Below, in pieces: positions 1 through 64,000 of a stretch of 64,000 nt of DNA. Each line of letters opens with the position of its first letter. Within the stretch, counting starts at the first letter, position 1. Source of the DNA: Lewinellaceae bacterium. GTDB lineage: Bacteria; Bacteroidota; Bacteroidia; Chitinophagales; Saprospiraceae. The notes under the pieces are model-generated. The model made no database searches. It saw only the letters and a program-made list of their open reading frames with translations, and was not told where the DNA came from. The stretch is from the NCBI GenBank assembly GCA_947476195.1, contig CANJPT010000003.1:1-64000 (forward strand), given 5' to 3'. A program made the translations under genes and the position numbers.

Positions 1-87
1 AGCATTCTCGGATTCTAGTGCTTCAACCTTGGCAAGCAAGGCCATGACCAAATCCTTTAATACCTTTATGTCGTCTGATAACGTCAT
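1..87 (-). CDS. Partial coiled-coil protein N-terminus, possibly an IS66-type transposase
   Basis: The start codon is at 87 and the gene runs off the left edge, leaving 29 codons. The peptide begins MTLSDDIKVLKDLVMALL and continues AKVEALESENA, a leucine heptad pattern typical of a coiled coil. IS66-family TnpC transposases begin with a similar coiled coil ending in a run like EAEN, so that is one candidate, but 29 residues cannot decide it. The ATG lies 9 nt beyond the stop codon of the gene at 97-861 and in the same frame, so the two could share a transcript, or a mobile element could have inserted here. No ribosome binding site is evident. Confidence 0.4.
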   Translation of the reverse strand, partial: MTLSDDIKVLKDLVMALLAKVEALESENA

Positions 88-96
88 GAACCAGAT

Positions 97-861
97 TTAT
101 TCACTAAAACAGTTTTTTACAGACTTGGGTTGTGTGCCTAAGTCTTTACTAATTTTCTTAATTTTATACTCGATCCCGGCGCTAAATGAAAGGCCAACGG
201 TGTTTCTTATTTCACCATTTAGGTGTTCATTCTGTATGACAAATAGTCTTCTGCCTGTCAATAATTTAAAGTCTTGTTCTTTAGATTTTATTTTATCCTG
301 TTTGTTCTCGCATAGATGGTATTTTATAGACACATATTGGTCGTCAATCTGGAACACTGAAATATATCTACTGTATCGAATTAGTTTAACAAATTCGAAA
401 TCAGTGCGACCCAATTCAAAGCCAAAAGTTAATGCGACATGCTTCCTTTTACCTTTTAAATTTAAAATTATATAATTGAATATATCCTGGTGGAAACTCC
501 CATAATATCCAATGCCATATATCATTTTTTTTCTTTTATACTGAACCCCCAGGAAATTTCCGGTTGTTCTGCCGAAAAAATTGGTTGACGGGGATATGGA
601 ATCACGAACAAATGCATAAATTAGAAAATGTTCGTCATGTAAATATTGAATTGCTACATGCGGAAATTTGCGATGACTCAGTTCGAGACCGGCAATTAAC
701 CCGGAATTAAGTTGCCAGGCATCTGATATATTTGGGCCTTCATAATTATCAGTGAATAATTTAGTTCCAAGAATTAAGCTGAAATGAAAATTGCTTAATT
801 GTTGAGAAAATATTGCCGAGGAGGCAAGCAATAAACAAATGAAAAGAGCGCATTTTTTCAT
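97..861 (-). CDS. Exported hypothetical protein, probably an outer-membrane beta-barrel
   Basis: The product is 254 residues with a clear signal peptide (MKKCALFICLLLASSAIFSQ, cleavage after FSQ). The mature part alternates polar and aromatic residues (for example GIGYYGSF and VGLSFSAGIEYKIKK), as in Bacteroidota outer-membrane beta-barrel proteins of the PorT-like type. I do not recognise a specific family. The ATG is taken because it directly precedes the signal peptide. It lies downstream of the lipoprotein gene at 941-2200 on the same strand, separated by a hairpin at 882-916, so the two are probably separate transcripts. The region is more AT-rich than the housekeeping genes further right, which is compatible with recent acquisition. 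A cell-envelope location is a confident inference; the function is unknown. Confidence 0.65.
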   Translation of the reverse strand: MKKCALFICLLLASSAIFSQQLSNFHFSLILGTKLFTDNYEGPNISDAWQLNSGLIAGLELSHRKFPHVAIQYLHDEHFLIYAFVRDSISPSTNFFGRTTGNFLGVQYKRKKMIYGIGYYGSFHQDIFNYIILNLKGKRKHVALTFGFELGRTDFEFVKLIRYSRYISVFQIDDQYVSIKYHLCENKQDKIKSKEQDFKLLTGRRLFVIQNEHLNGEIRNTVGLSFSAGIEYKIKKISKDLGTQPKSVKNCFSE

Positions 862-881
862 AAAAAATGTAAGGAATATGA

Positions 882-916
882 AAACACCCCATATATTTAT
901 GATACATGGGGTGTTT
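882..916 (-). terminator. Hairpin terminator after the 941-2200 gene
   Basis: The arms AAACACCCCAT (882-892) and ATGGGGTGTTT (906-916) are perfect 11-bp complements around a 13-nt loop. The stem lies just beyond the stop codon of the minus-strand lipoprotein gene. On the minus strand the stem ends in GTTT followed by a T, a modest T tract. Confidence 0.65.
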
Positions 917-940
917 ATTGTGATTAAATTCTTTGAATAC

Positions 941-2200
941 TCAATGACCAGTTATAACGAATTTGCTTTTTGAGTTTTCGCTGGTAGCATCTCCACCACT
1001 TGTTGAGCCGAAGTAGGACAAACCAGTGCCACAAAAATCGTAATTATACCATTCATGAAAATATTTTCTTTGCGTCTTTACAGTTTCAGTTGTACAACCT
1101 GTAGGAGTGGGCATAGTCCAAAACTGTGCGAACCAATCATATTCATAAAATCCAATCCAATAACTGTCCGTATTCCAATTCACATCACTTACAATGTTGA
1201 TACTACTGTTGATGGTTGTTTGATCCTTAATGTCATCCTTGCAAACTTTTAAATAAAAGTTATAACTACTCTTCTCAACGAGTGATGGAGCAAACTTAAT
1301 CCATGTTCCCGTCACTTCTGATTTGCCAGATCTTTCATAACGATAATCTGACCCCTTTATTTTTAAATTCTTCATATCTACAGCTGAAGTTGTGCGATCT
1401 CCGGCAGACGCCTCTGTCGGTGGAGCCATCCCTTCGGAAGGATTTCCGTCTACTCCAGGGCCAACAATCATCACAGATCGGCCATCATCCCGTCCTTCTG
1501 TTTCACCTACTAATGCCGGAGTGTCACCTTTCCAACCAGCTATATCATCACAATCGTTCACTTCTTGAGAGATAAGTACTGAGACCGGGTAATCCGCTGC
1601 GCCAGCATCTGGTTTGGTTAAGTAATAAATTACTGGTTCATAATAATCACTTCCGTAAGCCAACTGACCTTTTAAAAAGGTGTTTGCATCCCAACTGGAG
1701 TTAGCGATGTATGTATCTATCCCTGTGATTACGCCACGAGGATAGATGTAATTTTCTGACATTGATTGACGTAGCTTACTATTCAAGAATGTGGCAAATG
1801 ATGAATTGTTGCTCGCAAGGGTAAGAAGTGATACTGATACACCGACATTATTCGCCGTTAATGCAGTTTCCATATAATGGCGGTAAGTAGCGTTTTTTGC
1901 TGCCTCCCTGACAGCTTGTGCATAATGAAATAGAATCATATTAACCTTGTTATTTTGGGCATCACCTGTATCCGTTATTGCTTCTAAAACGGTGCCAGGG
2001 GTGCAAACATCATCGCCGCAATCGGAGCAGTAATCTTCACAACTTGGTGTCAACATGGTCTCCTCGCTTCTATCCGAAGCCTTAATTTCCAGTTTGGCTG
2101 TTTCCTTCTTGCAGCTCACAATTATGAATGCTGCAAAAATTGCAAAAAACAAAGCAGTAAGAGCTAGGTGTAAGAATCTAGTTTTTAAGAATAGTTTCAT
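941..2200 (-). CDS. Lipoprotein of unknown function
   Basis: The product is 419 residues. A hydrophobic N-terminal segment (LALTALFFAIFAAFIIV) ends in a lipobox followed by Lys-Lys (VSCKK), so this should be a lipoprotein with its Cys at about residue 30. A cysteine-rich stretch follows (CEDYCSDCGDDVC, about residues 54-66). The middle includes a Gly/Asp-rich part (VGETEGRDDGRSVMIVGPGVDG), and the C-terminal 80 residues are rich in Trp and Tyr (for example GFYEYDWFAQFW). I do not recognise a domain. The ATG directly precedes the signal sequence. It is probably monocistronic, with a hairpin at 882-916 on its 3' side. Function unknown. Confidence 0.65.
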   Translation of the reverse strand: MKLFLKTRFLHLALTALFFAIFAAFIIVSCKKETAKLEIKASDRSEETMLTPSCEDYCSDCGDDVCTPGTVLEAITDTGDAQNNKVNMILFHYAQAVREAAKNATYRHYMETALTANNVGVSVSLLTLASNNSSFATFLNSKLRQSMSENYIYPRGVITGIDTYIANSSWDANTFLKGQLAYGSDYYEPVIYYLTKPDAGAADYPVSVLISQEVNDCDDIAGWKGDTPALVGETEGRDDGRSVMIVGPGVDGNPSEGMAPPTEASAGDRTTSAVDMKNLKIKGSDYRYERSGKSEVTGTWIKFAPSLVEKSSYNFYLKVCKDDIKDQTTINSSINIVSDVNWNTDSYWIGFYEYDWFAQFWTMPTPTGCTTETVKTQRKYFHEWYNYDFCGTGLSYFGSTSGGDATSENSKSKFVITGH

Positions 2201-2486
2201 TTTTAGTTAGAAATTTAAATACCCCCTACTTTGATTGTTTTGCCAGGCCATTTCGGATTAAAACCTATGATATTAAGAGGACATATAAAGCGAATGAACG
2301 CTAACCCCTTTCCAAAAAGAGTCAATATAACTCACTTAAATCCTAAAATAATGCACAAAAGTGCTTTAAAAGACGCGCCGCAAAGGTTCCCAAAGAGGCG
2401 TTTTCAACCCAATGATCATTTTTCATACGACTCTAAGCATTAGAGTCAAAATGGCACTAATTACACTTTTGAGAAATTTTCAAAGC

Positions 2487-2753
2487 TCATTTGGATGAGT
2501 CAAAGGTCGGTACTACGTCCTTTCTTCGTTGTCCCAATGTGTCCCAATCCATCCCAATGTGTCCCACCGGAGGCTCAGAGCCAGGATCTGGAGAAAAGCC
2601 GAGGGCAATGCGCAGCTGATTTTCGGTTTTGGGGTCAATCAGGTTGGGGGTAGTCTTGATTTTTTTCTCTGCCAGCAAGCGGTAAAAAGCGGATTTGGAG
2701 AGGCCGAGTGCTTTGATGAGTTCGAGTTTCGTTTTGAATTTTTGATGTTCCAT
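2487..2753 (-). CDS. Small helix-turn-helix-like protein
   Basis: The product is 88 residues starting MEHQKFKTKLELIKALGL. Residues 8-30 (LIKALGLSKSAFYRLLAEKK) look like a helix-turn-helix in which a recognition helix follows ALGLSKS. The C-terminal part is polar and low in complexity; its DNA carries a short repeat of tcccaatg (see findings). The reading frame is open further upstream to 2906, but that extension (with CGRGEEPYFYF) looks non-coding, so I chose the internal ATG. It could be a DNA-binding regulator or a small protein of an integrated element. Nothing adjacent clarifies its role. Confidence 0.5.
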   Translation of the reverse strand: MEHQKFKTKLELIKALGLSKSAFYRLLAEKKIKTTPNLIDPKTENQLRIALGFSPDPGSEPPVGHIGMDWDTLGQRRKDVVPTFDSSK

Positions 2754-3294
2754 GGGATAGAGGATTTTCAGGTGAACAGGAGCGCGTATTAACATGGGTG
2801 ACATTTTGCAGACCCAATTTTTGACACCCTGCTTTAGGAAATAAAAATACGGTTCCTCTCCCCTACCGCAATGATTTAAGGCCGTATGAATCCATACTTT
2901 TTTCAATAAATGAGCTTAGAGAGCCTTCAGGCTAATTTCTATTGCAGCTAGAAATGCAAACCTGGCTCGCGGAAAGTAGTTTACAAAAAGGGGCACGGAG
3001 TTTATTTTCAGTTGAGGATGGTGTACCGCTTTTAGCACAACCTGATAGACAGCCCCCCTGCTCGCGCGAGGGTAAAAAAAGACCCCAGCGCGGCGGGGAG
3101 ATCGGTTTTGACACTTAAAATCCCAGGAGTGCGTTTGGGGAAGACCGTGCAAGGCGGAAAAATCACAGTTTTGTTGGCTCGCATTTTGAAGTCATCTTGG
3201 ACACTTTGGCATTTGAGGAAAGAGAAGCGGAAATTTTAAGTACTGATTTCTCGTTTTAAACCTAATTTTGCTCCACAAATCACTCATCTACAGC
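2754..3294. other. Gene-free stretch with a candidate promoter near its right end
   Basis: About 540 bases without a convincing gene. Short open frames on the minus strand (2916-3152) have Cys/Ser/Pro-rich translations and no start context. A GC-rich block at about 3050-3100 (gctcgcgcgag, then gcgcggcgggg) can form small stems. TAATTTTG at 3263-3270 fits the Bacteroidota -7 motif TAnnTTTG and would place a transcript start about 18 nt ahead of the ATG at 3295. Confidence 0.4.
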
Positions 3295-3594
3295 ATGCAA
3301 AATTCACTTGTAACGATTCGCCTTATGGATGTCGTTTCTGGCAAGGCTACTGCAGCAGATGGGATCAACCTATTTTTTCAACTAGAAAAAGCCGTCTCCT
3401 CCAACCAAAAAATAAGACTCTCTTTAGCCAAAGCCACACCATTTTCTACCTCTTTTTTGAATACTTCGTTTGGAGATTTAGCCGATAAGTATGGTTTGGA
3501 TGTACTTCGAGCAGTGATTGTTTTTACGGATATTACTCCCAGCCAGGTCAAAAAAATGAAAAGCTATTTTGAGCAGCTTGGCTCGCTTGTTTAA
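3295..3594 (+). CDS. STAS-like (DUF4325-type) domain protein
   Basis: The product is 99 residues starting MQNSLVTIRLMDVVSGK. The central and C-terminal pattern (a beta strand KIRLSLAKATPF, then STSFLNTSFGDLADKYG, then AVIVFTDI and a final helix) matches the STAS-like fold of DUF4325, where an SSSFLNE-like motif begins the first helix. These small proteins are thought to act as protein-interaction or anti-sigma-antagonist-like modules, often next to signalling or defence genes. Here no recognisable partner is adjacent: the HTH-like gene lies 540 nt away on the other strand. I chose the ATG at 3295 over the upstream TTG at 3268 because TAATTTTG at 3263-3270 overlaps that TTG. Confidence 0.6.
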   Translation: MQNSLVTIRLMDVVSGKATAADGINLFFQLEKAVSSNQKIRLSLAKATPFSTSFLNTSFGDLADKYGLDVLRAVIVFTDITPSQVKKMKSYFEQLGSLV

Positions 3595-3670
3595 ATAATT
3601 TCGATCAACACTTTTGACAATTTAGTTGCCATTAATGGACTTATTGTTCATTATGTAGCATTTTTATGCC

Positions 3671-5656
3671 ATGTCCACCATAAAATACAACAAAAAAGGG
3701 TTCACAAAAGAAACCCTGCTCCACCTCTACGAACAACTCGCCAAGCCCCGCCTGATCGAGGAAAAAATGCTCAACCTGCTGCGGCAGGGAAAGATCTCCA
3801 AGTGGTTCTCGGGCATTGGTCAAGAGGCGATCTCCGTGGGTGCGGCTTGTGCACTCGAGTCCGATGAGGTGATTTTTACCATGCACCGCAATCTGGGCGT
3901 GTTCACTGCCCGCGATATGCCGCTGGATCGAATGTTTTGCCAATGGCAGGGCAAACGCCTCGGTTACACCAAAGCCCGCGACCGCTCCTTCCATTTTGGC
4001 GCGATGGAGCATGGCATTGTCGGCATGATCTCGCACCTGGGGCCGCAACTTTCGCTGGCAGCCGGCGTCGCCATGGCACATAAACAAAGGCAGGAAGGGA
4101 AGGTCTCCCTGGCGTTTACTGGGGATGGCGCTACGAGTCAGGGCGAATTCCACGAGGCACTCAATGTAGCAGCCGTCTGGAAGCTCCCGGTCATTTTCCT
4201 CATCGAAAACAACGGTTACGGCCTGAGTACCCGCCCCAACGAACAATACGCCTGCAAGGACCTGATCGATCGTGCCCAGGGCTACGGCATGCGCTCGGCA
4301 AAAATTGATGGCAACAACATCCTGGAAGTGTATTCCACCATCAAAAACATCGCGGAAGAGATGCGAAAGGACCCGCAACCCTTTCTTTTAGAATGTATTA
4401 CGTTCCGGATGCGCGGACACGAGGAAGCCAGCGGTACGAAATACGTACCCCAGGAACTCATGGACGAATGGGCCAAAAAGGATCCCATCGAGAACTACGA
4501 AAAATGGCTGCTGAAGGAAGGGATCATTACCGAAGACTTCATCAAAGCACTCAAGGACCGCTACAAAAAAGCCGTGCAAAAAGCGGTGGACGTGATGTTC
4601 GAAGCGTCTGAACCCGTGGCAGATACGGCAGAAGAACTGGCCGATGTTTATGCGGTTGCGCCCGACTCCGCCATTACGCCGGCCAGTGCACCGGGGAAAG
4701 AAATGCGCTTCATAGATGCCATTTCCGAGGGTCTGCGCGAAGCCATGCACCGGCACCCGGAACTGGTGCTCATGGGACAAGACATTGCCGATTATGGCGG
4801 GGTATTCAAGATCACCAATGGTTTCACGGAGGAATTTGGCAAAAACCGGGTGCGCAACACCCCGCTTTGCGAATCTGCCATTGTTGGAATTGGTCTGGGA
4901 TTGAGTCTGAAAGGCATCAAAAGCATGGTAGAAATGCAGTTCGCCGATTTTGTGACCTGCGGTTTCAACCAGATCGTCAACAACCTGGCAAAGCTCCACT
5001 GGCGCTGGGGACAGACCGCCGACATGGTGATCCGGATGCCTACGGGTGGCGGTAGTGGGGCAGGGCCTTTTCACTCTCAATCCAACGAAGCCTGGTTTAC
5101 GCACGTGCCGGGCCTAAAAGTCGTATACCCGAGCACCCCTGAAGATGCGAAAGGACTCATGCTGGCGGCATTTGAAGACCCCAATCCGGTGATGTTTTTT
5201 GAGCACAAAGGACTGTATCGTTCCGAAAGCGGCCTCGTGCCCGATGGTTTTTATACCACAGAAATAGGCAAAGCAAGACAGGTACGCGAAGGAAAAGAAG
5301 TGAGTATCCTGACCTATGGCCTCGGCGTTCGCTGGGCAGCACATACCGCCGATGAAATGGGCCTGGATGCCGATATTGTAGACCTGCGCTCCCTGGTGCC
5401 GCTGGATTATGAAGCCATTACCGCCTCCGTAAAACGTACCAACCGGGTAATGATCCTGCACGAAGATACGCTTTTTGGTGGCATCGGTGGGGAGCTCGCA
5501 GCCTGGATCTCGGAGCATTTATTTGAGTACCTGGACGCGCCGGTAATCCGCGCAGCTAGTCTGGATACGCCGGTTCCGTTCGCGATTCCATTGGAAAACA
5601 ACTTTTTTCCACTGGGCAGGCTAAAAGGACAATTGGAGCAATTGCTGAAATACTAA
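3671..5656 (+). CDS. 2-oxoacid dehydrogenase E1, fused alpha and beta subunits
   Basis: The product is 661 residues: an E1-alpha region (about 1-325) fused to an E1-beta region (about 345-661) by a short Ala/Pro-rich linker. The thiamine diphosphate motif is present (GDGATSQGEFHEALNVAA, ending IFLIENN). The beta part shows the expected start (RFIDAISEGLREAM) and the GQDIADYGGVFKIT block. The enzyme decarboxylates a 2-oxoacid and transfers the acyl group to the lipoyl E2. The fused arrangement is common in Bacteroidota, where it is usually annotated as branched-chain 2-oxoacid (2-oxoisovalerate) dehydrogenase, but sequence alone does not separate that from a pyruvate or acetoin enzyme. E2 and E3 are not in the window. 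A very strong hairpin follows at 5674-5742. Confidence 0.9.
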   Translation: MSTIKYNKKGFTKETLLHLYEQLAKPRLIEEKMLNLLRQGKISKWFSGIGQEAISVGAACALESDEVIFTMHRNLGVFTARDMPLDRMFCQWQGKRLGYTKARDRSFHFGAMEHGIVGMISHLGPQLSLAAGVAMAHKQRQEGKVSLAFTGDGATSQGEFHEALNVAAVWKLPVIFLIENNGYGLSTRPNEQYACKDLIDRAQGYGMRSAKIDGNNILEVYSTIKNIAEEMRKDPQPFLLECITFRMRGHEEASGTKYVPQELMDEWAKKDPIENYEKWLLKEGIITEDFIKALKDRYKKAVQKAVDVMFEASEPVADTAEELADVYAVAPDSAITPASAPGKEMRFIDAISEGLREAMHRHPELVLMGQDIADYGGVFKITNGFTEEFGKNRVRNTPLCESAIVGIGLGLSLKGIKSMVEMQFADFVTCGFNQIVNNLAKLHWRWGQTADMVIRMPTGGGSGAGPFHSQSNEAWFTHVPGLKVVYPSTPEDAKGLMLAAFEDPNPVMFFEHKGLYRSESGLVPDGFYTTEIGKARQVREGKEVSILTYGLGVRWAAHTADEMGLDADIVDLRSLVPLDYEAITASVKRTNRVMILHEDTLFGGIGGELAAWISEHLFEYLDAPVIRAASLDTPVPFAIPLENNFFPLGRLKGQLEQLLKY

Positions 5657-5673
5657 CTTTGGATATCTGAATT

Positions 5674-5742
5674 AAAAAATCCGTGTCTCGTATGTTGGCC
5701 CCGCGAAGATCGCGGGGCGAACATACGAGACACGGATTTTTT
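5674..5742. terminator. Very long bidirectional terminator hairpin
   Basis: The left arm 5674-5696 (A6 then TCCGTGTCTCGTATGTT) is perfectly complementary to 5720-5742. After one mismatched pair (5697/5719), eight more pairs (5698-5705 with 5711-5718) close on a 5-nt loop, AAGAT. The stem starts with A6 and ends with T6, so it works on both strands, as expected between two convergent genes (E1 dehydrogenase and the lipoprotein at 5759-6199). Confidence 0.9.
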
Positions 5743-5758
5743 GCGCTTGCGCTTTTCG

Positions 5759-6199
5759 CTATTGCACCATCTGCGTGTTTTCGCCATAAAATATAAGCCA
5801 CCACTGCCCATCTTCTTCCTTATAAAACTGCCGCTCGTAGCCAAATCCAACCATTGGATACGACATCCTTTCGATCACCATGACATCCCCTACCGTTTCA
5901 AAACTGCATTTAAGCGTGCTCATAGTAGTGTCGGGTAAGTGCATCAAATGCCAGGCTTCGGGCATCCATTCGGTGAGCTGACGTCTGGCTGTAGTGTCTT
6001 GAGAGATTCCCTTTTCCCCTTTGAGCGGCCACTCGATATGTGCCATTTGATAGGTACTATCCGCATGAAATTTTTGGTAAAACTCGAGAAAGTCTTTGGG
6101 TAAATCACCCATTGCTTTGGTTTGCTGTAATGCCTGCGGTTTCTGTTTGCAATTGGACAGCAGGAAAACGATCATGAAAAACTGGAGGACTGTACGCAT
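5759..6199 (-). CDS. Small lipoprotein of unknown function
   Basis: The product is 146 residues with a lipoprotein signal (LQFFMIVFLLSNCKQK, lipid-modified Cys at about residue 17). The mature protein has a compact alpha/beta look: a helix with DLPKDFLEFYQKFHADS, then strands with SFETVGDVMVIERMSYPM, ending QWWLIFYGENTQMVQ. This resembles small NTF2-like or DUF4348-like lipoproteins of Bacteroidota, but I cannot name the family with confidence. It converges on the E1 dehydrogenase gene across the hairpin at 5674-5742. On its 5' side, an inverted repeat of ACTATGAAC words begins 7 nt upstream of its start codon. Confidence 0.65.
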   Translation of the reverse strand: MRTVLQFFMIVFLLSNCKQKPQALQQTKAMGDLPKDFLEFYQKFHADSTYQMAHIEWPLKGEKGISQDTTARRQLTEWMPEAWHLMHLPDTTMSTLKCSFETVGDVMVIERMSYPMVGFGYERQFYKEEDGQWWLIFYGENTQMVQ

Positions 6200-6206
6200 G
6201 TTTTTT

Positions 6207-6365
6207 AACTATGAACTATGAACGATAAACTATGAACGCTTTGGCTTCGGCGGATAAAAACGGTGAACACCAAAAGGGTGCTGCAAAATTACACCGCCCT
6301 GAAACGTTTTTGAGAAAGATATATTTGCGCTTGATCCAAGTGTTCATAGTTCATCGTTCATAGTT
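6207..6365. repeat. Inverted repeat built from AACTATGAAC words
   Basis: The left block 6207-6237 contains three overlapping copies of CTATGAAC. The right block 6342-6365 is the reverse complement of 6214-6237 with a single mismatch over 24 bases. The loop is about 104 nt and contains TAnnTTTG-like motifs on both strands (TATATTTG at 6320-6327 on +, TAATTTTG at 6291-6284 on -). It lies between divergent genes, so it could be regulatory or a small repeat element. The rest of the gap, 6366-6634, shows nothing clear beyond AT-rich leader sequence. Confidence 0.7.
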
Positions 6366-6634
6366 AAAAATGAGGCTTTGAAATGGAATCACCTGGTGGG
6401 ATTTGTGTTTTTGGTATTAGCGGTTTATTTTATTCGGAAATGAGTTTATTAGCTGAATGATTTCGGCTAAATTATTTCGTTCATTATCAATGCTTTTAGA
6501 GTTTATTTTACAAATAACCCACTACAATCGCCCCAAACTGTATTTCTATATCAGAAAGCGTATCATGATCTTTGTGTGTCTTGGAATTTAGAAGCAATTT
6601 TAAGGTTTCTGCTTTCTTCACGATACCAAATTTT

Positions 6635-9600
6635 ATGAAAAACAATTACACCCGCCTGCTCGCCTCTACTGTCCTCACGCTTTTTTTTAGCCTGAAAATT
6701 GCAGCTCAGCCGATCGTCATTAATTCGCAAGTCGCTTCTGCAACCTGCAATGCCTGCAATGGCTCTATTGATCTAACGGTAACAGGAGGAACGCCTCCTT
6801 ACAACTATAACTGGCTTTCTATACCGGGGACAAACGACCCGGCAGATCTGACCAACCTTTGTGGTAGCACTTACATTGTGACGGTGACCGATGCGGTCGG
6901 GATCACCAAGTCGGCCACAATTTCAGTGAACCAGGCAACTCAGATTCTCCCGGCATATTCCTGGTTGGATGTCGCTTGCTTTGGCGGGAACACTGGCCTA
7001 ATTAATGCAGTCCCGAACGGAGGAATGCCGCCCTTAACCTACACCTGGAGTAATGGGGCCACCACAAACAGCATAAATAACCTTGTGGCTGGCACTTATT
7101 GCCTCACCGTAGTAGATGCCAATGGCTGTTCGATGACGGACTGTCGAACCATCACAGAACCCCCGGCGCTGAACCCCACCCTCTGCGTGACCAATGTCAA
7201 ATGTTTTGGCGGGTGTACCGGAGGCATGATTGACCTGTCTGTAACCGGCGGCTCACCCGGCTATACTTATACCTGGGGAAATGGAGCCACTACCCAGGAT
7301 CTGAGCAACATTTGTGCAGGCACCTATACCGTTACAGTTACGGATGCAAAGGCCTGTACCAAAACAGCCTCGGCAACTGTTGGGCAGCCTGCAGCAATTG
7401 TCATCAATTCCTCAATTGTTAATGCCTCAAACGGGATAAATAATGGCGCAATTGATATAACCGTAATCGGCGGAACACCCCCATATACACCAGCATGGGG
7501 AAGCCAAAATGGTCCGTTATTTTCAACAGCCTTTGATATCACGAATTTATCTGCTGGATCCTATTGCATTACAGTCACGGATGCCCTTGGATGTACGCGC
7601 ACTTCCTGTTACACTATTCAAAATAACGGCGGCGGCAACAATTCTATCTTGCTTAGCGGACAAGTAACCAATGGAGGATGCGGGATGAATTGTGATGGAA
7701 GTATTGAAATAACCATCAACAATGGGTTTGTGCCGTACTATTATACTTTAGCCTCAGCCATTAGTAATATTAGTGGATCATCAGATCAGGCATCGTTTGT
7801 TCTCCCTTCCTTGTGTCCAGGAGCTTACCAAATTCAAATTAATGATGGAGCAGGCCAATTGGCTTTTGAGGATTTTTTTGTTGGCCAAAACCAATCACAA
7901 ACCCTCCCAATCCAATCCAGTAATTCTGCATTTTGCAACTTTGATCCAGGCGGCAATTCCCCCACCTGCGAGATGGTTTGTCCGAAAACGACGGTTACCT
8001 ACTTCGTGGACCCGCCGGTGATTTGCTTTTTGCCCGTCTTCTTCTCCGGGGCCACCTGGATCGTGAGCGGCGCCGAGAGCTATAGTGTCAACGGAAATGA
8101 GGTGGTGGTCAATTGGGGCGAGGCCGGACCTGGGTTGGTTGAGTTTTCTGGCAGCGGCCAGGGCACTTGTTACCAAGGTCAACATTGCGTGACTGTATTG
8201 GAAGAGCCCGTCGCTAAATTCAGTACCGACCCGCCCGCTATGCCCAATGCAGTGATGCAATTGTGCAAAGGCCAAACTTTGGCCTTTAAAAATGAAAGCC
8301 TGAATGCCGAGCTTTTTGAATGGCAATTCAGCGACGACCTATCCATCCTTTCTACCGAAAACCCGAAACACACCTTTTTTACCCCTGGCGATTTCAAGGT
8401 GACCCTCATCGCCCGCAGCAATTGCCTTTGCGCCGACACCAGTATTTTACTGATTCAGGTCCTGGATACAGAACCTCCGCTGCTGGATTGTGTGGGCTCA
8501 GTATGCCCCGGAGAAACCGTAACCTATTCAACCTCTGGTAGTTGTAGTGCATACACCTGGCAGGTTTCGCCCAATGGCAGCATTCTTCAGGGTGGGCAAT
8601 CCGGCGATAACACCATCACCATTCAATGGGCGGATGGCCCCACAGGCAGCATTTCACTCAGTGCCTCGGGTTGTGCCGGTGCAGCTTGTCCACAGGCCAG
8701 CGTGTTCAATATTTCCATCATTTCTGACAATGTAGAGATCCGGGGGAACGAATTTGTTTGTCCCAATAGTGAGGAAGCATACAGCATTGACCTTTTCAAC
8801 GGCACAGAATACACCTGGACTTTGCCTACCGGTGGAAACATCCTGCGTGGACAAGGCACTAACAAGGTGGCGGTGGCCTGGAATGCCCAATTAACTTCCG
8901 CAACCCACTGGCTGATCGTAGATTATTACAATTGTTATCTCGGTTGTGGCGGAACAGATTCGATTCCGGTGAAAATTCTGTCGCCGTTTTTCATTGATGG
9001 TCCGGTGGAAATGTGTGAGCACTCCACCAAAAATTACCACTCCAAAACCTCGACCAATTTAGACGTAAACTGCAACTGGTCAGTTTATGGTCCCAATGGA
9101 GCATTGGTTTCCAGCCTCACGGGGGCATTTTTTAATTTTACCCCTGCTGCCGGGCCAGGCAACTATCGCTTGTTTGCAGTGCCCACCAGCCCGAATCAAA
9201 GCTGCTCCCAGAATGCAGAACTAAAGGTGAGCGTTGCGGAACAACCGTCTAAACCAGTGGCCATTTCCGGCCCAAAACTGGTTTGCCCGGGTACGCCCCT
9301 CCAATACGAAGTCCCCGGAAACCCGCCCTATGAAATTGAGTGGAAAACAGGCAACGGAACGCCCGCCTTGCAAACAGGAAATCCTGTAAACATCAATTGG
9401 AACACCAACCCAACCCACTGGATCAGCGCAGCCCAGATCTCTCTGGATGGCCTGGGTTGCAAATCAGATACCACCCGTTTGAATATTCAAAATGCCACTG
9501 CGATCAGCATTAGCGGGCCGCCCAATACTTGTGAAGGAGGGGTGGCTTTTTACCAGGCCGATTTTTATCAGGGCTTTGATTATCAATGGGAACTGATCCC

Positions 9601-12600
9601 GGCCAATGCTGGCAGCATCAAGCAGGGACAAGGAAAAAACAATATCGAAATATTCTGGCAAACGCCTGGAGTGTATCAGTTGAAAGTAACAATTTGTGGC
9701 CTGAGCACCAGTTTCAATGTCTCGGTCTGGGCCAATCCAAAGCCTATGCCCAATCACCCGGATGGGCTTTGCCAAGGGACTTTTGGCGTGGCAAGCGTGG
9801 CAGGTTCTTATGGTTCTTATACCTGGGAAGAAGCCAGCGGAACACCCTTAGGAAACAACCCTAACGTCAATATCCCAGCTGGTGCTTATACCATCGCGGT
9901 CACCGATATACACGGCTGCCGTGGCACGAGCGAGTTCTCGATTGACCCATTGCCCGCGCCCAATGTCACGGCCACTACTTCTGACCCTACCGGTTTTTGC
10001 AACAACTCCCGATTCGTCTCTATCACCGCCCTGGTGCCGGATGATGGCGTTTTCGACTACGAATGGTATCAGGATGGGGTGCCGCTCAATGCGAATGTGC
10101 CGGTGTACAGCACCAACCAATACGGCGACTATTCCGTGGTGGTCACCAACGCGTATGGCTGCACGGCCGACGACGGAATTGTCCGGGTATTCGAATACTG
10201 CGGTGGCGTTTGCCATAACCCCAATCACGGCCCAAAGTGTCAGCCTGGAGATGTCAAATTCAGTTATGACCTTACGCCACGCTGCGATTCTTTTCAATTT
10301 CAGCTCACAACGGCAGGTTTATATCAGGCTGGTTCGGCGGTGTGGCATTTTGGCGAGTCGGGCAGCGACTACCTTGGCAATGCTACCGGAGACACCCCCG
10401 GTTTTGTATTCCCCAATGCCGGAAAATATATCATTGTCCTGTATGCAGATCTGACCAACGGCGCGCATTGTGTCCTGCTTGATTCGGTAGACGTGGAGGC
10501 CTCAGCGCAATTTTCTCAAAAACTGGCCTGTCCGGGCGACTCCACTTTGTTCAGTGATGAAAGTACCCGTCTGCCCAATATGACCATTAGCAACTGGGAC
10601 TGGGATTTTGGCAGCGCCGGAAATGCGGATACGAGCCGTCTGGCCTCTCCGGGCTATCCTTATGCCAGTTCGGGGAACTACACAGCCACACTCACGATCA
10701 CCACCGCCACGGGCTGCACCTCTTCCTACTCAGAAAATGTGTTGGTACCCAATGTACCCTCCCCGGCCTTCGCGCCACCGCTCGCCAATTGTGCGGGCAA
10801 TGCCACGGCCTTTGTACTGGCCAGCAATGCAGGGCTCATCGGATCAGCCTGGAATTTTGGAGATCCGGTTTCCGGTGCTTTGAACCAAAGCAGCGCCAAT
10901 CCGGCCTACCACAATTATTCCCCGGCCGGGAATTATCCTGTCACCGTGACCGCTACCAATGGCTATGGTTGCACTGCATCGGTCACCCAGCCAGTGAACA
11001 TCACAGCAAACCCATTTTCAGGGAATATATTCCCGCCCACCTCCACCATTTGTCAGGGCAGCAGTCTGACCCTGAGCGCGCCTTTGGGACCGGGTGCAAT
11101 GTACGTCTGGAACGACGGAACCAATCAGCCGACACTCCTGGTCAATGCCGAAGGGATATACGACGTGACCCTGACCAACGGCAATGGCTGTTCGTATTCG
11201 CCCCCAGCCAAAACGGTGGATGTGAACCCGGCCCCCATCGGAACGATCAAGTTTTTGGAAGTCAATGATTTAGGACAGGTTGTAGGCGTCCAATACCCGG
11301 AAGCAAGCGTTTGTGCGGGTGATGATGTGACCCTTCAGATCCAGGACAACGGCAATTACACGTTCTCCTGGAGCGGCGGCAATGGGAGTGACGGCGTGCT
11401 GGTTTTTTCGGAAGACCGGAATAATCTGCTGAGTGTTGGAACACATACGTTTACTGTGACGGTAACGAATCCGTCCACTGGTTGTACGACGGTACTCACG
11501 CCTTTTACCGTGACCGTAAATCCGGTTCCGAACAATTTTAGCCTGTCTACCAACAACATTTGCGCCGGAACGCCTTCCACGATCACCTACACCGGCCCGA
11601 AACCGCCCGGATGGCAAATTTTCTGGAACACCGGCGATGCCGGTCCGAGCCTCCAAACCGATGAATCCGGGTTATATTTCGTGCGGGTGGTGAATGAATT
11701 TGGCTGCTCGGCACAAAGCAATACCGTCGTGATCTTCCCCGGCCCGAACATTTCGGCTTTGCCTTCCGGCTGTCATGAACGTTGCAACCCCGATACACTT
11801 TGCCTGCCCCCTTTGCCCGAAATCGTAAGCTGGCAATGGTTCTTTGAAGGTTCGGCCATTCCCGGTGCCACAAGTCATCAATTTGCCGCGACGCAAAGTG
11901 GTACTTATTGGGCAGAATTAATGGATATAAACGGCTGTGAGGCCAGCAGTGCACCACTCACGGTTGAACTTTATAATGGATTTGGCAACATCCTCGGCCA
12001 GGTCTGGTCGGACGTGAACGACAACGGGATCATTGATGCAGCCGATACCCTCGTATCCGGGATCCCGGTGCAATTGCTTCAAAATGGCACATTCATCGCT
12101 CCGGGCCAATCTGGAGCCAACGGCAGTTTTGACTGGCTGAGTGTGCCTTCGACGGACTATACCGTGCAGATCGATACTCAGTTACTCAGTCCGCTTTGGG
12201 AAATTGTCCTCTTTTCTGATTCAGTGGGGCTAAAGGGTTGTGGTGGAAAAGTCTTCGCCAGTTTGTTGGTGGATGCGTACACCTGTCCGCCCATTACTGC
12301 TACAGTCTCTTTGATGGCTTGCGCTGGTCAATCTGCGTTGTTCAACGGCACGGCCGTTCCTACCGGTCAATCGCAGAATTTTACATTCAAGAATTTCCTG
12401 GGCTGCGATTCTATTGTTACGGTCACCGTTTCTGCATTTCCGGCTTCCAGTTCCACCTTAAATGCCAAGGCTTGTCCGGGAAGTTTTTACACCTATAATG
12501 GCGTGGATCTGGCCGTCGGGCAATCGCAGAATTTCACCCTGAGCAATTGGCTGAGCTGCGATTCCATTGTTTCGGTCAACATTTCTGCATTCCCAACTTC

Positions 12601-14275
12601 CAGTTCCACCTTAAATGCCAAAGCTTGCCCGGGTAGTTTTTACACCTACAACGGTGTGGATCTGGCCGTCGGGCAATCGCAGAATTTCACCCTGAGCAAT
12701 TGGCTGGGCTGCGATTCTATTGTTACGGTCAGCGTTTCTGCATTCCCGGCTTCCAGTTCCACCTTAAATGCCAAGGCTTGTCCGGGAAGTTTTTACACCT
12801 ATAATGGCGTGGATCTGGCCGTCGGGCAATCGCAGAATTTCACCCTGAGCAATTGGCTGGGCTGCGATTCTATTGTCACCGTCACGGTTTCTGCATTCCA
12901 GACGTCCAGTTCCACCCTGAATGCCAAAGCTTGTCCGGGTAGTTTTTACACTTACAATGGCGTGGATCTAGCCGTCGGGCAATCGCAAGATTTCACCTTG
13001 AGCAATTTCCTGGGATGTGATTCTATTGTTACTGTCACGGTTTCTGCATTCCCGACTTCCAGTTCCACCTTGAATGCCAAAGCTTGTCCGGGAAGTTTTT
13101 ACACCTACAATGGCGTGGATCTGGCTCCCGGACAAATACAAAATTTCACCCTGACGAATTCGGCAGGCTGTGATTCTGTCGTGACCGTTACGGTTTCGGT
13201 TTTACCTACTTCCAGTTCGGCCATTTCCGTGGGGGTATGTGCCCATGAAACCTATACCTACGCTGGGGTGGTACTTACGGAGAATACAACACAGGATTTC
13301 GTACTCACCAATTCGGCAGGTTGCGATTCTGTAGTGACCGTCACCGTGTTTGGAAAGCCAAGTTCTTTGGAATTTCGAACAGAAAATGTTTGCCCAGGCG
13401 AAGTGTATATTTTTGAAAATCAAGCAATTGCAATCGGAGAAACCAGGACTTTCCAATTGATAAATTCGGAAGGCTGCGACAGCACCATCACGATTTTTGT
13501 AACGTCCTGGCCTGCTCCGAATGTCGAGTTAGAGACCGAAATATCCTGTCCCAACACGCCAACAGGAAGTCTGTCTGTTTCCGTATTGCCCGGTGGAAGT
13601 TTGCCTGACGCTTATTCCCTGGACAATATTACTTTCCAAAATTCACCCGTGTTTGAATCCCTCGGAGCAGGCAGTCAAACGGTATTTGTGCGCGATGAAA
13701 AAGGCTGTGTATTTGAAAAAACGGCTGTCATACCAGCTTCTCCGGGTTTAGCACTTGAGCTGCCCAATGCCTTTGTCATCCCATGTGACAGCGCGCAGAT
13801 CACCATTGTGCCTACGATTGGTGGCGATACCACAGGACTACAATTGCTTTGGTGGAATGGCGCAAAAACACCCTCGGTAACCGTTGGCGAACCCCGGGCC
13901 ATTTGGCTGGAGGCCTCCAACCATTGCGAGACCCTTCGAAGTGAAGGAGAAGTGTCCTGGGCTGATTCTGAAGGCGACACCGTTTTGATCTTCCTTCCCA
14001 ATGTTTTTGCACCGGAATCCAAATTGACCGAAAACGCCCTGTTCAGACCCTTCTTCGGCAAAAATCTGAATTTGCTCAGTTACCGCCTGGAAGTGTATGA
14101 CCGCTGGGGAAATTTTGTATTCGAAAGTGAAACCCCTGAAAATGGCTGGCCGGGAAACTTTAACCAGGCCTCTGTGGGCACGCAGGTTTTTGTATGGCAG
14201 ATGTGGGTACGGGTGGCTTTTTGCGGGCGCGAGCTCGAAATTTACAAAAAAGGAGATGTTACTGTAGTTCGGTAA
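6635..14275 (+). CDS. Giant T9SS-exported surface protein (SprB-like and PKD-like repeats, type B sorting domain)
   Basis: The product is 2,546 residues with a signal peptide (MKNNYTRLLASTVLTLFF, cleavage near AAQP). The N-terminal 280 residues hold at least three SprB-type repeats (patterns GGTPPYNYNW, TYTWSNGATT, AGTYTVTVTDA). Many Ig/PKD-like units follow, for example ending FTPGDFKVTLIARS and YASSGNYTATLTITTATG. Around residue 1780 comes an SdrD-like segment (GQVWSDVNDNGIIDAADT). Then come cysteine-paired 51-residue repeats (see 12443-13207). The last 60 residues (YDRWGNFVFES, GW.GNF, KGDVTVVR) match the T9SS type B sorting domain (CHU_C family). It is probably a cell-surface adhesin or gliding-related protein. 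The frame is open to 6572, but the ATG at 6635 directly precedes the signal peptide. Confidence 0.9.
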   Translation: MKNNYTRLLASTVLTLFFSLKIAAQPIVINSQVASATCNACNGSIDLTVTGGTPPYNYNWLSIPGTNDPADLTNLCGSTYIVTVTDAVGITKSATISVNQATQILPAYSWLDVACFGGNTGLINAVPNGGMPPLTYTWSNGATTNSINNLVAGTYCLTVVDANGCSMTDCRTITEPPALNPTLCVTNVKCFGGCTGGMIDLSVTGGSPGYTYTWGNGATTQDLSNICAGTYTVTVTDAKACTKTASATVGQPAAIVINSSIVNASNGINNGAIDITVIGGTPPYTPAWGSQNGPLFSTAFDITNLSAGSYCITVTDALGCTRTSCYTIQNNGGGNNSILLSGQVTNGGCGMNCDGSIEITINNGFVPYYYTLASAISNISGSSDQASFVLPSLCPGAYQIQINDGAGQLAFEDFFVGQNQSQTLPIQSSNSAFCNFDPGGNSPTCEMVCPKTTVTYFVDPPVICFLPVFFSGATWIVSGAESYSVNGNEVVVNWGEAGPGLVEFSGSGQGTCYQGQHCVTVLEEPVAKFSTDPPAMPNAVMQLCKGQTLAFKNESLNAELFEWQFSDDLSILSTENPKHTFFTPGDFKVTLIARSNCLCADTSILLIQVLDTEPPLLDCVGSVCPGETVTYSTSGSCSAYTWQVSPNGSILQGGQSGDNTITIQWADGPTGSISLSASGCAGAACPQASVFNISIISDNVEIRGNEFVCPNSEEAYSIDLFNGTEYTWTLPTGGNILRGQGTNKVAVAWNAQLTSATHWLIVDYYNCYLGCGGTDSIPVKILSPFFIDGPVEMCEHSTKNYHSKTSTNLDVNCNWSVYGPNGALVSSLTGAFFNFTPAAGPGNYRLFAVPTSPNQSCSQNAELKVSVAEQPSKPVAISGPKLVCPGTPLQYEVPGNPPYEIEWKTGNGTPALQTGNPVNINWNTNPTHWISAAQISLDGLGCKSDTTRLNIQNATAISISGPPNTCEGGVAFYQADFYQGFDYQWELIPANAGSIKQGQGKNNIEIFWQTPGVYQLKVTICGLSTSFNVSVWANPKPMPNHPDGLCQGTFGVASVAGSYGSYTWEEASGTPLGNNPNVNIPAGAYTIAVTDIHGCRGTSEFSIDPLPAPNVTATTSDPTGFCNNSRFVSITALVPDDGVFDYEWYQDGVPLNANVPVYSTNQYGDYSVVVTNAYGCTADDGIVRVFEYCGGVCHNPNHGPKCQPGDVKFSYDLTPRCDSFQFQLTTAGLYQAGSAVWHFGESGSDYLGNATGDTPGFVFPNAGKYIIVLYADLTNGAHCVLLDSVDVEASAQFSQKLACPGDSTLFSDESTRLPNMTISNWDWDFGSAGNADTSRLASPGYPYASSGNYTATLTITTATGCTSSYSENVLVPNVPSPAFAPPLANCAGNATAFVLASNAGLIGSAWNFGDPVSGALNQSSANPAYHNYSPAGNYPVTVTATNGYGCTASVTQPVNITANPFSGNIFPPTSTICQGSSLTLSAPLGPGAMYVWNDGTNQPTLLVNAEGIYDVTLTNGNGCSYSPPAKTVDVNPAPIGTIKFLEVNDLGQVVGVQYPEASVCAGDDVTLQIQDNGNYTFSWSGGNGSDGVLVFSEDRNNLLSVGTHTFTVTVTNPSTGCTTVLTPFTVTVNPVPNNFSLSTNNICAGTPSTITYTGPKPPGWQIFWNTGDAGPSLQTDESGLYFVRVVNEFGCSAQSNTVVIFPGPNISALPSGCHERCNPDTLCLPPLPEIVSWQWFFEGSAIPGATSHQFAATQSGTYWAELMDINGCEASSAPLTVELYNGFGNILGQVWSDVNDNGIIDAADTLVSGIPVQLLQNGTFIAPGQSGANGSFDWLSVPSTDYTVQIDTQLLSPLWEIVLFSDSVGLKGCGGKVFASLLVDAYTCPPITATVSLMACAGQSALFNGTAVPTGQSQNFTFKNFLGCDSIVTVTVSAFPASSSTLNAKACPGSFYTYNGVDLAVGQSQNFTLSNWLSCDSIVSVNISAFPTSSSTLNAKACPGSFYTYNGVDLAVGQSQNFTLSNWLGCDSIVTVSVSAFPASSSTLNAKACPGSFYTYNGVDLAVGQSQNFTLSNWLGCDSIVTVTVSAFQTSSSTLNAKACPGSFYTYNGVDLAVGQSQDFTLSNFLGCDSIVTVTVSAFPTSSSTLNAKACPGSFYTYNGVDLAPGQIQNFTLTNSAGCDSVVTVTVSVLPTSSSAISVGVCAHETYTYAGVVLTENTTQDFVLTNSAGCDSVVTVTVFGKPSSLEFRTENVCPGEVYIFENQAIAIGETRTFQLINSEGCDSTITIFVTSWPAPNVELETEISCPNTPTGSLSVSVLPGGSLPDAYSLDNITFQNSPVFESLGAGSQTVFVRDEKGCVFEKTAVIPASPGLALELPNAFVIPCDSAQITIVPTIGGDTTGLQLLWWNGAKTPSVTVGEPRAIWLEASNHCETLRSEGEVSWADSEGDTVLIFLPNVFAPESKLTENALFRPFFGKNLNLLSYRLEVYDRWGNFVFESETPENGWPGNFNQASVGTQVFVWQMWVRVAFCGRELEIYKKGDVTVVR
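12443..13207 (+). repeat. Five tandem 153-bp repeats inside the giant surface gene
   Basis: Units begin at 12443, 12596, 12749, 12902 and 13055, each exactly 153 bp (51 codons) and near-identical in DNA. Each encodes SSSTLNAKACPGSFYTYNG, then VDLAVGQSQNFTLSN, then a segment ending LGCDSIVTVTVSAFP, with two conserved Cys per unit. Degenerate units flank the array on both sides (about 12290-12442 and 13208 to about 13510), so the near-identity of the central five suggests recent duplication or gene conversion. Confidence 0.95.
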
Positions 14276-14331
14276 AATTTTGTAACCTAACCATTCGAAC
14301 ACAAACATGAGCCATCCCAAATTCGACAACC

Positions 14332-14498
14332 AGCCTCGGAGAGGCTTAACATTGGTAGACGTTAGGATAGAGCACAAGGACCTCGGAGAGGTCTAACATA
14401 AATATTTTCGTGGGTTAGAATTGCCAATATTAGACCTCTTCGAGGTCCATCAAAAATCAAAAATCCATTTGCTACCAATGTTAAGCCTCTCCGAGGCT
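14332..14498. repeat. Nested palindrome (two-layer inverted repeat)
   Basis: The outer arms 14332-14358 and 14472-14498 are perfect 27-bp reverse complements (AGCCTCGGAGAGGCTTAACA, then TTGGTAG). Inside them, 14378-14396 and 14430-14448 are 19-bp reverse complements with one mismatch. Each arm also folds on itself (GCCTC-GGA-GAGGC; GACCTC-GGA-GAGGTC). It occupies the gap 14276-14608 between two plus-strand genes; the rest of the gap holds nothing else I can identify. It may be a MITE-like element or a structured RNA. Confidence 0.85.
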
Positions 14499-14608
14499 AA
14501 GGACTCCCGAAATGTGAACTATGTGGTTAAAGAAAAAACTATTTGGTTGCCATTAGTGGCTGGGGTGTTTGAAAACAATGCCATACCTTTGACAACAAAT
14601 CAACCAAA

Positions 14609-16702
14609 ATGCAAATAAACACAAGCTACCCACCGGCCCCTGCCAATGTTCCGCCCGGACTTACCGAGGCTTCTGATGCTTTTCGCTCCCAGGTCCGGGG
14701 CGTGGTGATCGCCATCATCGCATTCGTATTTACCTACCTTTTAATGGTAGGCCTGTCACTGGGTTTGTTGTGGTGTTGTTTTAAGATCGGGATGGTGATC
14801 ATGATGACCTTTCGGGGGCTCTGGGGCCTGATCCTGGGTGTTGGGCTCATGTTGATGGGCTTAATGGTGGTTTTTTTCCTGTTGAAATTTTTGTTTGCTT
14901 CTTCTGGTGAAAGCGATTCTAAAGGAATTGAAATCCAGGAAAGTGACGACCCGCAGTTGTTTGCCTTCATCGGCAAGGTAGCCTTGGAAGTGGGTACGCA
15001 TTTCCCTAAAAAGGTATTTCTCATTCCTGAAGTGAATGCGTCGGTGTTCTATAGTTCCAGTTTCTGGAGTTTGTTTTTCCCGACAAGAAAAAACCTGAAC
15101 ATCGGCCTGGGCCTGGTCAACGCGCTGAACAGCAGCGAGTTTAAAGCCGTTTTGGCGCACGAATTTGGCCACTTTTCTCAAAAGAGCATGCGGCTGGGCA
15201 GCTATGTTTATTATGTAAATCAGGTGATCTTCAACATGCTTTACCGCAACAACGGCTGGGTTGCCGCTGCAAATAGCATTGCCAGTGCGCATGTGTTTTT
15301 GGGATTGATGGTTCAGGGAGCGATACTCATCGTTCAATTCATCCAATGGGTCTTGCGCGGGATGTATTCGATCATTAACCGGCAATATTTGCGCCTATCA
15401 AGAGAAATGGAATTCCATGCGGATGCCATTGCAGCCAGTGTGGCCGGCGGGAATAATGCAGCGCAGGCACTTCGTCAGGTGGAAATAGGCAGTATTAATT
15501 ACCAAAGGACCATCGTCAAATGCAATGAGCTATTGAGCTCCCAGACTGCGCCCCTAAATTTTTATGCCGGCCAACGGGCTTCTGCGGCGCAATTTGCTGC
15601 GGCAAACAACCTTCCTTTGCGGCAGGGGCTTCCAGTGATTGACCAGCAATTCCGGGAAAATCAGCAGCTTACCCGGGTGGTATTCACCAATCAATGGGCC
15701 TCGCACCCTACCACGGATGAACGGGAGGGAAAACTCCTCAGTTTGGGCATTGATGTGCCTGTCGTTGAAACACCTGCCTGGGCTATTTTTCAAAACCCGG
15801 AGCACTGGCAAAAGAAATTAACGAACTATATCTACAAGGATGTAGATGTCAAAGTCGGCGATGTGGACGATCACACGTTTGCCAACAGCCTGTTGCAAGA
15901 CGAAAACAAGCGGCAATTCCCGAAGATATACAATCACTACTTCGACGGGCATATGATGATCGATCCTGATCTGGCGGCCCTGGAAGAAAACACGGCACCC
16001 AAGGTGCTTTCCTCCTCAGACCTGAATGCTTTTTTTGAAGAAAACCTGGATCAAAAAATCGAAGCTATTGCAACGGATGTCCAGGTGCTGAGCGCCATTG
16101 CCGAAGGAAATATTGAGACCAAAACCTTTGATTTTGACGGTCGGAAATTTGAAAAAGAACTGGCCAATGAGGTCATCGCTCAACTGGCAAATGAAAAAGC
16201 AGCCGCAGAAAAAGACCGCAACCAACGCGATCTAGAGATCGCCCATGCTTTTTATGCCCATACCCTGGCGAAACACCCTGGCCGCCTTCCCGAGCTTTTG
16301 ACAAACCATCGCTCCGTTTTAGAAGCAAGGGCCTGGAAAATAGACTGCAGCGAACCCTGCAGGGCCGTTTTTGTTACCATTCATCTTTTGGTGGAGAACG
16401 ATTTCAATGTTTCCAACGAATTGGTGTTCCCTGTCCAAGACCTGAATTACACTCATGTGCCAGCCTTGCGGATTTTTTTTAAAACCATGAATCTACAGGT
16501 GTTTTCACCTGAATTACAAGAAAAGATCAGGACCACTTTTTTAGGCGATCTCATTGAATATCAATACAGAGGAATACCACATCACACCAATCTGGGAAAC
16601 CTCCGGGATCTGGCGTACGAGATCGGTCAGGCGTTGGAAGAGATCTATTTCAACCGGATGAAGGCATTGTTGGAATTGCAGGAAGCCTTACTGAAGGGGT
16701 AA
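14609..16702 (+). CDS. Membrane-bound M48-family zinc metalloprotease
   Basis: The product is 697 residues. Two strongly hydrophobic segments at about residues 31-60 and 65-95 anchor it in the inner membrane. The zinc motif HEFGH is at about residues 185-189 (AVLAHEFGHFSQKSMRLGSY), and a later Glu/His context (LSREMEFHADAIAASVAGG) supplies the third ligand Glu as in M48 peptidases. A further hydrophobic stretch lies between them (about 225-255). The C-terminal half is a long mostly helical domain of unknown role (for example ELANEVIAQLANEKAAAEK). HtpX/Ste24-like enzymes degrade membrane or misfolded envelope proteins; the specific substrate here is not known. It lies directly ahead of mnmG. 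Confidence 0.85.
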   Translation: MQINTSYPPAPANVPPGLTEASDAFRSQVRGVVIAIIAFVFTYLLMVGLSLGLLWCCFKIGMVIMMTFRGLWGLILGVGLMLMGLMVVFFLLKFLFASSGESDSKGIEIQESDDPQLFAFIGKVALEVGTHFPKKVFLIPEVNASVFYSSSFWSLFFPTRKNLNIGLGLVNALNSSEFKAVLAHEFGHFSQKSMRLGSYVYYVNQVIFNMLYRNNGWVAAANSIASAHVFLGLMVQGAILIVQFIQWVLRGMYSIINRQYLRLSREMEFHADAIAASVAGGNNAAQALRQVEIGSINYQRTIVKCNELLSSQTAPLNFYAGQRASAAQFAAANNLPLRQGLPVIDQQFRENQQLTRVVFTNQWASHPTTDEREGKLLSLGIDVPVVETPAWAIFQNPEHWQKKLTNYIYKDVDVKVGDVDDHTFANSLLQDENKRQFPKIYNHYFDGHMMIDPDLAALEENTAPKVLSSSDLNAFFEENLDQKIEAIATDVQVLSAIAEGNIETKTFDFDGRKFEKELANEVIAQLANEKAAAEKDRNQRDLEIAHAFYAHTLAKHPGRLPELLTNHRSVLEARAWKIDCSEPCRAVFVTIHLLVENDFNVSNELVFPVQDLNYTHVPALRIFFKTMNLQVFSPELQEKIRTTFLGDLIEYQYRGIPHHTNLGNLRDLAYEIGQALEEIYFNRMKALLELQEALLKG

Positions 16703-16707
16703 ACCCG

Positions 16708-16715
16708 TACCTTTG
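16708..16715 (+). promoter_or_regulatory. Candidate -7 promoter element for mnmG
   Basis: TACCTTTG fits the Bacteroidota -7 consensus TAnnTTTG and would start transcription about 10 nt before the ATG at 16734. I see no good -33 TTTG at the usual distance. The motif overlaps the alternative upstream TTG at 16713, which argues for the ATG as the true start. Confidence 0.4.
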
Positions 16716-16733
16716 CGTACTTTTTTAAGAAAA

Positions 16734-18599
16734 ATGTTTCCAAAATACGACGTGATAGTAGTGGGTGCCGGCCACGCGGGTTGCGAAGCGGCTGTAGCGG
16801 CCGCCAATCTGGGCTGCAAAGTCCTGTTGGCCACCATGAATATGCAGACCATCGGGCAGATGAGTTGCAACCCCGCCATGGGTGGCGTAGCGAAGGGCCA
16901 GATTGTGCGCGAGGTGGATGCTTTGTGCGGCTACTCAGGTATCATTACCGACCATACTGCGGTACAATTCCGGATGCTCAACCGCTCCAAAGGCCCCGCC
17001 ATGTGGAGCCCCCGGGCGCAGAGTGATCGCATGCAATTTGCGGCCAAATGGCGGCAGATGCTGGAGGAAAACCCCAACATTGACTTCTGGCAGGAAATGG
17101 TGGGCGGTCTGCTCATCAAAGACGGCCGGGCTTGCGGCGTACGCACCAGCATGGGCCTTGAGATCGAAAGCGAGACCGTTGTGCTGACCAACGGCACTTT
17201 TCTGAACGGGATCATCCACATTGGTGAAAAACAATTCGGTGGAGGACGAGCCGGCGAAAGCGCCGCGCGTGGCATCACCGAACAACTGGTGGAATTGGGC
17301 TTTGAGGCCGGACGGATGAAAACGGGAACACCTCCACGCCTCGACGGCCGCAGCCTCGATTATTCCAAAATGGAGATTCAGGATGGCGACAATCCACCAG
17401 GAAAATTTTCATATACCGATACGCCGGCACTCAAAAACCAACTCTGCTGCTGGAGCACTTATACCAACCAGAAAGTGCACGATATGCTGCGCACGGGCTT
17501 TGACAAATCGCCCATGTTCAACGGGCGCATTCAGGGACTCGGACCGCGCTATTGCCCCAGTATTGAGGATAAGATCGACCGCTTCAGTGATAAAGACCGG
17601 CACCAGCTTTTTGTAGAACCTGAAGGACGCGATACGGTGGAGATTTATATCAATGGTTTCTCCAGTTCGCTGCCTGAAGATGTTCAGTATAAAGCACTTC
17701 AACTGGTTCCAGGCCTGGAAAACGCCAAAATGTTTCGTCCGGGTTATGCCATAGAATACGACTATTTTCCGCCTACCCAACTGCAAACAACGCTGGAAAC
17801 GAATCTGGTCAAAAACCTCTTTTTTGCCGGACAAATCAATGGTACCACGGGCTATGAAGAAGCTGCCTGTCAGGGTTTAATGGCCGGACTTAATGCTGCG
17901 CTGGCCGCCAAAAATGAAACTCCGCTCGTGCTGAAACGCTCCGAAGCTTATATCGGGGTGTTAATCGACGACCTGGTGAATAAGGGTACCGAGGAACCTT
18001 ATCGGATGTTTACCAGCCGCGCAGAATACCGCATCCTGCTGCGCCAGGATAATGCTGACCTGCGGCTTACGCCCATTGCCCATCGTTTGGGTTTGCAGGG
18101 CTCGGAGCCCCGGATGGAGCGGGTCAATGCAAAAAACAAGGCGGTCAAAGAGATCGATACCTTTTTCCGCAATGCTTCGGTGAATCCGGATGAGTTGAAC
18201 GGCTATCTGCAAAGTGTTGATTCTGCGCTGATCGGGCAAAAGACAAAACTGCTTAACATTCTGCTCCGTCCGCAGGTGGATATTTCAGGCATGGCCAATG
18301 TACTACCCGAACTCGCTAATTTTCTACGCCCCTACGATCAGGAATTTGTGGAAATGGCCGAGATCAACATCAAATACGATGGCTATATCCGGAAGGAAGA
18401 AGAAATGGTATCGCGCATGACCCGGCTCGAAGACCTGGCTTTGAATGCCGACTTTGATTATGCCAGTCTGCATGGACTGAGCATTGAGGCCCGGCAAAAA
18501 CTGGCGCACACAAAGCCGCGCACGATCGGGCAGGCGAGCCGGATCTCCGGGGTGAATCCGGCGGATGTGAGTGTTTTACTGGTGCATCTGGGGCGGTGA
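16734..18599 (+). CDS. mnmG: tRNA uridine-5-carboxymethylaminomethyl modification enzyme MnmG (GidA)
   Basis: The product is 621 residues, the usual MnmG length. The FAD-binding motif lies at the N-terminus (DVIVVGAGHAGCEAAVAAAN). Family signatures follow: SCNPAMGGVAKGQIVREVDA, MKTGTPPRLDGRSLDYS, and the C-terminal FAD part with GQINGTTGYEEAACQGLMAG. With MnmE it installs the cmnm5 group on U34 of certain tRNAs, using FAD and methylene-tetrahydrofolate. The first ATG, giving MFPKYDVIVV, is taken as the start. mnmE is not in the window. The upstream neighbour (M48 protease) ends 31 nt away. Confidence 0.97.
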   Translation: MFPKYDVIVVGAGHAGCEAAVAAANLGCKVLLATMNMQTIGQMSCNPAMGGVAKGQIVREVDALCGYSGIITDHTAVQFRMLNRSKGPAMWSPRAQSDRMQFAAKWRQMLEENPNIDFWQEMVGGLLIKDGRACGVRTSMGLEIESETVVLTNGTFLNGIIHIGEKQFGGGRAGESAARGITEQLVELGFEAGRMKTGTPPRLDGRSLDYSKMEIQDGDNPPGKFSYTDTPALKNQLCCWSTYTNQKVHDMLRTGFDKSPMFNGRIQGLGPRYCPSIEDKIDRFSDKDRHQLFVEPEGRDTVEIYINGFSSSLPEDVQYKALQLVPGLENAKMFRPGYAIEYDYFPPTQLQTTLETNLVKNLFFAGQINGTTGYEEAACQGLMAGLNAALAAKNETPLVLKRSEAYIGVLIDDLVNKGTEEPYRMFTSRAEYRILLRQDNADLRLTPIAHRLGLQGSEPRMERVNAKNKAVKEIDTFFRNASVNPDELNGYLQSVDSALIGQKTKLLNILLRPQVDISGMANVLPELANFLRPYDQEFVEMAEINIKYDGYIRKEEEMVSRMTRLEDLALNADFDYASLHGLSIEARQKLAHTKPRTIGQASRISGVNPADVSVLLVHLGR

Positions 18600-18635
18600 G
18601 CGGTTTCAATGTGCCCTGATTAAAGTTTTGCTTAA

Positions 18636-19091
18636 TCTAAAGTAACTATTAAAAAAGCCATAGCGCTCGATTCGACGGATATCGACTCCTGGAACAACCT
18701 CGGGTTCTTGTACCTCAAAACCAAGCGCTACGCCGAAGCAGAGCCTATTTTTTGGCGCCTGGTAACAGCGGATTCCACCTTCCTCCCCGGCTGGAACAAC
18801 CTTGGCAACATCTACCGGAAAACAAACCGATACGACGAATCCGAAAAAATGTACCGCAAGGCATTTGCGCTGGATGCCGAATTCATGCCCACTTACCGAA
18901 ACTACGCCAGGTTGAAAATCAAAACGGGCGACTTGCAAATAGCGTTTTCCTACCTGGAACAGGCCATCCAAAAGGGCTATGACGATTATCAAGGCATGCA
19001 AACAGACGAGAATTTAGCCCTCCTGCGGGAGCAGAAGGAGCGGTGGGAGGCGCTGATGAAAAAGTATTTTCCGGATAAGGGGAAAGAATAA
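18636..19091 (+). pseudogene. TPR protein remnant lacking its N-terminus
   Basis: The open frame runs from just after a stop at 18633. It encodes at least three TPR-like helices pairs: AIALDSTDIDSWNNLGFLYL, then DSTFLPGWNNLGNIYRK, then DAEFMPTYRNYARLKIKTGD, ending YFPDKGKE. The first TPR is already under way in the first codons, before any possible ATG or GTG; the only candidate start is a TTG at 18708 in mid-repeat. This looks like the 3' end of a longer TPR gene whose 5' part has been deleted, not a complete small gene. It begins 37 nt after the mnmG stop and ends 6 nt before the stop of the convergent proline dehydrogenase gene. Confidence 0.65.
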
Positions 19092-19097
19092 AAACAG

Positions 19098-20273
19098 TTA
19101 GATCCCCCTCCTTTTCACCTCCTGCCGCACCAATACCAACTCCCGACCCGCATCGCCAGTCACCGAAGTATTCTCCTGTGCCCGCCGGATGAGGTACGGA
19201 ATTACTTCTTTGACCTGTCCGTACGGAAGGTACTTCGCGACGCGATATCCTGCCTTGGCCAGGTTGAAGGTGAGGTTGTCGCTCATGCCATACAGCTGGC
19301 TGAACAGGGTGTTCGGATGGTCATTTGCTAGGCCTTTTTTATCCATTAGCGATACCATTAGCATAGCACTTTCTGCGTTGTGGCTTGCATTACAAACGGC
19401 CATTGTATCGATATGATCGATGCAAAAACGAAGGGCAGTGTTGTACAGGTCATCTGTAATATTTTTGTCGACGTTGATCGGACTCGGGTAGTTAAGTTCC
19501 ATAGCTCTGGCGCGTTCTTTTTCCATATAGGCTCCACGTACAAGTTTTGCTCCGAGCATGAAGCCCTCCTGACGGGCGCGGTCATAACTTTCCGTCAGGA
19601 ACCCCAAACGATCATGCCGGTAGTATTGAAAGGTATTGTACACCACCACACGCGTTTTGTTGTATCGACGCATCATGAGCCAGACCAAGTGGTCGATGGA
19701 ATCCTGGATCCAACTTTCCTCTGCATCAATAAAGATTGATATGTTCTTTTTCGAGGCATGATAACAAATGGCATCCAGGCGTTTAAGAGAATTTCGGTAT
19801 TCATTGAGTTCTTCCTTGCTTAGAGCATCCGCAGATTGAATCCGCTCAAGCAGGCCAAACCGAATCAGGCCGGTCACTTTTGTACTGATAACAGGGATGC
19901 TTTTAACAGATCGGGATGCAAAATCAATGGCTCGGATGTTCTCATTCATGGTATGGTTAAAATCGAGTTCCGATTCCTTTGCCTCCGCGCCATAGTCCAG
20001 GATGGTGAGGGTATTATATTCCGCAAGTTTTTCGATACTCGGCTGGCTGTCCAGGAGCGTTGTGCCACCTACAAATTGTGAAAAAACCGTCTTTCTTACG
20101 GCCCAATCAGCCATCGGGATACCATTTTCAACGGCCCATAAGGCGAGTGCCGAACCGTATTTCACCAGCGCTGGTTTGTTCATCATGTTGAACAGCCAGG
20201 CGGCTTTTTTCAATTCAGCATCTGAAAGGTGGGCAAAGGCATTCTCTGTATTTGAAAAATCTATAGTGGTCAT
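19098..20273 (-). CDS. Proline dehydrogenase
   Basis: The product is 391 residues starting MTTIDFSNTENAF. The PRODH barrel motifs are present: FIDAEESWIQD, VVYNTFQYYRHD, GFMLGAKLVRGAYMEKERAR, ATHNAES-like ASHNAES, and the C-terminal KYLPYGQVKEVIPYLIRRA with the conserved RR. The FAD enzyme oxidises proline to pyrroline-5-carboxylate, with electrons passing to the respiratory chain. It is the stand-alone PRODH form seen in Bacteroidota, without the P5C dehydrogenase domain of PutA. The frame extends upstream to 20300, but the ATG at 20273 begins the conserved N-terminus. It lies 37 nt downstream of aroE on the same strand and may be co-transcribed with it. Confidence 0.95.
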   Translation of the reverse strand: MTTIDFSNTENAFAHLSDAELKKAAWLFNMMNKPALVKYGSALALWAVENGIPMADWAVRKTVFSQFVGGTTLLDSQPSIEKLAEYNTLTILDYGAEAKESELDFNHTMNENIRAIDFASRSVKSIPVISTKVTGLIRFGLLERIQSADALSKEELNEYRNSLKRLDAICYHASKKNISIFIDAEESWIQDSIDHLVWLMMRRYNKTRVVVYNTFQYYRHDRLGFLTESYDRARQEGFMLGAKLVRGAYMEKERARAMELNYPSPINVDKNITDDLYNTALRFCIDHIDTMAVCNASHNAESAMLMVSLMDKKGLANDHPNTLFSQLYGMSDNLTFNLAKAGYRVAKYLPYGQVKEVIPYLIRRAQENTSVTGDAGRELVLVRQEVKRRGI

Positions 20274-20310
20274 ATTATTAGGTTGAGGGCGAAATATCAA
20301 TTAGTCAGGG

Positions 20311-21075
20311 TCAAGGGTCTTTCTGCCAGATTTCCCATGCGGCGTGTGCTTGCAACTCCAACATTTCCAGACCGTTCTTCACCAGGCAGCCACGAGATTT
20401 AGCTTCCCGCAAAAGTAGCGTTTCGCCGGGATTATAGATCAAATCGTATACAAACATCCCTGATATAAAAAAATCCAGTGGCACAGGTGGCATTGCATTT
20501 ACATTTGGGAAAGTACCTATTGGGGTCGCATTAATCAAAAGGATGGAGGGCTGTTGCTGCACTCCTTTCATTGGCACCAAAGCTTCGTAAGAGATCTCAT
20601 TTTCGGCTTTTGGATTGCGTGAAACAAACTGGAATAGAATGCCCAGTTTTATCAAAACAAAGGCTATTGCTTTCGATGCGCCACCAGTACCCAGAATATA
20701 CCCCTTCAGTCCCCCTGGTATTTCATTTTCAGACAACCAGCGGACAAGCGATTTTTCAAAGCCGATAACGTCGGTATTATACCCAACAAGTCGTTGATTG
20801 TCAAATATTTTAATGCAATTTACCGCACCTGCTTCCCGGGCAGTTTCATCCAGCTCATTAAGCCACGAAATAACTGATTCCTTGTACGGGATGGTAATAT
20901 TAAGACCGCGAAGATTAGGATGCTGCGCCAGCAAGGCAGGCAAATCTTCGATCTTTTCCAATGGGAAAAGATCGAATTGCGCATCGGGTATACCCTCGCG
21001 CCCGAATTTTTCGGTGAAAAATTTCTTCGAAAAGGAATGGCCCAGCGGCCAGCCTATTAGTCCGTAGCGGCGCAT
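20311..21075 (-). CDS. aroE: Shikimate dehydrogenase
   Basis: The product is 254 residues. It has the N-terminal substrate signature YGLIGWPLGHSFSKKFFTEK, the catalytic Lys in NITIPYKESV, the Asn/Asp pair (GAVNCIK and GYNTDVIGF) and the NADP motif GTGGASKAIAFVLIK. It reduces 3-dehydroshikimate to shikimate in aromatic amino acid synthesis. Length and motif order fit AroE. It reads in the same direction as, and just ahead of, proline dehydrogenase. Confidence 0.95.
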   Translation of the reverse strand: MRRYGLIGWPLGHSFSKKFFTEKFGREGIPDAQFDLFPLEKIEDLPALLAQHPNLRGLNITIPYKESVISWLNELDETAREAGAVNCIKIFDNQRLVGYNTDVIGFEKSLVRWLSENEIPGGLKGYILGTGGASKAIAFVLIKLGILFQFVSRNPKAENEISYEALVPMKGVQQQPSILLINATPIGTFPNVNAMPPVPLDFFISGMFVYDLIYNPGETLLLREAKSRGCLVKNGLEMLELQAHAAWEIWQKDP

Positions 21076-21144
21076 ACTACAATTGAAAAGGATGAACAGT
21101 GATGCGGATTACCAAAACACCTATCATCAAAAACCAATCACCCG

Positions 21145-22767
21145 TTAGTACTGCTTCAGCCCGGTAACATAATACATATCCATCATGCCCTTGTTTTTAG
21201 CAGCGATCTTGCCCCGGGGCTGCCATTCAAATTCATATTTGGCAAGCCAATAGGCATCTTCACTGACATTGACCCGACCCGATTCACATTGTTCTTCGAG
21301 GCGGGCGGCGGTATTTACGGTGTCACCCCAAATATCATAGGCAAATTTTTTGGCGCCCACTACCCCGGCTACTACCGGACCAGTATGGATACCAACACGG
21401 GCATCAAAGCACGGTAAACCCTGACTCAGACGCTCTGCTTTTAGTCCCAGCAGAAAGTCCTGAATTTCAAGGGCTGCCTTTACCATATCAGAAGGGCTGG
21501 CGTTCATATCCGAAAGGCCACTAGCACAGATATAGGCATCCCCGACAGTCTTGATCTTTTCGATGCGGTAATTGCTGATGATCCTGTCAAAGTTAGAAAA
21601 ACAATGGTCAAGTTCTTCAACCAAGCGTTCCGGACTAAGCTTTTCAGCTATCGTGGTAAAGCCTTTAAAGTCTATGAACATTACCGTAGCTTGGTCATAT
21701 TTACGGGCGGACACTTTGTTACGCATTTTCAATTCTTGCGCAATTGCGGGCGGCAGAATATTAAGCAAGAGGCTATTGGAGCGTTTCTGTTCCTCTTCGA
21801 TCAGTGCATTTTTTTCCGAGAGTTCGTTGGCGGTACGTTTTTTGGCCTGGAAACGCGCATAAAAAAGTACGGCCAGGAAGAATACAAACACCACCACCAG
21901 AGCGAGTATGTTTCGAATATTATCACTTTGTTCGCGTTGCAACTCCGCCTCGGCTAACTGGGCTTTTTGGGCTTGAATGTCACGTTCCTGTTGTCCCTTG
22001 ACTATAGAGCTGATCATCTGCTCTTCGGTCAGGTTTTTAACCTTTATTGAGTATACGCGGGCTGCAGAATCGGCCCGTATTTTTTCTTTGGAAACCTGAC
22101 TGAAAGCCTCATCTTTTTCAGTAATTACAGATTGGGTTTTCTCCTTAACTTCCTTCAGTTCGGTTTGGTAGGTGTTTTGCAAAATCTCTGTCTTACCTGT
22201 TGCAGAAGCAAGTTGAACACGCAAAGATCGATTATCCGCCTCTGCAGCTGCCAATCGATCTTCCAGTTTTCGAAGCGCTTCGCCGCCGCCTCTTGCGCCA
22301 CCGCCGGATTCCTGGAGGTATTTCACCGTTTCGCTGCTCCATTTGAGCGCTTCTCGCAAATCATTCTGCTTCATTGCAATGTCTTGCAATTTCTCAGCGC
22401 TGGTCAACACCAGATCACGGAAACCGTAATTGCGGGCGGTATTCCAGGCCCTGTTAAATCTACCAGCAGCCTCTTTGTAGTTGCGCTGGCGTAATTCGGC
22501 ATCGGCAGCCAAAATGGCGGCATCGGCTTCTTTTCGCTTGTCGCCTATTTCAACCGCCAACTGGTTTGCCCTCATGGCATAGTCGGAAGCTTTTTTGGGG
22601 CTGGTCCCAATGGCTTTTTCAGCGATCTGATACGCATAGTTCATTCGCTCGTTCTTGGAAGTCGAACGGTTAAATTTTGCTTCAAGTTCTGCCACTGATT
22701 GGGCAGAAAGAATGTTCAATCCAAAGAAGAAGAACAGAGCTGCAAAGGCGGAGTAATTTTTCATCAT
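21145..22767 (-). CDS. Membrane adenylate cyclase (class III) with an exported coiled-coil/TPR-like sensor half
   Basis: The product is 540 residues: a signal peptide (AFAALFFFFGLNILSAQ), a periplasmic region of TPR-like helices and coiled coil (about 25-285, e.g. LRKLEDRLAAAEADNRSLR), one membrane segment (about 288-306, NILALVVVFVFFLAVLFYA), a short linker helix (NSLLLNILPPAIAQEL) and a C-terminal class III cyclase domain (about 355-540). Both metal Asp are present (MFIDFKGF; KTVGDAYICASGL), as are the adenine-selecting Lys (EKIKT) and Asp (YDIWGDT) and the transition-state Asn/Arg (VNTAARLEE). This predicts an active adenylate rather than guanylate cyclase. TTG at 22770 precedes two ATGs; I take the first ATG. 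Confidence 0.9.
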   Translation of the reverse strand: MMKNYSAFAALFFFFGLNILSAQSVAELEAKFNRSTSKNERMNYAYQIAEKAIGTSPKKASDYAMRANQLAVEIGDKRKEADAAILAADAELRQRNYKEAAGRFNRAWNTARNYGFRDLVLTSAEKLQDIAMKQNDLREALKWSSETVKYLQESGGGARGGGEALRKLEDRLAAAEADNRSLRVQLASATGKTEILQNTYQTELKEVKEKTQSVITEKDEAFSQVSKEKIRADSAARVYSIKVKNLTEEQMISSIVKGQQERDIQAQKAQLAEAELQREQSDNIRNILALVVVFVFFLAVLFYARFQAKKRTANELSEKNALIEEEQKRSNSLLLNILPPAIAQELKMRNKVSARKYDQATVMFIDFKGFTTIAEKLSPERLVEELDHCFSNFDRIISNYRIEKIKTVGDAYICASGLSDMNASPSDMVKAALEIQDFLLGLKAERLSQGLPCFDARVGIHTGPVVAGVVGAKKFAYDIWGDTVNTAARLEEQCESGRVNVSEDAYWLAKYEFEWQPRGKIAAKNKGMMDMYYVTGLKQY

Positions 22768-22923
22768 CAAGGATTCAGGCTTTTGGAGGATTAAATTACA
22801 AAGAAGGCCTGCAAAGTTGGTTTTAAAAAATCAAAGTTTAAACAGACGGCTGGCAAATGTCGAATTTTCTGACAAATAATTATGTACCTCTGATCAAGTC
22901 TTGTGTACATGCTCCAAATTTCA

Positions 22924-24156
22924 CTAAAGTATTTGCTGAATCTCTGACTTCACGGTACCTTCCCAAAGGCGGGTCTCAATCTGATCGCCAGTTTGGAGGG
23001 CTGCGCTCGAAGTGATTATTTTACCATTTTGGGTGGTAATACTAAAGCCCCGGCGCAGCACATTGTCCGGATGCAGGTTTTGACAAATAGCCTCTATTTT
23101 TCCCAGTTCCCGGTGTTGATCCCGCAGGAGCTGGAAAGCAAATGCTGGTAATTTTTCTTCCCAAAAGCCCAGGTAGCGAACGGCATCCTGCGTTTGTTCC
23201 CGGGCCGCAAAACGAGCGGTCGTTTCTGCGCGGTCAAGTTCTAAATGCTTGATTTTTAAAATATTTTGGGCTGTATTTTCCAGATCACTGGCTGATTCCA
23301 GAATACGCCCCTCAAAAGTCAGGTTGTGATTCACCAGAAAATCTGCAACGGCCGTTGGGGTTTTGAGCGAGGTATGCGCCACCAGATCAAGTACAGATTC
23401 ATCCACATCATGCCCTATTCCAACTACAAGCGGCAAGGGCATTTGAGCTGCTTTTTGGCAAAGTGCCAGCCCATCAAAAGCCATTAGGTCGAGCTTTGCT
23501 CCACCCCCGCGAACGATGACCACACAATCAAAATTTTTAGCTTTCCGGCTGATCTTTTCCATAGCCTCTAATATCTCCGTCTCCGCATTTTTGCCTTGGA
23601 CAGCTGCTGTAAAATATTGGCATTCATAAGCATATCCAAAAGAATTGTTATCCAAATGCACTCTAAAGTCCTGCAAGCCTGCTGCATTTTCACTACTGAT
23701 CACTGCGATGCGTTGTAACACCAGTGGCAGCACCCGGCTACGATTCAGATCGAAGAGACCTTGATCCCGCAAATTCTGTATGGTCTGACGGCGTAGCAGA
23801 TCCATTTGACCAAAGGTGTGCGCCGGATCAATATCGGTAATGTGAAGCTTGAAGCCATAGCGCTCATGGAATTCCGGGCGCACTTGAATGCGCAGTTCCA
23901 GACCTTCGCGGAGCAGTGACGCGAGCCCTAAAGGAAATCGTGCATTGATCTGTCTGAACTCGGCAGCCCATATTGCCGCCTGTGCTTGCGCTAATACATC
24001 TCCAGATTCGCCCTTTTGTACCAGATCAAGATAACGATGGCCACGAGATTCGCCCACCTGCGAAAGCTCAGCCACAATCCAGACTGACTCCTGAAAATTG
24101 AGGGCAATGATCCGACGGATATGCTCATTAAGCTCGAAAAGGGTGTATGTGTGCAT
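22924..24156 (-). CDS. xseA: Exodeoxyribonuclease VII large subunit
   Basis: The product is 410 residues. An N-terminal OB-fold (YTLFELNEHIRRIIALNFQES, then VWIVAELSQVGESRGH) is followed by the catalytic domain with RIAVISSENAAGLQDF, VIVRGGGAKLDLMAFDG, VGIGHDVDESVLDLVAHTSL and KTPTAVADFLV, and a C-terminal segment with HPDNVLRRGFSIT. With XseB it degrades single-stranded DNA to oligonucleotides. The small subunit gene xseB is not adjacent in the window. The ATG at 24156 matches the family start. Upstream lies a hairpin (24182-24240) shared with a divergent gene remnant. Confidence 0.95.
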   Translation of the reverse strand: MHTYTLFELNEHIRRIIALNFQESVWIVAELSQVGESRGHRYLDLVQKGESGDVLAQAQAAIWAAEFRQINARFPLGLASLLREGLELRIQVRPEFHERYGFKLHITDIDPAHTFGQMDLLRRQTIQNLRDQGLFDLNRSRVLPLVLQRIAVISSENAAGLQDFRVHLDNNSFGYAYECQYFTAAVQGKNAETEILEAMEKISRKAKNFDCVVIVRGGGAKLDLMAFDGLALCQKAAQMPLPLVVGIGHDVDESVLDLVAHTSLKTPTAVADFLVNHNLTFEGRILESASDLENTAQNILKIKHLELDRAETTARFAAREQTQDAVRYLGFWEEKLPAFAFQLLRDQHRELGKIEAICQNLHPDNVLRRGFSITTQNGKIITSSAALQTGDQIETRLWEGTVKSEIQQIL

Positions 24157-24181
24157 GGTACTAAGGCATTAAATGTGCCCG

Positions 24182-24240
24182 ATTGTTCATATAGCACGCA
24201 TAGTTTAACCTTTCTCAACGATGTGTGCTATGTGAACAAT
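24182..24240. repeat. Hairpin between xseA and the sigma-factor remnant
   Basis: 24182-24201 (ATTGTTCATATAGCACGCAT) and 24221-24240 are 20-nt reverse complements with two mismatches, both able to pair as G-U in RNA. The loop is 19 nt. No strong T tract follows, so it need not be a terminator. It belongs to the pattern of word-built hairpins in this window's gaps. Confidence 0.65.
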
Positions 24241-24301
24241 GTGGGTGAAAGAAAATTAGTATAATTTACCAATTCTACTATTGAAAATCAAATATTTGTA
24301 G

Positions 24302-24808
24302 TCGGAAGTAAAAATTTTACAATCAAACACCTACTGTTTTACAATTGAGCAGATTGGCAATTGGCTATTCACTACCGCAAGAAACCGTGTGACCGATTAT
24401 TACCGCAAGAAGAAAACAGTGTCCTTCAGTCAGATGGCGCTGGAAAATAGCTCTGAAAGCGTCGAAGAATCTGAAATGGCCGATGATTTGCTTCTCGATC
24501 ACTGGTTGGAACATAATCTTCCGGATGCGAAATGGGCGGCAAAAGGCATCGGATGGTATCGCTGGTCACATCTTTCTACGGCTGAAAAAGCGGGTAAGAT
24601 CACCGAAAAAATGTCCCGTCACCTCGATTTAACGGACGAACAAAAGGGTCAGGTATATGCCCTAAACCTTGAAAAAGTGCAGTCCATGGAGTCCGTCTGC
24701 CAGTCTGGTCAACACGACCGCCAGGCCTGGAAACAACTCCGGGATGACTGGAAGAATGAGGTGCGCGGTGTTTTGACGCCAGAGCAGCAAAAGAAATTCT
24801 GGCGATAA
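24302..24808 (+). pseudogene. Broken gene: ECF sigma-factor fragment fused in frame to a Spy/CpxP-like tail
   Basis: The open frame starts after a stop at 24299 and has no ATG in the conserved part; the first GTG (24389) falls inside it. The beginning (IEQIGNWLFTTARNRVTDYY, then RKKKTVSF) closely matches region 2.4 of ECF RNA polymerase sigma factors, preceded by nothing like regions 2.1-2.3 and not followed by a region 4. The second half (EKAGKITEKMSRHLDLTDEQ, then KGQVYALNLEKVQSM, ending GVLTPEQQKKFW) looks like a Spy/CpxP-type LTxxQ protein. The simplest reading is that sigma factor and periplasmic chaperone genes were joined by a deletion, with the 5' end also lost. If translated from the GTG it would give 139 residues. 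Confidence 0.6.
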
Positions 24809-24810
24809 AC

Positions 24811-25167
24811 TTAGTTTTCTTCTAATTCCCACTCCTTAAAATAACGTATCGCGTTTATTTTAAGGAGTTTTTCTTGTTCCGTGATATCACGTTGCGGCAT
24901 TTCCAATGCCTGACGGTAGTGCGGCCAGCCATCCTCATCGCGGCCTACAAATTCAAAAAAACCCTCTTGGCTCAGCAAGCGGCACACTGCAATGTGCATC
25001 AGGTCTTGTTTTTCTTCTTTGGAGAAGGAGCGTTTCCAACGACCCAGTTCCTGAATGCCGATGAGAAACAGCACCGTGTTCAAATCGGGCAGCACTTCGC
25101 GTTTCATCGTTTCTTTTACCTTATGCTGTGTGCCCAGCCATTCAAAATCTATTTGCCAGTCTTCCAT
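24811..25167 (-). CDS. Conserved hypothetical protein
   Basis: The product is 118 residues, acidic and mainly helical, with no signal peptide or membrane segment. It starts MEDWQIDFEWLGTQHKVKET and contains a hydrophobic core segment (DLNTVLFLIGIQELGRWKR) and RDEDGWPHYRQALEMP. The shape recalls small Bacteroidota proteins of unknown function that I cannot name. Its 3' end lies 2 nt from the stop of the convergent remnant. Its 5' side faces the largest GTCATT array, whose edge is about 23 nt before the ATG. Cytoplasmic; role unknown. Confidence 0.65.
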   Translation of the reverse strand: MEDWQIDFEWLGTQHKVKETMKREVLPDLNTVLFLIGIQELGRWKRSFSKEEKQDLMHIAVCRLLSQEGFFEFVGRDEDGWPHYRQALEMPQRDITEQEKLLKINAIRYFKEWELEEN

Positions 25168-25190
25168 AGTTTTAGTGTCTTTAGATTATT

Positions 25191-25513
25191 AGGTCATTGG
25201 TCATTGTGGTCATTAAGTCATTAGTCATTAGGGTCATTAGGGTCATTAAGTCATTAGGGTCATTAAGTCATTAGGGTCATTAAGTCATTAGGGTCATTAG
25301 GGTCATTAGGGTCATTAAGTCATTAGGGTCATTAAGTCATTAGGGTCATTAGGGTCATTAGGGTCATTAAGTCATTAGGGTCATTAAGTCATTAGGGTCA
25401 TTAGGGTCATTGGTCATTGCTCAAATGGCCCCAATGACTATAATGACCAATGACTTAATGACCCTAATGACCAATGACTTAATGACTATAATGACCAATG
25501 AACACAATGACTT
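25191..25513. repeat. Array 1 of GTCATT words, mirrored, filling a gap between minus-strand genes
   Basis: By eye, about 27 copies of GTCATT with 1-4 nt spacers (mostly AGG or AA) run from 25191 to about 25418. A turn containing GCTCAAATGGCCCC follows, then about 9 copies of the reverse complement AATGAC run to 25513, two bases before the stop codon of the next gene. Part of the left half shows a second-order period of about 52 nt (spacer pattern AGG, AGG, AGG, AA, AGG, AA). The array can fold back on itself over its shorter half. Confidence 0.95.
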
Positions 25514-25515
25514 AC

Positions 25516-26988
25516 TCATTTCAAAAACTCCCAAACAGGGCTATCCTTTTTAAAATACGCTTTTAATCCTGAATAAGGTACTAACAAGGTCTGTCGACCA
25601 TATTGTGGATGAAACAAGGTGCTGATTTCCAATCCCTCGCGTCGCAGTGCAAAGAGTGGAAACCCTTCTTTGTTGAGCCATTCGCGGTATTTGGGGTCGC
25701 TCGCAAAAGAAGAGAGTTTAGGCATTTCACGATTTGCCCAATCTATCAGGTATTTTTGGGCATTAAAGCCTTTATTAAACAGGTCATCGAGAATGATCTC
25801 CTTATTGGTACGCAAGTCATAGTTAAAAGAAATTCCCTGGGCCTGATCTGTCCATGTATCTGTGAAAGTAACGTATCCAGCCAAGAGATTGTCGGTCCAA
25901 GAGACAATTTCAGGCCATGCACTTGCTCTTTGACTGCAACGGTTGGCAGGAGTGAGTGCTATTTTTTTCTCGGAAAATGATGTCTTACAGCGCGCTACCC
26001 ATTGGCTCACCTTTTCATTCAATTGGGCGTTGCAGTAGGTGCAGGGTGTGTTGGGGTACAATATATCGTAACTACTGGCATAGTCCGCGTATTCATAACA
26101 GCCGAGTTGAAAATTATCTTTGAGTATAAATTTGAAGCTACGCCGTTCCCCACTACCTACCCAATTGCATTCCAGATTCTGACCTGGTTTGAGATTACCG
26201 CTCAGCAAGGCTGCTAGCCCATCTCCTGAACCCAGCACCTCCATTTCGTAAGTACCATCGTTTTTGATTTCCCCTTTAAGTTTGTAAGTACGCGCATCGG
26301 ACTCTACCCATAAAAATCCATCCAAGGCTCCATTATAGGAGCGAACCAAAACCATATCACAGCGGGCGCCATTGAAACGCGTGATATACCGGCTGCTCCA
26401 TTTGTTATCAGAACAATTGAGTATTTGTGTCTGCCCTGCGTTTATTTCCTCCGCTTCCAGGCGCCTGCCGATCGTATTGTCTGCATTGATCCAATCAGCT
26501 TCCAAACGGCGGTTGTTGAAGTTTCCGATCAATCGGCCGGTCAAATTACGGGCCATATCCTGCTCCTCCAGCGCGAATCCGGCTGTGTCAAGCAGACCGG
26601 ATAAGTTGAAGCGGATACTGCTTTGCTCATAGGTAAGATATCCTCGACAATTGCGCCCATCAAAACCAAGGGTAAGATTCACCACTGTGGCATCATCCAG
26701 TCGACCCTTGAAGTATCTGACCCATTTGAGGTCTGCCGGTTTTTCAAAAAATTTGACGATAGATGTGTCTTTTTTAGCTGCCGCAGCCCTGGCAGCAGCA
26801 GGATCAGCGCCCATAGATTTTATAGTACCAGGTGTATTACCTGGTTTGGAGCCTGTCGTTGAGTTAGCCAGCTTGGGTGCCGGAGTAGTAGTAGCCGGTT
26901 TGGCAGTTGATTTGGTGGGAGCATCAATTTTTTGAGCAAAGAGTGAACCCTGAAAGGCTATAAAAAGAATAAAAAGGAGTTTTTGCAT
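25516..26988 (-). CDS. Exported protein with a DUF3298-like C-terminal domain
   Basis: The product is 490 residues starting MQKLLFILFIAFQGSLFAQK, a signal peptide cleaved after FAQ. A low-complexity Thr/Ala/Pro/Lys linker follows (about 20-70). The middle repeats a beta-rich pattern seen three times (LTLGFDGRNCRGYLTYEQS; CDMVLVRSYNGALDGFLWVE; and intervening strands). The C-terminus (ISFNYDLRTNKEIILDDLF, then YLIDWANREM) matches the DUF3298/RsiV-like fold. Its role in this phylum is unknown. The frame is open upstream to 27180 but that would overlap the hydrolase pseudogene; the ATG at 26988 precedes the signal peptide. Its stop codon touches GTCATT array 1. Confidence 0.8.
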   Translation of the reverse strand: MQKLLFILFIAFQGSLFAQKIDAPTKSTAKPATTTPAPKLANSTTGSKPGNTPGTIKSMGADPAAARAAAAKKDTSIVKFFEKPADLKWVRYFKGRLDDATVVNLTLGFDGRNCRGYLTYEQSSIRFNLSGLLDTAGFALEEQDMARNLTGRLIGNFNNRRLEADWINADNTIGRRLEAEEINAGQTQILNCSDNKWSSRYITRFNGARCDMVLVRSYNGALDGFLWVESDARTYKLKGEIKNDGTYEMEVLGSGDGLAALLSGNLKPGQNLECNWVGSGERRSFKFILKDNFQLGCYEYADYASSYDILYPNTPCTYCNAQLNEKVSQWVARCKTSFSEKKIALTPANRCSQRASAWPEIVSWTDNLLAGYVTFTDTWTDQAQGISFNYDLRTNKEIILDDLFNKGFNAQKYLIDWANREMPKLSSFASDPKYREWLNKEGFPLFALRREGLEISTLFHPQYGRQTLLVPYSGLKAYFKKDSPVWEFLK

Positions 26989-27091
26989 AAGCAGGATGAA
27001 ATACTTTTTGAGGAGTGTAAACGAATAATCCACTAACTTCTGATTTGTCACATTAATCACCTTAACCTCAGGCAGCCAATCGCCAAGCTTG

Positions 27092-27701
27092 CTATACTTC
27101 AAAAGTTTCATGCAAGATATCATAAAGTAGGTCGTGGTATGCTGGATAATCAGGCAAATCATTGTGTCCCGCACCAACAATGGGGTGAAGTGTAATTTTA
27201 TCAGGAGTCAGTACTTTGAGCATCTCGCTTTGGCTGTACGGAATAAGCCGGTCTTTTGCACCTCCGATAATATGAACCGGGCAGCGTACATTTTTGATAA
27301 ACTGGTCGGTACAGATCTGGTAGCGCAACAGCCACCGAATGGGAAGCAAAAAAGCGAAACGTGAAATGTGGTACAAAAAAGAATAATACGGGCAATCCAT
27401 GAAAAGCATCCGAGGTCGGTTCCAGGAAGCCACCCGGGCCGCTGCCTAAGGAACGCCCATAAAGTACAATACGGTCTTCCGTATATTTGCTATTGGGCAC
27501 ACGGAAATGTAGGGCATTCACCATGCCACCGTCTTCCATGTCAAAATTTAGCTCCGTGATTGGGAAAGGATATTGGTATTTAAAAGACTTGGCGAGCCGC
27601 TCTGGCCGAAAGAAAAACGGGTCTTGCCCGAAGTAGAACACAAGACATAACCCTACATAAAGGGTGGTCGGCCAAAAAAGAATATTTACCCAGAACAGCA
27701 T
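27092..27701 (-). pseudogene. Alpha/beta hydrolase pseudogene (internal deletion plus frameshift)
   Basis: The 5' part (27701 down to about 27440) encodes a membrane-anchored N-terminus (NILFWPTTLYVGLCLVFYFG) and MVNALHFRVPNSKYTEDRIV, then the nucleophile elbow LYGRSLGSG. The 3' part, in another frame (27433-27092), continues ASWNRPRMLFMDCPYYSF to CPVHIIGGAKDRLIPYSQS (catalytic Asp) and GAGHNDLPDYPAYHDLLYD (catalytic His). Between VPNS and KYTED roughly 60-70 residues normal for this family, including the oxyanion region, are missing. One lost base near 27440 explains the frameshift. The Ser, Asp and His motifs survive, but no single product can contain them. Confidence 0.8.
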
Positions 27702-27725
27702 TTGCCTGCAAAAGTAGGTACTCTT

Positions 27726-27857
27726 GGGGTTATTGGGGTCATTATAGTCATTATAGTCATTGGGGTCATTAGGGCAATGACCCCAATGACTATAATGACT
27801 ATAATGACCCCAATGACTATAATGACTATAATGACCTTAATGTCCTTAATGTCCAAT
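27726..27857. repeat. Array 2 of GTCATT words, mirrored
   Basis: About five GTCATT-type copies (27726-27770) are followed by the turn GGGC at 27771-27774 and about eight AATGAC copies running to 27857, where the last degenerate units (AATGTCC) abut the stop codon of the minus-strand gene at 27858. The other end lies about 24 nt from the start codon of the hydrolase pseudogene. Spacers here are mostly ATA and GGG. Confidence 0.93.
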
Positions 27858-30173
27858 TCACCGAACAACCAACTTCTTTTCCACCGAACCTTCTTCGGCG
27901 CGAATGTGCACCGTATACACCCCACTGGCCCAGCCAGCCAGATCCAATTGCGTGTTCCGGGTTCCGGAGGGCTGGAAGGAGCGCATTTTTTGGCCCAGGC
28001 TGTTCAGCACTTCGATGGTTTCCACATGTAGATCGGAGGTGTAGAGTTCCGTTGCTTCGGCCGCCGGATTAGGACTTAGAAGTACTTTCGAACGAAGTAT
28101 TTCCTCCTGGGTGCCCGAGGTAGGAAGTGTTTTGATCCAAACTGTATCCTGAGTGGCTGGCAGCGATATTTCAAACTTATTGCCGTATTTATCAATGGCT
28201 TTCAGTCCCCGGATGGGTACCGCGAATGGCACGGGCTTACTTTCTCCGCGAGCGATAACATCGATAATGATAATGACATCCGTACTAAATGTAACCTTTG
28301 CTATCCGGCCATAACCGTTGACGGGCAGGCCGTTTTTCCTGGTCAGGCCCAGATCCAACTGATAACGGTTGTGTACATCTTTGGCGAGCCAAAGCAGGTG
28401 GTTGGTAGTGCCAAATAAGTCGTCGTCATAATCTGCGTCCGGATTGTGGTTCACATAGTCGGGGTACCGCAGGGCAAATCCAAGACCATATAGCCCTAAG
28501 GCGGGTTGACTTGGGCCGCCCACTTTGATCGTTGCTGTTATTTCTACCGGGGCGGGATCGTTCGGGTTCACGAATATAGTGTCCTCGTCAAATTCAAGAC
28601 TCAATTGAGGCAAGCCAGGTAAAAAAGCAAGCTCGCTGGTATCAATGGCTGTATAATGCTGGGTGATCACGTCGGCATCAAATTCATTCACAGAACCATT
28701 CCCATCGCAGTCTAAGTGTTTGTAATTCACAGACGATGCCACGGCATTGTCCCAATTGGGTGCGAATTGAGGGCTCCAGGCAGTGCTGGCATCCGGACGG
28801 GGAGCGCCTGTGCTGTAATGCCCTACTCCAAGGTTGAGCAGATCATAGACATTGGCGTGATGGTCCCGGTTAGCATCCCCGGGCATAACATAATCAGTAC
28901 CTGCCGGCAGCGCATCAATGGTCATGCTTGTTGCATCGGTAACAAGCAATTGCGTTACCGAAGAGATACAACCATTGGTACTCCACATCGTCAGGTTAGT
29001 GCGGTAAATCCCTGTTGAATCATAGTGATGCAAAATAGTATCCCAGTTGGTGCCTTCCCAAAGCGGAGTACTATCACCAAAATCCAGTTGAGCAAAAGTG
29101 TAGGCACCATTGCTTAAATTGCTAAAGCGCGCCAGGTAGCCCGCATCAGGCGAACCACTCATGATCTTCGCCTGAAGCTTTGTGATACAAGTGCCAAAAA
29201 CAGATCCACATTCCCCCGCCCACCATTGCGAAAGCCCTTTGGACATTGCTTCGCATTCATTGGCATAGGTGATGCCGTCGCAACCACACACTGGTGCAGG
29301 TAATTGGGCGGAACTCGGACAAAAACTGGTAAAGTCAGCCAAAACCGGGTTCACACAAGCCGATTCTGCCACCGTAACACTTTGGCATCGTGTGGCATTA
29401 CACAAACTGCCATCAAAGGTGTTTCGCACCTGATAGTTGGCACAGACCAAATAATCCCCGTAGCCTGGTAGTGGCGCAGAAAACGCGGGCAATTCTGAAA
29501 TGACCTTGATTGATTTATTCGTATACCATTGAACTGACTCCAACTCCAGGTTTGTATTGTTGGTCAGAGGCAAGATCGTCCCCTGCAATTCAGTTCCCAA
29601 TGCAGTAACCTGAATATCATAATTACACCAATTATAGTCCTGATTACTTGCCAAAAAGATTGTGCAGTTTTGAGCAGAACATCCAAAAGAATCGGTGACG
29701 GTGAGGCATACCGTATAGGAGCCTTCTGCTGGAAATGTATGGACCGTTTTTTCTCCAGTATCGGTTTGTCCATCTCCAAAATCCCAATGGCAGGTTTGCA
29801 AAGCCACATCATAAATACGGGCCACAAATTTGTAGCTGAGTAATTGCTGAGCATTTGGAATGCGGGCAAACTGAGCCTTGCATGGTAAATTCTCCGAAAC
29901 ACAGGTAAGGGCAACGACTGGAAACTCACCTGCCTGACAGCCCGGAGGCAATTGGGTAGCCTCTGCGTTAAACGTAAAGGTCTGGCCTCCTGACAGACCT
30001 TCTGCTCCGATCACGGCACTATAGGTTTGGCCGTTGTCCAGATCAGTGATTTTTGCACCGCAACCAGGCGTGACACTCACGACCCGAGCTACCCGTTCGC
30101 ATTGGGCGGCCAACTGGCCTGAAAAAAGGGTTGCCGCAAGCAGCACAGACAGAAAGAAGATATGCTTTTGCAT
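27858..30173 (-). CDS. Secreted multidomain protein: PKD, Kazal-like, dockerin-like, T9SS type A sorting domain
   Basis: The product is 771 residues starting MQKHIFFLSVLLAATLF (signal peptide, cleavage near LAAQ). In order: an Ig-like N-terminus; a PKD domain (CHWDFGDGQTDTGEKTVHTF, about 125-175); a Kazal-type module with PVCGCDGITYANECEA (about 295-325); a second PKD-like part (FGDSTPLWEGTNWD); a dockerin-like calcium pair (GDANRDHHANVYDLL and DCDGNGSVNEFDADV, about 430-520); a cohesin-like beta domain; and a type A T9SS sorting domain (LLSPNPAAEATELYTSD to EKKLVVR). It should be secreted through T9SS and attached to the surface. The Kazal module suggests protease inhibition, which is unproven. 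Its stop codon directly touches array 2. Confidence 0.88.
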   Translation of the reverse strand: MQKHIFFLSVLLAATLFSGQLAAQCERVARVVSVTPGCGAKITDLDNGQTYSAVIGAEGLSGGQTFTFNAEATQLPPGCQAGEFPVVALTCVSENLPCKAQFARIPNAQQLLSYKFVARIYDVALQTCHWDFGDGQTDTGEKTVHTFPAEGSYTVCLTVTDSFGCSAQNCTIFLASNQDYNWCNYDIQVTALGTELQGTILPLTNNTNLELESVQWYTNKSIKVISELPAFSAPLPGYGDYLVCANYQVRNTFDGSLCNATRCQSVTVAESACVNPVLADFTSFCPSSAQLPAPVCGCDGITYANECEAMSKGLSQWWAGECGSVFGTCITKLQAKIMSGSPDAGYLARFSNLSNGAYTFAQLDFGDSTPLWEGTNWDTILHHYDSTGIYRTNLTMWSTNGCISSVTQLLVTDATSMTIDALPAGTDYVMPGDANRDHHANVYDLLNLGVGHYSTGAPRPDASTAWSPQFAPNWDNAVASSVNYKHLDCDGNGSVNEFDADVITQHYTAIDTSELAFLPGLPQLSLEFDEDTIFVNPNDPAPVEITATIKVGGPSQPALGLYGLGFALRYPDYVNHNPDADYDDDLFGTTNHLLWLAKDVHNRYQLDLGLTRKNGLPVNGYGRIAKVTFSTDVIIIIDVIARGESKPVPFAVPIRGLKAIDKYGNKFEISLPATQDTVWIKTLPTSGTQEEILRSKVLLSPNPAAEATELYTSDLHVETIEVLNSLGQKMRSFQPSGTRNTQLDLAGWASGVYTVHIRAEEGSVEKKLVVR

Positions 30174-30430
30174 CTGCTTACAAATTTGAGAAGGTTCATG
30201 GAGGAAGGGATCATATTCACCCATTCTTAAGACGGATTATTCTGAATTCAAGTTGGGGCAATTTCTCCGGGCAGAATTTTACTTTACAAAGGTGGGTCTT
30301 TTTTTATGAAAAAATAAAGACAATTTTCGGAACTTGCCGGAGGTTTAAAAAAAAAATAACTAGGCTATAAAATTGATTTTCAAAAGATTAAGTATCCTTT
30401 TGGCAGTCTAGAACATTGCCATTGACTAAA

Positions 30431-30622
30431 CACATCTATCATCTTGAAACCGCTCGTTTCAACGAGCGGCAAGAAATGACCACTCATCACATCTATCTTC
30501 TTTGCAAAACATCAACATTTATAGCGTACTGAAAATGTGATGTTTTGCAAAGAAGGTAGATGTAACCTGTTGAGGTTATGGCCCCCCGACTGAAGTTTGG
30601 GGGTTACAAGATGATAGATGTG
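30431..30622. repeat. Nested palindrome island with additional stems
   Basis: The outer arms CACATCTATCATCTTG (30431-30446) and 30607-30622 are perfect 16-bp reverse complements. The inner arms 30489-30520 and 30532-30563 are about 32-nt reverse complements with one mismatch and one bulge. Between the layers sit separate stems: CCGCTCG/CGAGCGG (30450-30469), AACCT/AGGTT (30564-30577) and CCCCC/GGGGG (about 30583-30603). It lies in the 587-nt gap between divergent genes (30174-30760). The remainder of that gap has no gene that I can support. Confidence 0.85.
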
Positions 30623-30760
30623 GTTCTGAATTTTCCGAAAGGCTATTTTGTCACTTTAGCCGACTAAGCTTCTTCCAACATCCATCCAAAAAACGTGTTC
30701 CATTTTTCTTAAATCAACAGGGTGCAGCCACATTAAACCCATTGACCACATTTTACAAAA

Positions 30761-32188
30761 TTGTTTAGCGAAAAACTCCTTTCCGTTCTCCAGACCCTCT
30801 CCAAAGTCGAGCGCAATCGATTTCGGAAATACCTGCTTTCGCCCTATCTCAATGACCAAGCGGACCTGACATTGCTTTTTGATATTTTTGATAAAGCGCT
30901 CCGGGAGGATACATTTACGCAACTTGAACGCCAGCAAGTCTGGCAAAAATTATACCCGAAAAAGCCTTACAAAGATGCGCAACTGCGCCGGCTTACTTCT
31001 GACCTGAATCAATTGGGCCTCCGTTTTTTATCCGCTGAAGCTCGCAGCCAAAACCCACTTGCTGAAGCACTGGACTTGCAACGGCTGCTCGAAAAGCCGG
31101 AGTTCAAAAAACACCTGGCTGGCGTAGAACGGAACATCACCCGCTTGCTTGATGAGGTGTCCGGGCAATCCACGGAGTATTACCTGGCACAATTCAACCT
31201 GCACAACAACATCGTAAATAAGACCTCCAAACACCTTTCTGTCTCAGGATACGCGGACAAACTTTCCTCCGCAGATTTTTATCTGGAATGCTTTTACCTG
31301 ACACAAAAATTAGAACTATACATCGGATGGCTGCTCTATCAGGGATCAAGGGTCTCTGAAAAGAGCCTGGATCTGCCCTTTGGTTTTTGGGAACATCTTG
31401 AAAACGAACGATTTAACAATATCCCGCTCCTTATAGTTTACCGTCTGGTAGTCAGTTGTCTGGATAAACCAGAGGAGGAATTTCACTTCAAAAACCTACT
31501 CGAAAGCCTGGAATCTCATTCAGAAGATCTTACCAAAACAGATCTTCGCAAATGCTATTTCATTGCCCAAAACTATTGTGCCCTGAAAATCAATCAGGGA
31601 AAACGGGAGTATTACCGGGAAATGTTTGAGACTTTTAAAAAGATCATTCAAAAAGGACTTTTATTGGAGGAGGGCAACCTTTCTGAGGGTATTTTCAAAA
31701 ACATCGTTACCGTTGGGCTAGGGGTAGGCGAGTTTGAATGGATCGAGCATTTTATTGAAGAATATGCAGCTCATCTTCCAACAAGTACCCGAGAGAATGC
31801 ACGTACTTTTAATCTTGCATATTTGTTCTTTTACCAAAAAAGATATTCAGAGGTAATTGGATTGCTCCAAAATGTGGAATATAATGACGTTGTTTATGCG
31901 CTTGGATCAAAAATTATTATGATCCAAACATATTATGAACTTGATGAGATCCTACCGATGGAGTCACTTATTGACAGCTTTCGTATTTATATTCGACGCA
32001 ATAAAGTGATGTCAAAAAACTTAAAACGGGAGTACATCAACTATCTTGGTTTTGTAAAAAAACTGCCCACTATTTATAGCCTGGATAGAAAAACAATTGC
32101 GAAATTTCGGGAAAAGGTAGCTTCCTCCACCGCTCCTACTTACAAAAAATGGCTCCTCGAAAAAATTGATGAACTTCAAAAAAAATAG
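30761..32188 (+). CDS. Conserved Bacteroidota helical protein of unknown function
   Basis: The product is 475 residues, all-helical in appearance, with no signal peptide or membrane segment. It begins FSEKLLSVLQTLSKVERNRF, then RKYLLSPYLNDQADLTLLFD, a start typical of a family found widely in Saprospiria whose role is unknown. The repeating helix pairs later on (e.g. LAYLFFYQKRYSEVIGLLQN) look TPR-like. The start codon is TTG at 30761; no ATG lies upstream in frame or nearby downstream before the conserved region, so the non-ATG start is forced. Its 3' end overlaps the next gene by 20 nt, so the two are probably translated together. Confidence 0.75.
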   Translation: MFSEKLLSVLQTLSKVERNRFRKYLLSPYLNDQADLTLLFDIFDKALREDTFTQLERQQVWQKLYPKKPYKDAQLRRLTSDLNQLGLRFLSAEARSQNPLAEALDLQRLLEKPEFKKHLAGVERNITRLLDEVSGQSTEYYLAQFNLHNNIVNKTSKHLSVSGYADKLSSADFYLECFYLTQKLELYIGWLLYQGSRVSEKSLDLPFGFWEHLENERFNNIPLLIVYRLVVSCLDKPEEEFHFKNLLESLESHSEDLTKTDLRKCYFIAQNYCALKINQGKREYYREMFETFKKIIQKGLLLEEGNLSEGIFKNIVTVGLGVGEFEWIEHFIEEYAAHLPTSTRENARTFNLAYLFFYQKRYSEVIGLLQNVEYNDVVYALGSKIIMIQTYYELDEILPMESLIDSFRIYIRRNKVMSKNLKREYINYLGFVKKLPTIYSLDRKTIAKFREKVASSTAPTYKKWLLEKIDELQKK

Positions 32189-33287
32189 CCTGCTCGTATA
32201 CTTTGCCTGCTGGGCCTCCATACTCGCTGCGCAAAAAGTATCCTTCGATGCTACCCTATATCGGGGCTCTGTATGGCGTCACACACCTAAACTGACCACG
32301 CAAACAGGCGAGCACATCGGCGGACAAGAACTTGGCTTTCGTATCCATACCACCGGGCGGAAAGACTGGCAGGCCTGGCAAAAATATCCTGCATTGGGCA
32401 TTTCTTTGGCCCATTTTACCCTGGGAGACGGTTCGCATGGAAATGCTTTTACGGTGCTGCCGCATCTGAGTATTCCCTTGCTTCGGGCAGGGCGTTGGAC
32501 CGCAAATTTTCGAGTGGGTACAGGTCTGGCTTGGGTAACAAGACCGTATGACTGGTTCAAAAATCCCAATCAGAATGCAATTGGCACGCACTGGAACGCC
32601 ATCACCCAATTCCGATTCGGTGCCGAATTTCGCGCTGCCCAACACCTGCGCTTTAGCGCAGGCGGCAGCATGACCCATATTTCCAATGGCGGCACATCAT
32701 TGCCCAATTATGGCATCAATATTTTTTCAGGATGGGCCGGTGCAGCCTGGTTCTTAAAACCTGTAAAAAAAGAAGATCTGAGACCTGCTAATAATAGCAA
32801 ACACCTATTGAACAGGCGGTTTGGCGGACAAGTACAGGGTGGACTCGCCTTGCTGGAGATTGCCTCTTTGGATGGCCCTAAACATGCGGTCTGGTGCGGC
32901 TCGACAGCTGGATATTATCAGATCAGCCGCATTAACCGGGTACTTTTAGGAATGGATTATGAATTAAATAAGGCTATTTATTCGTGGGGCCTGCATTCAG
33001 CGCGATTTGGTGATGAACTTGCCGCACGACAAGGATCCACACGTCTGGCTATTTTTGCTGCAGAGGAATTTTTGTTTGGCGACCTCAGTATTGTACTACA
33101 AACAGGAAAATATATAGGCAAAAACATCAATCAATACGTCCCAAATGAAAACTACGCCAAACTTTCTGTGCGGTACTATTTCCCAGCGTTTTGGGGCAAG
33201 GACTTAAAAGCCTATGCGGGCATTTCCATTAAAGCACACAAGTTTACGGCGGAGTATATTTCGGGAAATGTGGGAATATCGTTTTGA
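32169..33287 (+). CDS. Acyloxyacyl hydrolase / PagL-like outer-membrane lipid A deacylase
   Basis: The product is 372 residues with a signal peptide (SLLVYFACWASILAAQ). It is a beta-barrel-like sequence with the PagL/PF09411 features: the conserved His-Ser-Asn stretch THISNGGTSLPNYGIN (about 175-190), preceded by FRFGAEFRAAQHLRFSAGG, and terminal strands ending GNVGISF with a C-terminal Phe. PagL enzymes remove an acyl chain from lipid A in the outer membrane. The length is about twice classic PagL, as is usual for the Bacteroidota members, so the substrate is uncertain. The ATG at 32169 lies inside the 3' end of the preceding gene (20-nt overlap). Confidence 0.75.
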   Translation: MNFKKNSLLVYFACWASILAAQKVSFDATLYRGSVWRHTPKLTTQTGEHIGGQELGFRIHTTGRKDWQAWQKYPALGISLAHFTLGDGSHGNAFTVLPHLSIPLLRAGRWTANFRVGTGLAWVTRPYDWFKNPNQNAIGTHWNAITQFRFGAEFRAAQHLRFSAGGSMTHISNGGTSLPNYGINIFSGWAGAAWFLKPVKKEDLRPANNSKHLLNRRFGGQVQGGLALLEIASLDGPKHAVWCGSTAGYYQISRINRVLLGMDYELNKAIYSWGLHSARFGDELAARQGSTRLAIFAAEEFLFGDLSIVLQTGKYIGKNINQYVPNENYAKLSVRYYFPAFWGKDLKAYAGISIKAHKFTAEYISGNVGISF

Positions 33288-33314
33288 ACACTTCGTGGTC
33301 GGTGTTTTTTCAAC

Positions 33315-33391
33315 CACTAAGGGACTAAGAAGCACTAAGGGTTATGCCGCTCATTGTCCTCTCAAAATTAGTGCTTCTAAGTCCCTTAGTG
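33315..33391. terminator. Bidirectional terminator-like inverted repeat of CACTAAGG words
   Basis: 33315-33338 and 33368-33391 are 24-nt reverse complements with one mismatch. The arm itself is made of repeated words (CACTAAGGGACTAAGAAGCA). It lies between the convergent genes ending at 33287 and 33404 and is flanked by T6 on the left and TTTAAT on the right. The loop is 29 nt. Confidence 0.75.
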
Positions 33392-33403
33392 TTTAATACA
33401 TGC

Positions 33404-34453
33404 TCACTTGTTAGCCAACTGCCCACAAGCCGCATCAATATCCTTGCCCCGGCTACGGCGTACCGTAACAGTCACATCGTGCTGGGCAAGATATGCTCCA
33501 AAGGCATTCAGCCGGTTCTCGTCCGATTTCACAAAAGAAAGCCCTGGAATTGGGTTGTATTCAATGATATTGACCCGAACCGGGAATTTTCGGCGACAGA
33601 GTTGTACAAGTTTTACGGCATCCTCTATAGAGTCGTTGAAGCCATCGAACGTAATATATTCGTAGGAAATACGACACTTGGTTTTCCAGTAAAAATATTC
33701 GAGGCTTTCCATGAGCGCAGCAAGGTTGTTGCTCTCATTAATCGGCATAATCTGATTGCGCTTGACATCGTCGGCCGCATGTAAGCTGAGAGCCAGGTTG
33801 CAGCGGTACCCGTCATCAGCCATCTTGCGGATCATTTTGGCGATACCTGCTGTGCTGACGGTTATGCGTCGAACGCCCATACCCAAGCCCCCGGGAGCAG
33901 GCGCTGTAATGCGGTCTATGCTTTCCATGGTACCGGAATAGGTCAATAATGGCTCGCCCATGCCCATGTACACGACATTGGTGAGCGGCTTGCCAAAGCT
34001 TTCAAGGCTCTGGCGATTTACACCCACCACTTGGTCATAAATTTCAGCAGCACTTAAATTGCGTTTTCGACCCATCTGACCTGTGGCGCAGAACGCGCAG
34101 GTGAGACTGCAACCAACCTGTGTACTTACACATACGGTGAAGCGATCATCAGCCGGCACGGGTATCAGCACGCTTTCAATGCGGTGACCATCGTGAGTCA
34201 GCCAGCGCGATTTGATCGTACCGTCAGCGCTGTGCTGGGTTTTATCTTCAATAAGGGTTAAAAAGCTGAATTGCTCCGCAAGCCTGGCGCGCAGGGCTTT
34301 GGATACATTGGTCATGCCTTCCCAATCGGTCACGCCTCTTACCCACAGCCATTCATAGACTTGTTTGGCCCGAAAGCGCGGCTCTCCCCAGGAAGCAAAA
34401 AGTACTTCAAGGTTTTCGAGTGAGATGGAGCGTATGTCTTGTTGCTGAAGCAT
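33404..34453 (-). CDS. rlmN: 23S rRNA (adenine-2503-C2)-methyltransferase RlmN
   Basis: The product is 349 residues. The radical-SAM cluster motif is CSLTCAFCATGQMG, and the family signatures include VYMGMGEPLL, ITVSTAGIAKMIRKM and LALSLHAADD. The C-terminal catalytic Cys is in RSRGKDIDAACGQLA. RlmN methylates A2503 of 23S rRNA and A37 of some tRNAs with two SAM molecules. Length and motif spacing are normal. It is convergent with the PagL-like gene across the hairpin at 33315-33391. Confidence 0.96.
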   Translation of the reverse strand: MLQQQDIRSISLENLEVLFASWGEPRFRAKQVYEWLWVRGVTDWEGMTNVSKALRARLAEQFSFLTLIEDKTQHSADGTIKSRWLTHDGHRIESVLIPVPADDRFTVCVSTQVGCSLTCAFCATGQMGRKRNLSAAEIYDQVVGVNRQSLESFGKPLTNVVYMGMGEPLLTYSGTMESIDRITAPAPGGLGMGVRRITVSTAGIAKMIRKMADDGYRCNLALSLHAADDVKRNQIMPINESNNLAALMESLEYFYWKTKCRISYEYITFDGFNDSIEDAVKLVQLCRRKFPVRVNIIEYNPIPGLSFVKSDENRLNAFGAYLAQHDVTVTVRRSRGKDIDAACGQLANK

Positions 34454-34519
34454 GAGCGGAGATCGGTTTTTTGTGGCTAATAACGCATGTCTGGAATAAC
34501 GTTGGTGGCCCTACATTTT

Positions 34520-34777
34520 TCAATTGTAAACATCCTTTCGATGGCCAACTGCAATAATATCAACCACCAGAATCTCCTCTAAAATATCGTAAATGATCCG
34601 GTAGTTGCCTTGCCTGATACGCCAACCATCGCGCCCCTTCAATTTTTTACAGCCAATTGGACGAGGGTCATCAACGAGGGAGAGGATGACTACAGACAAG
34701 ATTTCCACCACAGAATCCGGAAGTTTGTCCAATTGCTTTTGGGCTGTTTTGGTGAGGACTATTTTATATTCAGGCAT
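34520..34777 (-). CDS. RelE/ParE-family toxin
   Basis: The product is 85 residues: MPEYKIVLTKTAQKQLDKLP, then the family pattern LKGRDGWRIRQGNYRIIYDI and a C-terminal VVDIIAVGHRKDVY. The Arg pair around the WRIR.GNYR motif and the final H.KDVY are typical of RelE/ParE-like toxins, which are mRNA interferases or gyrase inhibitors; sequence does not tell which. It follows its antitoxin gene with an 8-nt overlap, as expected for a toxin-antitoxin operon. Confidence 0.88.
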   Translation of the reverse strand: MPEYKIVLTKTAQKQLDKLPDSVVEILSVVILSLVDDPRPIGCKKLKGRDGWRIRQGNYRIIYDILEEILVVDIIAVGHRKDVYN

Positions 34778-34973
34778 GACTTTGCGCTGAGCGCTGACGG
34801 AGGTATTCTTTAAAGTCCATACGCTCTTCCTGACGATTTTTCACTTCGTCATAGCTCCGTATATCCTCTAATTCTTCCAGCTCCTCAAGCAGGAACTCAA
34901 ATTCGTCTATCGTGAGCACGACCGAAATTTTTTGGCCTAGTTCGTCGGTGATATAGTGAGGAGTAAGCGTCAT
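34770..34973 (-). CDS. Antitoxin partner of the RelE/ParE-family toxin
   Basis: The product is 67 residues starting MTLTPHYITDELGQKISVVL. The acidic C-terminal helix region (FEFLLEELEELEDIRSYDEV, then KNRQEERMDFKEYL) fits the toxin-binding end of a Phd/RelB-like antitoxin, and the N-terminal beta strands fit a DNA-binding half. It precedes and overlaps the toxin gene, the standard order. The open frame starts upstream at 35015, but that would run into the VWA-like gene at 35002; the ATG at 34973 is preferred. The operon is probably autoregulated; I see no clear operator. Confidence 0.8.
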   Translation of the reverse strand: MTLTPHYITDELGQKISVVLTIDEFEFLLEELEELEDIRSYDEVKNRQEERMDFKEYLRQRSAQSHA

Positions 34974-35001
34974 GTTGTGAAATTTAGTCCAACAAAGGTA
35001 C

Positions 35002-37101
35002 TCAATAAGCCCCAAAATACCGCCTCAAAAACCACTCGCCCGCCAACAGCAAAGCCAGCAATGCAAAGATCCATTTAAGGTTGATGAGCGGGTTGGTCTG
35101 GGTCGTTTGGTATATAACGGGCTTCACGGTTTCATTCGCCTTTATCTTTTCAGCAATGCTGGCGAGTTGGGTGGGGAACACCGTTTCGCCGCCAAATTTT
35201 GCACTCAGCTGACGTAACACGGCATGGTTGGCAGTTGTTTCAAACAATTCCAATTCAATGGGTTGGACACTGAAACGCCCTTCATATACCAGGCCTTGCC
35301 CGTTAAAATTAACCATGGCTTTATAGGCATAAGGCCCAACCGGAAGAATGCCGGCGTTGAGCGTGTACGCTTTGCCGAGTTTATTAAACGTGTAGGTAAA
35401 TTCTTTCCCGTCGCGGTTGCGAATGCTCATGGCTACGTCGGGGTCATTGGTCAATTCGTAATTGTCATTGTAGAGTTCTCCTCCAAAGGTCACAGCCTCA
35501 TTTTCGTTGAAAATATTTTTATCCAGGGTAACCCGGAATTTGCGTTTATCTTCTTTGAGGGAGAGATACTGCACCGTTTTGCCGATCAATTCATCAAAAA
35601 TTTCATGATTTTGATGCTGCAGGTAATCAAATAAATGCCAGCGCCACAATCCTTCTCCGAGCAATATTCCCGTTTTAATACCATTGGTTTCGCCTACCGC
35701 CAAAAGCGGCTGATCGGTATCCACTTTGCCAATTCGTTTGCGGAGTAGCACCTGGGCCTGCTGTGTAGCAGCAAAATTGCCAAAAGCCGAGGTCATCGGG
35801 TTGAACTTTGGAAGCTCCTCCATGACCCTCGGACTAAGTGAAAAAGCCGCAAATTGAGGCGATACCCGACCTTGTACTTCGTCACTCTGCGTGCCATCAC
35901 TCTGTAGGCTTACCAGTGCCTGTGCTTTTGCCAGCGCGGCGTATCCGGTCTGCATCCCTGCAATGAAAAGCCGGGGTATCCGCTTGGCATTCATGGTATT
36001 GAGCAAGCCGGAAAGATCATTGGTCGTGGAAGGCAGGTTGTGCAATATTACAAAGTCGTATTTGCCTATATCCAGGCCGGGGTCGTTGATATAAGCGGTG
36101 CTGACCTGGTAATTCTTGTTGCCTTCTAGGGTCGTTTTTAGTGCACTAAGGTCGGGGTGCGGGCTATTTGCCAAGAGCAGGATCTTCTGTCGGGCATCCA
36201 GCACATCTATAAAAATTTCACGGCGATTGTTGCTTGTACTTGCTTCGCCAGGCAACACAGCCGCGCTGATGATGTACGAGACTACACCTGCCTGATCGGC
36301 ATCGAGTTGTACCTCTTTGGTAATGAAAAAATCATTCCCGGAAATCACCACGGGGATGCTCTGCAGCGCTTTAACCCCAGAATCACTTGATTTTGAAACC
36401 GTGACCACCGTTTGTTTGCCAGCCATATTGGTCGCCGCAAGATCAATTTGCAGGATAAACTTGTCGCCGAGGTACGCAATCTTATTGTGGAAAACCCGCT
36501 TAACGATCAGGTCTTTTTTCGGCGTAGTATCGCCCAATGCGACCGTGTATACGGGTGCCGACAGCGGCGCATCTGAATATGCCGGATTGCTGCCTTCGTT
36601 GTAGATACCGTCCGAAGCGAGTACTACGGCGCCCAGGTTTTGGCCTCCGTACAGGTCGTATACGCCACGAAGCAGTTCTGAATAGTTAGAGACTTTGTCG
36701 GTAAAGTTAAAATCCACCCCTTCGCGCACCTGATCGCCAAAAGCGAGTTCATGTACCTCGTAATTTTCAGCAAGGGAATTCTTCAGTGCAGACCAATCCT
36801 GCTTATAATGCTCCAAAGCCTCCCCTTGCAGGTCGGTGGCCACACTTTCAGACTGGTCTTGTGCCAGTACCACGATAGGCTTTTTGGTTTCGGTGAAAAA
36901 ACTCTTGAGCAGTGGCGACAACAACAATGCGCTTAGCAAAGTAACGGTAATCCAACGCATCAGCCCAAGCCAGCGATTAAGGTTTGGAGCTTGATCACGA
37001 AAGGTATTATCGCGATAATAAAGCAGCAGTGCATAGCCAAGTCCCAGCAGCACACAAAAGATCAGAAACCAGGCGGGGTATTGAAAAGAAAGGTCGAGCA
37101 T
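35002..37101 (-). CDS. VWA-like membrane protein
   Basis: The product is 699 residues. Two N-terminal membrane segments (WFLIFCVLLGLGYALLLYY; WITVTLLSALLLSPLL) and one near the C-terminus (LKWIFALLALLLAGEWFL) frame a large extracytoplasmic domain. That domain begins with a VWA/Rossmann-like strand and acidic motif (IVVLAQDQSESVATDL) and later VVLASDGIYNEGSNPAYSD, which recalls a degenerate metal-site DxSxS. A BatA/BatB-like aerotolerance or secretion-related role is possible, but this long Bacteroidota form is functionally unassigned. Its start codon is 6 nt from the edge of array 3. The toxin-antitoxin pair follows on the same strand. Confidence 0.75.
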   Translation of the reverse strand: MLDLSFQYPAWFLIFCVLLGLGYALLLYYRDNTFRDQAPNLNRWLGLMRWITVTLLSALLLSPLLKSFFTETKKPIVVLAQDQSESVATDLQGEALEHYKQDWSALKNSLAENYEVHELAFGDQVREGVDFNFTDKVSNYSELLRGVYDLYGGQNLGAVVLASDGIYNEGSNPAYSDAPLSAPVYTVALGDTTPKKDLIVKRVFHNKIAYLGDKFILQIDLAATNMAGKQTVVTVSKSSDSGVKALQSIPVVISGNDFFITKEVQLDADQAGVVSYIISAAVLPGEASTSNNRREIFIDVLDARQKILLLANSPHPDLSALKTTLEGNKNYQVSTAYINDPGLDIGKYDFVILHNLPSTTNDLSGLLNTMNAKRIPRLFIAGMQTGYAALAKAQALVSLQSDGTQSDEVQGRVSPQFAAFSLSPRVMEELPKFNPMTSAFGNFAATQQAQVLLRKRIGKVDTDQPLLAVGETNGIKTGILLGEGLWRWHLFDYLQHQNHEIFDELIGKTVQYLSLKEDKRKFRVTLDKNIFNENEAVTFGGELYNDNYELTNDPDVAMSIRNRDGKEFTYTFNKLGKAYTLNAGILPVGPYAYKAMVNFNGQGLVYEGRFSVQPIELELFETTANHAVLRQLSAKFGGETVFPTQLASIAEKIKANETVKPVIYQTTQTNPLINLKWIFALLALLLAGEWFLRRYFGAY

Positions 37102-37107
37102 TTAAAT

Positions 37108-37206
37108 CGTCATTGTAGTCATTAGGTCATTGAGTCATTAGGTCATTGAGTCATTAGGCCAATGACCTAATGACTCAATGACGATGAATGACCCAATGAC
37201 GAATCA
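37108..37206. repeat. Array 3 of GTCATT words, mirrored
   Basis: About six GTCATT copies (37108-37156) precede the turn GGCC (37157-37160). About five AATGAC copies follow, to about 37206. It fills the space between the start codon at 37101 (6 nt away) and the hairpin at 37208-37235. It has the same build as arrays 1, 2 and 4, with spacers AG and GAG. Confidence 0.93.
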
Positions 37207-37207
37207 T

Positions 37208-37235
37208 GCCGCAAAATTGCGGAAAAAGTTGCGGC
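37208..37235 (-). terminator. Small hairpin beyond the 37242-40805 gene
   Basis: GCCGCAA (37208-37214) pairs with TTGCGGC (37229-37235) around a 14-nt loop containing a second GCGG. It lies 6 nt past the stop codon of the minus-strand gene. No clear T tract follows, so termination efficiency is uncertain. Confidence 0.5.
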
Positions 37236-37241
37236 TTTACC

Positions 37242-40200
37242 TCATTCTCTCAAATCAAACCTTATCCAATCTATTGCTGCCACTGATTTGGAAGGGGCAT
37301 TCTCGTTTTTTAGCACAAAAAAGACGTCGTAAAAACCCTCCGCGACTTGGGCGATAATCGGCATATTTACCTCGCTGAACTCCATTCTTGACCCCGCAGC
37401 TTTTTTGGATAAAACAGCCTGTCCAAGTAGTTTTCCTTTGACAGAGCCCAGGCGAATTTCCATTCTGCCACCTTCAAACTGGTATTTGCTATCGCTCATG
37501 CCAACGCCGATTGCTATGGAATGAACGCCGGTAAGGTCAACGTGTTTGAACATAAAAAATCCGTTGGACCTGATTTCATTGAGGACCACCGTATCACCAT
37601 TAAACGGGCGATAGGTCTGAATATTTTTAGACATGCTATCGGCCTGTTCCGCTTGCTGAAAAGCCGGACGCAGAGCAATTGCCTCTCCAGCTTCAAGGGC
37701 ACTTTGGCTTTGGCTTCCCCTATCGAGGTAACTCGCCTTGAAGATGAATGTGCCAGCTTTGGGCTTTGTATTTTTGGCAGTGGGCAGTGGTGGACTCAAG
37801 GAGTATTCACCTTGAAGCGGAAATGCTTGTTTCAGTTTTGGTGCACCACCCAATGAAAGGATCCAGCGCACCATTTCACCCGCATCTTCTTCTGATATCT
37901 GCGGGTGGGCACTCATGACCACCTGTCCCCAATTACCTGCTCCACCTTTGATGATCTTTTTTGAAAGGTCGCGTACGGCAAATTCACTCTTGCTATATCG
38001 CTCAGCAATCGATTGAAATGCCGGGCCATTTACCCGTCGGTCTTCGGCGTGACAGGTGCCGCAGTCAGAGCGACCAATAAGTACTTTACCACGGGTATAT
38101 TCTGACTTCTGCTTGGCGGTTTGGTGGCCTTGTGCGATGCTCGTAATGTCAAATCCGGTTTCTAAATAATCAATGGTCGTGGCCACTGAAGCCGGAGCAA
38201 TAGTACCATTTGCAAGCGAACCATCTTCGACGTCTGTTACCTCCAGGTGGTATTTCAGCACCTGGCCCGGCTGATAGAAACTTCTGTTTTTACCGCTAAA
38301 ATCCCAGCGCACAAGCGGTGGTTCATTGCCTGCATTGATCTTCAGTTTTGCAGTTTTGGTGGCACCTTCGTTATCAGTTACTTTCAGCGTAGCTTCATAA
38401 GTACCCGGGGCTATATAATTGTGGACTATACTGTCCAATTCAGGCTGCTTTGTATGCGCCGGATCTTTTTCTAAAGAGATCCCTCCCCGAGCGGTTGCCC
38501 GTTTTGAATCAAATTTTTTGGGGGGCGTTCCATCCCCAAAATCAAGTTCATAGTGCAGTCTTTCTCCATCATAATCTTTGCTGTTTGCCACAGAAAATTT
38601 AGCTGGGAATGGCACTGCGCCAGCAGTTTTTTTAGCCTGAATATCGGGTATGGGCGGCCGGTTTCCCTGAACATAATCAATCCGGGAAAGGCGGGCATCA
38701 GGGTTGGTAGCAAACCATTGGGTACCATATTCCAACACCCAGATGGAACCGTTTTTGTCCACTACCATGTCCATTGGGCGGGAAAGTTTAAGCTGTTCGC
38801 CAAAGGGTTCCATCCGGCTGAAATTGCCTGATGAATCCACAGTTACGGCCATCATCCAGCCGCGCATCCAGTCATAAATAATGAGTTTTCCATCGTAATA
38901 GTCAGGAAATCGCGTTGATTTCGGGTATTTATCACAGTAATAGATGGGACCAGCCATGGCGTTCCGGCCACCCGTACCTACCAATGGGAACTCTGGCGAA
39001 TTGCCATAAGGATACCAGATAAAAGCTGGCTGAGCTGGTGGCAGCTCACGCATTCCGGTATTGTTTGGTGAGTTATTGATAGGGTGAGCCGGGTCGTGCA
39101 ATGGAGCGTTTTTCCCGGAAGCAAAGTCGTGTTCCCTGTAAGGCTTATTATTTCCTACAAAATAGGGCCATCCAAAAAAACCGGCCGCACGGGCCCGGTT
39201 TACCTCATCATGGCCTTGAGGACCACGGGCCGTATCAGGCTCGCCAGCATCCGGACCAACTTCCCCCCAAAAAAGGAGTTTGCGGCGTTCGTCAAAAGAA
39301 ATACGGAAAGGATTCCGGCAGCCCATGGCATATATCTCTGGGCGCCCCAAATTAGATTCCGACAACTGTTTCATTTCCGGCCAATGCATTTGCATGGTCT
39401 TTTCTGCAAATAAATTTCCGGCCGGGCATTCATATCCGCCATCAGGCAAAGGTTTGATCCGCAGGATTTTACCCCGCATATCATTTGTATTTGAAGATGA
39501 TTTTTGAGCATCCCAGGCACTTCGACCTGGCTGTTCATCCGAAGGGGAGTAACCCTCAGAGGCAAAGGGGTTGGTATTGTCGCCGGTGCTTAGAAAAAGA
39601 TTCCCCTCCCCATCAAACTCAATGCATCCTCCTGCGTGGCAACACTCTTCCCGCTGTACCGATACTTGCAGGATCACTTTTTCAGAAGCCCGATCCAGGG
39701 AATCGCCCTGGAAAACGAAACGCGAAAGATTGTTCACCGATTCGTCGCCGACGGGCGAATAGTAAAGATAGAGCCAATGGTTCTCCGGGTAGTGTGGGTC
39801 GAGGGCAGAGCCCATCAATCCATCCTCTAATTCAGAATGGACTGGGAGCTTGCAGACTATGTTCACTAAACCGGTGGCGGGATCGTAGAGTTTGATGGCG
39901 CCACGACGTTCGATGAACAGTATTTTGCCGTCGGGCATGAGCTCAAGCTCCATAGGCTCTGTAAGTTCTTCGGCCAGCACGGTCTTTTGAAATCGTGTAG
40001 GATCTGGAAGCTCTGGCGTACGGCAGGCGGAATAATCTAGGCGCTTTTGCTCGCCGATGGCATAGCGGATACCGCCGAGTACGTGTTTTAAAAATTCGGG
40101 CTCGGCATAGCTTTCTTTGGTGTGGCCGAGGGCGGTATAAAAAGCCCGCCCACCATCGTATTCATGATACCAGGAAGCGGGGTGGCAGCTTCCTGTCTTC

Positions 40201-40805
40201 GATGTTTCATTCCCCACGGAAGCGCACATGGTACCACCCTTATAACTGCTTTCATCCAAGCTTAACAGCACTTTGACATTGGGATTTAGGCTTTTAAAAT
40301 TGTACCACTCGTCAAAGCGCTGCCAGGTGGCCCCAAGGTGGCGGGTCGCAGGGTGATCATGATCTTCAACCTTGAGCGTGGCCGTTTGCTGTTCCGGATG
40401 ACTGCTAAAATAAGCCCCTGAAAGCCCCCCATACCAGGTCCATCCATACTCCGTATCACTGGCAGCGTGGATGCCGACATAACCGCCGCCAGCCTGAATA
40501 TATCGTTCAAAATCAGTCTCTTGTGCCGGATTTAATACATCTCCGGTAGTAGACAGAAATACGACAGCGTTATAGCGCCGCAAGTTTTTCGCATTGAAAT
40601 CCTCGGCGTCTTCGGTCGTGTCTACGGCTATACCATTGGCCAAGCAAAGTTTACGCAATGCAGCCGTTGCTGTAGGAATCGATTCGTGGCGATAGCCTTC
40701 AGTTTTGGAAAAAAGAAGGATTCGTGGTGGGATGTGGTCGGAACAATTTGGCAGAAAAATGGTGAGGGCGAGAAGGAAAAGAATACTTCGGAAGTAATGC
40801 TGCAT
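37242..40805 (-). CDS. ThuA / sugar dehydrogenase / PKD / cytochrome c fusion lipoprotein
   Basis: The product is 1,187 residues with a lipobox (LTIFLPNCSDH, Cys at about 21). In order: a ThuA domain (about 28-255, ILLFSKTEGYRHESI; GGGYVGIHAASDTEY); a PQQ-type glucose/sorbosone dehydrogenase-like beta-propeller (about 275-700, with EDGLMGSALDPHYPEN and CRNPFRISFDERR); a PKD domain (about 740-840, LDFGDGTPPKKFDSKRA); a c-type haem site CGTCH at about residue 915; and a C-terminal carbohydrate-binding-like beta domain. It presumably acts on sugars at the outer membrane, passing electrons to its own haem. Similar fusions occur in Bacteroidota; the substrate is unknown. Confidence 0.88.
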   Translation of the reverse strand: MQHYFRSILFLLALTIFLPNCSDHIPPRILLFSKTEGYRHESIPTATAALRKLCLANGIAVDTTEDAEDFNAKNLRRYNAVVFLSTTGDVLNPAQETDFERYIQAGGGYVGIHAASDTEYGWTWYGGLSGAYFSSHPEQQTATLKVEDHDHPATRHLGATWQRFDEWYNFKSLNPNVKVLLSLDESSYKGGTMCASVGNETSKTGSCHPASWYHEYDGGRAFYTALGHTKESYAEPEFLKHVLGGIRYAIGEQKRLDYSACRTPELPDPTRFQKTVLAEELTEPMELELMPDGKILFIERRGAIKLYDPATGLVNIVCKLPVHSELEDGLMGSALDPHYPENHWLYLYYSPVGDESVNNLSRFVFQGDSLDRASEKVILQVSVQREECCHAGGCIEFDGEGNLFLSTGDNTNPFASEGYSPSDEQPGRSAWDAQKSSSNTNDMRGKILRIKPLPDGGYECPAGNLFAEKTMQMHWPEMKQLSESNLGRPEIYAMGCRNPFRISFDERRKLLFWGEVGPDAGEPDTARGPQGHDEVNRARAAGFFGWPYFVGNNKPYREHDFASGKNAPLHDPAHPINNSPNNTGMRELPPAQPAFIWYPYGNSPEFPLVGTGGRNAMAGPIYYCDKYPKSTRFPDYYDGKLIIYDWMRGWMMAVTVDSSGNFSRMEPFGEQLKLSRPMDMVVDKNGSIWVLEYGTQWFATNPDARLSRIDYVQGNRPPIPDIQAKKTAGAVPFPAKFSVANSKDYDGERLHYELDFGDGTPPKKFDSKRATARGGISLEKDPAHTKQPELDSIVHNYIAPGTYEATLKVTDNEGATKTAKLKINAGNEPPLVRWDFSGKNRSFYQPGQVLKYHLEVTDVEDGSLANGTIAPASVATTIDYLETGFDITSIAQGHQTAKQKSEYTRGKVLIGRSDCGTCHAEDRRVNGPAFQSIAERYSKSEFAVRDLSKKIIKGGAGNWGQVVMSAHPQISEEDAGEMVRWILSLGGAPKLKQAFPLQGEYSLSPPLPTAKNTKPKAGTFIFKASYLDRGSQSQSALEAGEAIALRPAFQQAEQADSMSKNIQTYRPFNGDTVVLNEIRSNGFFMFKHVDLTGVHSIAIGVGMSDSKYQFEGGRMEIRLGSVKGKLLGQAVLSKKAAGSRMEFSEVNMPIIAQVAEGFYDVFFVLKNENAPSKSVAAIDWIRFDLRE

Positions 40806-40844
40806 GGAAAGACTGTATTTTACTTTTGAGCGGGAAAAATAGGC

Positions 40845-40875
40845 GTTGTTTTTGCTTTGACACGTATTATTTTTG
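40845..40875 (+). promoter_or_regulatory. Candidate promoter for the PAP2/haloperoxidase gene
   Basis: TATTTTTG (40868-40875) fits the TAnnTTTG -7 motif, with GTTG at 40845-40848 and 19 nt between them. The predicted leader to the ATG at 40997 is about 115 nt. TACTTTTG at 40821-40828 is an alternative -7 with no good -33. Confidence 0.4.
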
Positions 40876-40996
40876 CCAAAACCTGAGCGGTCTTAAATTT
40901 GGATTAAAAATTGTCATTCCTCACCATTTCCAAAAGATTAACCGAGACATTTACGCTCTGATTCATCCTTATTCAGCTTACTTTAAATCATTCATT

Positions 40997-42331
40997 ATGA
41001 AGATAAAATATTTTTTCATCGCAGCATTTGCATTGTTGGTGTGGCTGCCTGGCTGTAAACAGACCAGCACCGACTACCAACAAAAAGCGAACAACCCCGA
41101 ATTCATGCACGCTGGCGTTCGCCGCATCACCGACATCATCCGCCACGACATCTTTGCGCCGCCTGTTTCCTCGCGTATTTATGCCTATTCGGCTGTAGCC
41201 GCTTATGAGGCACTTGTGCCTGGCTTTCCAGCTTACCAAAGTCTTGCCGGTCAGCTCAACGGCCTCAATCCAGGCCCTAAACCGGAGGCTGGCAAAGAAT
41301 ATTGCTACCCCCTGGCAAGCGCCAATGCACAATTGATTGTGGGCAAGCAACTGGTCTTTTCTGAAGGCGAGATGGAAGATCTAAAGGAAAAGATCTTCGA
41401 AGATTTTCAGAAAATGAACATGCCCCAGGAGGTGTATGACCGTTCCATGGCCTATGGCGAAGCCGTGGCAAAACACATCCTGGCCTGGTCAAAAACAGAT
41501 AATTATGCACAAACCCGAAGTGCACCAAAATTCAATATCGATGTGGAAAGCCCAGCCCGCTGGCGCCCAACGCCTCCTACATACGGGGATGCACTTGAAC
41601 CCCATTGGGCTAAAATTCGCCCTTGGGTTATGGACTCCTGCACGCAATTTAAAGCCGACCCTCCTGTTCCATTCAGTACGAATAAAAAAAGTGATTTTTA
41701 CAAACAAGCCCTTGAGGTTCACGACATTGTGAATGCTAAGAATCCAGAACATGAAGCCATTGCCTGGTACTGGGACGATAATCCATTCGCCATGGAAGTG
41801 AGCGGCCACGTTGCTTATGCCAAGAAAAAAATAAGCCCGGGCGGTCACTGGATGAATATCGTTGGACATGCCTGCCGGAAAGACAGTGCTGATATTATAA
41901 AATCAGCTGAAGCCTATGTAAAAGTCGCCTGTGCATTAGCAGATGCGTTCATCACTAGTTGGGACATCAAATACAAAACCAACCTGATACGCCCCGAATC
42001 ATATATCAACCAATATATTGATCAGAGTTGGCAGCCTTTGATCCAGACGCCACCGTTCCCAGAACATACGAGCGGACACAGCACCATTTCTATGGCCTCT
42101 GCAGCAGTACTGACCGGGCTTTTTGGGGACAATTTTACGTTCATAGACAGTACGGAAACAGAGTTTGGGATCGATCCCCGCACCTTCAAATCATTCTATG
42201 AGGCTTCTGAAGAAGTAGGTATGAGCCGTCTTTACGGAGGGATTCACTATAAAAGAGGCAATGAGGCTGGTCTGAAATGTGGAAAAGAGATTGGGCTGTT
42301 TGTATTGACCGACCTGAAGACCCGTAAATAA
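40997..42331 (+). CDS. PAP2 / vanadium haloperoxidase-family lipoprotein
   Basis: The product is 444 residues with a lipoprotein signal (FFIAAFALLVWLPGCKQT, Cys at about 20). The acid-phosphatase/haloperoxidase motifs are present in order: the Ser-Gly-His loop FPEHTSGHSTIS (about 355-366) and RLYGGIHYKRGNEAG (about 412-426). The N-terminal helix bundle (RRITDIIRHDIFAPPVSSRI) is typical of the vanadium-dependent haloperoxidase-like group in Bacteroidota. Members hydrolyse phosphoesters or oxidise halides; which applies here is not decided by sequence. The open frame continues upstream to 40826, but only the ATG at 40997 gives a signal peptide. rsmE follows with a 2-nt gap, so they may be co-transcribed. 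Confidence 0.85.
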   Translation: MKIKYFFIAAFALLVWLPGCKQTSTDYQQKANNPEFMHAGVRRITDIIRHDIFAPPVSSRIYAYSAVAAYEALVPGFPAYQSLAGQLNGLNPGPKPEAGKEYCYPLASANAQLIVGKQLVFSEGEMEDLKEKIFEDFQKMNMPQEVYDRSMAYGEAVAKHILAWSKTDNYAQTRSAPKFNIDVESPARWRPTPPTYGDALEPHWAKIRPWVMDSCTQFKADPPVPFSTNKKSDFYKQALEVHDIVNAKNPEHEAIAWYWDDNPFAMEVSGHVAYAKKKISPGGHWMNIVGHACRKDSADIIKSAEAYVKVACALADAFITSWDIKYKTNLIRPESYINQYIDQSWQPLIQTPPFPEHTSGHSTISMASAAVLTGLFGDNFTFIDSTETEFGIDPRTFKSFYEASEEVGMSRLYGGIHYKRGNEAGLKCGKEIGLFVLTDLKTRK

Positions 42332-42333
42332 GC

Positions 42334-43047
42334 ATGAGCCAACTGTTTTTTACGCAAAAAATAGAAAATGGCTTTGCCGTTTTCGAAGAGGAGGAAGGAC
42401 GTCATTTGAGCACTGTGTTGCGCAAAAAGTCGGGCGATCTCCTACAACTTACAGACGGAAAAGGATTTTATTATGAGGCTGAATTAGCCGATGCGGGCAA
42501 GCGCCAGGTGCTTGCCCGCATCATTTCAAAAACGGCTGCTCCCTTGCTTCGACCTGCCCGTCTCCACATAGGGATCGCGCCAACGAAGCAGATGGAACGC
42601 TTAGAGTGGTTTTTGGAAAAAGCCACAGAAATTGGGGTGGAAGAGATCACTCCACTGTTCTGTCAACGGTCTGAGCGCGACAGCCTCCGACTCGATCGTT
42701 TGGAAAAAGTACTCGTGTCAGCCATGAAGCAATCGCTCCGGTCCTGGCTGCCAAAGCTGAACGCTCCCACGAAATTTCAGGATTTTGCAAAAAAAACAAG
42801 CGAGGCGCAAAAACGCCTCGCCTGGTGTTCTGACGAACCTTTACCCCATTTAAAATTCACGATTGATCCCTTGATGGACACGGTGATTGTCATCGGTCCG
42901 GAAGGCGATTTTTCTCCTGAAGAGATCCGAATAGCCCTTGAAAACGGCTTTCAGGGCGTGAGCCTCGGCAAAGCACGGTTGCGTACAGAAACGGCAGGCC
43001 TTTTTGCAGTAACAATATTTAATTTAAGTAATGTGGTCAATGGGTAA
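42334..43047 (+). CDS. rsmE: 16S rRNA (uracil-1498-N3)-methyltransferase RsmE
   Basis: The product is 237 residues with an N-terminal PUA-like barrel (EEEGRHLSTVLRKKSGDLL) and a C-terminal SPOUT knot (TKQMERLEWFLEKATEIGVE; VIVIGPEGDFSPEEI; SLGKARLRTETAGL). It methylates U1498 of 16S rRNA. Length and motifs are normal. It begins 2 nt after the stop of the PAP2-family gene. Its last codons contain one arm of an inverted repeat shared with the convergent neighbour. Confidence 0.95.
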   Translation: MSQLFFTQKIENGFAVFEEEEGRHLSTVLRKKSGDLLQLTDGKGFYYEAELADAGKRQVLARIISKTAAPLLRPARLHIGIAPTKQMERLEWFLEKATEIGVEEITPLFCQRSERDSLRLDRLEKVLVSAMKQSLRSWLPKLNAPTKFQDFAKKTSEAQKRLAWCSDEPLPHLKFTIDPLMDTVIVIGPEGDFSPEEIRIALENGFQGVSLGKARLRTETAGLFAVTIFNLSNVVNG

Positions 43048-43134
43048 AATGTGGGGTTCCTGCCTAAGTCTGGGATTTGTTTGGGAAAAGATAAAAACTT
43101 AAGTCGCCCGAGTACAAATCACATTGACCACATT
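43030..43134. terminator. Inverted repeat between convergent rsmE and the SPFH gene
   Basis: AATGTGGTCAATG (43030-43042, inside the rsmE end) is the reverse complement of 43122-43134. A second, overlapping possibility pairs TAAAATGTGG (43045-43054) with CCACATTTTA (43128-43137), so two exclusive stems can form. The right arm reaches within 5 nt of the SPFH gene's stop codon. It may act as a bidirectional terminator. Confidence 0.55.
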
Positions 43135-43138
43135 TTAA

Positions 43139-44047
43139 TTATTGCCCAATAAGAATCGGCGCAGTTTTGCCACCTCCCATTACAATGACCTTTGCATTGG
43201 GCGAAGTGACCAGTTCCTTTTGAACCTTGATCTGCTCGTACTGAAGCAATTTGTCTGTCAGGGTAGAGGTTAGAATGCGCTGGTAATCCGAAATACCCTG
43301 GGCTTCTACCCGTTTACGATCGGCTTCTTGACGCTCCTTGTCCAAGACGAATCTCATTTTTTGCGATTCCTGTTCCGCGTTGATCTTGGACTCAATGGCA
43401 AGTTTTACCGATTCGGGCAGGGTAATATTGCGGATCAGGATGTTCTCCAGCACGATACCGCGGTCAAAAAAGTCCTTCTCTATCGTCTTTGTGATCTTTT
43501 GCTGAAATTCTTCCCTTTTTGTCGAGTACAGCGCCACCGCATCGTAATAAACAGCATTATCGCGGATCTTGGTTCGTGCCAAGGGCCGGATGATCTTGTC
43601 TGTAATCACGTCCCGGGTACCTGTATTCCGCAAAATTTCAGGGACTTTGTCCGGGATAAGGTGGTATAATACCGATAGGTCAATGATCACCTCAAGACCA
43701 TCCGCCGCAAGTACGCGGATGGCATCATCGCCTGCTTTAGAACCTTCGTCATGCACGGCAGACATGGTGTAATTCTGGGTGCGCACATCAAATTTTTCGA
43801 CCTCTACCAGCGGGTTTACAAAGTTCAGGCCTTCGGTCAGCGTCCCATCCTGAATTTTGCCGAAGAGGGTTTTTACCCCCACCTGACCAGGCTCGATCTG
43901 AACAAAACAGGAAGAAGAAAGCCCAAGCACCATGACTGCAACGCCTACATATCGGGCCGTTTTCCCAATGGCAGCGAAGTTGGGGTTGGCTTTGGCGATC
44001 GATGCGCCAAAGACGATGGCAAAAAGGCCTAGAAAAATAAAGATCAT
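43139..44047 (-). CDS. SPFH/prohibitin-family membrane protein
   Basis: The product is 302 residues. One N-terminal hydrophobic segment (FIFLGLFAIVFGASIA) and a second at about 35-50 precede an SPFH (band 7) domain: GQVGVKTLFGKIQDGTLTEG, then VEKFDVRTQNYTM. A helical C-terminal part follows (ESKINAEQESQKMRFVLDKE). It resembles bacterial prohibitin homologues that form membrane scaffolds, often with FtsH-type proteases. None is adjacent here. It is convergent with rsmE. Confidence 0.88.
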   Translation of the reverse strand: MIFIFLGLFAIVFGASIAKANPNFAAIGKTARYVGVAVMVLGLSSSCFVQIEPGQVGVKTLFGKIQDGTLTEGLNFVNPLVEVEKFDVRTQNYTMSAVHDEGSKAGDDAIRVLAADGLEVIIDLSVLYHLIPDKVPEILRNTGTRDVITDKIIRPLARTKIRDNAVYYDAVALYSTKREEFQQKITKTIEKDFFDRGIVLENILIRNITLPESVKLAIESKINAEQESQKMRFVLDKERQEADRKRVEAQGISDYQRILTSTLTDKLLQYEQIKVQKELVTSPNAKVIVMGGGKTAPILIGQ

Positions 44048-44159
44048 GCGTATGATAGTTTGAATGATAGTGAGAAAAGAGCTAACAAGTGTCCGAATAT
44101 AAACTGCAGCTTGGAACGGGTGAAAATAACAGGTGAATTAAAGGGTATGATTCATCCAA

Positions 44160-44672
44160 TCAAGAATTATTGGCGACGCTTTTAAAAATATAAAAAATGG
44201 AAAGAACAGGTATGCCAACCGGGAAAACCAGAAACCACATACCCAGACCCTCCTGTACCCCATTCGATACGCTTACGATCCCCCAAACCAAATAAGCAAA
44301 TAGAATTGTTACCGATGCTTTCAGCACCCTGATAAGCCGGGAAGCCATCGTGTATTGAGAACGCGCGTTTTCATCCGTAATCTTTACTGGATAATTGAAC
44401 CAGTCTGGTCGTCTGTTGACATACGTCATTAGAACAAATATGACTGAACCCAAAATCGGCAACAGCCAAAGGCTATTTTTAGAACCATACTTATCCGGAA
44501 GGCCGTCCGGCCCAAAATGGCTGGGAACCTGTTCGGGCAGTTGACCATAGTAGTATGTACTCAGGCCCAACAAAGCGAGAAGTCCAAGTGCTGCAAGAAT
44601 CTCCAATAAATAGTCAAAGGACTGGAGAGGGATATGAATCCGTGGGCGTTCGGATTTTGATTTATGGTCCAT
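44160..44672 (-). CDS. DUF1648-type membrane protein
   Basis: The product is 170 residues with four likely membrane segments (about 26-44, 70-87, 113-133, 140-160). The DUF1648 signature is visible after the first segment: GQLPEQVPSHFGPDGLPDKY. This domain occurs in SdpI-like immunity/signalling proteins and many small membrane proteins; the role here is unknown. It starts with ATG at 44672, 130 nt downstream of the SAM hydroxide adenosyltransferase stop on the same strand. Confidence 0.8.
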   Translation of the reverse strand: MDHKSKSERPRIHIPLQSFDYLLEILAALGLLALLGLSTYYYGQLPEQVPSHFGPDGLPDKYGSKNSLWLLPILGSVIFVLMTYVNRRPDWFNYPVKITDENARSQYTMASRLIRVLKASVTILFAYLVWGIVSVSNGVQEGLGMWFLVFPVGIPVLSIFYIFKSVANNS

Positions 44673-44802
44673 TTGAGCAAAAGGTTGATTTTGTCTTTAT
44701 CAGGATCAAATGTGCACAAATAGCCAGAACTAGTGTGCGTTTTATTCGAGCAAGATCCCGCAGCACTCGGCCAGATGGTATAAAAAAACGAGCAAGCAGA
44801 AA

Positions 44803-45594
44803 TCAATCAGCCGACTGCACGGGCGCTTCAAATGCAACCTCAACCACATCTTCAACTTTAAGGCCAAAAAGCGTGGCCGCACGGCCCATATTCACCGAGA
44901 TCTCCAGAAAGCCTGCGGTATTAAAAAGACAAAGTTGTTCGCCTACCGCTACGTCACAATAATTACCTGAAAGTTGGGTGATTGGGTCATTTCGCTTGAA
45001 AAACAAAGAGAATGGTCGGCCATTGGCCGCACTTTCAAAGACCTCGCGGCGGATATTAACCACCACATTTTCAAAATTATCCACGTGGATCACAGTACCC
45101 CGTATTTGCATGGGCGTGATGACCGGCTGAATACTGATACGCTCCAATAGAGGAGCTGCATATTCGCCAAGCCCTTCAAAAGGGTTGCCTTCAACTAAAT
45201 ACGCCACCGCTCCTGCAAAAATATTTTTTACCGAAAAATGCTCGGCCGGATCGGCGAGGAGGTTGCGCAGGTTTGTTGGATCCAGGTTGGTGAAAAGCAA
45301 GGAAAGTAGCCCATTGTCAGGAGCGATGAAAAAATGCCCCTCGTGCCGTGCCACTACAAAGCGAAAATCCTGCTGATAGACACAATTGACCCCGATGAGG
45401 TGAATCGTACCTTCCGGAAATTCGCGCCACATATTAGCAACCACAAAAACCCCGCGTACAATATCAAAAGGTGGGATATCATGTGAAATATCAACTAAAC
45501 GAAGCGCAGGCACACGCCGTAGTAAGGCACCTTTAAGTGCCCCTACATAAAAATCCTGTGTTCCAAAATCTGTGGTTAGGGTGATGAATTGCAT
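44803..45594 (-). CDS. SAM hydroxide adenosyltransferase (DUF62 family)
   Basis: The product is 263 residues from the ATG at 45594 (MQFITLTTDFGTQDFYVG, then ALKGALLRRVPALRLVDISH). An upstream ATG at 45606 would add four residues. The fluorinase/chlorinase-like fold is indicated by the TDFG.QD..VG start, the IAPDNGLLSLLF loop and the C-terminal beta domain. The family hydrolyses S-adenosylmethionine to adenosine and methionine; halogenating members need extra residues that I cannot check. It is one of the widespread members, of uncertain physiological role. Confidence 0.88.
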   Translation of the reverse strand: MQFITLTTDFGTQDFYVGALKGALLRRVPALRLVDISHDIPPFDIVRGVFVVANMWREFPEGTIHLIGVNCVYQQDFRFVVARHEGHFFIAPDNGLLSLLFTNLDPTNLRNLLADPAEHFSVKNIFAGAVAYLVEGNPFEGLGEYAAPLLERISIQPVITPMQIRGTVIHVDNFENVVVNIRREVFESAANGRPFSLFFKRNDPITQLSGNYCDVAVGEQLCLFNTAGFLEISVNMGRAATLFGLKVEDVVEVAFEAPVQSAD

Positions 45595-45676
45595 GGGTTT
45601 GGGCAATATATTTTCAAAAACTCAGGTCTTTCAAAAAATTCAGGGTAGACAAGAAACTCTTGCCACTGTTTTTCTG

Positions 45677-45708
45677 TTTAAAAATCCGCCTGCAAAGCCT
45701 TAGTTTTG
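45677..45708 (+). promoter_or_regulatory. Candidate promoter for phoH
   Basis: TAGTTTTG (45701-45708) fits the -7 motif TAnnTTTG, with TTTA at 45677-45680 twenty bases upstream as a weak -33. The leader to the TTG start at 45833 would be about 118 nt. Confidence 0.4.
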
Positions 45709-45832
45709 TGGGCGAAAGCAAGCTACTTTTTTTATCAAAAGCATGGAGGCACGATACCTGATAAAATGTTGAAGGTCAAACTGATCGTATCGCACTACCT
45801 CCCGCTGCTACAAAAAATCTGAGGATAATAAT

Positions 45833-46897
45833 TTGAGCGAAATCATTCTCACCATCGAGGGCATTGACCCTGTCGAACTCTTCGGAGAAAACAACGCAAA
45901 GTTAAACCTTTTACGCAAAGCTTATCCAGATGCCATCATTACCTCCCGTGGCAACACCCTGAAAATCACTGGCGAAAAGAAAGATGCACAAGCGGCCAAA
46001 GCCAAATTCGAGATGATGGCCCGTTACCTACGGGAGCACAAAGAACTTTCTGTGCAAACCGTAGAAGACCTTCTTGGAGGAGAAAACCCCTTTGAGGTAC
46101 GTATCCCGGTAATGGGCGATGGATCAGGAAGTAATGTTATCCTGTATGGTCGTGAAGGACGCCCCATTAAGGCGAAAACGCGCAACCAAAAGATAATGAT
46201 TGAGGTGTGCGACACCAATGACATTCTATTTGCACTTGGACCTGCGGGTACCGGAAAAACATATACGGCAGTGGCGCTGGCTGTACGGGCCTTGAAAAAT
46301 AAGCTCGTCAAAAAAATTGTGCTCACCCGCCCCGCTGTAGAGGCTGGTGAAAACCTGGGCTTCCTGCCCGGCGACCTCAAAGACAAGGTAGATCCATATC
46401 TCCGTCCACTCTACGATGCGCTGGACGATATGTTGCCCATGGACAAACTCAATTTTTTCATGGAAAATCGCATCATTGAGATAGCACCACTTGCATTCAT
46501 GCGGGGCCGTACACTCGACAATGCTTTTATCATTCTCGATGAGGCCCAGAACGCAACTCCGCTGCAGATCAAAATGTTCCTCACGCGCCTCGGCCCTTCC
46601 GCCAAGTGTATCATCACTGGTGATATGACTCAGATTGATTTGCCGCACCACCAAAAAAGTGGCCTCCGACAGGCTGTCGAGATCCTCGATGGGGTTGAAG
46701 GTATTGCCAGCGTACACCTGACTACGGAAGACGTGGTACGCCACCGACTCGTGAAGGAAATTATCAAAGCCTACGATAAGGTGGATAACGAAGAACGTGC
46801 AAAAAGAGATCGCAAAAAAGCCGAGCAAGAGGCCGAAAGGGATGGTGTTGAGACTAAGCGCTCAGAAATTCCGGCAGCTACAGGCGCGGAAAACTAG
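45833..46897 (+). CDS. PhoH-like ATPase
   Basis: The product is 354 residues. A KH-like N-terminal part ([20 protein letters not shown]) precedes the ATPase: Walker [39 protein letters not shown], and Walker [20 protein letters not shown] with [16 protein letters not shown]. PhoH proteins are predicted RNA-associated ATPases, often linked to RNA turnover. The start is TTG at 45833, with GAGGA at 45821-45825 a few bases upstream. The first ATG is about 60 codons in and would remove the N-terminal domain, so the TTG start is favoured. The C-terminal tail is highly charged ([17 protein letters not shown]). Confidence 0.93.
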
Positions 46898-46905
46898 GCG
46901 GCAGA

Positions 46906-46963
46906 CGGTTGATCCTACACGGTGATGAGAAAATGTATGTCACGTTCCGTGTACCCTCAACCG
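46906..46963. terminator. Hairpin between convergent phoH and dipeptide epimerase genes
   Basis: 46906-46922 (CGGTTGATCCTACACGG) pairs with 46947-46963 through two 7-bp stems separated by a 3-nt internal loop. The rest of the gap repeats the words CGTGTACCCTCAACC and TACCGT up to the stop codon at 46978. There is no long T tract. Confidence 0.5.
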
Positions 46964-46977
46964 GTTACCGTATACCG

Positions 46978-48024
46978 TCAAACGTGTACCCTCAACCCTA
47001 ATCCAGCATCATCATTCAGCCTAATCTTTCCATTTTCCAAAACCGGCATCTCGAAAGGGTTGTTTCGGATCAGCCAACAGCCATCTATGTCGGCATGATC
47101 GCAAAACGGCGCAAGCAGTGCCGCAGCCGAAATGCCACAGGATGTTTCGGTCATACAGCCCACCATAAGCTGTAAGCCTTTTGCGCGGGCAGCACGAGCG
47201 ATGCGGAAACCTTCCCCGATCCCGGCACATTTCATCAGTTTGATATTCACGCCATGGAAGCAATCCGCCACCCGATCCAGATCGGTGAGTCGTTGAAAAC
47301 TTTCGTCTGCAATGATGGGTAAGGACGAACGGGCACTTAACCAGGCCGCAGAATCCAGATCATCTTTCGGGAAGGGTTGCTCAATGAGACGTACATTTTG
47401 ACTGGCGAGCCATTGTACAAGATCGAGTGCTGCTTCGCGGTTTTTCCAGCCCTGGTTTGCATCTGCATAGATGGGTTTATCGGAAATTTCGCGAATGGTT
47501 CGAATGATCCCACGATCATCCTCTGAGCCAAGTTTGATTTTAATTATTTGAAAATCATCCACTTCCAACATTTTTTGGTGCAAAACCTCCGGAGCATCAA
47601 TGCCTAGGGTGAAGCTTGTGGGTGGCATACTTTTCTGCTCAACATCGAGCAGTTGCCAAAGTGGCTGCCCCTCTGTTTTACCCCAAAGATCGTGAAGTGC
47701 AAGGTCTATGGAGGCTTTTGATGCGTAGTTTCCAGGAGCAATTGCATCTACTTCAACCATAATACGCTGAATCGAACGTCCCGAAAGTTTATCCTCCTTT
47801 TCAGGATCGGGAAGTTGCTGTAAAACCAGCGCTGCCCGTTGTAAAAACGCCGCCGCTGTGTCGTGGTTTTCACCATAATAGGGCGGCATTGCAGCCTCAC
47901 CATAGCCTACGAGGCCTTTAAGATGGATTTCAGTCAGCATCACGTTCGTGTGCGTACGTGATCCTGTGGCCAGGCGAAAGGGATGGCGGAGTTCAAGTAA
48001 AATCGGTTTATAGCTGAGTTTCAT
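46978..48024 (-). CDS. Dipeptide epimerase (enolase superfamily, L-Ala-D/L-Glu type)
   Basis: The product is 348 residues. The enolase-superfamily active site is intact: the Lys pair in IIKIKLGSEDD, metal ligands in YADANQGW, LIEQPFPKDD and IIADESFQ, and the second general-base Lys in VNIKLMKCAG. Overall similarity (GYGEAAMPPYYGE; CMTETSCGISAAALLAP) fits dipeptide epimerases that turn over L-Ala-L/D-Glu or related dipeptides during peptidoglycan recycling. Specificity within the group is not certain. It is convergent with phoH. Confidence 0.9.
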   Translation of the reverse strand: MKLSYKPILLELRHPFRLATGSRTHTNVMLTEIHLKGLVGYGEAAMPPYYGENHDTAAAFLQRAALVLQQLPDPEKEDKLSGRSIQRIMVEVDAIAPGNYASKASIDLALHDLWGKTEGQPLWQLLDVEQKSMPPTSFTLGIDAPEVLHQKMLEVDDFQIIKIKLGSEDDRGIIRTIREISDKPIYADANQGWKNREAALDLVQWLASQNVRLIEQPFPKDDLDSAAWLSARSSLPIIADESFQRLTDLDRVADCFHGVNIKLMKCAGIGEGFRIARAARAKGLQLMVGCMTETSCGISAAALLAPFCDHADIDGCWLIRNNPFEMPVLENGKIRLNDDAGLGLRVHV

Positions 48025-48084
48025 TGTAGTTCCGCTGTGTTTTTTAAAAAAAATAAAGGCAAAGTGAGCAAGTTTTTGGGCAAA

Positions 48085-48117
48085 TTTGAATCGGCAAATT
48101 CATTTATCCTAATTTTG
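48085..48117 (+). promoter_or_regulatory. Promoter candidate of consensus type close to a start codon
   Basis: TTTG at 48085-48088 and TAATTTTG at 48110-48117, 21 nt apart, match the Bacteroidota housekeeping promoter (TTTG-N19-21-TAnnTTTG). The -7 motif ends only 7 nt before the ATG at 48125, so the transcript may be leaderless or nearly so. Confidence 0.6.
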
Positions 48118-48124
48118 CCCTAAT

Positions 48125-48619
48125 ATGGAACAAAAAGAACCCTTCCGCATTGCCGTAAATGGAGGCCAGCACGAGTTTGCTGTGCTGCCAGAGGAGGCTA
48201 AAAACTTGGATATCGTGCCCGATGGCAAAGGTGCGTTTCAGATTCTTCACAAAGGCCGTTCTTACCACGCTAAACTTTTGGAGGCAGACTATGTTGCACG
48301 CCAGATTTCATTCCAGATCAACGGTGCAAAATATACCCTCCACATAGCGGACCATTATGAACGGCTCGTACAAGAACTTGGACTCAACGTGGGCAGCAGC
48401 CAGAAACAAAACGTCGTCAAAGCTCCTATGCCTGGCCTTGTATTAAACATAATGGTCGAGGTAGGACAAGTGGTCTGCAAAGGCGACCCATTGCTCATTC
48501 TGGAGGCGATGAAGATGGAAAATGTGATAAAAGCCATTGGCGACGGAACGGTAAAATTAGTGGCTGTAGTAAAGGGTGCCGCCGTTGAAAAAGGACATTT
48601 ATTGTTAGAAATGGAGTGA
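48125..48619 (+). CDS. Biotin carboxyl carrier domain protein
   Basis: The product is 164 residues. The C-terminal 75 residues form a biotinyl domain (VVKAPMPGLVLNIMVEVGQV) with the biotinylation site EAMKMEN (Lys at about residue 133). The N-terminal 90 residues are beta-rich (ISFQINGAKYTLHIADHYER). Such carriers serve acyl-CoA (propionyl- or acetyl-CoA) carboxylases; the carboxylase and transferase subunits are not in the window, so the partner is unknown. The promoter at 48085-48117 sits immediately upstream. Confidence 0.88.
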   Translation: MEQKEPFRIAVNGGQHEFAVLPEEAKNLDIVPDGKGAFQILHKGRSYHAKLLEADYVARQISFQINGAKYTLHIADHYERLVQELGLNVGSSQKQNVVKAPMPGLVLNIMVEVGQVVCKGDPLLILEAMKMENVIKAIGDGTVKLVAVVKGAAVEKGHLLLEME

Positions 48620-48834
48620 TAGGGCACGGGTAAACGTATAGTAGGTGATTTTTAATACTTTTGAGCGTGTTCAGTAAATCCTGTTTTTAAAAGTACTCTT
48701 TCCCTTAAACCATGATGTAGCCTAATAGGGGAGGGGCCGCAACCAAAAAATGACACCTGTTTTTGAACATGCTTACATCCCTAACCTGTCATGGGTTTGG
48801 GTACAAAATGGAACCAGAACATATACCAATGATC

Positions 48835-49233
48835 ATGCATAAAAAAATCTACCTACTTCTATGCTTCGCGCTTTGCTTTGCCAAAACGGTTTGGACGCAG
48901 GATGTTCAGCTGAACGAAGACCCGAAAGTAACGCAGGTGATAAGCAACTGGGTGAGTTCGAATCGGGCTACACCGCGCATAGAAGGTTGGCGGGTACAGA
49001 TCATGGCATCCACTGACCGCAGCTCAGTGGAGCAAGCTCGCATACGTTTTCGATCTGAATATCCTGAGGTAGCCGCTACTTCTGTACAAGAACAACCCTA
49101 CTATAAACTTCGTGTGGGTGCCTTTCGCAGCAAACAAGAAGCTTTGTTTTTTATGGCGCAACTCACAGGTCGAACAGGCGCCTACCCCATAAAAGATGCC
49201 AACATTCATCCCAGGGATTTTCTGGAGCAATAA
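48835..49233 (+). CDS. Exported SPOR-domain protein
   Basis: The product is 132 residues with a signal peptide (MHKKIYLLLCFALCFAKTVW). The mature part is almost entirely a SPOR domain (GWRVQIMASTDRSSVEQARI, then YYKLRVGAFRSKQEA), which binds denuded glycan strands of peptidoglycan. The open frame begins at 48763, but the ATG at 48835 gives the signal peptide. It precedes rodA on the same strand, compatible with a cell-wall role. Upstream, TACTTTTG at 48656-48663 is a possible -7. Confidence 0.85.
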   Translation: MHKKIYLLLCFALCFAKTVWTQDVQLNEDPKVTQVISNWVSSNRATPRIEGWRVQIMASTDRSSVEQARIRFRSEYPEVAATSVQEQPYYKLRVGAFRSKQEALFFMAQLTGRTGAYPIKDANIHPRDFLEQ

Positions 49234-49321
49234 GCCCTGGATATTTGGAAAGCTGGACAGTAGACTTTTGGACCAGGCACGCTCAATTAACTAAATCAAA
49301 CACCTCGACAAATAAACAAGA

Positions 49322-50791
49322 ATGTCCCAGCAGAATCAGCTTCCACTCTTTGGTTTTGACCGCCTCACCCTGGGGCTTTACCTGGCATTGGTGGCCATAG
49401 GTTGGCTGATGATTTATGCTGTCACATACAACGCAGAAGCCCCCTATGCCTTTCTTGACCTGGGGCACATCGCAGGCAAGCAGTTGGTATTCATCGTGAT
49501 ATGTCTGGCAATGATGTTTGTGATCATGATGGCTGATTGGGCATTTTGGCGCACACTGGCCTTGCCACTTTATCTTATTTCTATTTTGCTGCTACCTGGT
49601 ACGCTCCTTTTTGGACGTGAGGTAAATGGGGCAAATGCCTGGTATCACATCGGCGGATTTACTTTTCAACCGTCTGAAATTGCTAAATTCGGCACCTGTC
49701 TGGCCATGGCAGCATATCTGAGCAGTCCGGGGGTAGATCTACGGGTCATACGCGACCGGGTCATAGCTTTCAGTATTTTTCTCTTTCCAACCCTTTTGGT
49801 ATTGCTACAAAGCGACACTGGGTCAGCCTTAATCTTCTTTTCTTTCATGCTGGTTTTGTACCGCGAAGGGCTGTCTCCAGTATTGTATGCCTTAGGATTT
49901 GGTGCTGCAGCACTGGCTATTTTAGGCTGGAAATTTGAATTGCCGTCTTATACCGCCGTCTGGTTGATTGTCGTTGTAAATCTTCTGCTTATCAATCGTT
50001 TTCGCGAGCGGAAAAATATTTTACGCTGGGTATTAGTGGCGCTCCTTCCGCTCATTGTTTGGTGGATTCCAATTCTGAACGAGATATTGAATTTTTTGGA
50101 CCTACAAATACCTGAAAATCAAAAGCATCTGCTCGTATTGGCGCCACAGATACTGCTTTTGATTGCTGTGTTTTTCCCTAATTATTGGAACAAAAACAGG
50201 CAAATACAAAGTCAGCTACGTATTTGGGTTATCCTGCTTACCCTTTCTGTATCCCTCGTTTTTGCGGCCAATGCTTTTTTAAATCTCCTCCCGGCGCACC
50301 AGCAACAGCGCATCAAAATCTGGCTGCGTCCAAGCGAAGCAGAAGCGAATGCCCGGGGCGCCGGATATAACCTTATCCACTCTAAAATGGCTATTGGTTC
50401 GGGTGGCTTTCTTGGAAAAGGCACGCTGGAAGGCAACATGACCAAGCTACGGTATGTACCCAAGCAAAGCACCGACTACATTTTTTGCACGGTTGGCGAA
50501 GAACAGGGTTTTGTAGGCGTAGTCGGCTTGGTCGGACTTTTTCTCTGGTTATTGTGGCGAATCACGGCTTTGGCCGAACGACAGCGATCCAATTTTTCCC
50601 GGGTGTACGCTTACTCCGTGGCAGGTATCATCTTTGTACACGTCATAATCAATCTGGGCATGACCATGGGACTTATTCCGACCATTGGTATACCATTGCC
50701 GTTTGTTAGCGCAGGCGGCTCATCGTTGATCGGATTTTCGCTGATGATCGCGGTATTGTTGAAATTGGACAGCAACCGGAATATGGCTTAA
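49322..50791 (+). CDS. rodA: Rod shape-determining SEDS glycosyltransferase RodA
   Basis: The product is 489 residues with about ten membrane segments. SEDS motifs are present: NGANAWYHIGGFTFQPSEIA near residues 100-120, LLQSDTGSALIFF, and the C-terminal STDYIFCTVGEEQGFVG and IPTIGIPLPFVSAGGSSLIG. It polymerises lipid II glycan strands in the elongasome. It is longer than E. coli RodA (about 370), with extra loop residues about 195-300, as seen in other Bacteroidota. tgt starts 4 nt after its stop, so they probably form an operon. Confidence 0.93.
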   Translation: MSQQNQLPLFGFDRLTLGLYLALVAIGWLMIYAVTYNAEAPYAFLDLGHIAGKQLVFIVICLAMMFVIMMADWAFWRTLALPLYLISILLLPGTLLFGREVNGANAWYHIGGFTFQPSEIAKFGTCLAMAAYLSSPGVDLRVIRDRVIAFSIFLFPTLLVLLQSDTGSALIFFSFMLVLYREGLSPVLYALGFGAAALAILGWKFELPSYTAVWLIVVVNLLLINRFRERKNILRWVLVALLPLIVWWIPILNEILNFLDLQIPENQKHLLVLAPQILLLIAVFFPNYWNKNRQIQSQLRIWVILLTLSVSLVFAANAFLNLLPAHQQQRIKIWLRPSEAEANARGAGYNLIHSKMAIGSGGFLGKGTLEGNMTKLRYVPKQSTDYIFCTVGEEQGFVGVVGLVGLFLWLLWRITALAERQRSNFSRVYAYSVAGIIFVHVIINLGMTMGLIPTIGIPLPFVSAGGSSLIGFSLMIAVLLKLDSNRNMA

Positions 50792-50795
50792 CACT

Positions 50796-51929
50796 ATGAA
50801 TTTTCAGCTCCTACATACCGACCCCAATTCCCGAGCCCGAGCAGGCCAGATCGAAACCGACCACGGCACGATCACCACGCCTATCTTCATGCCCGTAGGC
50901 ACCGCAGCCACCGTCAAAGCTGTACACCAGCATGAACTCCGGGACGATATTCGTGCTCAGATCTGCTTGGGGAATACTTATCATCTCTACCTCCGTCCAG
51001 GCCTGGAAGTATTGCAGGCAGCGGGCGGCATTCACGGCTTTAATGGATGGAAAGGTCCTGTATTAACCGATAGCGGTGGTTTTCAGGTCTACTCACTGGC
51101 ACATCGGCGAAAAATCAAAGAAGAAGGGGTGACCTTTCAAAGTCATATAGACGGGTCAAAACACACCTTCACACCGGAAAACGTGATGGACATCCAGCGC
51201 ATTATCGGAGCCGATATCATCATGGCCTTCGATGAGTGTACACCCTATCCTTGTGACTTTAAATACGCCGAAAAATCGCTCGGCCTCACACATAGATGGC
51301 TGAAACGTTGTATCGAACGTTTTGACAATACTGAGCCGGTCTACGGGCACAAGCAGGCTTTTTTCCCGATCGTACAGGGCAGCACCTATCCGGAGTTGCG
51401 AAAAATTTCTGCCGAAACCATTGCTGCGCACGGGCGCGAAGGCAATGCCATCGGTGGTCTCTCCGTGGGCGAACCAGCAGAAGAAATGTACGCCATGACT
51501 GAATTAGTGACTGAGATCCTCCCGAATGATAAACCCCGTTACCTCATGGGCGTTGGTACACCAGAAAATATTCTGGAATGCATTGCCAGGGGCATTGATA
51601 TGTTCGACTGCGTCCTTCCCACCCGAAATGCGCGGCATGGGTTGATTTATACTTCAGAAGGCATTATTAATATCCGTAACAAAAAGTGGCAGACAGACTT
51701 CTCGCCCATTGACCCGAATGGCACGGCACACTCAAGTCAGACGCATTCAAGGGCGTATCTGCGACACCTTTTTATTTGCAACGAAATTTTGGGCATGCAG
51801 CTCGCCACTTTGCAAAATCTCAGCTTTTATCTCTGGCTCGTAGGAGAAGCACGCGTACACATCCTGGACGGTAGCTTTCTGACCTGGAAAAACGAAATGG
51901 TAAAAAAGGTAAGTCAGCGGATTTCGTAA
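50796..51929 (+). CDS. tgt: tRNA-guanine transglycosylase, lacking the usual zinc cysteines
   Basis: The product is 377 residues. It contains the substrate Asp region (VLTDSGGFQVYSLAHRRKI), GNAIGGLSVGEPAEEMYAM, and the catalytic region IDMFDCVLPTRNARHG. It exchanges guanine-34 for preQ1 in queuosine synthesis. The usual zinc site CxCxxC before YSRAYLRHL is replaced by NGTAHSSQTHSRAYLRHL (about residues 307-324), so at least three of the four ligands are absent. Some Bacteroidota Tgt proteins appear to share this, so it need not mean inactivity. It starts 4 nt after rodA. Confidence 0.93.
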   Translation: MNFQLLHTDPNSRARAGQIETDHGTITTPIFMPVGTAATVKAVHQHELRDDIRAQICLGNTYHLYLRPGLEVLQAAGGIHGFNGWKGPVLTDSGGFQVYSLAHRRKIKEEGVTFQSHIDGSKHTFTPENVMDIQRIIGADIIMAFDECTPYPCDFKYAEKSLGLTHRWLKRCIERFDNTEPVYGHKQAFFPIVQGSTYPELRKISAETIAAHGREGNAIGGLSVGEPAEEMYAMTELVTEILPNDKPRYLMGVGTPENILECIARGIDMFDCVLPTRNARHGLIYTSEGIINIRNKKWQTDFSPIDPNGTAHSSQTHSRAYLRHLFICNEILGMQLATLQNLSFYLWLVGEARVHILDGSFLTWKNEMVKKVSQRIS

Positions 51930-52293
51930 GTTTCAATCCAGTGTCACAAGTTTTAATCGGAAAGAAAGTATCTAAGCAGCGTTTTTAAAAGTTAAAACCT
52001 CTTATCTATTAATCACCTTAACATTAATCGGGAAATACGTTAAACTCAGAAATCGTTGTGTTTCTATGGTGTAGCACGCCGATTAAGCAATAGATTTTGG
52101 AATTCAGAACCCCATTTTTGCAACTTTTCATCTGATTATTAAAATAAATTTAGGGTGGCTTGTTAAATTTTTTTCGCTCAACGCTAAAAAGTTCGAGAAA
52201 AACCTACCTTCGCCCACCCGACCTAACTCTAATTGGCATTTGCCACTACCTTCATTTGTCGTTTTACAACCAAACTTCAGGTCTGTCTTGATT
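51930..52293 (+). other. Gene-free leader region ahead of the PorP/SprF gene
   Basis: About 364 bases without a supported gene. The strongest element is TACCTTCG at 52204-52211, close to the -7 TAnnTTTG motif, about 83 nt before the ATG at 52294; the -33 partner is weak. The open frame from 52240 to 52293 reads into the gene but lacks a signal peptide of its own. Nothing else is identified. Confidence 0.4.
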
Positions 52294-53337
52294 ATGAAAA
52301 AAACTACTCTACACATTATTACCCTGTGCTTCGTGATGTTCGCGGCAGTTTCACAAGCCCAAGACATCCACTTCTCACAGTTCTACCAAAGCCCGCTTAA
52401 CCTTAATCCGGCTTTGACTGGCGTGATGAACTGTAACCACCGATTGGTAGCCAACTACCGAAATCAGTGGGCGTCTATCCTGAAAAATCGTGCCTATAAC
52501 ACCTACTCTGCATCTTATGATCAGAAATTACCTGTAGGCCGTTATGACTACTTCGGTGTAGGCGGTACACTTTGGGGCGACAAAGCTGGCAGCTCTGAGT
52601 TTGCCACCATCCAGGCTCGTCTTTCTGGATCTTATGCCAAGAAAATGGGCGGATACCGCCAAAAGGCACACTACCTCGTGTTTGGTGCTGACCTCGGCAT
52701 AAGCAACCGCAGCATCAAGAGCTACAACCTTCAATGGCCAAGCCAACATGATGGCAATGGTGGCTTCGATCCTAACCTCGCAGGAGATGTTATCCAGGAT
52801 CCAAGTTTCCTTTTCGCTGATGTCTCGGCAGGCGTATTGTGGTTCAGTGTATTAAACAAAGATGCCAATTTCTACTTTGGCGGTGCTTTCAGCCACTTGA
52901 ACCGTGCTAACCAGTCGTTTGAGAACGCTAACATTCCGCTTTACAGCAAATTCACTTTCCACGCAGGTGGTGAGTTTATGGCAGGGCAGAAATTTGGCCT
53001 GAGCCCAGGCGTTGTTTCCTTCTTCCAGGGCCCATCCTGGCAGGTAAACGTAGGTAACTCGTTCAAATTCTTGCTCGGCAACAGCCGCCGCTACAACCAG
53101 GCTTTCCAGTTTGGTCTTTGGGCACGCCTTGCCAACAAGTTGAGTGACAAAAAATTGATGGATGCTCTTATTGTAAGTACACGCTTCGATTATGAGCAGT
53201 TCAACATCGGTTTTAGCTACGATATCAATACCTCGAGCTTGTTCACAGCAACCAATGGTAATGGTTCTTTCGAATTCTCGCTGATCTACAAGATTTGTGG
53301 TCCTGAACGTCGTGGCGTTTACTGCCCAAGTTTCTAA
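52294..53337 (+). CDS. PorP/SprF-family type IX secretion system membrane protein
   Basis: The product is 347 residues. The signal peptide (MKKTTLHIITLCFVMFAAVS) ends QAQ, followed by DIHFSQFYQSPLNLNPALTG, the hallmark N-terminus of the PorP/SprF family. The rest is a predicted 14-strand outer-membrane barrel. These proteins help secrete or anchor T9SS cargo, SprF-type members being paired with SprB-like adhesins. Here it stands alone; the giant SprB-like protein gene is 38 kb to the left. A hairpin lies just past the stop, and a strong terminator lies at 53402-53442. Confidence 0.92.
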   Translation: MKKTTLHIITLCFVMFAAVSQAQDIHFSQFYQSPLNLNPALTGVMNCNHRLVANYRNQWASILKNRAYNTYSASYDQKLPVGRYDYFGVGGTLWGDKAGSSEFATIQARLSGSYAKKMGGYRQKAHYLVFGADLGISNRSIKSYNLQWPSQHDGNGGFDPNLAGDVIQDPSFLFADVSAGVLWFSVLNKDANFYFGGAFSHLNRANQSFENANIPLYSKFTFHAGGEFMAGQKFGLSPGVVSFFQGPSWQVNVGNSFKFLLGNSRRYNQAFQFGLWARLANKLSDKKLMDALIVSTRFDYEQFNIGFSYDINTSSLFTATNGNGSFEFSLIYKICGPERRGVYCPSF

Positions 53338-53341
53338 GAAT

Positions 53342-53370
53342 ATTTGACAATATCTAAGTGATTGTCAAAT
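53342..53370 (+). repeat. Perfect 10-bp hairpin immediately after the PorP/SprF stop
   Basis: ATTTGACAAT (53342-53351) pairs with ATTGTCAAAT (53361-53370), loop 9 nt, starting 5 nt after the stop codon. It could protect the mRNA 3' end, or be a minor terminator before the stronger one at 53402. Confidence 0.6.
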
Positions 53371-53401
53371 CTCCATATTAGTCCATATTGGGGCTGTTGG
53401 A

Positions 53402-53442
53402 AAAAAGATTCCCGGAGGCTTTGCCACACCGGGAATCTTTTT
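53402..53442 (+). terminator. Intrinsic terminator after the PorP/SprF gene
   Basis: AAAAAGATTCCCGG (53402-53415) and CCGGGAATCTTTTT (53429-53442) are perfect 14-bp complements with a 13-nt loop, ending in a T tract. Confidence 0.9.
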
Positions 53443-53543
53443 CATTTTTGCAACCCGCTATTTTCTTCATTGGGAGGCTTTTAATTCAAATAGTTTTGAG
53501 CTAAACTTCCTAACGTTCATTTTAAGAAACCGATTCTAACGTT

Positions 53544-54026
53544 ATGTTTGGTAATTCAAAAGAAACTGAAGACTCCAGGAAACCCGTAACCACCTCGCCT
53601 ACAGGCGCAATCAACGCGCTGGTGAAAGGAACCGTTATAGATGGTACCATTCGCTGTGACAACGATCTGCGGGTGGACGGCACTATCAAAGGAAATCTTA
53701 GCTGCCAAAGTAAGGTCATCATCGGGCCTACCGGGATTGTAGAGGGCGAAATCCGTTGCCAAAATGCTGTCATTGAAGGCCGCTTTAAAGGCAAATTATT
53801 CGTCACCGAACTCCTTAATGTACGAGAAAGTGCTGAGGTAGACGGGGAAATCATAACCAACAAACTCGTTGTTCAGAGTGGTGCCAAATTCAATGTAGCC
53901 TGTAAAATGGAACTGGGCGCCTCGAACAATGGTACTGTGAAACACTTTGATATCAAATCCGCTACAGATGCCACGAGTACCACAGCCAAAGTTGTCACCG
54001 CAGGAAAGGCGGAAGTCAGCAATTAA
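53544..54026 (+). CDS. Bactofilin
   Basis: The product is 160 residues. The bactofilin beta-helix is clear: GTIRCDNDLRVDGTIKGNLS, then KVIIGPTGIVEGEIRCQNAV, and similar short-strand rungs (EGRFKGKL; EVDGEIITNKL). Bactofilins polymerise into cytoskeletal filaments on the membrane and help shape cells and anchor proteins. The last 59 nt overlap the AtpZ-like gene in a different frame. This bactofilin-atpZ order is common near ATP synthase genes in Bacteroidota. Confidence 0.92.
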   Translation: MFGNSKETEDSRKPVTTSPTGAINALVKGTVIDGTIRCDNDLRVDGTIKGNLSCQSKVIIGPTGIVEGEIRCQNAVIEGRFKGKLFVTELLNVRESAEVDGEIITNKLVVQSGAKFNVACKMELGASNNGTVKHFDIKSATDATSTTAKVVTAGKAEVSN

Positions 54027-54213
54027 AGCTACTGCCCGGTATAGCGGCATGGCCATCCAATTATTTGGAGCTTGTCTGCTTGGTGCATACCTCGGACGAT
54101 GGCTGGATGCGTGGATGGGATTAGAACGTCCTCTGTGGGCCGTATTTCTCACCATATTCTTTATGATCGCATCGCTTTATCTGATTTACAAACAATTACT
54201 GAACGACAAATAA
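53968..54213 (+). CDS. AtpZ/AtpI-family membrane protein
   Basis: The product is 81 residues starting MPRVPQPKLSPQERRKSAIK, followed by two membrane segments (MAIQLFGACLLGAYLGRWLD; LWAVFLTIFFMIASLYLIYK). This matches AtpZ, a small accessory of F-type ATP synthases that can import Mg/Ca. The start lies inside the bactofilin gene, overlapping it by 59 nt; an earlier ATG at 53947 is possible. A terminator follows at once (54219-54254). The expected atpB does not follow in the window. Confidence 0.8.
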   Translation: MPRVPQPKLSPQERRKSAIKATARYSGMAIQLFGACLLGAYLGRWLDAWMGLERPLWAVFLTIFFMIASLYLIYKQLLNDK

Positions 54214-54218
54214 AACCG

Positions 54219-54254
54219 AACCGTCCCAGCGCTTAAAGCCCGGGACGGTTTTTT
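54219..54254 (+). terminator. Intrinsic terminator after atpZ
   Basis: AACCGTCCC (54219-54227) pairs with GGGACGGTT (54242-54250), loop 14 nt, followed by a run of T up to 54254. It separates the AtpZ-like gene from the next membrane protein. Confidence 0.85.
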
Positions 54255-54261
54255 CAAACCT

Positions 54262-54642
54262 ATGAGCCCAAGATCTTTTTTTAAAAGCCTTTTTTTTGTC
54301 GCAGTAGGCGCGTCACTTGTTTTAGCTATACTCCATTTTTTTGCACCTCCGGCGGCAGAACACTGGAGGTTTTCAATCGGTTCAGTGCTACTTTTTTCCC
54401 TGGTGTGTACAGGACTTTTTTATGCAGGGACAAGCACTGCGCAAAGCAAAAATAAATTTGCCTTTACCAACCTTGTCTCGGTTTCCGTATTTGGAAAAAT
54501 GGTAGTGGCTATGGCAGCTTTGTTTGTTTATCAGCAAGTGGCTATACCTACTAATCAATGGTTTGTAGGTATATTTTTGATGTGCTACGTGGTATTTACT
54601 GCATTTGAGGTTTGGTTTATGACTAAATTGGCTAAGACTTAG
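54262..54642 (+). CDS. Small four-helix membrane protein, AtpI-like context
   Basis: The product is 126 residues with four likely membrane segments (about 9-25, 40-57, 66-85, 100-118; e.g. FFVAVGASLVLAILHFFA and FVGIFLMCYVVFTAFEVWFM). I do not recognise a domain. In Bacteroidota a protein of this size and layout commonly sits between atpZ and atpB, so an ATP synthase assembly role is a reasonable guess. Here atpB does not follow; instead a hairpin and a DinB-family gene come next. It starts 7 nt after the atpZ terminator. Confidence 0.65.
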   Translation: MSPRSFFKSLFFVAVGASLVLAILHFFAPPAAEHWRFSIGSVLLFSLVCTGLFYAGTSTAQSKNKFAFTNLVSVSVFGKMVVAMAALFVYQQVAIPTNQWFVGIFLMCYVVFTAFEVWFMTKLAKT

Positions 54643-54672
54643 GGACGGTGCACGGTCCACCGTAAACCGTCC
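54643..54672. repeat. Hairpin of CCGTAAACCGTCCA words
   Basis: GGACGGT (54643-54649) pairs with ACCGTCC (54666-54672). The gap 54643-54689 is made almost entirely of the words ACGGT, CCGTCCA and ACCGTAA. It begins directly at the stop codon at 54642, the same gap-filling layout as the GTCATT arrays but with a different word. Confidence 0.6.
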
Positions 54673-54689
54673 ACCGTAAACCGTAAAAA

Positions 54690-55202
54690 ATGAAACGGCC
54701 CAAAAAAGGCGAGTTCGCCCAATTTTACGAAGCTTATCTACAGGCGGTCCCCTCCCGGGGTACAGCCCAAAGCCTGTTGAAAAAAACCTTCAAAGAGGCG
54801 CAGCAATTGCTCGGTAACCTCCCCGAAGAGATGGGTGATCATGCCTATGAGTCGGGCAAATGGACCCTCAAACAAGTACTCATTCATGTCATTGATGCGG
54901 AACGCGTGTTCGCTTTTCGTGCTTTATGGGGTATCCGGGGCGACCGCGCCCCTTTGCCGGGATTCAATCAGAATTTCTGGATGGAGGAAGCAAGGGTAGA
55001 CGAGCGCAGTATCAAAGATTTACTGAAAGAATGGAAAACGGTGCGGGAAAACACCCTTATACTTGCCGCACAATGTACCGAAGCACAATCTCAATTCCTG
55101 ATCACGGCCAGCAATTGGAAAGTCTCCGTACGCGCACTTTTTTTTATCATCATCGGGCATCAGTTGCACCATATCAGGGTCCTTCGGGAGCGGTATTTAT
55201 AA
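54690..55202 (+). CDS. DinB-family protein
   Basis: The product is 170 residues of four-helix-bundle type. The metal-binding histidines fit DinB/YfiT: WTLKQVLIHVIDAERVFAFR (first His) and IIIGHQLHHIRVLRERYL (two His near the C-terminus). The family includes metal-dependent thiol-S-transferase-like and uncharacterised stress proteins; no function is known for this one. It starts with ATG at 54690, just after the CCGTAAA word repeat. Confidence 0.85.
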   Translation: MKRPKKGEFAQFYEAYLQAVPSRGTAQSLLKKTFKEAQQLLGNLPEEMGDHAYESGKWTLKQVLIHVIDAERVFAFRALWGIRGDRAPLPGFNQNFWMEEARVDERSIKDLLKEWKTVRENTLILAAQCTEAQSQFLITASNWKVSVRALFFIIIGHQLHHIRVLRERYL

Positions 55203-55417
55203 TTTTTTGTCAGACTATTGCACATTTTGACATTAGTCATGATCTAGCAAATAATTAAGAAAACAAAGGTGGCACTCCAAAAGCTTCATAAATCAATCGT
55301 TGAAACTTTTTGCTGAGATAACTGGTTGGAAATGTTTAAAAAAGTCATGTGCCCAGTAATTAGATTTATGGAAAATTGCCGACTTTGCACTCAATTAAGA
55401 GATTAATCAACTTTTCC

Positions 55418-57241
55418 ATGTTTGACGAACGGCTATTCGATTACCTCCACGACCAACTCCAAAACAACCCACTCGACCAGGCTTTTGGCCAAAAAATAGC
55501 CGGTGAATGGCGATATTTTTCCAGCGCCGAAATGGTCGCACTCGTCAATCGAACCAGTGTTGGCCTGCTCCGGCTCGGTCTGCAACCCGGCGATAAAGTC
55601 TCCACCGCCGTTTACCAAACCACCCCTGAATGGGTAGCACTTGACTACGCCATGCTCCAGATCGGGGTGATCAATGTGCCCATGTACCCCACCATTAGTT
55701 CCCGGGAGTATGTGTACATTTTAAATGAGTCAGAAGCGAAATACTGCATTGTTGGCGAAGGCGATCTGTTGAATAAAGTCCAGGCCGCAAAAGAAAACGT
55801 TCCAGGCTTGAAGGAGATTTTTACGTTTCATCAACAGCCAGGTGTTCGTTGTTGGACCGAATTATGGGGACCAGAAAATGGGGACCTTTCAGCAGTCGCA
55901 CAAATAAAAAATAGTATAAAGCCGGATGATCTGGCCACCATCATCTATACTTCCGGTACCACGGGCAATCCAAAAGGGGTGATGCTTTCGCACCGCAATA
56001 TCACTTTTAATGTAGAACAGGTTGGAAAACTCGTACCCATTGTCGCCAAGGATAGGGTGCTTAGTTTCCTCCCGGTCAGTCACGTGTACGAACGGGTGGC
56101 CGTGTATCTTTTTACAGCCACCGGTGCCAGCGTTTCATTCACAGGAACCGACAACCTGGGTGGTGAAACGGGCGATTTTCAGGCCATAAAACCGCATTTT
56201 TTCACTTGTGTGCCACGTTTGTTGGAAAAAGTATACGACAGGATCTACAACAAAGGGCTGGAGCTTACCGGGCCCAAACGCTGGCTTTTCTTCTGGGCCA
56301 TGAACCTAGCCGAGGACTGGAATTTTGACAAAAAATATACGGGCTGGAAGGGTTTTCAATGGAAGATCGCCGACCGTCTCATTTTCTCCAAATGGCGGGC
56401 AGGACTCGGCGGGTGCGTGAAAGGCCTCAGTACGGGTGCAAGTGCATGTCCAATGCGTGTGTTGCGTACCTTCAATGCTGCCGGCATCCCGGTGCGGGAA
56501 CTCTATGGACTAAGTGAGGTGGCACCAGGATTGACTGTAAACGGATTTGGCCCAAAGGAAGCCATGCTTGGTACAGTCGGTACAGCCATAGATGGGGTAG
56601 AACTGCGCATAGAAGAAGGCACAGATTACCGTCCCGGAGAAGGCGAAATTTTCGCCAAAACCCCTGGTCTAATGCTTGGTTACTATAAAAACCCGGAGCA
56701 AACCCTTGAGGTTATCCGGGAGATCAACGGTGAGCGCTGGTTTACCACCGGAGATGTCGGAACCTTTGTAACAGGTCTCGATGGACGCCGGTTTTTGAAA
56801 ATTACCGATCGCAAAAAAGAACTTTTAAAAACCAGTGGTGGCAAATACGTAGCCCCGACTCCCATTGAATCCATACTCAAAGAACACCACCTGGTGGAGC
56901 AAGCCATGGTGGTTGGCGAGAACAGGAAGTTTGTCTCCGTGCTTATCATACCCTCCATGGAAGGTCTTCAGGACTGGTGCAAAAAACACGGGGTAACCTG
57001 GACAAGCCTGGAGCAAATGATTGAAAATCCGCAAGTGCTACATCGTTACGAAATGCTGTTGGAACGCGTAAATCCAAATTTTAGCCATGTGGATCAGCTC
57101 AAAAAATTTGCGCTCGTAGCATCCTCCTGGGATGCGATAAAAGCCGACGGTTCGGAGGCGGAACTCACCCCAACCTTGAAAATGAAGCGCCGGGTAATCC
57201 TTCAAAAATGCAGTAAGCAGATTGAGGAAATGTATCGTTGA
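55418..57241 (+). CDS. Long-chain acyl-CoA synthetase
   Basis: The product is 607 residues from the ATG at 55418 (MFDERLFDYLHDQLQ). Adenylate-forming motifs are complete: ATIIYTSGTTGNPKGVMLSH, VRELYGLSEVAPGL, RWFTTGDVGTFV and TDRKKELLKTSGGKYVAP. It activates fatty acids with ATP and CoA. The substrate chain length is not readable. The upstream TTG at 55376 would add 14 residues that do not fit the family. It is convergent with the gene at 57356. Confidence 0.93.
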   Translation: MFDERLFDYLHDQLQNNPLDQAFGQKIAGEWRYFSSAEMVALVNRTSVGLLRLGLQPGDKVSTAVYQTTPEWVALDYAMLQIGVINVPMYPTISSREYVYILNESEAKYCIVGEGDLLNKVQAAKENVPGLKEIFTFHQQPGVRCWTELWGPENGDLSAVAQIKNSIKPDDLATIIYTSGTTGNPKGVMLSHRNITFNVEQVGKLVPIVAKDRVLSFLPVSHVYERVAVYLFTATGASVSFTGTDNLGGETGDFQAIKPHFFTCVPRLLEKVYDRIYNKGLELTGPKRWLFFWAMNLAEDWNFDKKYTGWKGFQWKIADRLIFSKWRAGLGGCVKGLSTGASACPMRVLRTFNAAGIPVRELYGLSEVAPGLTVNGFGPKEAMLGTVGTAIDGVELRIEEGTDYRPGEGEIFAKTPGLMLGYYKNPEQTLEVIREINGERWFTTGDVGTFVTGLDGRRFLKITDRKKELLKTSGGKYVAPTPIESILKEHHLVEQAMVVGENRKFVSVLIIPSMEGLQDWCKKHGVTWTSLEQMIENPQVLHRYEMLLERVNPNFSHVDQLKKFALVASSWDAIKADGSEAELTPTLKMKRRVILQKCSKQIEEMYR

Positions 57242-57355
57242 TGGACGATTTGACTTGAGACTTGATTTAGCAAGTGTATGATCTTCAATATTTTAGGGTG
57301 AAATTCATATCTAAAGTCAAGCTGTTCTTAACCTGGAGTACGATCAGTCCACTGC

Positions 57356-57841
57356 TCAATTGAAAAGCGAATCATAAGGATTTTGATCCTTTTTGGGCTG
57401 CTCTTTTCCCGGTTCAACAGGGAGTTCTGATATTTCAGTCTCCTGTTGAAAACTCCGTTTGGGCGTGCTTTCCAATTCTTCAAAGTCAACAAAACCTGTT
57501 TCCTCCTGTGGGTTTTCAGGTTCGCTAAATTGGCGGCGCAATTGCTCCATTTTGCGGTAGCCGATCGCTTTCAATAAAAGATAAAGCGAGAAAAATGGGA
57601 ATACAAGTCCCGCAAATGCAAGGGATATCAGGGCGCTTAATGGGTTTGTTTCCAAGCTTTTTACCCAACTTTTTATCGTGTCAGGAAATACCCGCCAGTT
57701 GATGATAAGCGCAAGAACTAACAAAGCAGGAGCCGCCCAAAGCAGCAAATAATACAGCCCCTGTAAAAGGTAGTAGCCTCCTGCAAAGATAAGTACCGAG
57801 AAAATAAGGCAGCCCAAACCACCGCCGGGAAACTGGTTCAT
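57356..57841 (-). CDS. Small membrane protein with acidic tail
   Basis: The product is 161 residues starting MNQFPGGGLGCLIFSVLIFA. Two to three membrane segments (about 7-45 as a hairpin, about 72-95) are followed by a charged cytoplasmic tail rich in Glu and Pro (FSEPENPQEETGFVDFEELE). No known domain is recognised. The frame is open to 57874 with an alternative ATG. It is the last gene of a minus-strand run after the EVE protein gene. Confidence 0.6.
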   Translation of the reverse strand: MNQFPGGGLGCLIFSVLIFAGGYYLLQGLYYLLLWAAPALLVLALIINWRVFPDTIKSWVKSLETNPLSALISLAFAGLVFPFFSLYLLLKAIGYRKMEQLRRQFSEPENPQEETGFVDFEELESTPKRSFQQETEISELPVEPGKEQPKKDQNPYDSLFN

Positions 57842-57877
57842 AGTACGGCCGCCCGTAGAATAATTATACATCATGGC

Positions 57878-58291
57878 TCAAAGGTGGGTCTCTCCCATGG
57901 TCAATATGATAGAAAATTCGTCGGAAGACACGGGCATTACCGACAAACGTGCGTTACGGACCAAAAGTAGTTGTTGCAGATCGGGGTTTGCCTTGATTTC
58001 CGCGAGGGTAACCGGGCGCACGAAAGGCTTAACTGGTTGTAGTTCTACACAGGACCAGTCACCAGATTCCGCCGTGGGGTCAGGATAATACTCCCGCGAC
58101 ACTTGGGCAACTGCTACGACCGAAAGACCAATATTGGAATGGTAAAAAAAGCAAAGGTCACCGACTTTCATGGCGCGCAGATTGTTGCGTGCCTGGTAGT
58201 TGCGCACACCATCCCAACGGCCGGTGCCTTCTGTTACGAGTTGGTCGTAGCTGTATACGTCGGGTTCAGATTTTACTAGCCAGTAGTTCAT
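57878..58291 (-). CDS. EVE-domain protein
   Basis: The product is 137 residues starting MNYWLVKSEPDVYSYDQLVT. The EVE/thymocyte nuclear protein 1 pattern is clear: WLVKSEP, WDGVRNYQARNNLRAMKVGD, FYHSN and GLSVVAVAQVSREYYPDPT. EVE domains bind modified bases in DNA or RNA and are PUA-related. The family is widespread and usually a housekeeping gene of unclear role. The reading frame is open to 58375, but the ATG at 58291 matches the conserved start. The next gene's stop is close by. Confidence 0.9.
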   Translation of the reverse strand: MNYWLVKSEPDVYSYDQLVTEGTGRWDGVRNYQARNNLRAMKVGDLCFFYHSNIGLSVVAVAQVSREYYPDPTAESGDWSCVELQPVKPFVRPVTLAEIKANPDLQQLLLVRNARLSVMPVSSDEFSIILTMGETHL

Positions 58292-58438
58292 GTGTTGGTG
58301 ATTGGTATAGAAAAAGCAGAGTGGTTTTGAACAACAAAAGATTTTAGTCAATGGAGAATCAGACATCTGCATCACTCAAATCATTCAAATCACTTTAATC
58401 AGAGTTTATATTGGTGATTGGTTGGTTGTTTTTTGATT

Positions 58439-59347
58439 TCACATTTTCATTCTGGGGTGGTAAAGGTAGATCGTCTCTTTGAGGTACTCGGTGTCGAGGT
58501 GGGTGTAAATCTCTGTGGTGGTGATACTCTCGTGTCCGAGCATGTCCTGCACCGCTTTAAGATCCGCGCCGCCTTCTACCAGATGCGTGGCAAAGGTGTG
58601 TCGGAAGGTGTGTGGGCTGATGTTCTTGACGATCCCTGCTTTTGCAGCGAATTCTTTGACCAGAAGAAAGACCATTACCCGACTCATCCGACCGCCGCGG
58701 CGATTGAGAAAAACGATGTTTTCTGCTTCTTTTTTGATGTTTTCCTGTAAACTTCGGACGTTTTCGAGGTAGATCTTTAAATACTTCACGGCTTCTGCGC
58801 CGATCGGTACCAGTCGTTCTTTGTTGTTTTTGCCCACTACTTTTAAGAAGTTGGCTTCGAGGAAAAGCTGCGTTAAGCGAAGGTTGACCAACTCGCTCAC
58901 CCGCAGTCCGCAGGCGTATAGCATCTCCAGCATGGCGCGGTTGCGCTGGCCTTGCGGATCAGAAAGATCCATGGCATTCAGCAAAGCCTGTACTTCATGT
59001 ACGCTCAGCACTTCCGGGATCTTACGCCGCATCCGTGGACTTTCAAGCAGTTCTGTCGGGTCATCATCAAGCATATCCTCCACCAGCAAATACTTGTAAA
59101 ACGCCCGCAAACCCGAGATCATCCGGGCCTGGGTGCTGGCTTCAAGCCCCAATCGATTGGCCCATAGAATAAACTGCGTCAGGTCATCTGATTTAACCGC
59201 GAGTGGCGGCAGCACACGACCTTCCAATTCAAGCCATTGCAGGAATTTTCCCACATCATTGAGGTAAGCCTCGATGGTATGGTGGCTCATAGAACGCTCC
59301 AGAAGGAGGTAATCGCGGAAGGATCGTATGGCGGCTGGCCAGTTCAT
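58439..59347 (-). CDS. xerD: Site-specific tyrosine recombinase XerD
   Basis: The product is 302 residues starting MNWPAAIRSFRDYLLLERS, matching XerD length. Catalytic residues are visible: Arg in LYACGLRVSELVNL, His-Arg in SPHTFRHTFATHLVEGG, His in LGHESITTTEIYTHLD, and the Tyr in the same stretch. XerC/XerD resolve chromosome dimers at dif. Longer readings start at 59440, but the ATG at 59347 is the family start. XerC is not in the window. On its 5' side lies a truncated gene end on the opposite strand. Confidence 0.95.
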   Translation of the reverse strand: MNWPAAIRSFRDYLLLERSMSHHTIEAYLNDVGKFLQWLELEGRVLPPLAVKSDDLTQFILWANRLGLEASTQARMISGLRAFYKYLLVEDMLDDDPTELLESPRMRRKIPEVLSVHEVQALLNAMDLSDPQGQRNRAMLEMLYACGLRVSELVNLRLTQLFLEANFLKVVGKNNKERLVPIGAEAVKYLKIYLENVRSLQENIKKEAENIVFLNRRGGRMSRVMVFLLVKEFAAKAGIVKNISPHTFRHTFATHLVEGGADLKAVQDMLGHESITTTEIYTHLDTEYLKETIYLYHPRMKM

Positions 59348-59365
59348 AGCGGCGAAGGTAAGCAG

Positions 59366-59509
59366 CCGCAACACTTTGCAATCGACCTGGGACTGGGCTA
59401 CGGTGTTTTTACAACAAAAAATGAGTACGATACAGGACAAGGTACATCAAAACAGGAAGACAGCAGGGGTGGCGTGACCCTCGAGATAGGCTTCACGGCT
59501 TTCTTGTAA
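59366..59509 (+). pseudogene. 3' remnant of an outer-membrane beta-barrel gene
   Basis: The frame ends in DLGLGYGVFTTKNEYDTGQG, then a Gly-Gly strand (GGVTLEIGFTAFL) and a stop at 59507-59509, a typical last-two-strand ending of a barrel protein. Upstream, the frame only runs into the antisense of xerD, so the 5' part of the gene is missing. A strong terminator (59538-59569) follows, as expected for the gene's own 3' end. The left boundary is approximate. Confidence 0.5.
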
Positions 59510-59537
59510 TGTTCGGTAATTCTAAGACCGTAAAAGG

Positions 59538-59569
59538 GGCTTGGCGCAAGGTGCGCCAAGCCTTTTTTT
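59538..59569 (+). terminator. Intrinsic terminator after the barrel-gene remnant
   Basis: GGCTTGGCGCA (59538-59548) pairs with TGCGCCAAGCC (59552-59562), a perfect 11-bp stem with a 3-nt loop, followed by T7 (59563-59569). No intact plus-strand gene lies just upstream. Confidence 0.92.
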
Positions 59570-59621
59570 GTGCAAAGCAGTTAAGCCCGCGTTAATCGTG
59601 CAGGCAATGCCCCAGGGTTTC

Positions 59622-59629
59622 TACTTTTG
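59622..59629 (+). promoter_or_regulatory. Candidate -7 promoter element for the histidine kinase gene
   Basis: TACTTTTG fits TAnnTTTG. The -33 region is weak (GTG at the expected place). The 60-nt leader contains TTTTAAGT and ACTTAAAA, able to pair around a GC-rich loop. Confidence 0.4.
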
Positions 59630-59688
59630 CAGACGTTTTAAGTGTTGCAGACCTCGCAGGCCTGCCTTACTTAAAATATCCCTTATCT

Positions 59689-61161
59689 ATGAATCCACGC
59701 CGTATCAAACTTATTATCGGGCTTATGACACTGGCATTGGCTGGTATCATTTGCTTACAGATCTATTGGATCGGCTGGAACATCCGATTGAATGAGGAGC
59801 AGTTTGACAAAAACGTGTATGCTGCACTCAACCGTGTGGCGGGCAAACTCCAATACTATGAAGAAGTGCGGGTACTGGAAGCGCTCAATTCCTCCCGTGA
59901 TCAGGGTAGCGAGGCTACCCGAAACATCCGACGGGCCGCACAACAGCTCGAGAACGGATTTTCAAAACGCCGACTAAGCGCACAACAACCGGACAGCCTG
60001 CCGAACCCGGGTGATGGCGGGCAAGGTTTTGAAAGCAACGTAACCCTGTGGGAATACATGAAAGTAAGCCAGTTGGTGTACTCAAAACCCCTGGCTGAAC
60101 GGGTACCCCTGGATCTGCTGGCAAAATCTATACAGGAAGAAATTGAAAGCCGGGGCATTCGTTCCGCTTACCAATATGGCGTTTATTCCAAAGCCAGAGG
60201 TAGCTATGTCATTGTGAACGACCATTTCGTAGTAGAAGACAACGGCCCGCAAATTGCTCAGGGTGGTGCGCCCACCCTTTTCAACTCGCCGTACAAAGTA
60301 TCGCTTTTTACCCAGGACATCGAATCGCCGGGCGACCTGTCCCTTTATTTTCCCAACCGGACCAGTATCGTGCTGGGTTCTGCACTGGGCATGCTCTCCC
60401 TCTCGATCGTCTTCACCGGCATCGTGCTCTTTTGTTTTTGGTATACGATCAAAGTGATCTACCGCCAAAAACAACTTTCAGAGATGAAAACAGATTTCAT
60501 CAACAACATGACGCACGAGTTCAAAACCCCCATTGCAACCATCTCGCTCGCTGCCGACAGCATCGGAAGTCCCATGATCCTGGGCAATCCCGACAAGATC
60601 AAACGCTTCGTGGACATCATCCGACAAGAAAACCGCCGCATGAACAGCCAGGTTGAACGGGTGTTGCAAATGGCTCTGATCGACAAAAAAGATTTTGAAC
60701 TGAGCCTCAGCGACCTGAATCTTCATGAGGTGATCGAACAAGCGGTCAGCAATTTTAGCCTCCAGGTGGAACGGCGCGAAGGGATACTCCGAACGGATCT
60801 GCAAGCTACAAATCCCGTCATTGAAGGCGACTCTACCCACATTGCCAGCGTGATCCATAACCTCCTGGACAACGCCAACAAATACAGCCCTGATAAGCCT
60901 GATATTACCATAAGTACACGTACGGTACCCATGGGTGTGGAAATCACCGTGACCGACAAAGGAATGGGCATCGACAAAGAGGTGCGAAAACACATTTTCG
61001 ATAAATTCTACCGAGAACACACTGGCAATGTGCACGATGTAAAAGGCTTTGGACTCGGCCTTAGTTACGTGAAAGCAATAATGACCGCACACAAAGGGCT
61101 GGTGGATGTGCAAAGCGAGCCGGGAAAGGGGAGTAGTTTTGTGCTTACTTTTCCTGGTTGA
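59689..61161 (+). CDS. Membrane sensor histidine kinase
   Basis: The product is 490 residues: a first membrane segment (about 8-28, IGLMTLALAGIICLQIYWIG), a periplasmic sensor region of about 200 residues with no recognised domain, a second membrane segment (about 228-250), then HisKA with the phospho-accepting His at residue 276 (NNMTHEFKTPIATISLAA) and an HATPase domain (N-box NLLDNANKYSPDKP, DKGMGIDKE, KGFGLGLSYV). No response regulator is adjacent, so the partner lies elsewhere. Array 4 starts directly after its stop codon. Confidence 0.92.
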   Translation: MNPRRIKLIIGLMTLALAGIICLQIYWIGWNIRLNEEQFDKNVYAALNRVAGKLQYYEEVRVLEALNSSRDQGSEATRNIRRAAQQLENGFSKRRLSAQQPDSLPNPGDGGQGFESNVTLWEYMKVSQLVYSKPLAERVPLDLLAKSIQEEIESRGIRSAYQYGVYSKARGSYVIVNDHFVVEDNGPQIAQGGAPTLFNSPYKVSLFTQDIESPGDLSLYFPNRTSIVLGSALGMLSLSIVFTGIVLFCFWYTIKVIYRQKQLSEMKTDFINNMTHEFKTPIATISLAADSIGSPMILGNPDKIKRFVDIIRQENRRMNSQVERVLQMALIDKKDFELSLSDLNLHEVIEQAVSNFSLQVERREGILRTDLQATNPVIEGDSTHIASVIHNLLDNANKYSPDKPDITISTRTVPMGVEITVTDKGMGIDKEVRKHIFDKFYREHTGNVHDVKGFGLGLSYVKAIMTAHKGLVDVQSEPGKGSSFVLTFPG

Positions 61162-61162
61162 T

Positions 61163-61415
61163 TGTCATTAGTCATTAGAGTCATTGGGGTCATTGCTCTA
61201 ATGACCCCAATGACTCTAATGACCTAAATGACCAATGACTCTATTGACCTAAATGACTAATGACCTAAATGACTCTAATGACCTAAATGACTCTATTGAC
61301 CCCAATGACTCTAATGACCTAAATGACCAATGACTCTAATGACCTAAATGACCAATGACTCTAATGACCTAAATGACTCTATTGACCCCAATGACTCTAT
61401 TGACCTAAATGACCA
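61163..61415. repeat. Array 4 of GTCATT/AATGAC words, mirrored
   Basis: About four GTCATT copies (61163-61193) precede the turn GCTCT (about 61194-61198). About 28 AATGAC or ATTGAC copies follow, with TCT, CTA, CC and CA spacers, running to 61415. The array starts 1-2 nt after the kinase stop codon and its last unit runs into the ATG of the esterase gene at 61416. Long and short halves are reversed relative to array 1 on the plus strand, but both keep the order GTCATT, turn, AATGAC. Confidence 0.95.
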
Positions 61416-62189
61416 ATGCCAAACCCTCCACAACTCTTCTCCCGAACCTTCGGCGCCGGTTCGCCGGTGCTCATTCTGCACGGCCTTTTTGGTTTTTCAG
61501 ACAACTGGCAAACCATTGCCAAAGGCCTGGCTGAAACGCATCTGGTAGTCACGCCTGACCTCCGCAACCATGGTCGGTCGCCACACCTACCCACGCATAC
61601 TTACCCCGAAATGGCGGAAGATCTGCGCGTTTTCATGGAAGAAAAATGGATGTTTCAGGCAGCAGTGATCGGCCATAGCATGGGTGGCAAAGTAGCCATG
61701 CAACTTGCGCTGACTTACACGGATATGGTGGAAAAACTGGTGGTCGTAGACATGGAGCCCGGCCAGGCCGACGACAATCATTCCGGCATTATTCGGGCAC
61801 TATTGGGCTTAGATCTGTCAAAAATGACCGCGCGAAGTGAGGCCGAAGCCTATCTGGCCGATCGGATCCCGGACTTTGGAACCAGACAGTTTTTACTAAA
61901 AAATATCACCCGGGAAGACGATGGAAGCTTCAGCTGGAAAATGAACCTGCCGGTGCTTTGGGAACATTTCAACGATATCCTGGCACCCGTGACAGGAGAG
62001 CCTTTTGAAAAACCCACGCTTTTTGTGCGCGGCAGCCGCTCGGATTATGTGAAAGACAGCGAGTGGGAAAAGACAAAAATGTTATTTCCGAATGCTGAAC
62101 TGGTCACCATTGAAGGCGCCGGGCATTGGGTGCATGCGGATAAGCCTAAGGAGCTTTTGGAGGTGTTGAGGGGATTTTTGAAAGATTAG
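61416..62189 (+). CDS. Alpha/beta hydrolase, YbfF-like esterase
   Basis: The product is 257 residues. The oxyanion region (ILHGLFGFSDNWQ), the nucleophile elbow (VIGHSMGGKVAMQLAL), the acid (LFVRGSRSDYVKD) and the His (EGAGHWVHADKP) form a complete catalytic triad. The pattern is that of small esterases such as YbfF. The start ATG follows directly on the last AATGAC repeat. The end is convergent with a secreted protein gene. Confidence 0.88.
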   Translation: MPNPPQLFSRTFGAGSPVLILHGLFGFSDNWQTIAKGLAETHLVVTPDLRNHGRSPHLPTHTYPEMAEDLRVFMEEKWMFQAAVIGHSMGGKVAMQLALTYTDMVEKLVVVDMEPGQADDNHSGIIRALLGLDLSKMTARSEAEAYLADRIPDFGTRQFLLKNITREDDGSFSWKMNLPVLWEHFNDILAPVTGEPFEKPTLFVRGSRSDYVKDSEWEKTKMLFPNAELVTIEGAGHWVHADKPKELLEVLRGFLKD

Positions 62190-62238
62190 AAAACAGTAAA
62201 ACAGGAGAACAGGAAAACAGGAGAACCGGAAAATTAAG

Positions 62239-62292
62239 AAGCGTTTGATTACAAAAAAGGGGCAATTTTAGCATGCTTCGGATCAAACGCTT
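62239..62292. terminator. Inverted repeat between convergent genes
   Basis: AAGCGTTTGAT (62239-62249) pairs with ATCAAACGCTT (62282-62292), the latter reaching into the stop codon of the minus-strand gene. The preceding 62190-62230 repeats the words ACAGGA and GAAAACAGG. T tracts are short. Confidence 0.6.
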
Positions 62293-63793
62293 ACCTTTCT
62301 TTTAACCACTTTCCTACAGCAATTTGTTTCCCATTCATATTTAATTCGTAAAAATATAAACCATTGGCCAATATTGCGGTATTAACATCAAGTTCCAGTA
62401 TTTTTAAGGGTACCTCCATTTGAAGCACGGTTGCTCCAGTAGAAGAATACATTCTAAGTAACCCTATTTGAGGCAGGCCATCTCCGGGCATACTCAAGAT
62501 CACTTCATCTGCTCCTGGATTGGGCTGCATTTTTATATGAATAAAATCATCCGTAATGCCCTTCCATATTGTATCACAGGGCCCGCCATCTTCTTCATAT
62601 AGTCTGAAATATGGCAAATTTGGCAACGTATTGCTGTTGTATACAGGTAGTTTTATCCCGTGCTGCACCACCTTACAGGCCAAACCTGCTGAATCAGGAT
62701 ACTCTATATAATGCAAATAACGAGAGGGTACATTTGGCACACAAAGGTATATCCGATTGTCTGGCGCCAATTGCGGTGTAAAAAAGCGCACTGGTCGGCC
62801 ATCTTCCTCATGAAAACCATCATAGGAAGCCACGACCGTTTCCGTTGCGAAAACATTGGTAGCCTTAAGGTCGTATTGAAAAATAGTGTCCCAATTGGAA
62901 ACATAAAGGTAGCGGGAGTTGGGAGAGACCGCCACTCCGCCTGGCCCATTGTCTTTCAACTCATACGATTGAAAATTGGAGAGTGTTCCGCTGCATCGGT
63001 CGAAATTGTATAGGTAGATGCTGGAGTGAGAATTCGTAATTGTATTACCCCACCAACTATACCGGATGTACCATTTGCCATCAGGCGAAAAAACGGCATG
63101 ATCCCAGCCATTGGGTATTTTTTCACCGATGGTTTGAGAATCATAGACTTTTACTCCATTCCTTGTTACCAACAACTTATAATACTTATCGCTATCATTT
63201 TTTAAAAGGGTAACCCACCAATCCCTACCATTGGCATGTCGTGCAGCCGTCATGCCATGAAAATTCACAGTATCACTAAAAATTGGGCTTTCTCTAATAA
63301 CTACTTGCCCTGTTTCCATTGCATCTTTAAAACTAAATTTATAAAAAAATACTGGCAAAAGTCCACCAATAAGTCCCCCCGCCGCATTATTATAGTATTT
63401 TATTTTTCCACTTATCAAAACAAATTCCTGATTACCGATTGGTAGTAATATTGTACTTTGAGTACCTACAAACCCAAATGGATAATCTTCTGAATTTTGT
63501 ACATCATTTCCATTTTCAATTATCTCAAAGTTTTTATTATAAATATTTACGCCATTAGTAAAACATATTAATCTACCTGTTGAATCGGAAAGGCTACTAC
63601 TTACAAAATTGAATCCTGGTCTTTTATCAATATACTCAATTAAAGCTGGTGTTCTGTTGAAGTTAATATTGACTGTTGCAAAAACACTGTCATTATAATT
63701 TACATCACCTAAAATCCAATTATAATCTTCCTTTTGGGCAGGCAATATTAATGGAAGCAAAAAGCAAGGAATTAAGGTTATTATATTAAACAT
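62291..63793 (-). CDS. T9SS-exported beta-propeller-like secreted protein
   Basis: The product is 500 residues with a signal peptide (NIITLIPCFLLPLILPAQ). The body repeats beta-propeller-like blocks (HAVFSPDGKWYIRYSWWGNT; GVAVSPNSRYLYVSNWDTIF; PQLAPDNRIYLCVPNVPSRY), resembling 40-residue lactonase/WD-like propellers. The last 80 residues (MQPNPGADEVILSMPG to ANGLYFYELN) are a type A T9SS sorting domain. Base composition is AT-rich compared with its neighbours, which may indicate recent acquisition. Function unknown. Confidence 0.8.
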   Translation of the reverse strand: MFNIITLIPCFLLPLILPAQKEDYNWILGDVNYNDSVFATVNINFNRTPALIEYIDKRPGFNFVSSSLSDSTGRLICFTNGVNIYNKNFEIIENGNDVQNSEDYPFGFVGTQSTILLPIGNQEFVLISGKIKYYNNAAGGLIGGLLPVFFYKFSFKDAMETGQVVIRESPIFSDTVNFHGMTAARHANGRDWWVTLLKNDSDKYYKLLVTRNGVKVYDSQTIGEKIPNGWDHAVFSPDGKWYIRYSWWGNTITNSHSSIYLYNFDRCSGTLSNFQSYELKDNGPGGVAVSPNSRYLYVSNWDTIFQYDLKATNVFATETVVASYDGFHEEDGRPVRFFTPQLAPDNRIYLCVPNVPSRYLHYIEYPDSAGLACKVVQHGIKLPVYNSNTLPNLPYFRLYEEDGGPCDTIWKGITDDFIHIKMQPNPGADEVILSMPGDGLPQIGLLRMYSSTGATVLQMEVPLKILELDVNTAILANGLYFYELNMNGKQIAVGKWLKER

Positions 63794-63821
63794 AATCTTG
63801 TTAATTATGAAATATGAAAAA

Positions 63822-63849
63822 CCAGTATCCGGGATATCCCGGATACTGG
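63822..63849 (-). terminator. Perfect 28-bp palindrome followed by T5 on the minus strand
   Basis: 63822-63849 (CCAGTATCCGGGAT and its exact complement) is a perfect palindrome with no unpaired loop. On the minus strand it is followed by TTTTT, so it can terminate transcripts coming from the thiolase gene at the right edge. It also lies about 29 nt upstream of the ATG at 63793 and could act as an operator. Confidence 0.65.
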
Positions 63850-63927
63850 CGAGTTTGAAAACTCAGTAGAGTTACTTAAATACAGAGAATTTTTGAACGG
63901 AAGAACAAATGGCTTGAATTGGCGAAA

Positions 63928-63960
63928 ATTGGGGGTGCGACTCTAAGTCGCACCCCCAAT
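63928..63960 (-). terminator. Terminator-like hairpin after the thiolase gene
   Basis: ATTGGGGGTGCGACT (63928-63942) and AGTCGCACCCCCAAT (63946-63960) are perfect 15-bp complements with a 3-nt loop. It lies 2 nt past the stop codon at 63963-63965, and T4 follows on the minus strand. Confidence 0.8.
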
Positions 63961-63962
63961 AA

Positions 63963-64000
63963 TCAATTAAGCCGCTCCCAAATCCCGGCAATCCCCTGCC
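63963..64000 (-). CDS. Partial thiolase, last codons only
   Basis: The frame in from the right edge reads GG then QGIAGIWERLN and stops. This matches the C-terminus of acetyl-CoA acetyltransferases (thiolases), whose ends read GGGQGIA followed by a short helix ERL. Only 12 codons including the stop are visible, so the family call rests on this end alone; the gene lies mostly outside the window. A hairpin follows at 63928-63960. Confidence 0.55.
   Translation of the reverse strand, partial: QGIAGIWERLN

Follow-up and report, generated by a model that had tools for sequence, protein, structure and literature searches.

Nested palindromes in a Saprospiraceae genome, probably a copy of a miniature mobile DNA element

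In a 64,000-nucleotide stretch of a Lewinellaceae genome (the window), an island of nested palindromes lies between two divergent genes, one encoding a PKD/T9SS-sorting-domain protein and the other a 475-aa protein without a Pfam family. Is such an island a structured RNA, a site used by the host, or a piece of mobile DNA? The evidence favours a small mobile DNA element, present across a Saprospiraceae genus and represented here by a single copy, over an RNA gene.

The outer arms (30431-30446, CACATCTATCATCTTG; 30607-30622, CAAGATGATAGATGTG) are 16-bp complements with no mismatch, exactly the perfect outer repeat claimed by the first-pass annotation, and the pairing extends to 24 nt at 92% (30428-30451/30602-30625). 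The inner inverted repeat (30489-30514/30538-30563), given there as 32 nt, is present but measures 26 nt at 96%, coming near 32 only once the fold lengthens the stem towards the loop. Three side stems, described as independent, all exist (30450-30470, 30563-30578 and 30582-30603); the middle one is private to the window copy, while the other two, like the outer and inner stems, are family-wide among 57 aligned copies. The word ACATCTATC(A/T)TCTT occurs twice directly and twice inverted, the latter with one or two changes, which bears out the proposal that the island was built by repeating and inverting a single word. No ORF of at least 80 aa crosses the core, in agreement with the claimed lack of coding potential, and the nested stems were rightly credited with the capacity to form a cruciform. 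As RNA, the island folds at -104.3 kcal/mol; 200 dinucleotide shuffles average -44.9 (sd 4.4), which places it at z -13.7, and the opposite strand reaches z -12.4 against dinucleotide shuffles. An Rfam scan of the whole window returned no family at gathering score.

Table 1. Parts of the island and of the insertion that carries it, in window coordinates
Feature	Coordinates	Strand	Basis and remarks
Left outer arm ACATCTATCATCTTGAAACC	30432..30451	+	Repeat search; ends just 5' of the hairpin with GAAA, a candidate guide tetranucleotide
Side hairpin A, CCGCTCGTT-TC-AACGAGCGG	30450..30470	+	Two-sided changes family-wide in 6/6 scored inner pairs
Inner stem, 5' arm, with the second copy of the ACATCTATCWTCTT word	30488..30514	+	Repeat search and covariation
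Central loop region	30515..30537	.	Same place occupied by the transposase gene in Y1-bearing relatives
Inner stem, 3' arm	30538..30563	-	Repeat search and covariation
Small stem TAACC-TGTTGA-GGTTA	30563..30578	.	Fold; only in the window copy among 57 aligned (by eye)
Side hairpin B, CCCCCCGACTGAAGTTTGGGGG	30582..30603	+	Two-sided changes family-wide in 4/5 scored pairs
Right outer arm GGTTACAAGATGATAGATGT	30602..30621	-	Repeat search
Lineage-specific insertion (approximate): core and decayed outer flanks	30392..30727	.	Right border uncertain by tens of bases

Other repeats and gene groups are found elsewhere in the window. Intergenic tandem arrays at 25188-25514, 27776-27855, 37109-37158 and 61198-61418 consist of variants of one word, ATTAGGGTC / AATGACC, with periods of 8-9 and multiples. 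The array at 12364-13347 (153-bp unit, 5.6 copies, 86% matches) has a 51-codon period and lies perhaps in a repetitive surface protein. An ORF at 32166-33287 carries a PagL-like lipid A deacylase domain (PF09411). At 34520-35015, a ParE-type toxin gene (PF05016, 48 bits) adjoins an RlmN-domain gene and overlaps a small upstream gene whose RelB-like match is sub-threshold (26.3 of 27 bits).

A search for further copies, as the first-pass annotation advised, finds them both in the same genome and in relatives. The window's genome holds five full-length copies (C3, which is the window's, C57, C122, C133 and C113), one shortened copy (C50), two single-hairpin copies (C73, C40) and two fragments (C121, C97), in both orientations. 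Matches occur in 18 of the 100 genomes searched, this one included, and are distributed as 17/42 in the genus, 1/19 elsewhere in the family and 0/39 elsewhere in the order; 25 of the 42 genus genomes have none. An arm-pattern scan of named genomes gave 39 stretches, almost all labelled Saprospiraceae or Bacteroidetes-type MAGs. One exact arm match (L095) is on a contig labelled uncultured Lachnospiraceae, for which chance, a binning error or transfer are all possible. Copies are mostly extragenic: among 25 with long flanks, three overlap a mechanical ORF of at least 120 aa by more than 60 nt, and the 23 that were classed by gene context comprise 13 tandem, 7 convergent and 3 divergent. A different arrangement is found in genome G024 (L068, 1502-2034), where units of arm and hairpin follow one another as direct repeats spaced 92 bp apart, with right arms lacking and variant units beside them.

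The stems of the family are conserved by compensatory change, the absence of which, together with that of a transcript, the first-pass annotation regarded as the mark of a chance or decaying element; the island thus passes the refutation test set there. Of 68 full copies, 57 entered the alignment; they come from 14 genomes, G021 contributing 18, and the 11 left out fell outside 179-202 bp. Stem cells are paired in 94.0% of cases across the 57 copies, and control structures slid along the alignment are paired in 34-49%. Two-sided changes affect 22 of 57 pairs (15.1 in shuffles) and 204 cells (78.0 in shuffles), neither value being reached in any of 500 shuffles; the stems counted were defined on the window copy and its neighbours, and the values carry the caution that the copies are related and the structure derives from the same copies that were scored. 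In hairpins A and B the letters have been almost wholly exchanged with pairing kept, and the arms hardly vary. At the 5' foot of the hairpins the four letters are GTAA in 53/57 copies on the left and 55/57 on the right, and GAAA in the remainder, the left foot of the window copy among them. As judged from this alignment, the element's stems are under constraint.

The divergent gene pair is kept, with the core missing, in four relatives (G041, G033, G021 and G038), so the window copy is probably a local insertion. In a fifth relative, G010, the contig begins beside the gene, and the comparison accordingly covers these four. The site is polymorphic between species, and the comparison indicates that the copy was probably inserted in the window's own lineage. 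Homology to the four relatives ends near 30391 and restarts near 30728-30742; the core does lie at 30431-30622, the extent first proposed, but the element reaches further. Between the gene pair of these relatives no arm or inner unit was found beyond one 4-change arm-like match in G041, which appeared chance-like on inspection. Unaligned bases at the site number about 35 in G033 and nearly 200 in G041, and local scores at the empty site stand at 0.05 and 0.06 of shuffles, respectively, in intergenic DNA that has diverged among the relatives; a decayed core remnant in G041 or G033 is formally possible. In inverted orientation the flanks of the window copy still resemble each other weakly (score 41, 0.004 of shuffles), and no target duplication was recognised at the core borders of this copy or of most others.

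Some relatives carry a transposase gene within the element itself. A search for PF01797 (Y1_Tnp) in 24 genomes, compared with an arm-pattern search of 18, revealed IS200-like Y1 genes of the HUH type between inverted arms of the element. In L155 the order is outer repeat-ARM-hpA-INNER-Y1 gene-INNER'-hpB-ARM'-outer repeat, and the gene has 145 codons from its first ATG. Nine such loci are known from eight genomes. Five of them (L155, L156, L185, L200 and L119) carry arms on both sides; at L207 inner units flank the gene on both sides and one side has an arm; degenerate units border L225 on both sides; and the units of L159 and L201 are one-sided. L185 and L207 appear to be broken or split between frames. 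In a tree of 45 Y1 proteins the nine group as a single clade (support 100/99, recovered in all 200 bootstrap trees); the rows of this tree came from searches begun with this clade and are not a neutral sample. The next relatives outside the clade, including the C92 gene of the window's own genome (54% identity), are without arms.

By profile, the clade protein belongs with IS200-type enzymes, scoring 91.5 bits against PF01797 and 73 bits against NF033573 (IS200/IS605; cut-off 55), and it matches ISHp608 TnpA at E 1e-8. The NCBIfam REP-associated model NF047646 gives 25 bits, below its cut-off of 80. The clade motifs are Y---Q--HH and DH[IV]H (EHVH in L119), with WA as the W motif. The clade is present in 6/15 element-bearing and 0/22 element-free genomes (Fisher p 0.002 for the 37 compared, with relatedness ignored). 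Among the miniature copies nearest to each Y1-bearing copy, those of its own genome come first in 2/5 cases and second in 3/5, within a close trio. Co-occurrence and mini-copy similarity support, but do not prove, that the clade protein serves the core, which it would presumably recognise and move. When 44 Y1 loci were scored for repeats common to both flanks (43 of them with Y---Q--HH, palindromes scoring in either orientation), 27 exceeded the 95% point of cross-locus pairs and 16 stood at 0.01 or less; L159 and L201 were not above the null. The long inverted flanks of three other Y1 loci (L143, L147 and L150) contain REP-like hairpins of an unrelated kind, for example GACCTCG..CGAGGTC followed by TTGGTAGC.

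No cognate member of the clade was found in the assembly of the window's genome. Its seven PF01797 matches were considered as partners and rejected, the best identity to the clade being 54%. The arm word, with up to four changes, is absent near the Y1 genes C92, C9, C90 and C200, and one weak 4-change match lies near C71; C14 and C5 were checked for arms by a separate scan only. Several other genomes also hold copies of the element with no clade member found, among them the well-assembled G007 (9 contigs) and G009 (7 contigs). Since the own assembly yielded no cognate gene, the window copy may now be immobile.

Beyond the arms, copies of one species have further inverted sequence in common, and these outer shells differ between species. 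Shells of the GGYTCTTCGTG type are flanked by a perfect 8-bp target duplication in 11 of 13 distinct cases. Nine of the 13 are those among the 68 full copies in which both shell ends are present, seven with the duplication and two (L077, L079) without, and four more come from G100. Control pairs across loci gave 0/72 perfect 8-bp matches and 7/72 at 7/8, in AT-rich sequence. Four G100 copies, at unrelated places, differ at 2-9 of 272 positions, and spread there has accordingly been recent. In the same genome the shell end recurs at 13 contig starts and the interior is common to the four stretches compared, which points to a longer repeated insertion sequence with the same end; such a sequence, its gene lying outside the assembled sequence, is likely in G100. 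The GGYTCTTCGTG ends may be ISL3-like. ISL3 as the shell enzyme was rejected, PF01610 (the ISL3 DDE domain) having 0 matches in 6 genomes.

A second type of shell, CACACTACTGGACATTTTGG, is found both empty and filled in G021, G038 and G017. Empty shells are palindromes of 71-80 bp (six read), and filled ones span 383-432 bp (eight read, another having unread bases). Several of the filled ones show 9-bp duplications by eye, and filled shells have a further repeat, often AGGTTTnnnnAAACCT, on both sides. The repeats of 15-16 bp around the G021-type shell include exact direct matches of at least 12 in 17/31 copies versus 86/930 cross pairs, and of at least 15 in 12/31 versus 64/930. At L163 the repeat flanking such a shell is exact and direct over 33 bp, double the usual length. 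In L245 and L262, the full core of GGTTCTTCGTG-type shells of less than 100 bp is replaced by a lone ACATCTnTCAT hairpin. The core occurs in shells with unrelated ends, and it also occurs without a recognised shell (L119 and the G012 copies). Target duplications are not expected from IS200-type enzymes; as the duplications are found at the shell and not at the core, recent spread may have been driven by a transposase other than Y1.

These shells raise the possibility of an ordinary palindromic MITE for whose movement DDE-type transposases, acting on the outer terminal repeats, would be solely responsible; the Y1 gene would then be a passenger that landed in some copies. Such an account would explain the duplications around the GGYTCTTCGTG shells and their absence from the cross-locus pairs, the second shell type of about 78-80 bp that is found empty and filled with 9-bp duplications by eye, and the copies in genomes without the Y1 clade. 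It fits poorly with the same core in shells of unrelated ends or in none that is recognised, with unit-flanked Y1 genes that form one clade, unlike a random passenger, and with the empty search for an ISL3 DDE enzyme, and is considered unlikely, if still a serious competitor. Use by the host as a cruciform or protein-binding island, for example a gyrase or nucleoid-protein site whose mobility is merely history, would account for stems kept even in a genome where no cognate Y1 gene was found, and REP/BIME elements elsewhere do bind host proteins. An island that is absent from 25 of the genus genomes and from the orthologous site of four relatives makes this use very improbable.

The multi-branched RNA suggested by the first-pass annotation, kept for its fold as an sRNA or an untranslated-region element, could draw on the very stable fold and the compensatory changes. 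Both strands fold about equally, however, Rfam has no match in the window, the orientation and gene context of copies are inconstant, and the orthologous site is empty in four relatives, so that an RNA function is given hardly any credence. Folding of both strands, copies in both orientations, transposase-bearing relatives, target duplications at shells and the empty site together argue for a mobile DNA element. Two further candidates were considered and set aside: an integron attC site, whose boxes the arm does not appear to fit, and targets of IS110 or group II introns. The favoured reading, with a probability of roughly 0.65, takes the island to be the core of a REPIN-like mobile DNA element that is non-autonomous and has a Y1 partner in relatives.

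Among known systems, the closest parallel is the REPIN or BIME with its RAYT (TnpA_REP) transposase. In REPINs, two inverted REP-like units with their own hairpins fold into a long hairpin or clover and show compensatory changes; a related Y1 transposase gene lies next to such units or is enclosed by them, and each hairpin has four characteristic letters at its 5' foot (PMC3116915). The element likewise has inverted hairpin units able to form one long hairpin, and its copies are dispersed and mostly extragenic, as those of REPINs are. Unlike REPINs, it is about 190 bp long with an extra inner palindrome, and its own genome contains five full copies rather than hundreds (PMC3116915). Its foot is GTAA, otherwise GAAA, in contrast to GTAG/GTGG; NCBIfam models class the relatives' transposase with IS200/IS605 rather than with the REP-associated enzymes; and the element is carried in outer shells with target duplications. 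Because neither a GTAG foot nor the REP-associated class was found, it is termed REPIN-like and not a REPIN.

Features of other families recur as well. With IS200/IS605 elements, it has in common a Y1/HUH TnpA with the Y---Q motif, in relatives and not in the window copy, but those elements have subterminal hairpins with neither terminal inverted repeats nor target duplications, whereas here the ends are inverted repeats and some shells have target duplications. Of the traits of DDE-type MITEs, terminal inverted repeats and duplications of fixed length occur at the relatives' shells; no duplication was recognised at the window copy. PATEs of Haloquadratum, archaeal palindrome-associated MITEs, are said to be miniature relatives of IS200/IS605-type elements and are likened here by description only. 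In TIRtrons (TIRYT), long inverted repeats, some of them with partial self-complementarity, flank Y1 genes, and copies of these repeats are dispersed (PMC3733652). Most TIRYTs are placed in subclass 2.1 by the classification of Y1 proteins (PMC6006769), unlike the 1.2-like proteins with Y---Q--HH and the specific nested core seen here. The same classification characterises TnpA_Y1 subclass 1.2 by DH[IV]H and Y---Q--HH, occurrence in Bacteroidetes and Cyanobacteria, a REP entry of 'no' and generally no IS200-type terminal structures (PMC6006769). The clade agrees in both motifs, in its length of about 145 aa, in its Bacteroidetes hosts and in low copy number, and differs in being flanked by a repeated palindromic element, in WA for WQ and in the EHVH of L119; by motif only, it fits subclass 1.2. 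No published account of this nested palindrome element was found in the literature searched, most subscription journals lying outside its scope.

The REPIN-like reading would imply the following working. The core consists of two inverted REP-like units, each ACATCTATCATCTTGTAACC with a GC hairpin and GTAA at its 5' foot, around the inner palindrome. A Y1/HUH single-strand transposase gene interrupts this palindrome in what would be the autonomous form, and miniature copies such as the window's keep a short loop only. Whenever the DNA is single-stranded, as on the lagging strand, folding of the units would follow, and a dimer of the Y1 transposase acting in trans would bind the feet of GTAA plus hairpin, with GTAA as a putative guide, and would cut and move the segment in excision and insertion. 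Selection for this step would maintain pairing in the stems. Several species also have the core enclosed by the outer terminal repeats of a different type of transposon, where it is carried passively, with target duplications of 8 bp (or 9 bp). A bolder and rather doubtful extension is an element with two engines, in which a multi-branched core served by Y1 inserts time and again into the tips of palindromic MITEs that belong to unrelated DDE transposons and spreads both by single-strand transfer and as double-strand cut-and-paste cargo, its shells changing over time.

The element offers a candidate DNA substrate for subclass 1.2-like Y1/HUH proteins, which one survey lists without REP partners (PMC6006769). 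The 57 aligned natural variants and the nine transposase loci are a source of proteins and substrates for studies of binding and cleavage. If the element does have two engines, nested palindromes would be what the Y1 proteins of subclass 1.2, for which no DNA partner is known yet, work on. One hairpin core in several unrelated shells, empty and filled in the same genomes, bears on the origin and spread of REPINs and palindromic MITEs. For the window itself, a possible RNA gene is replaced by a mobile insertion.
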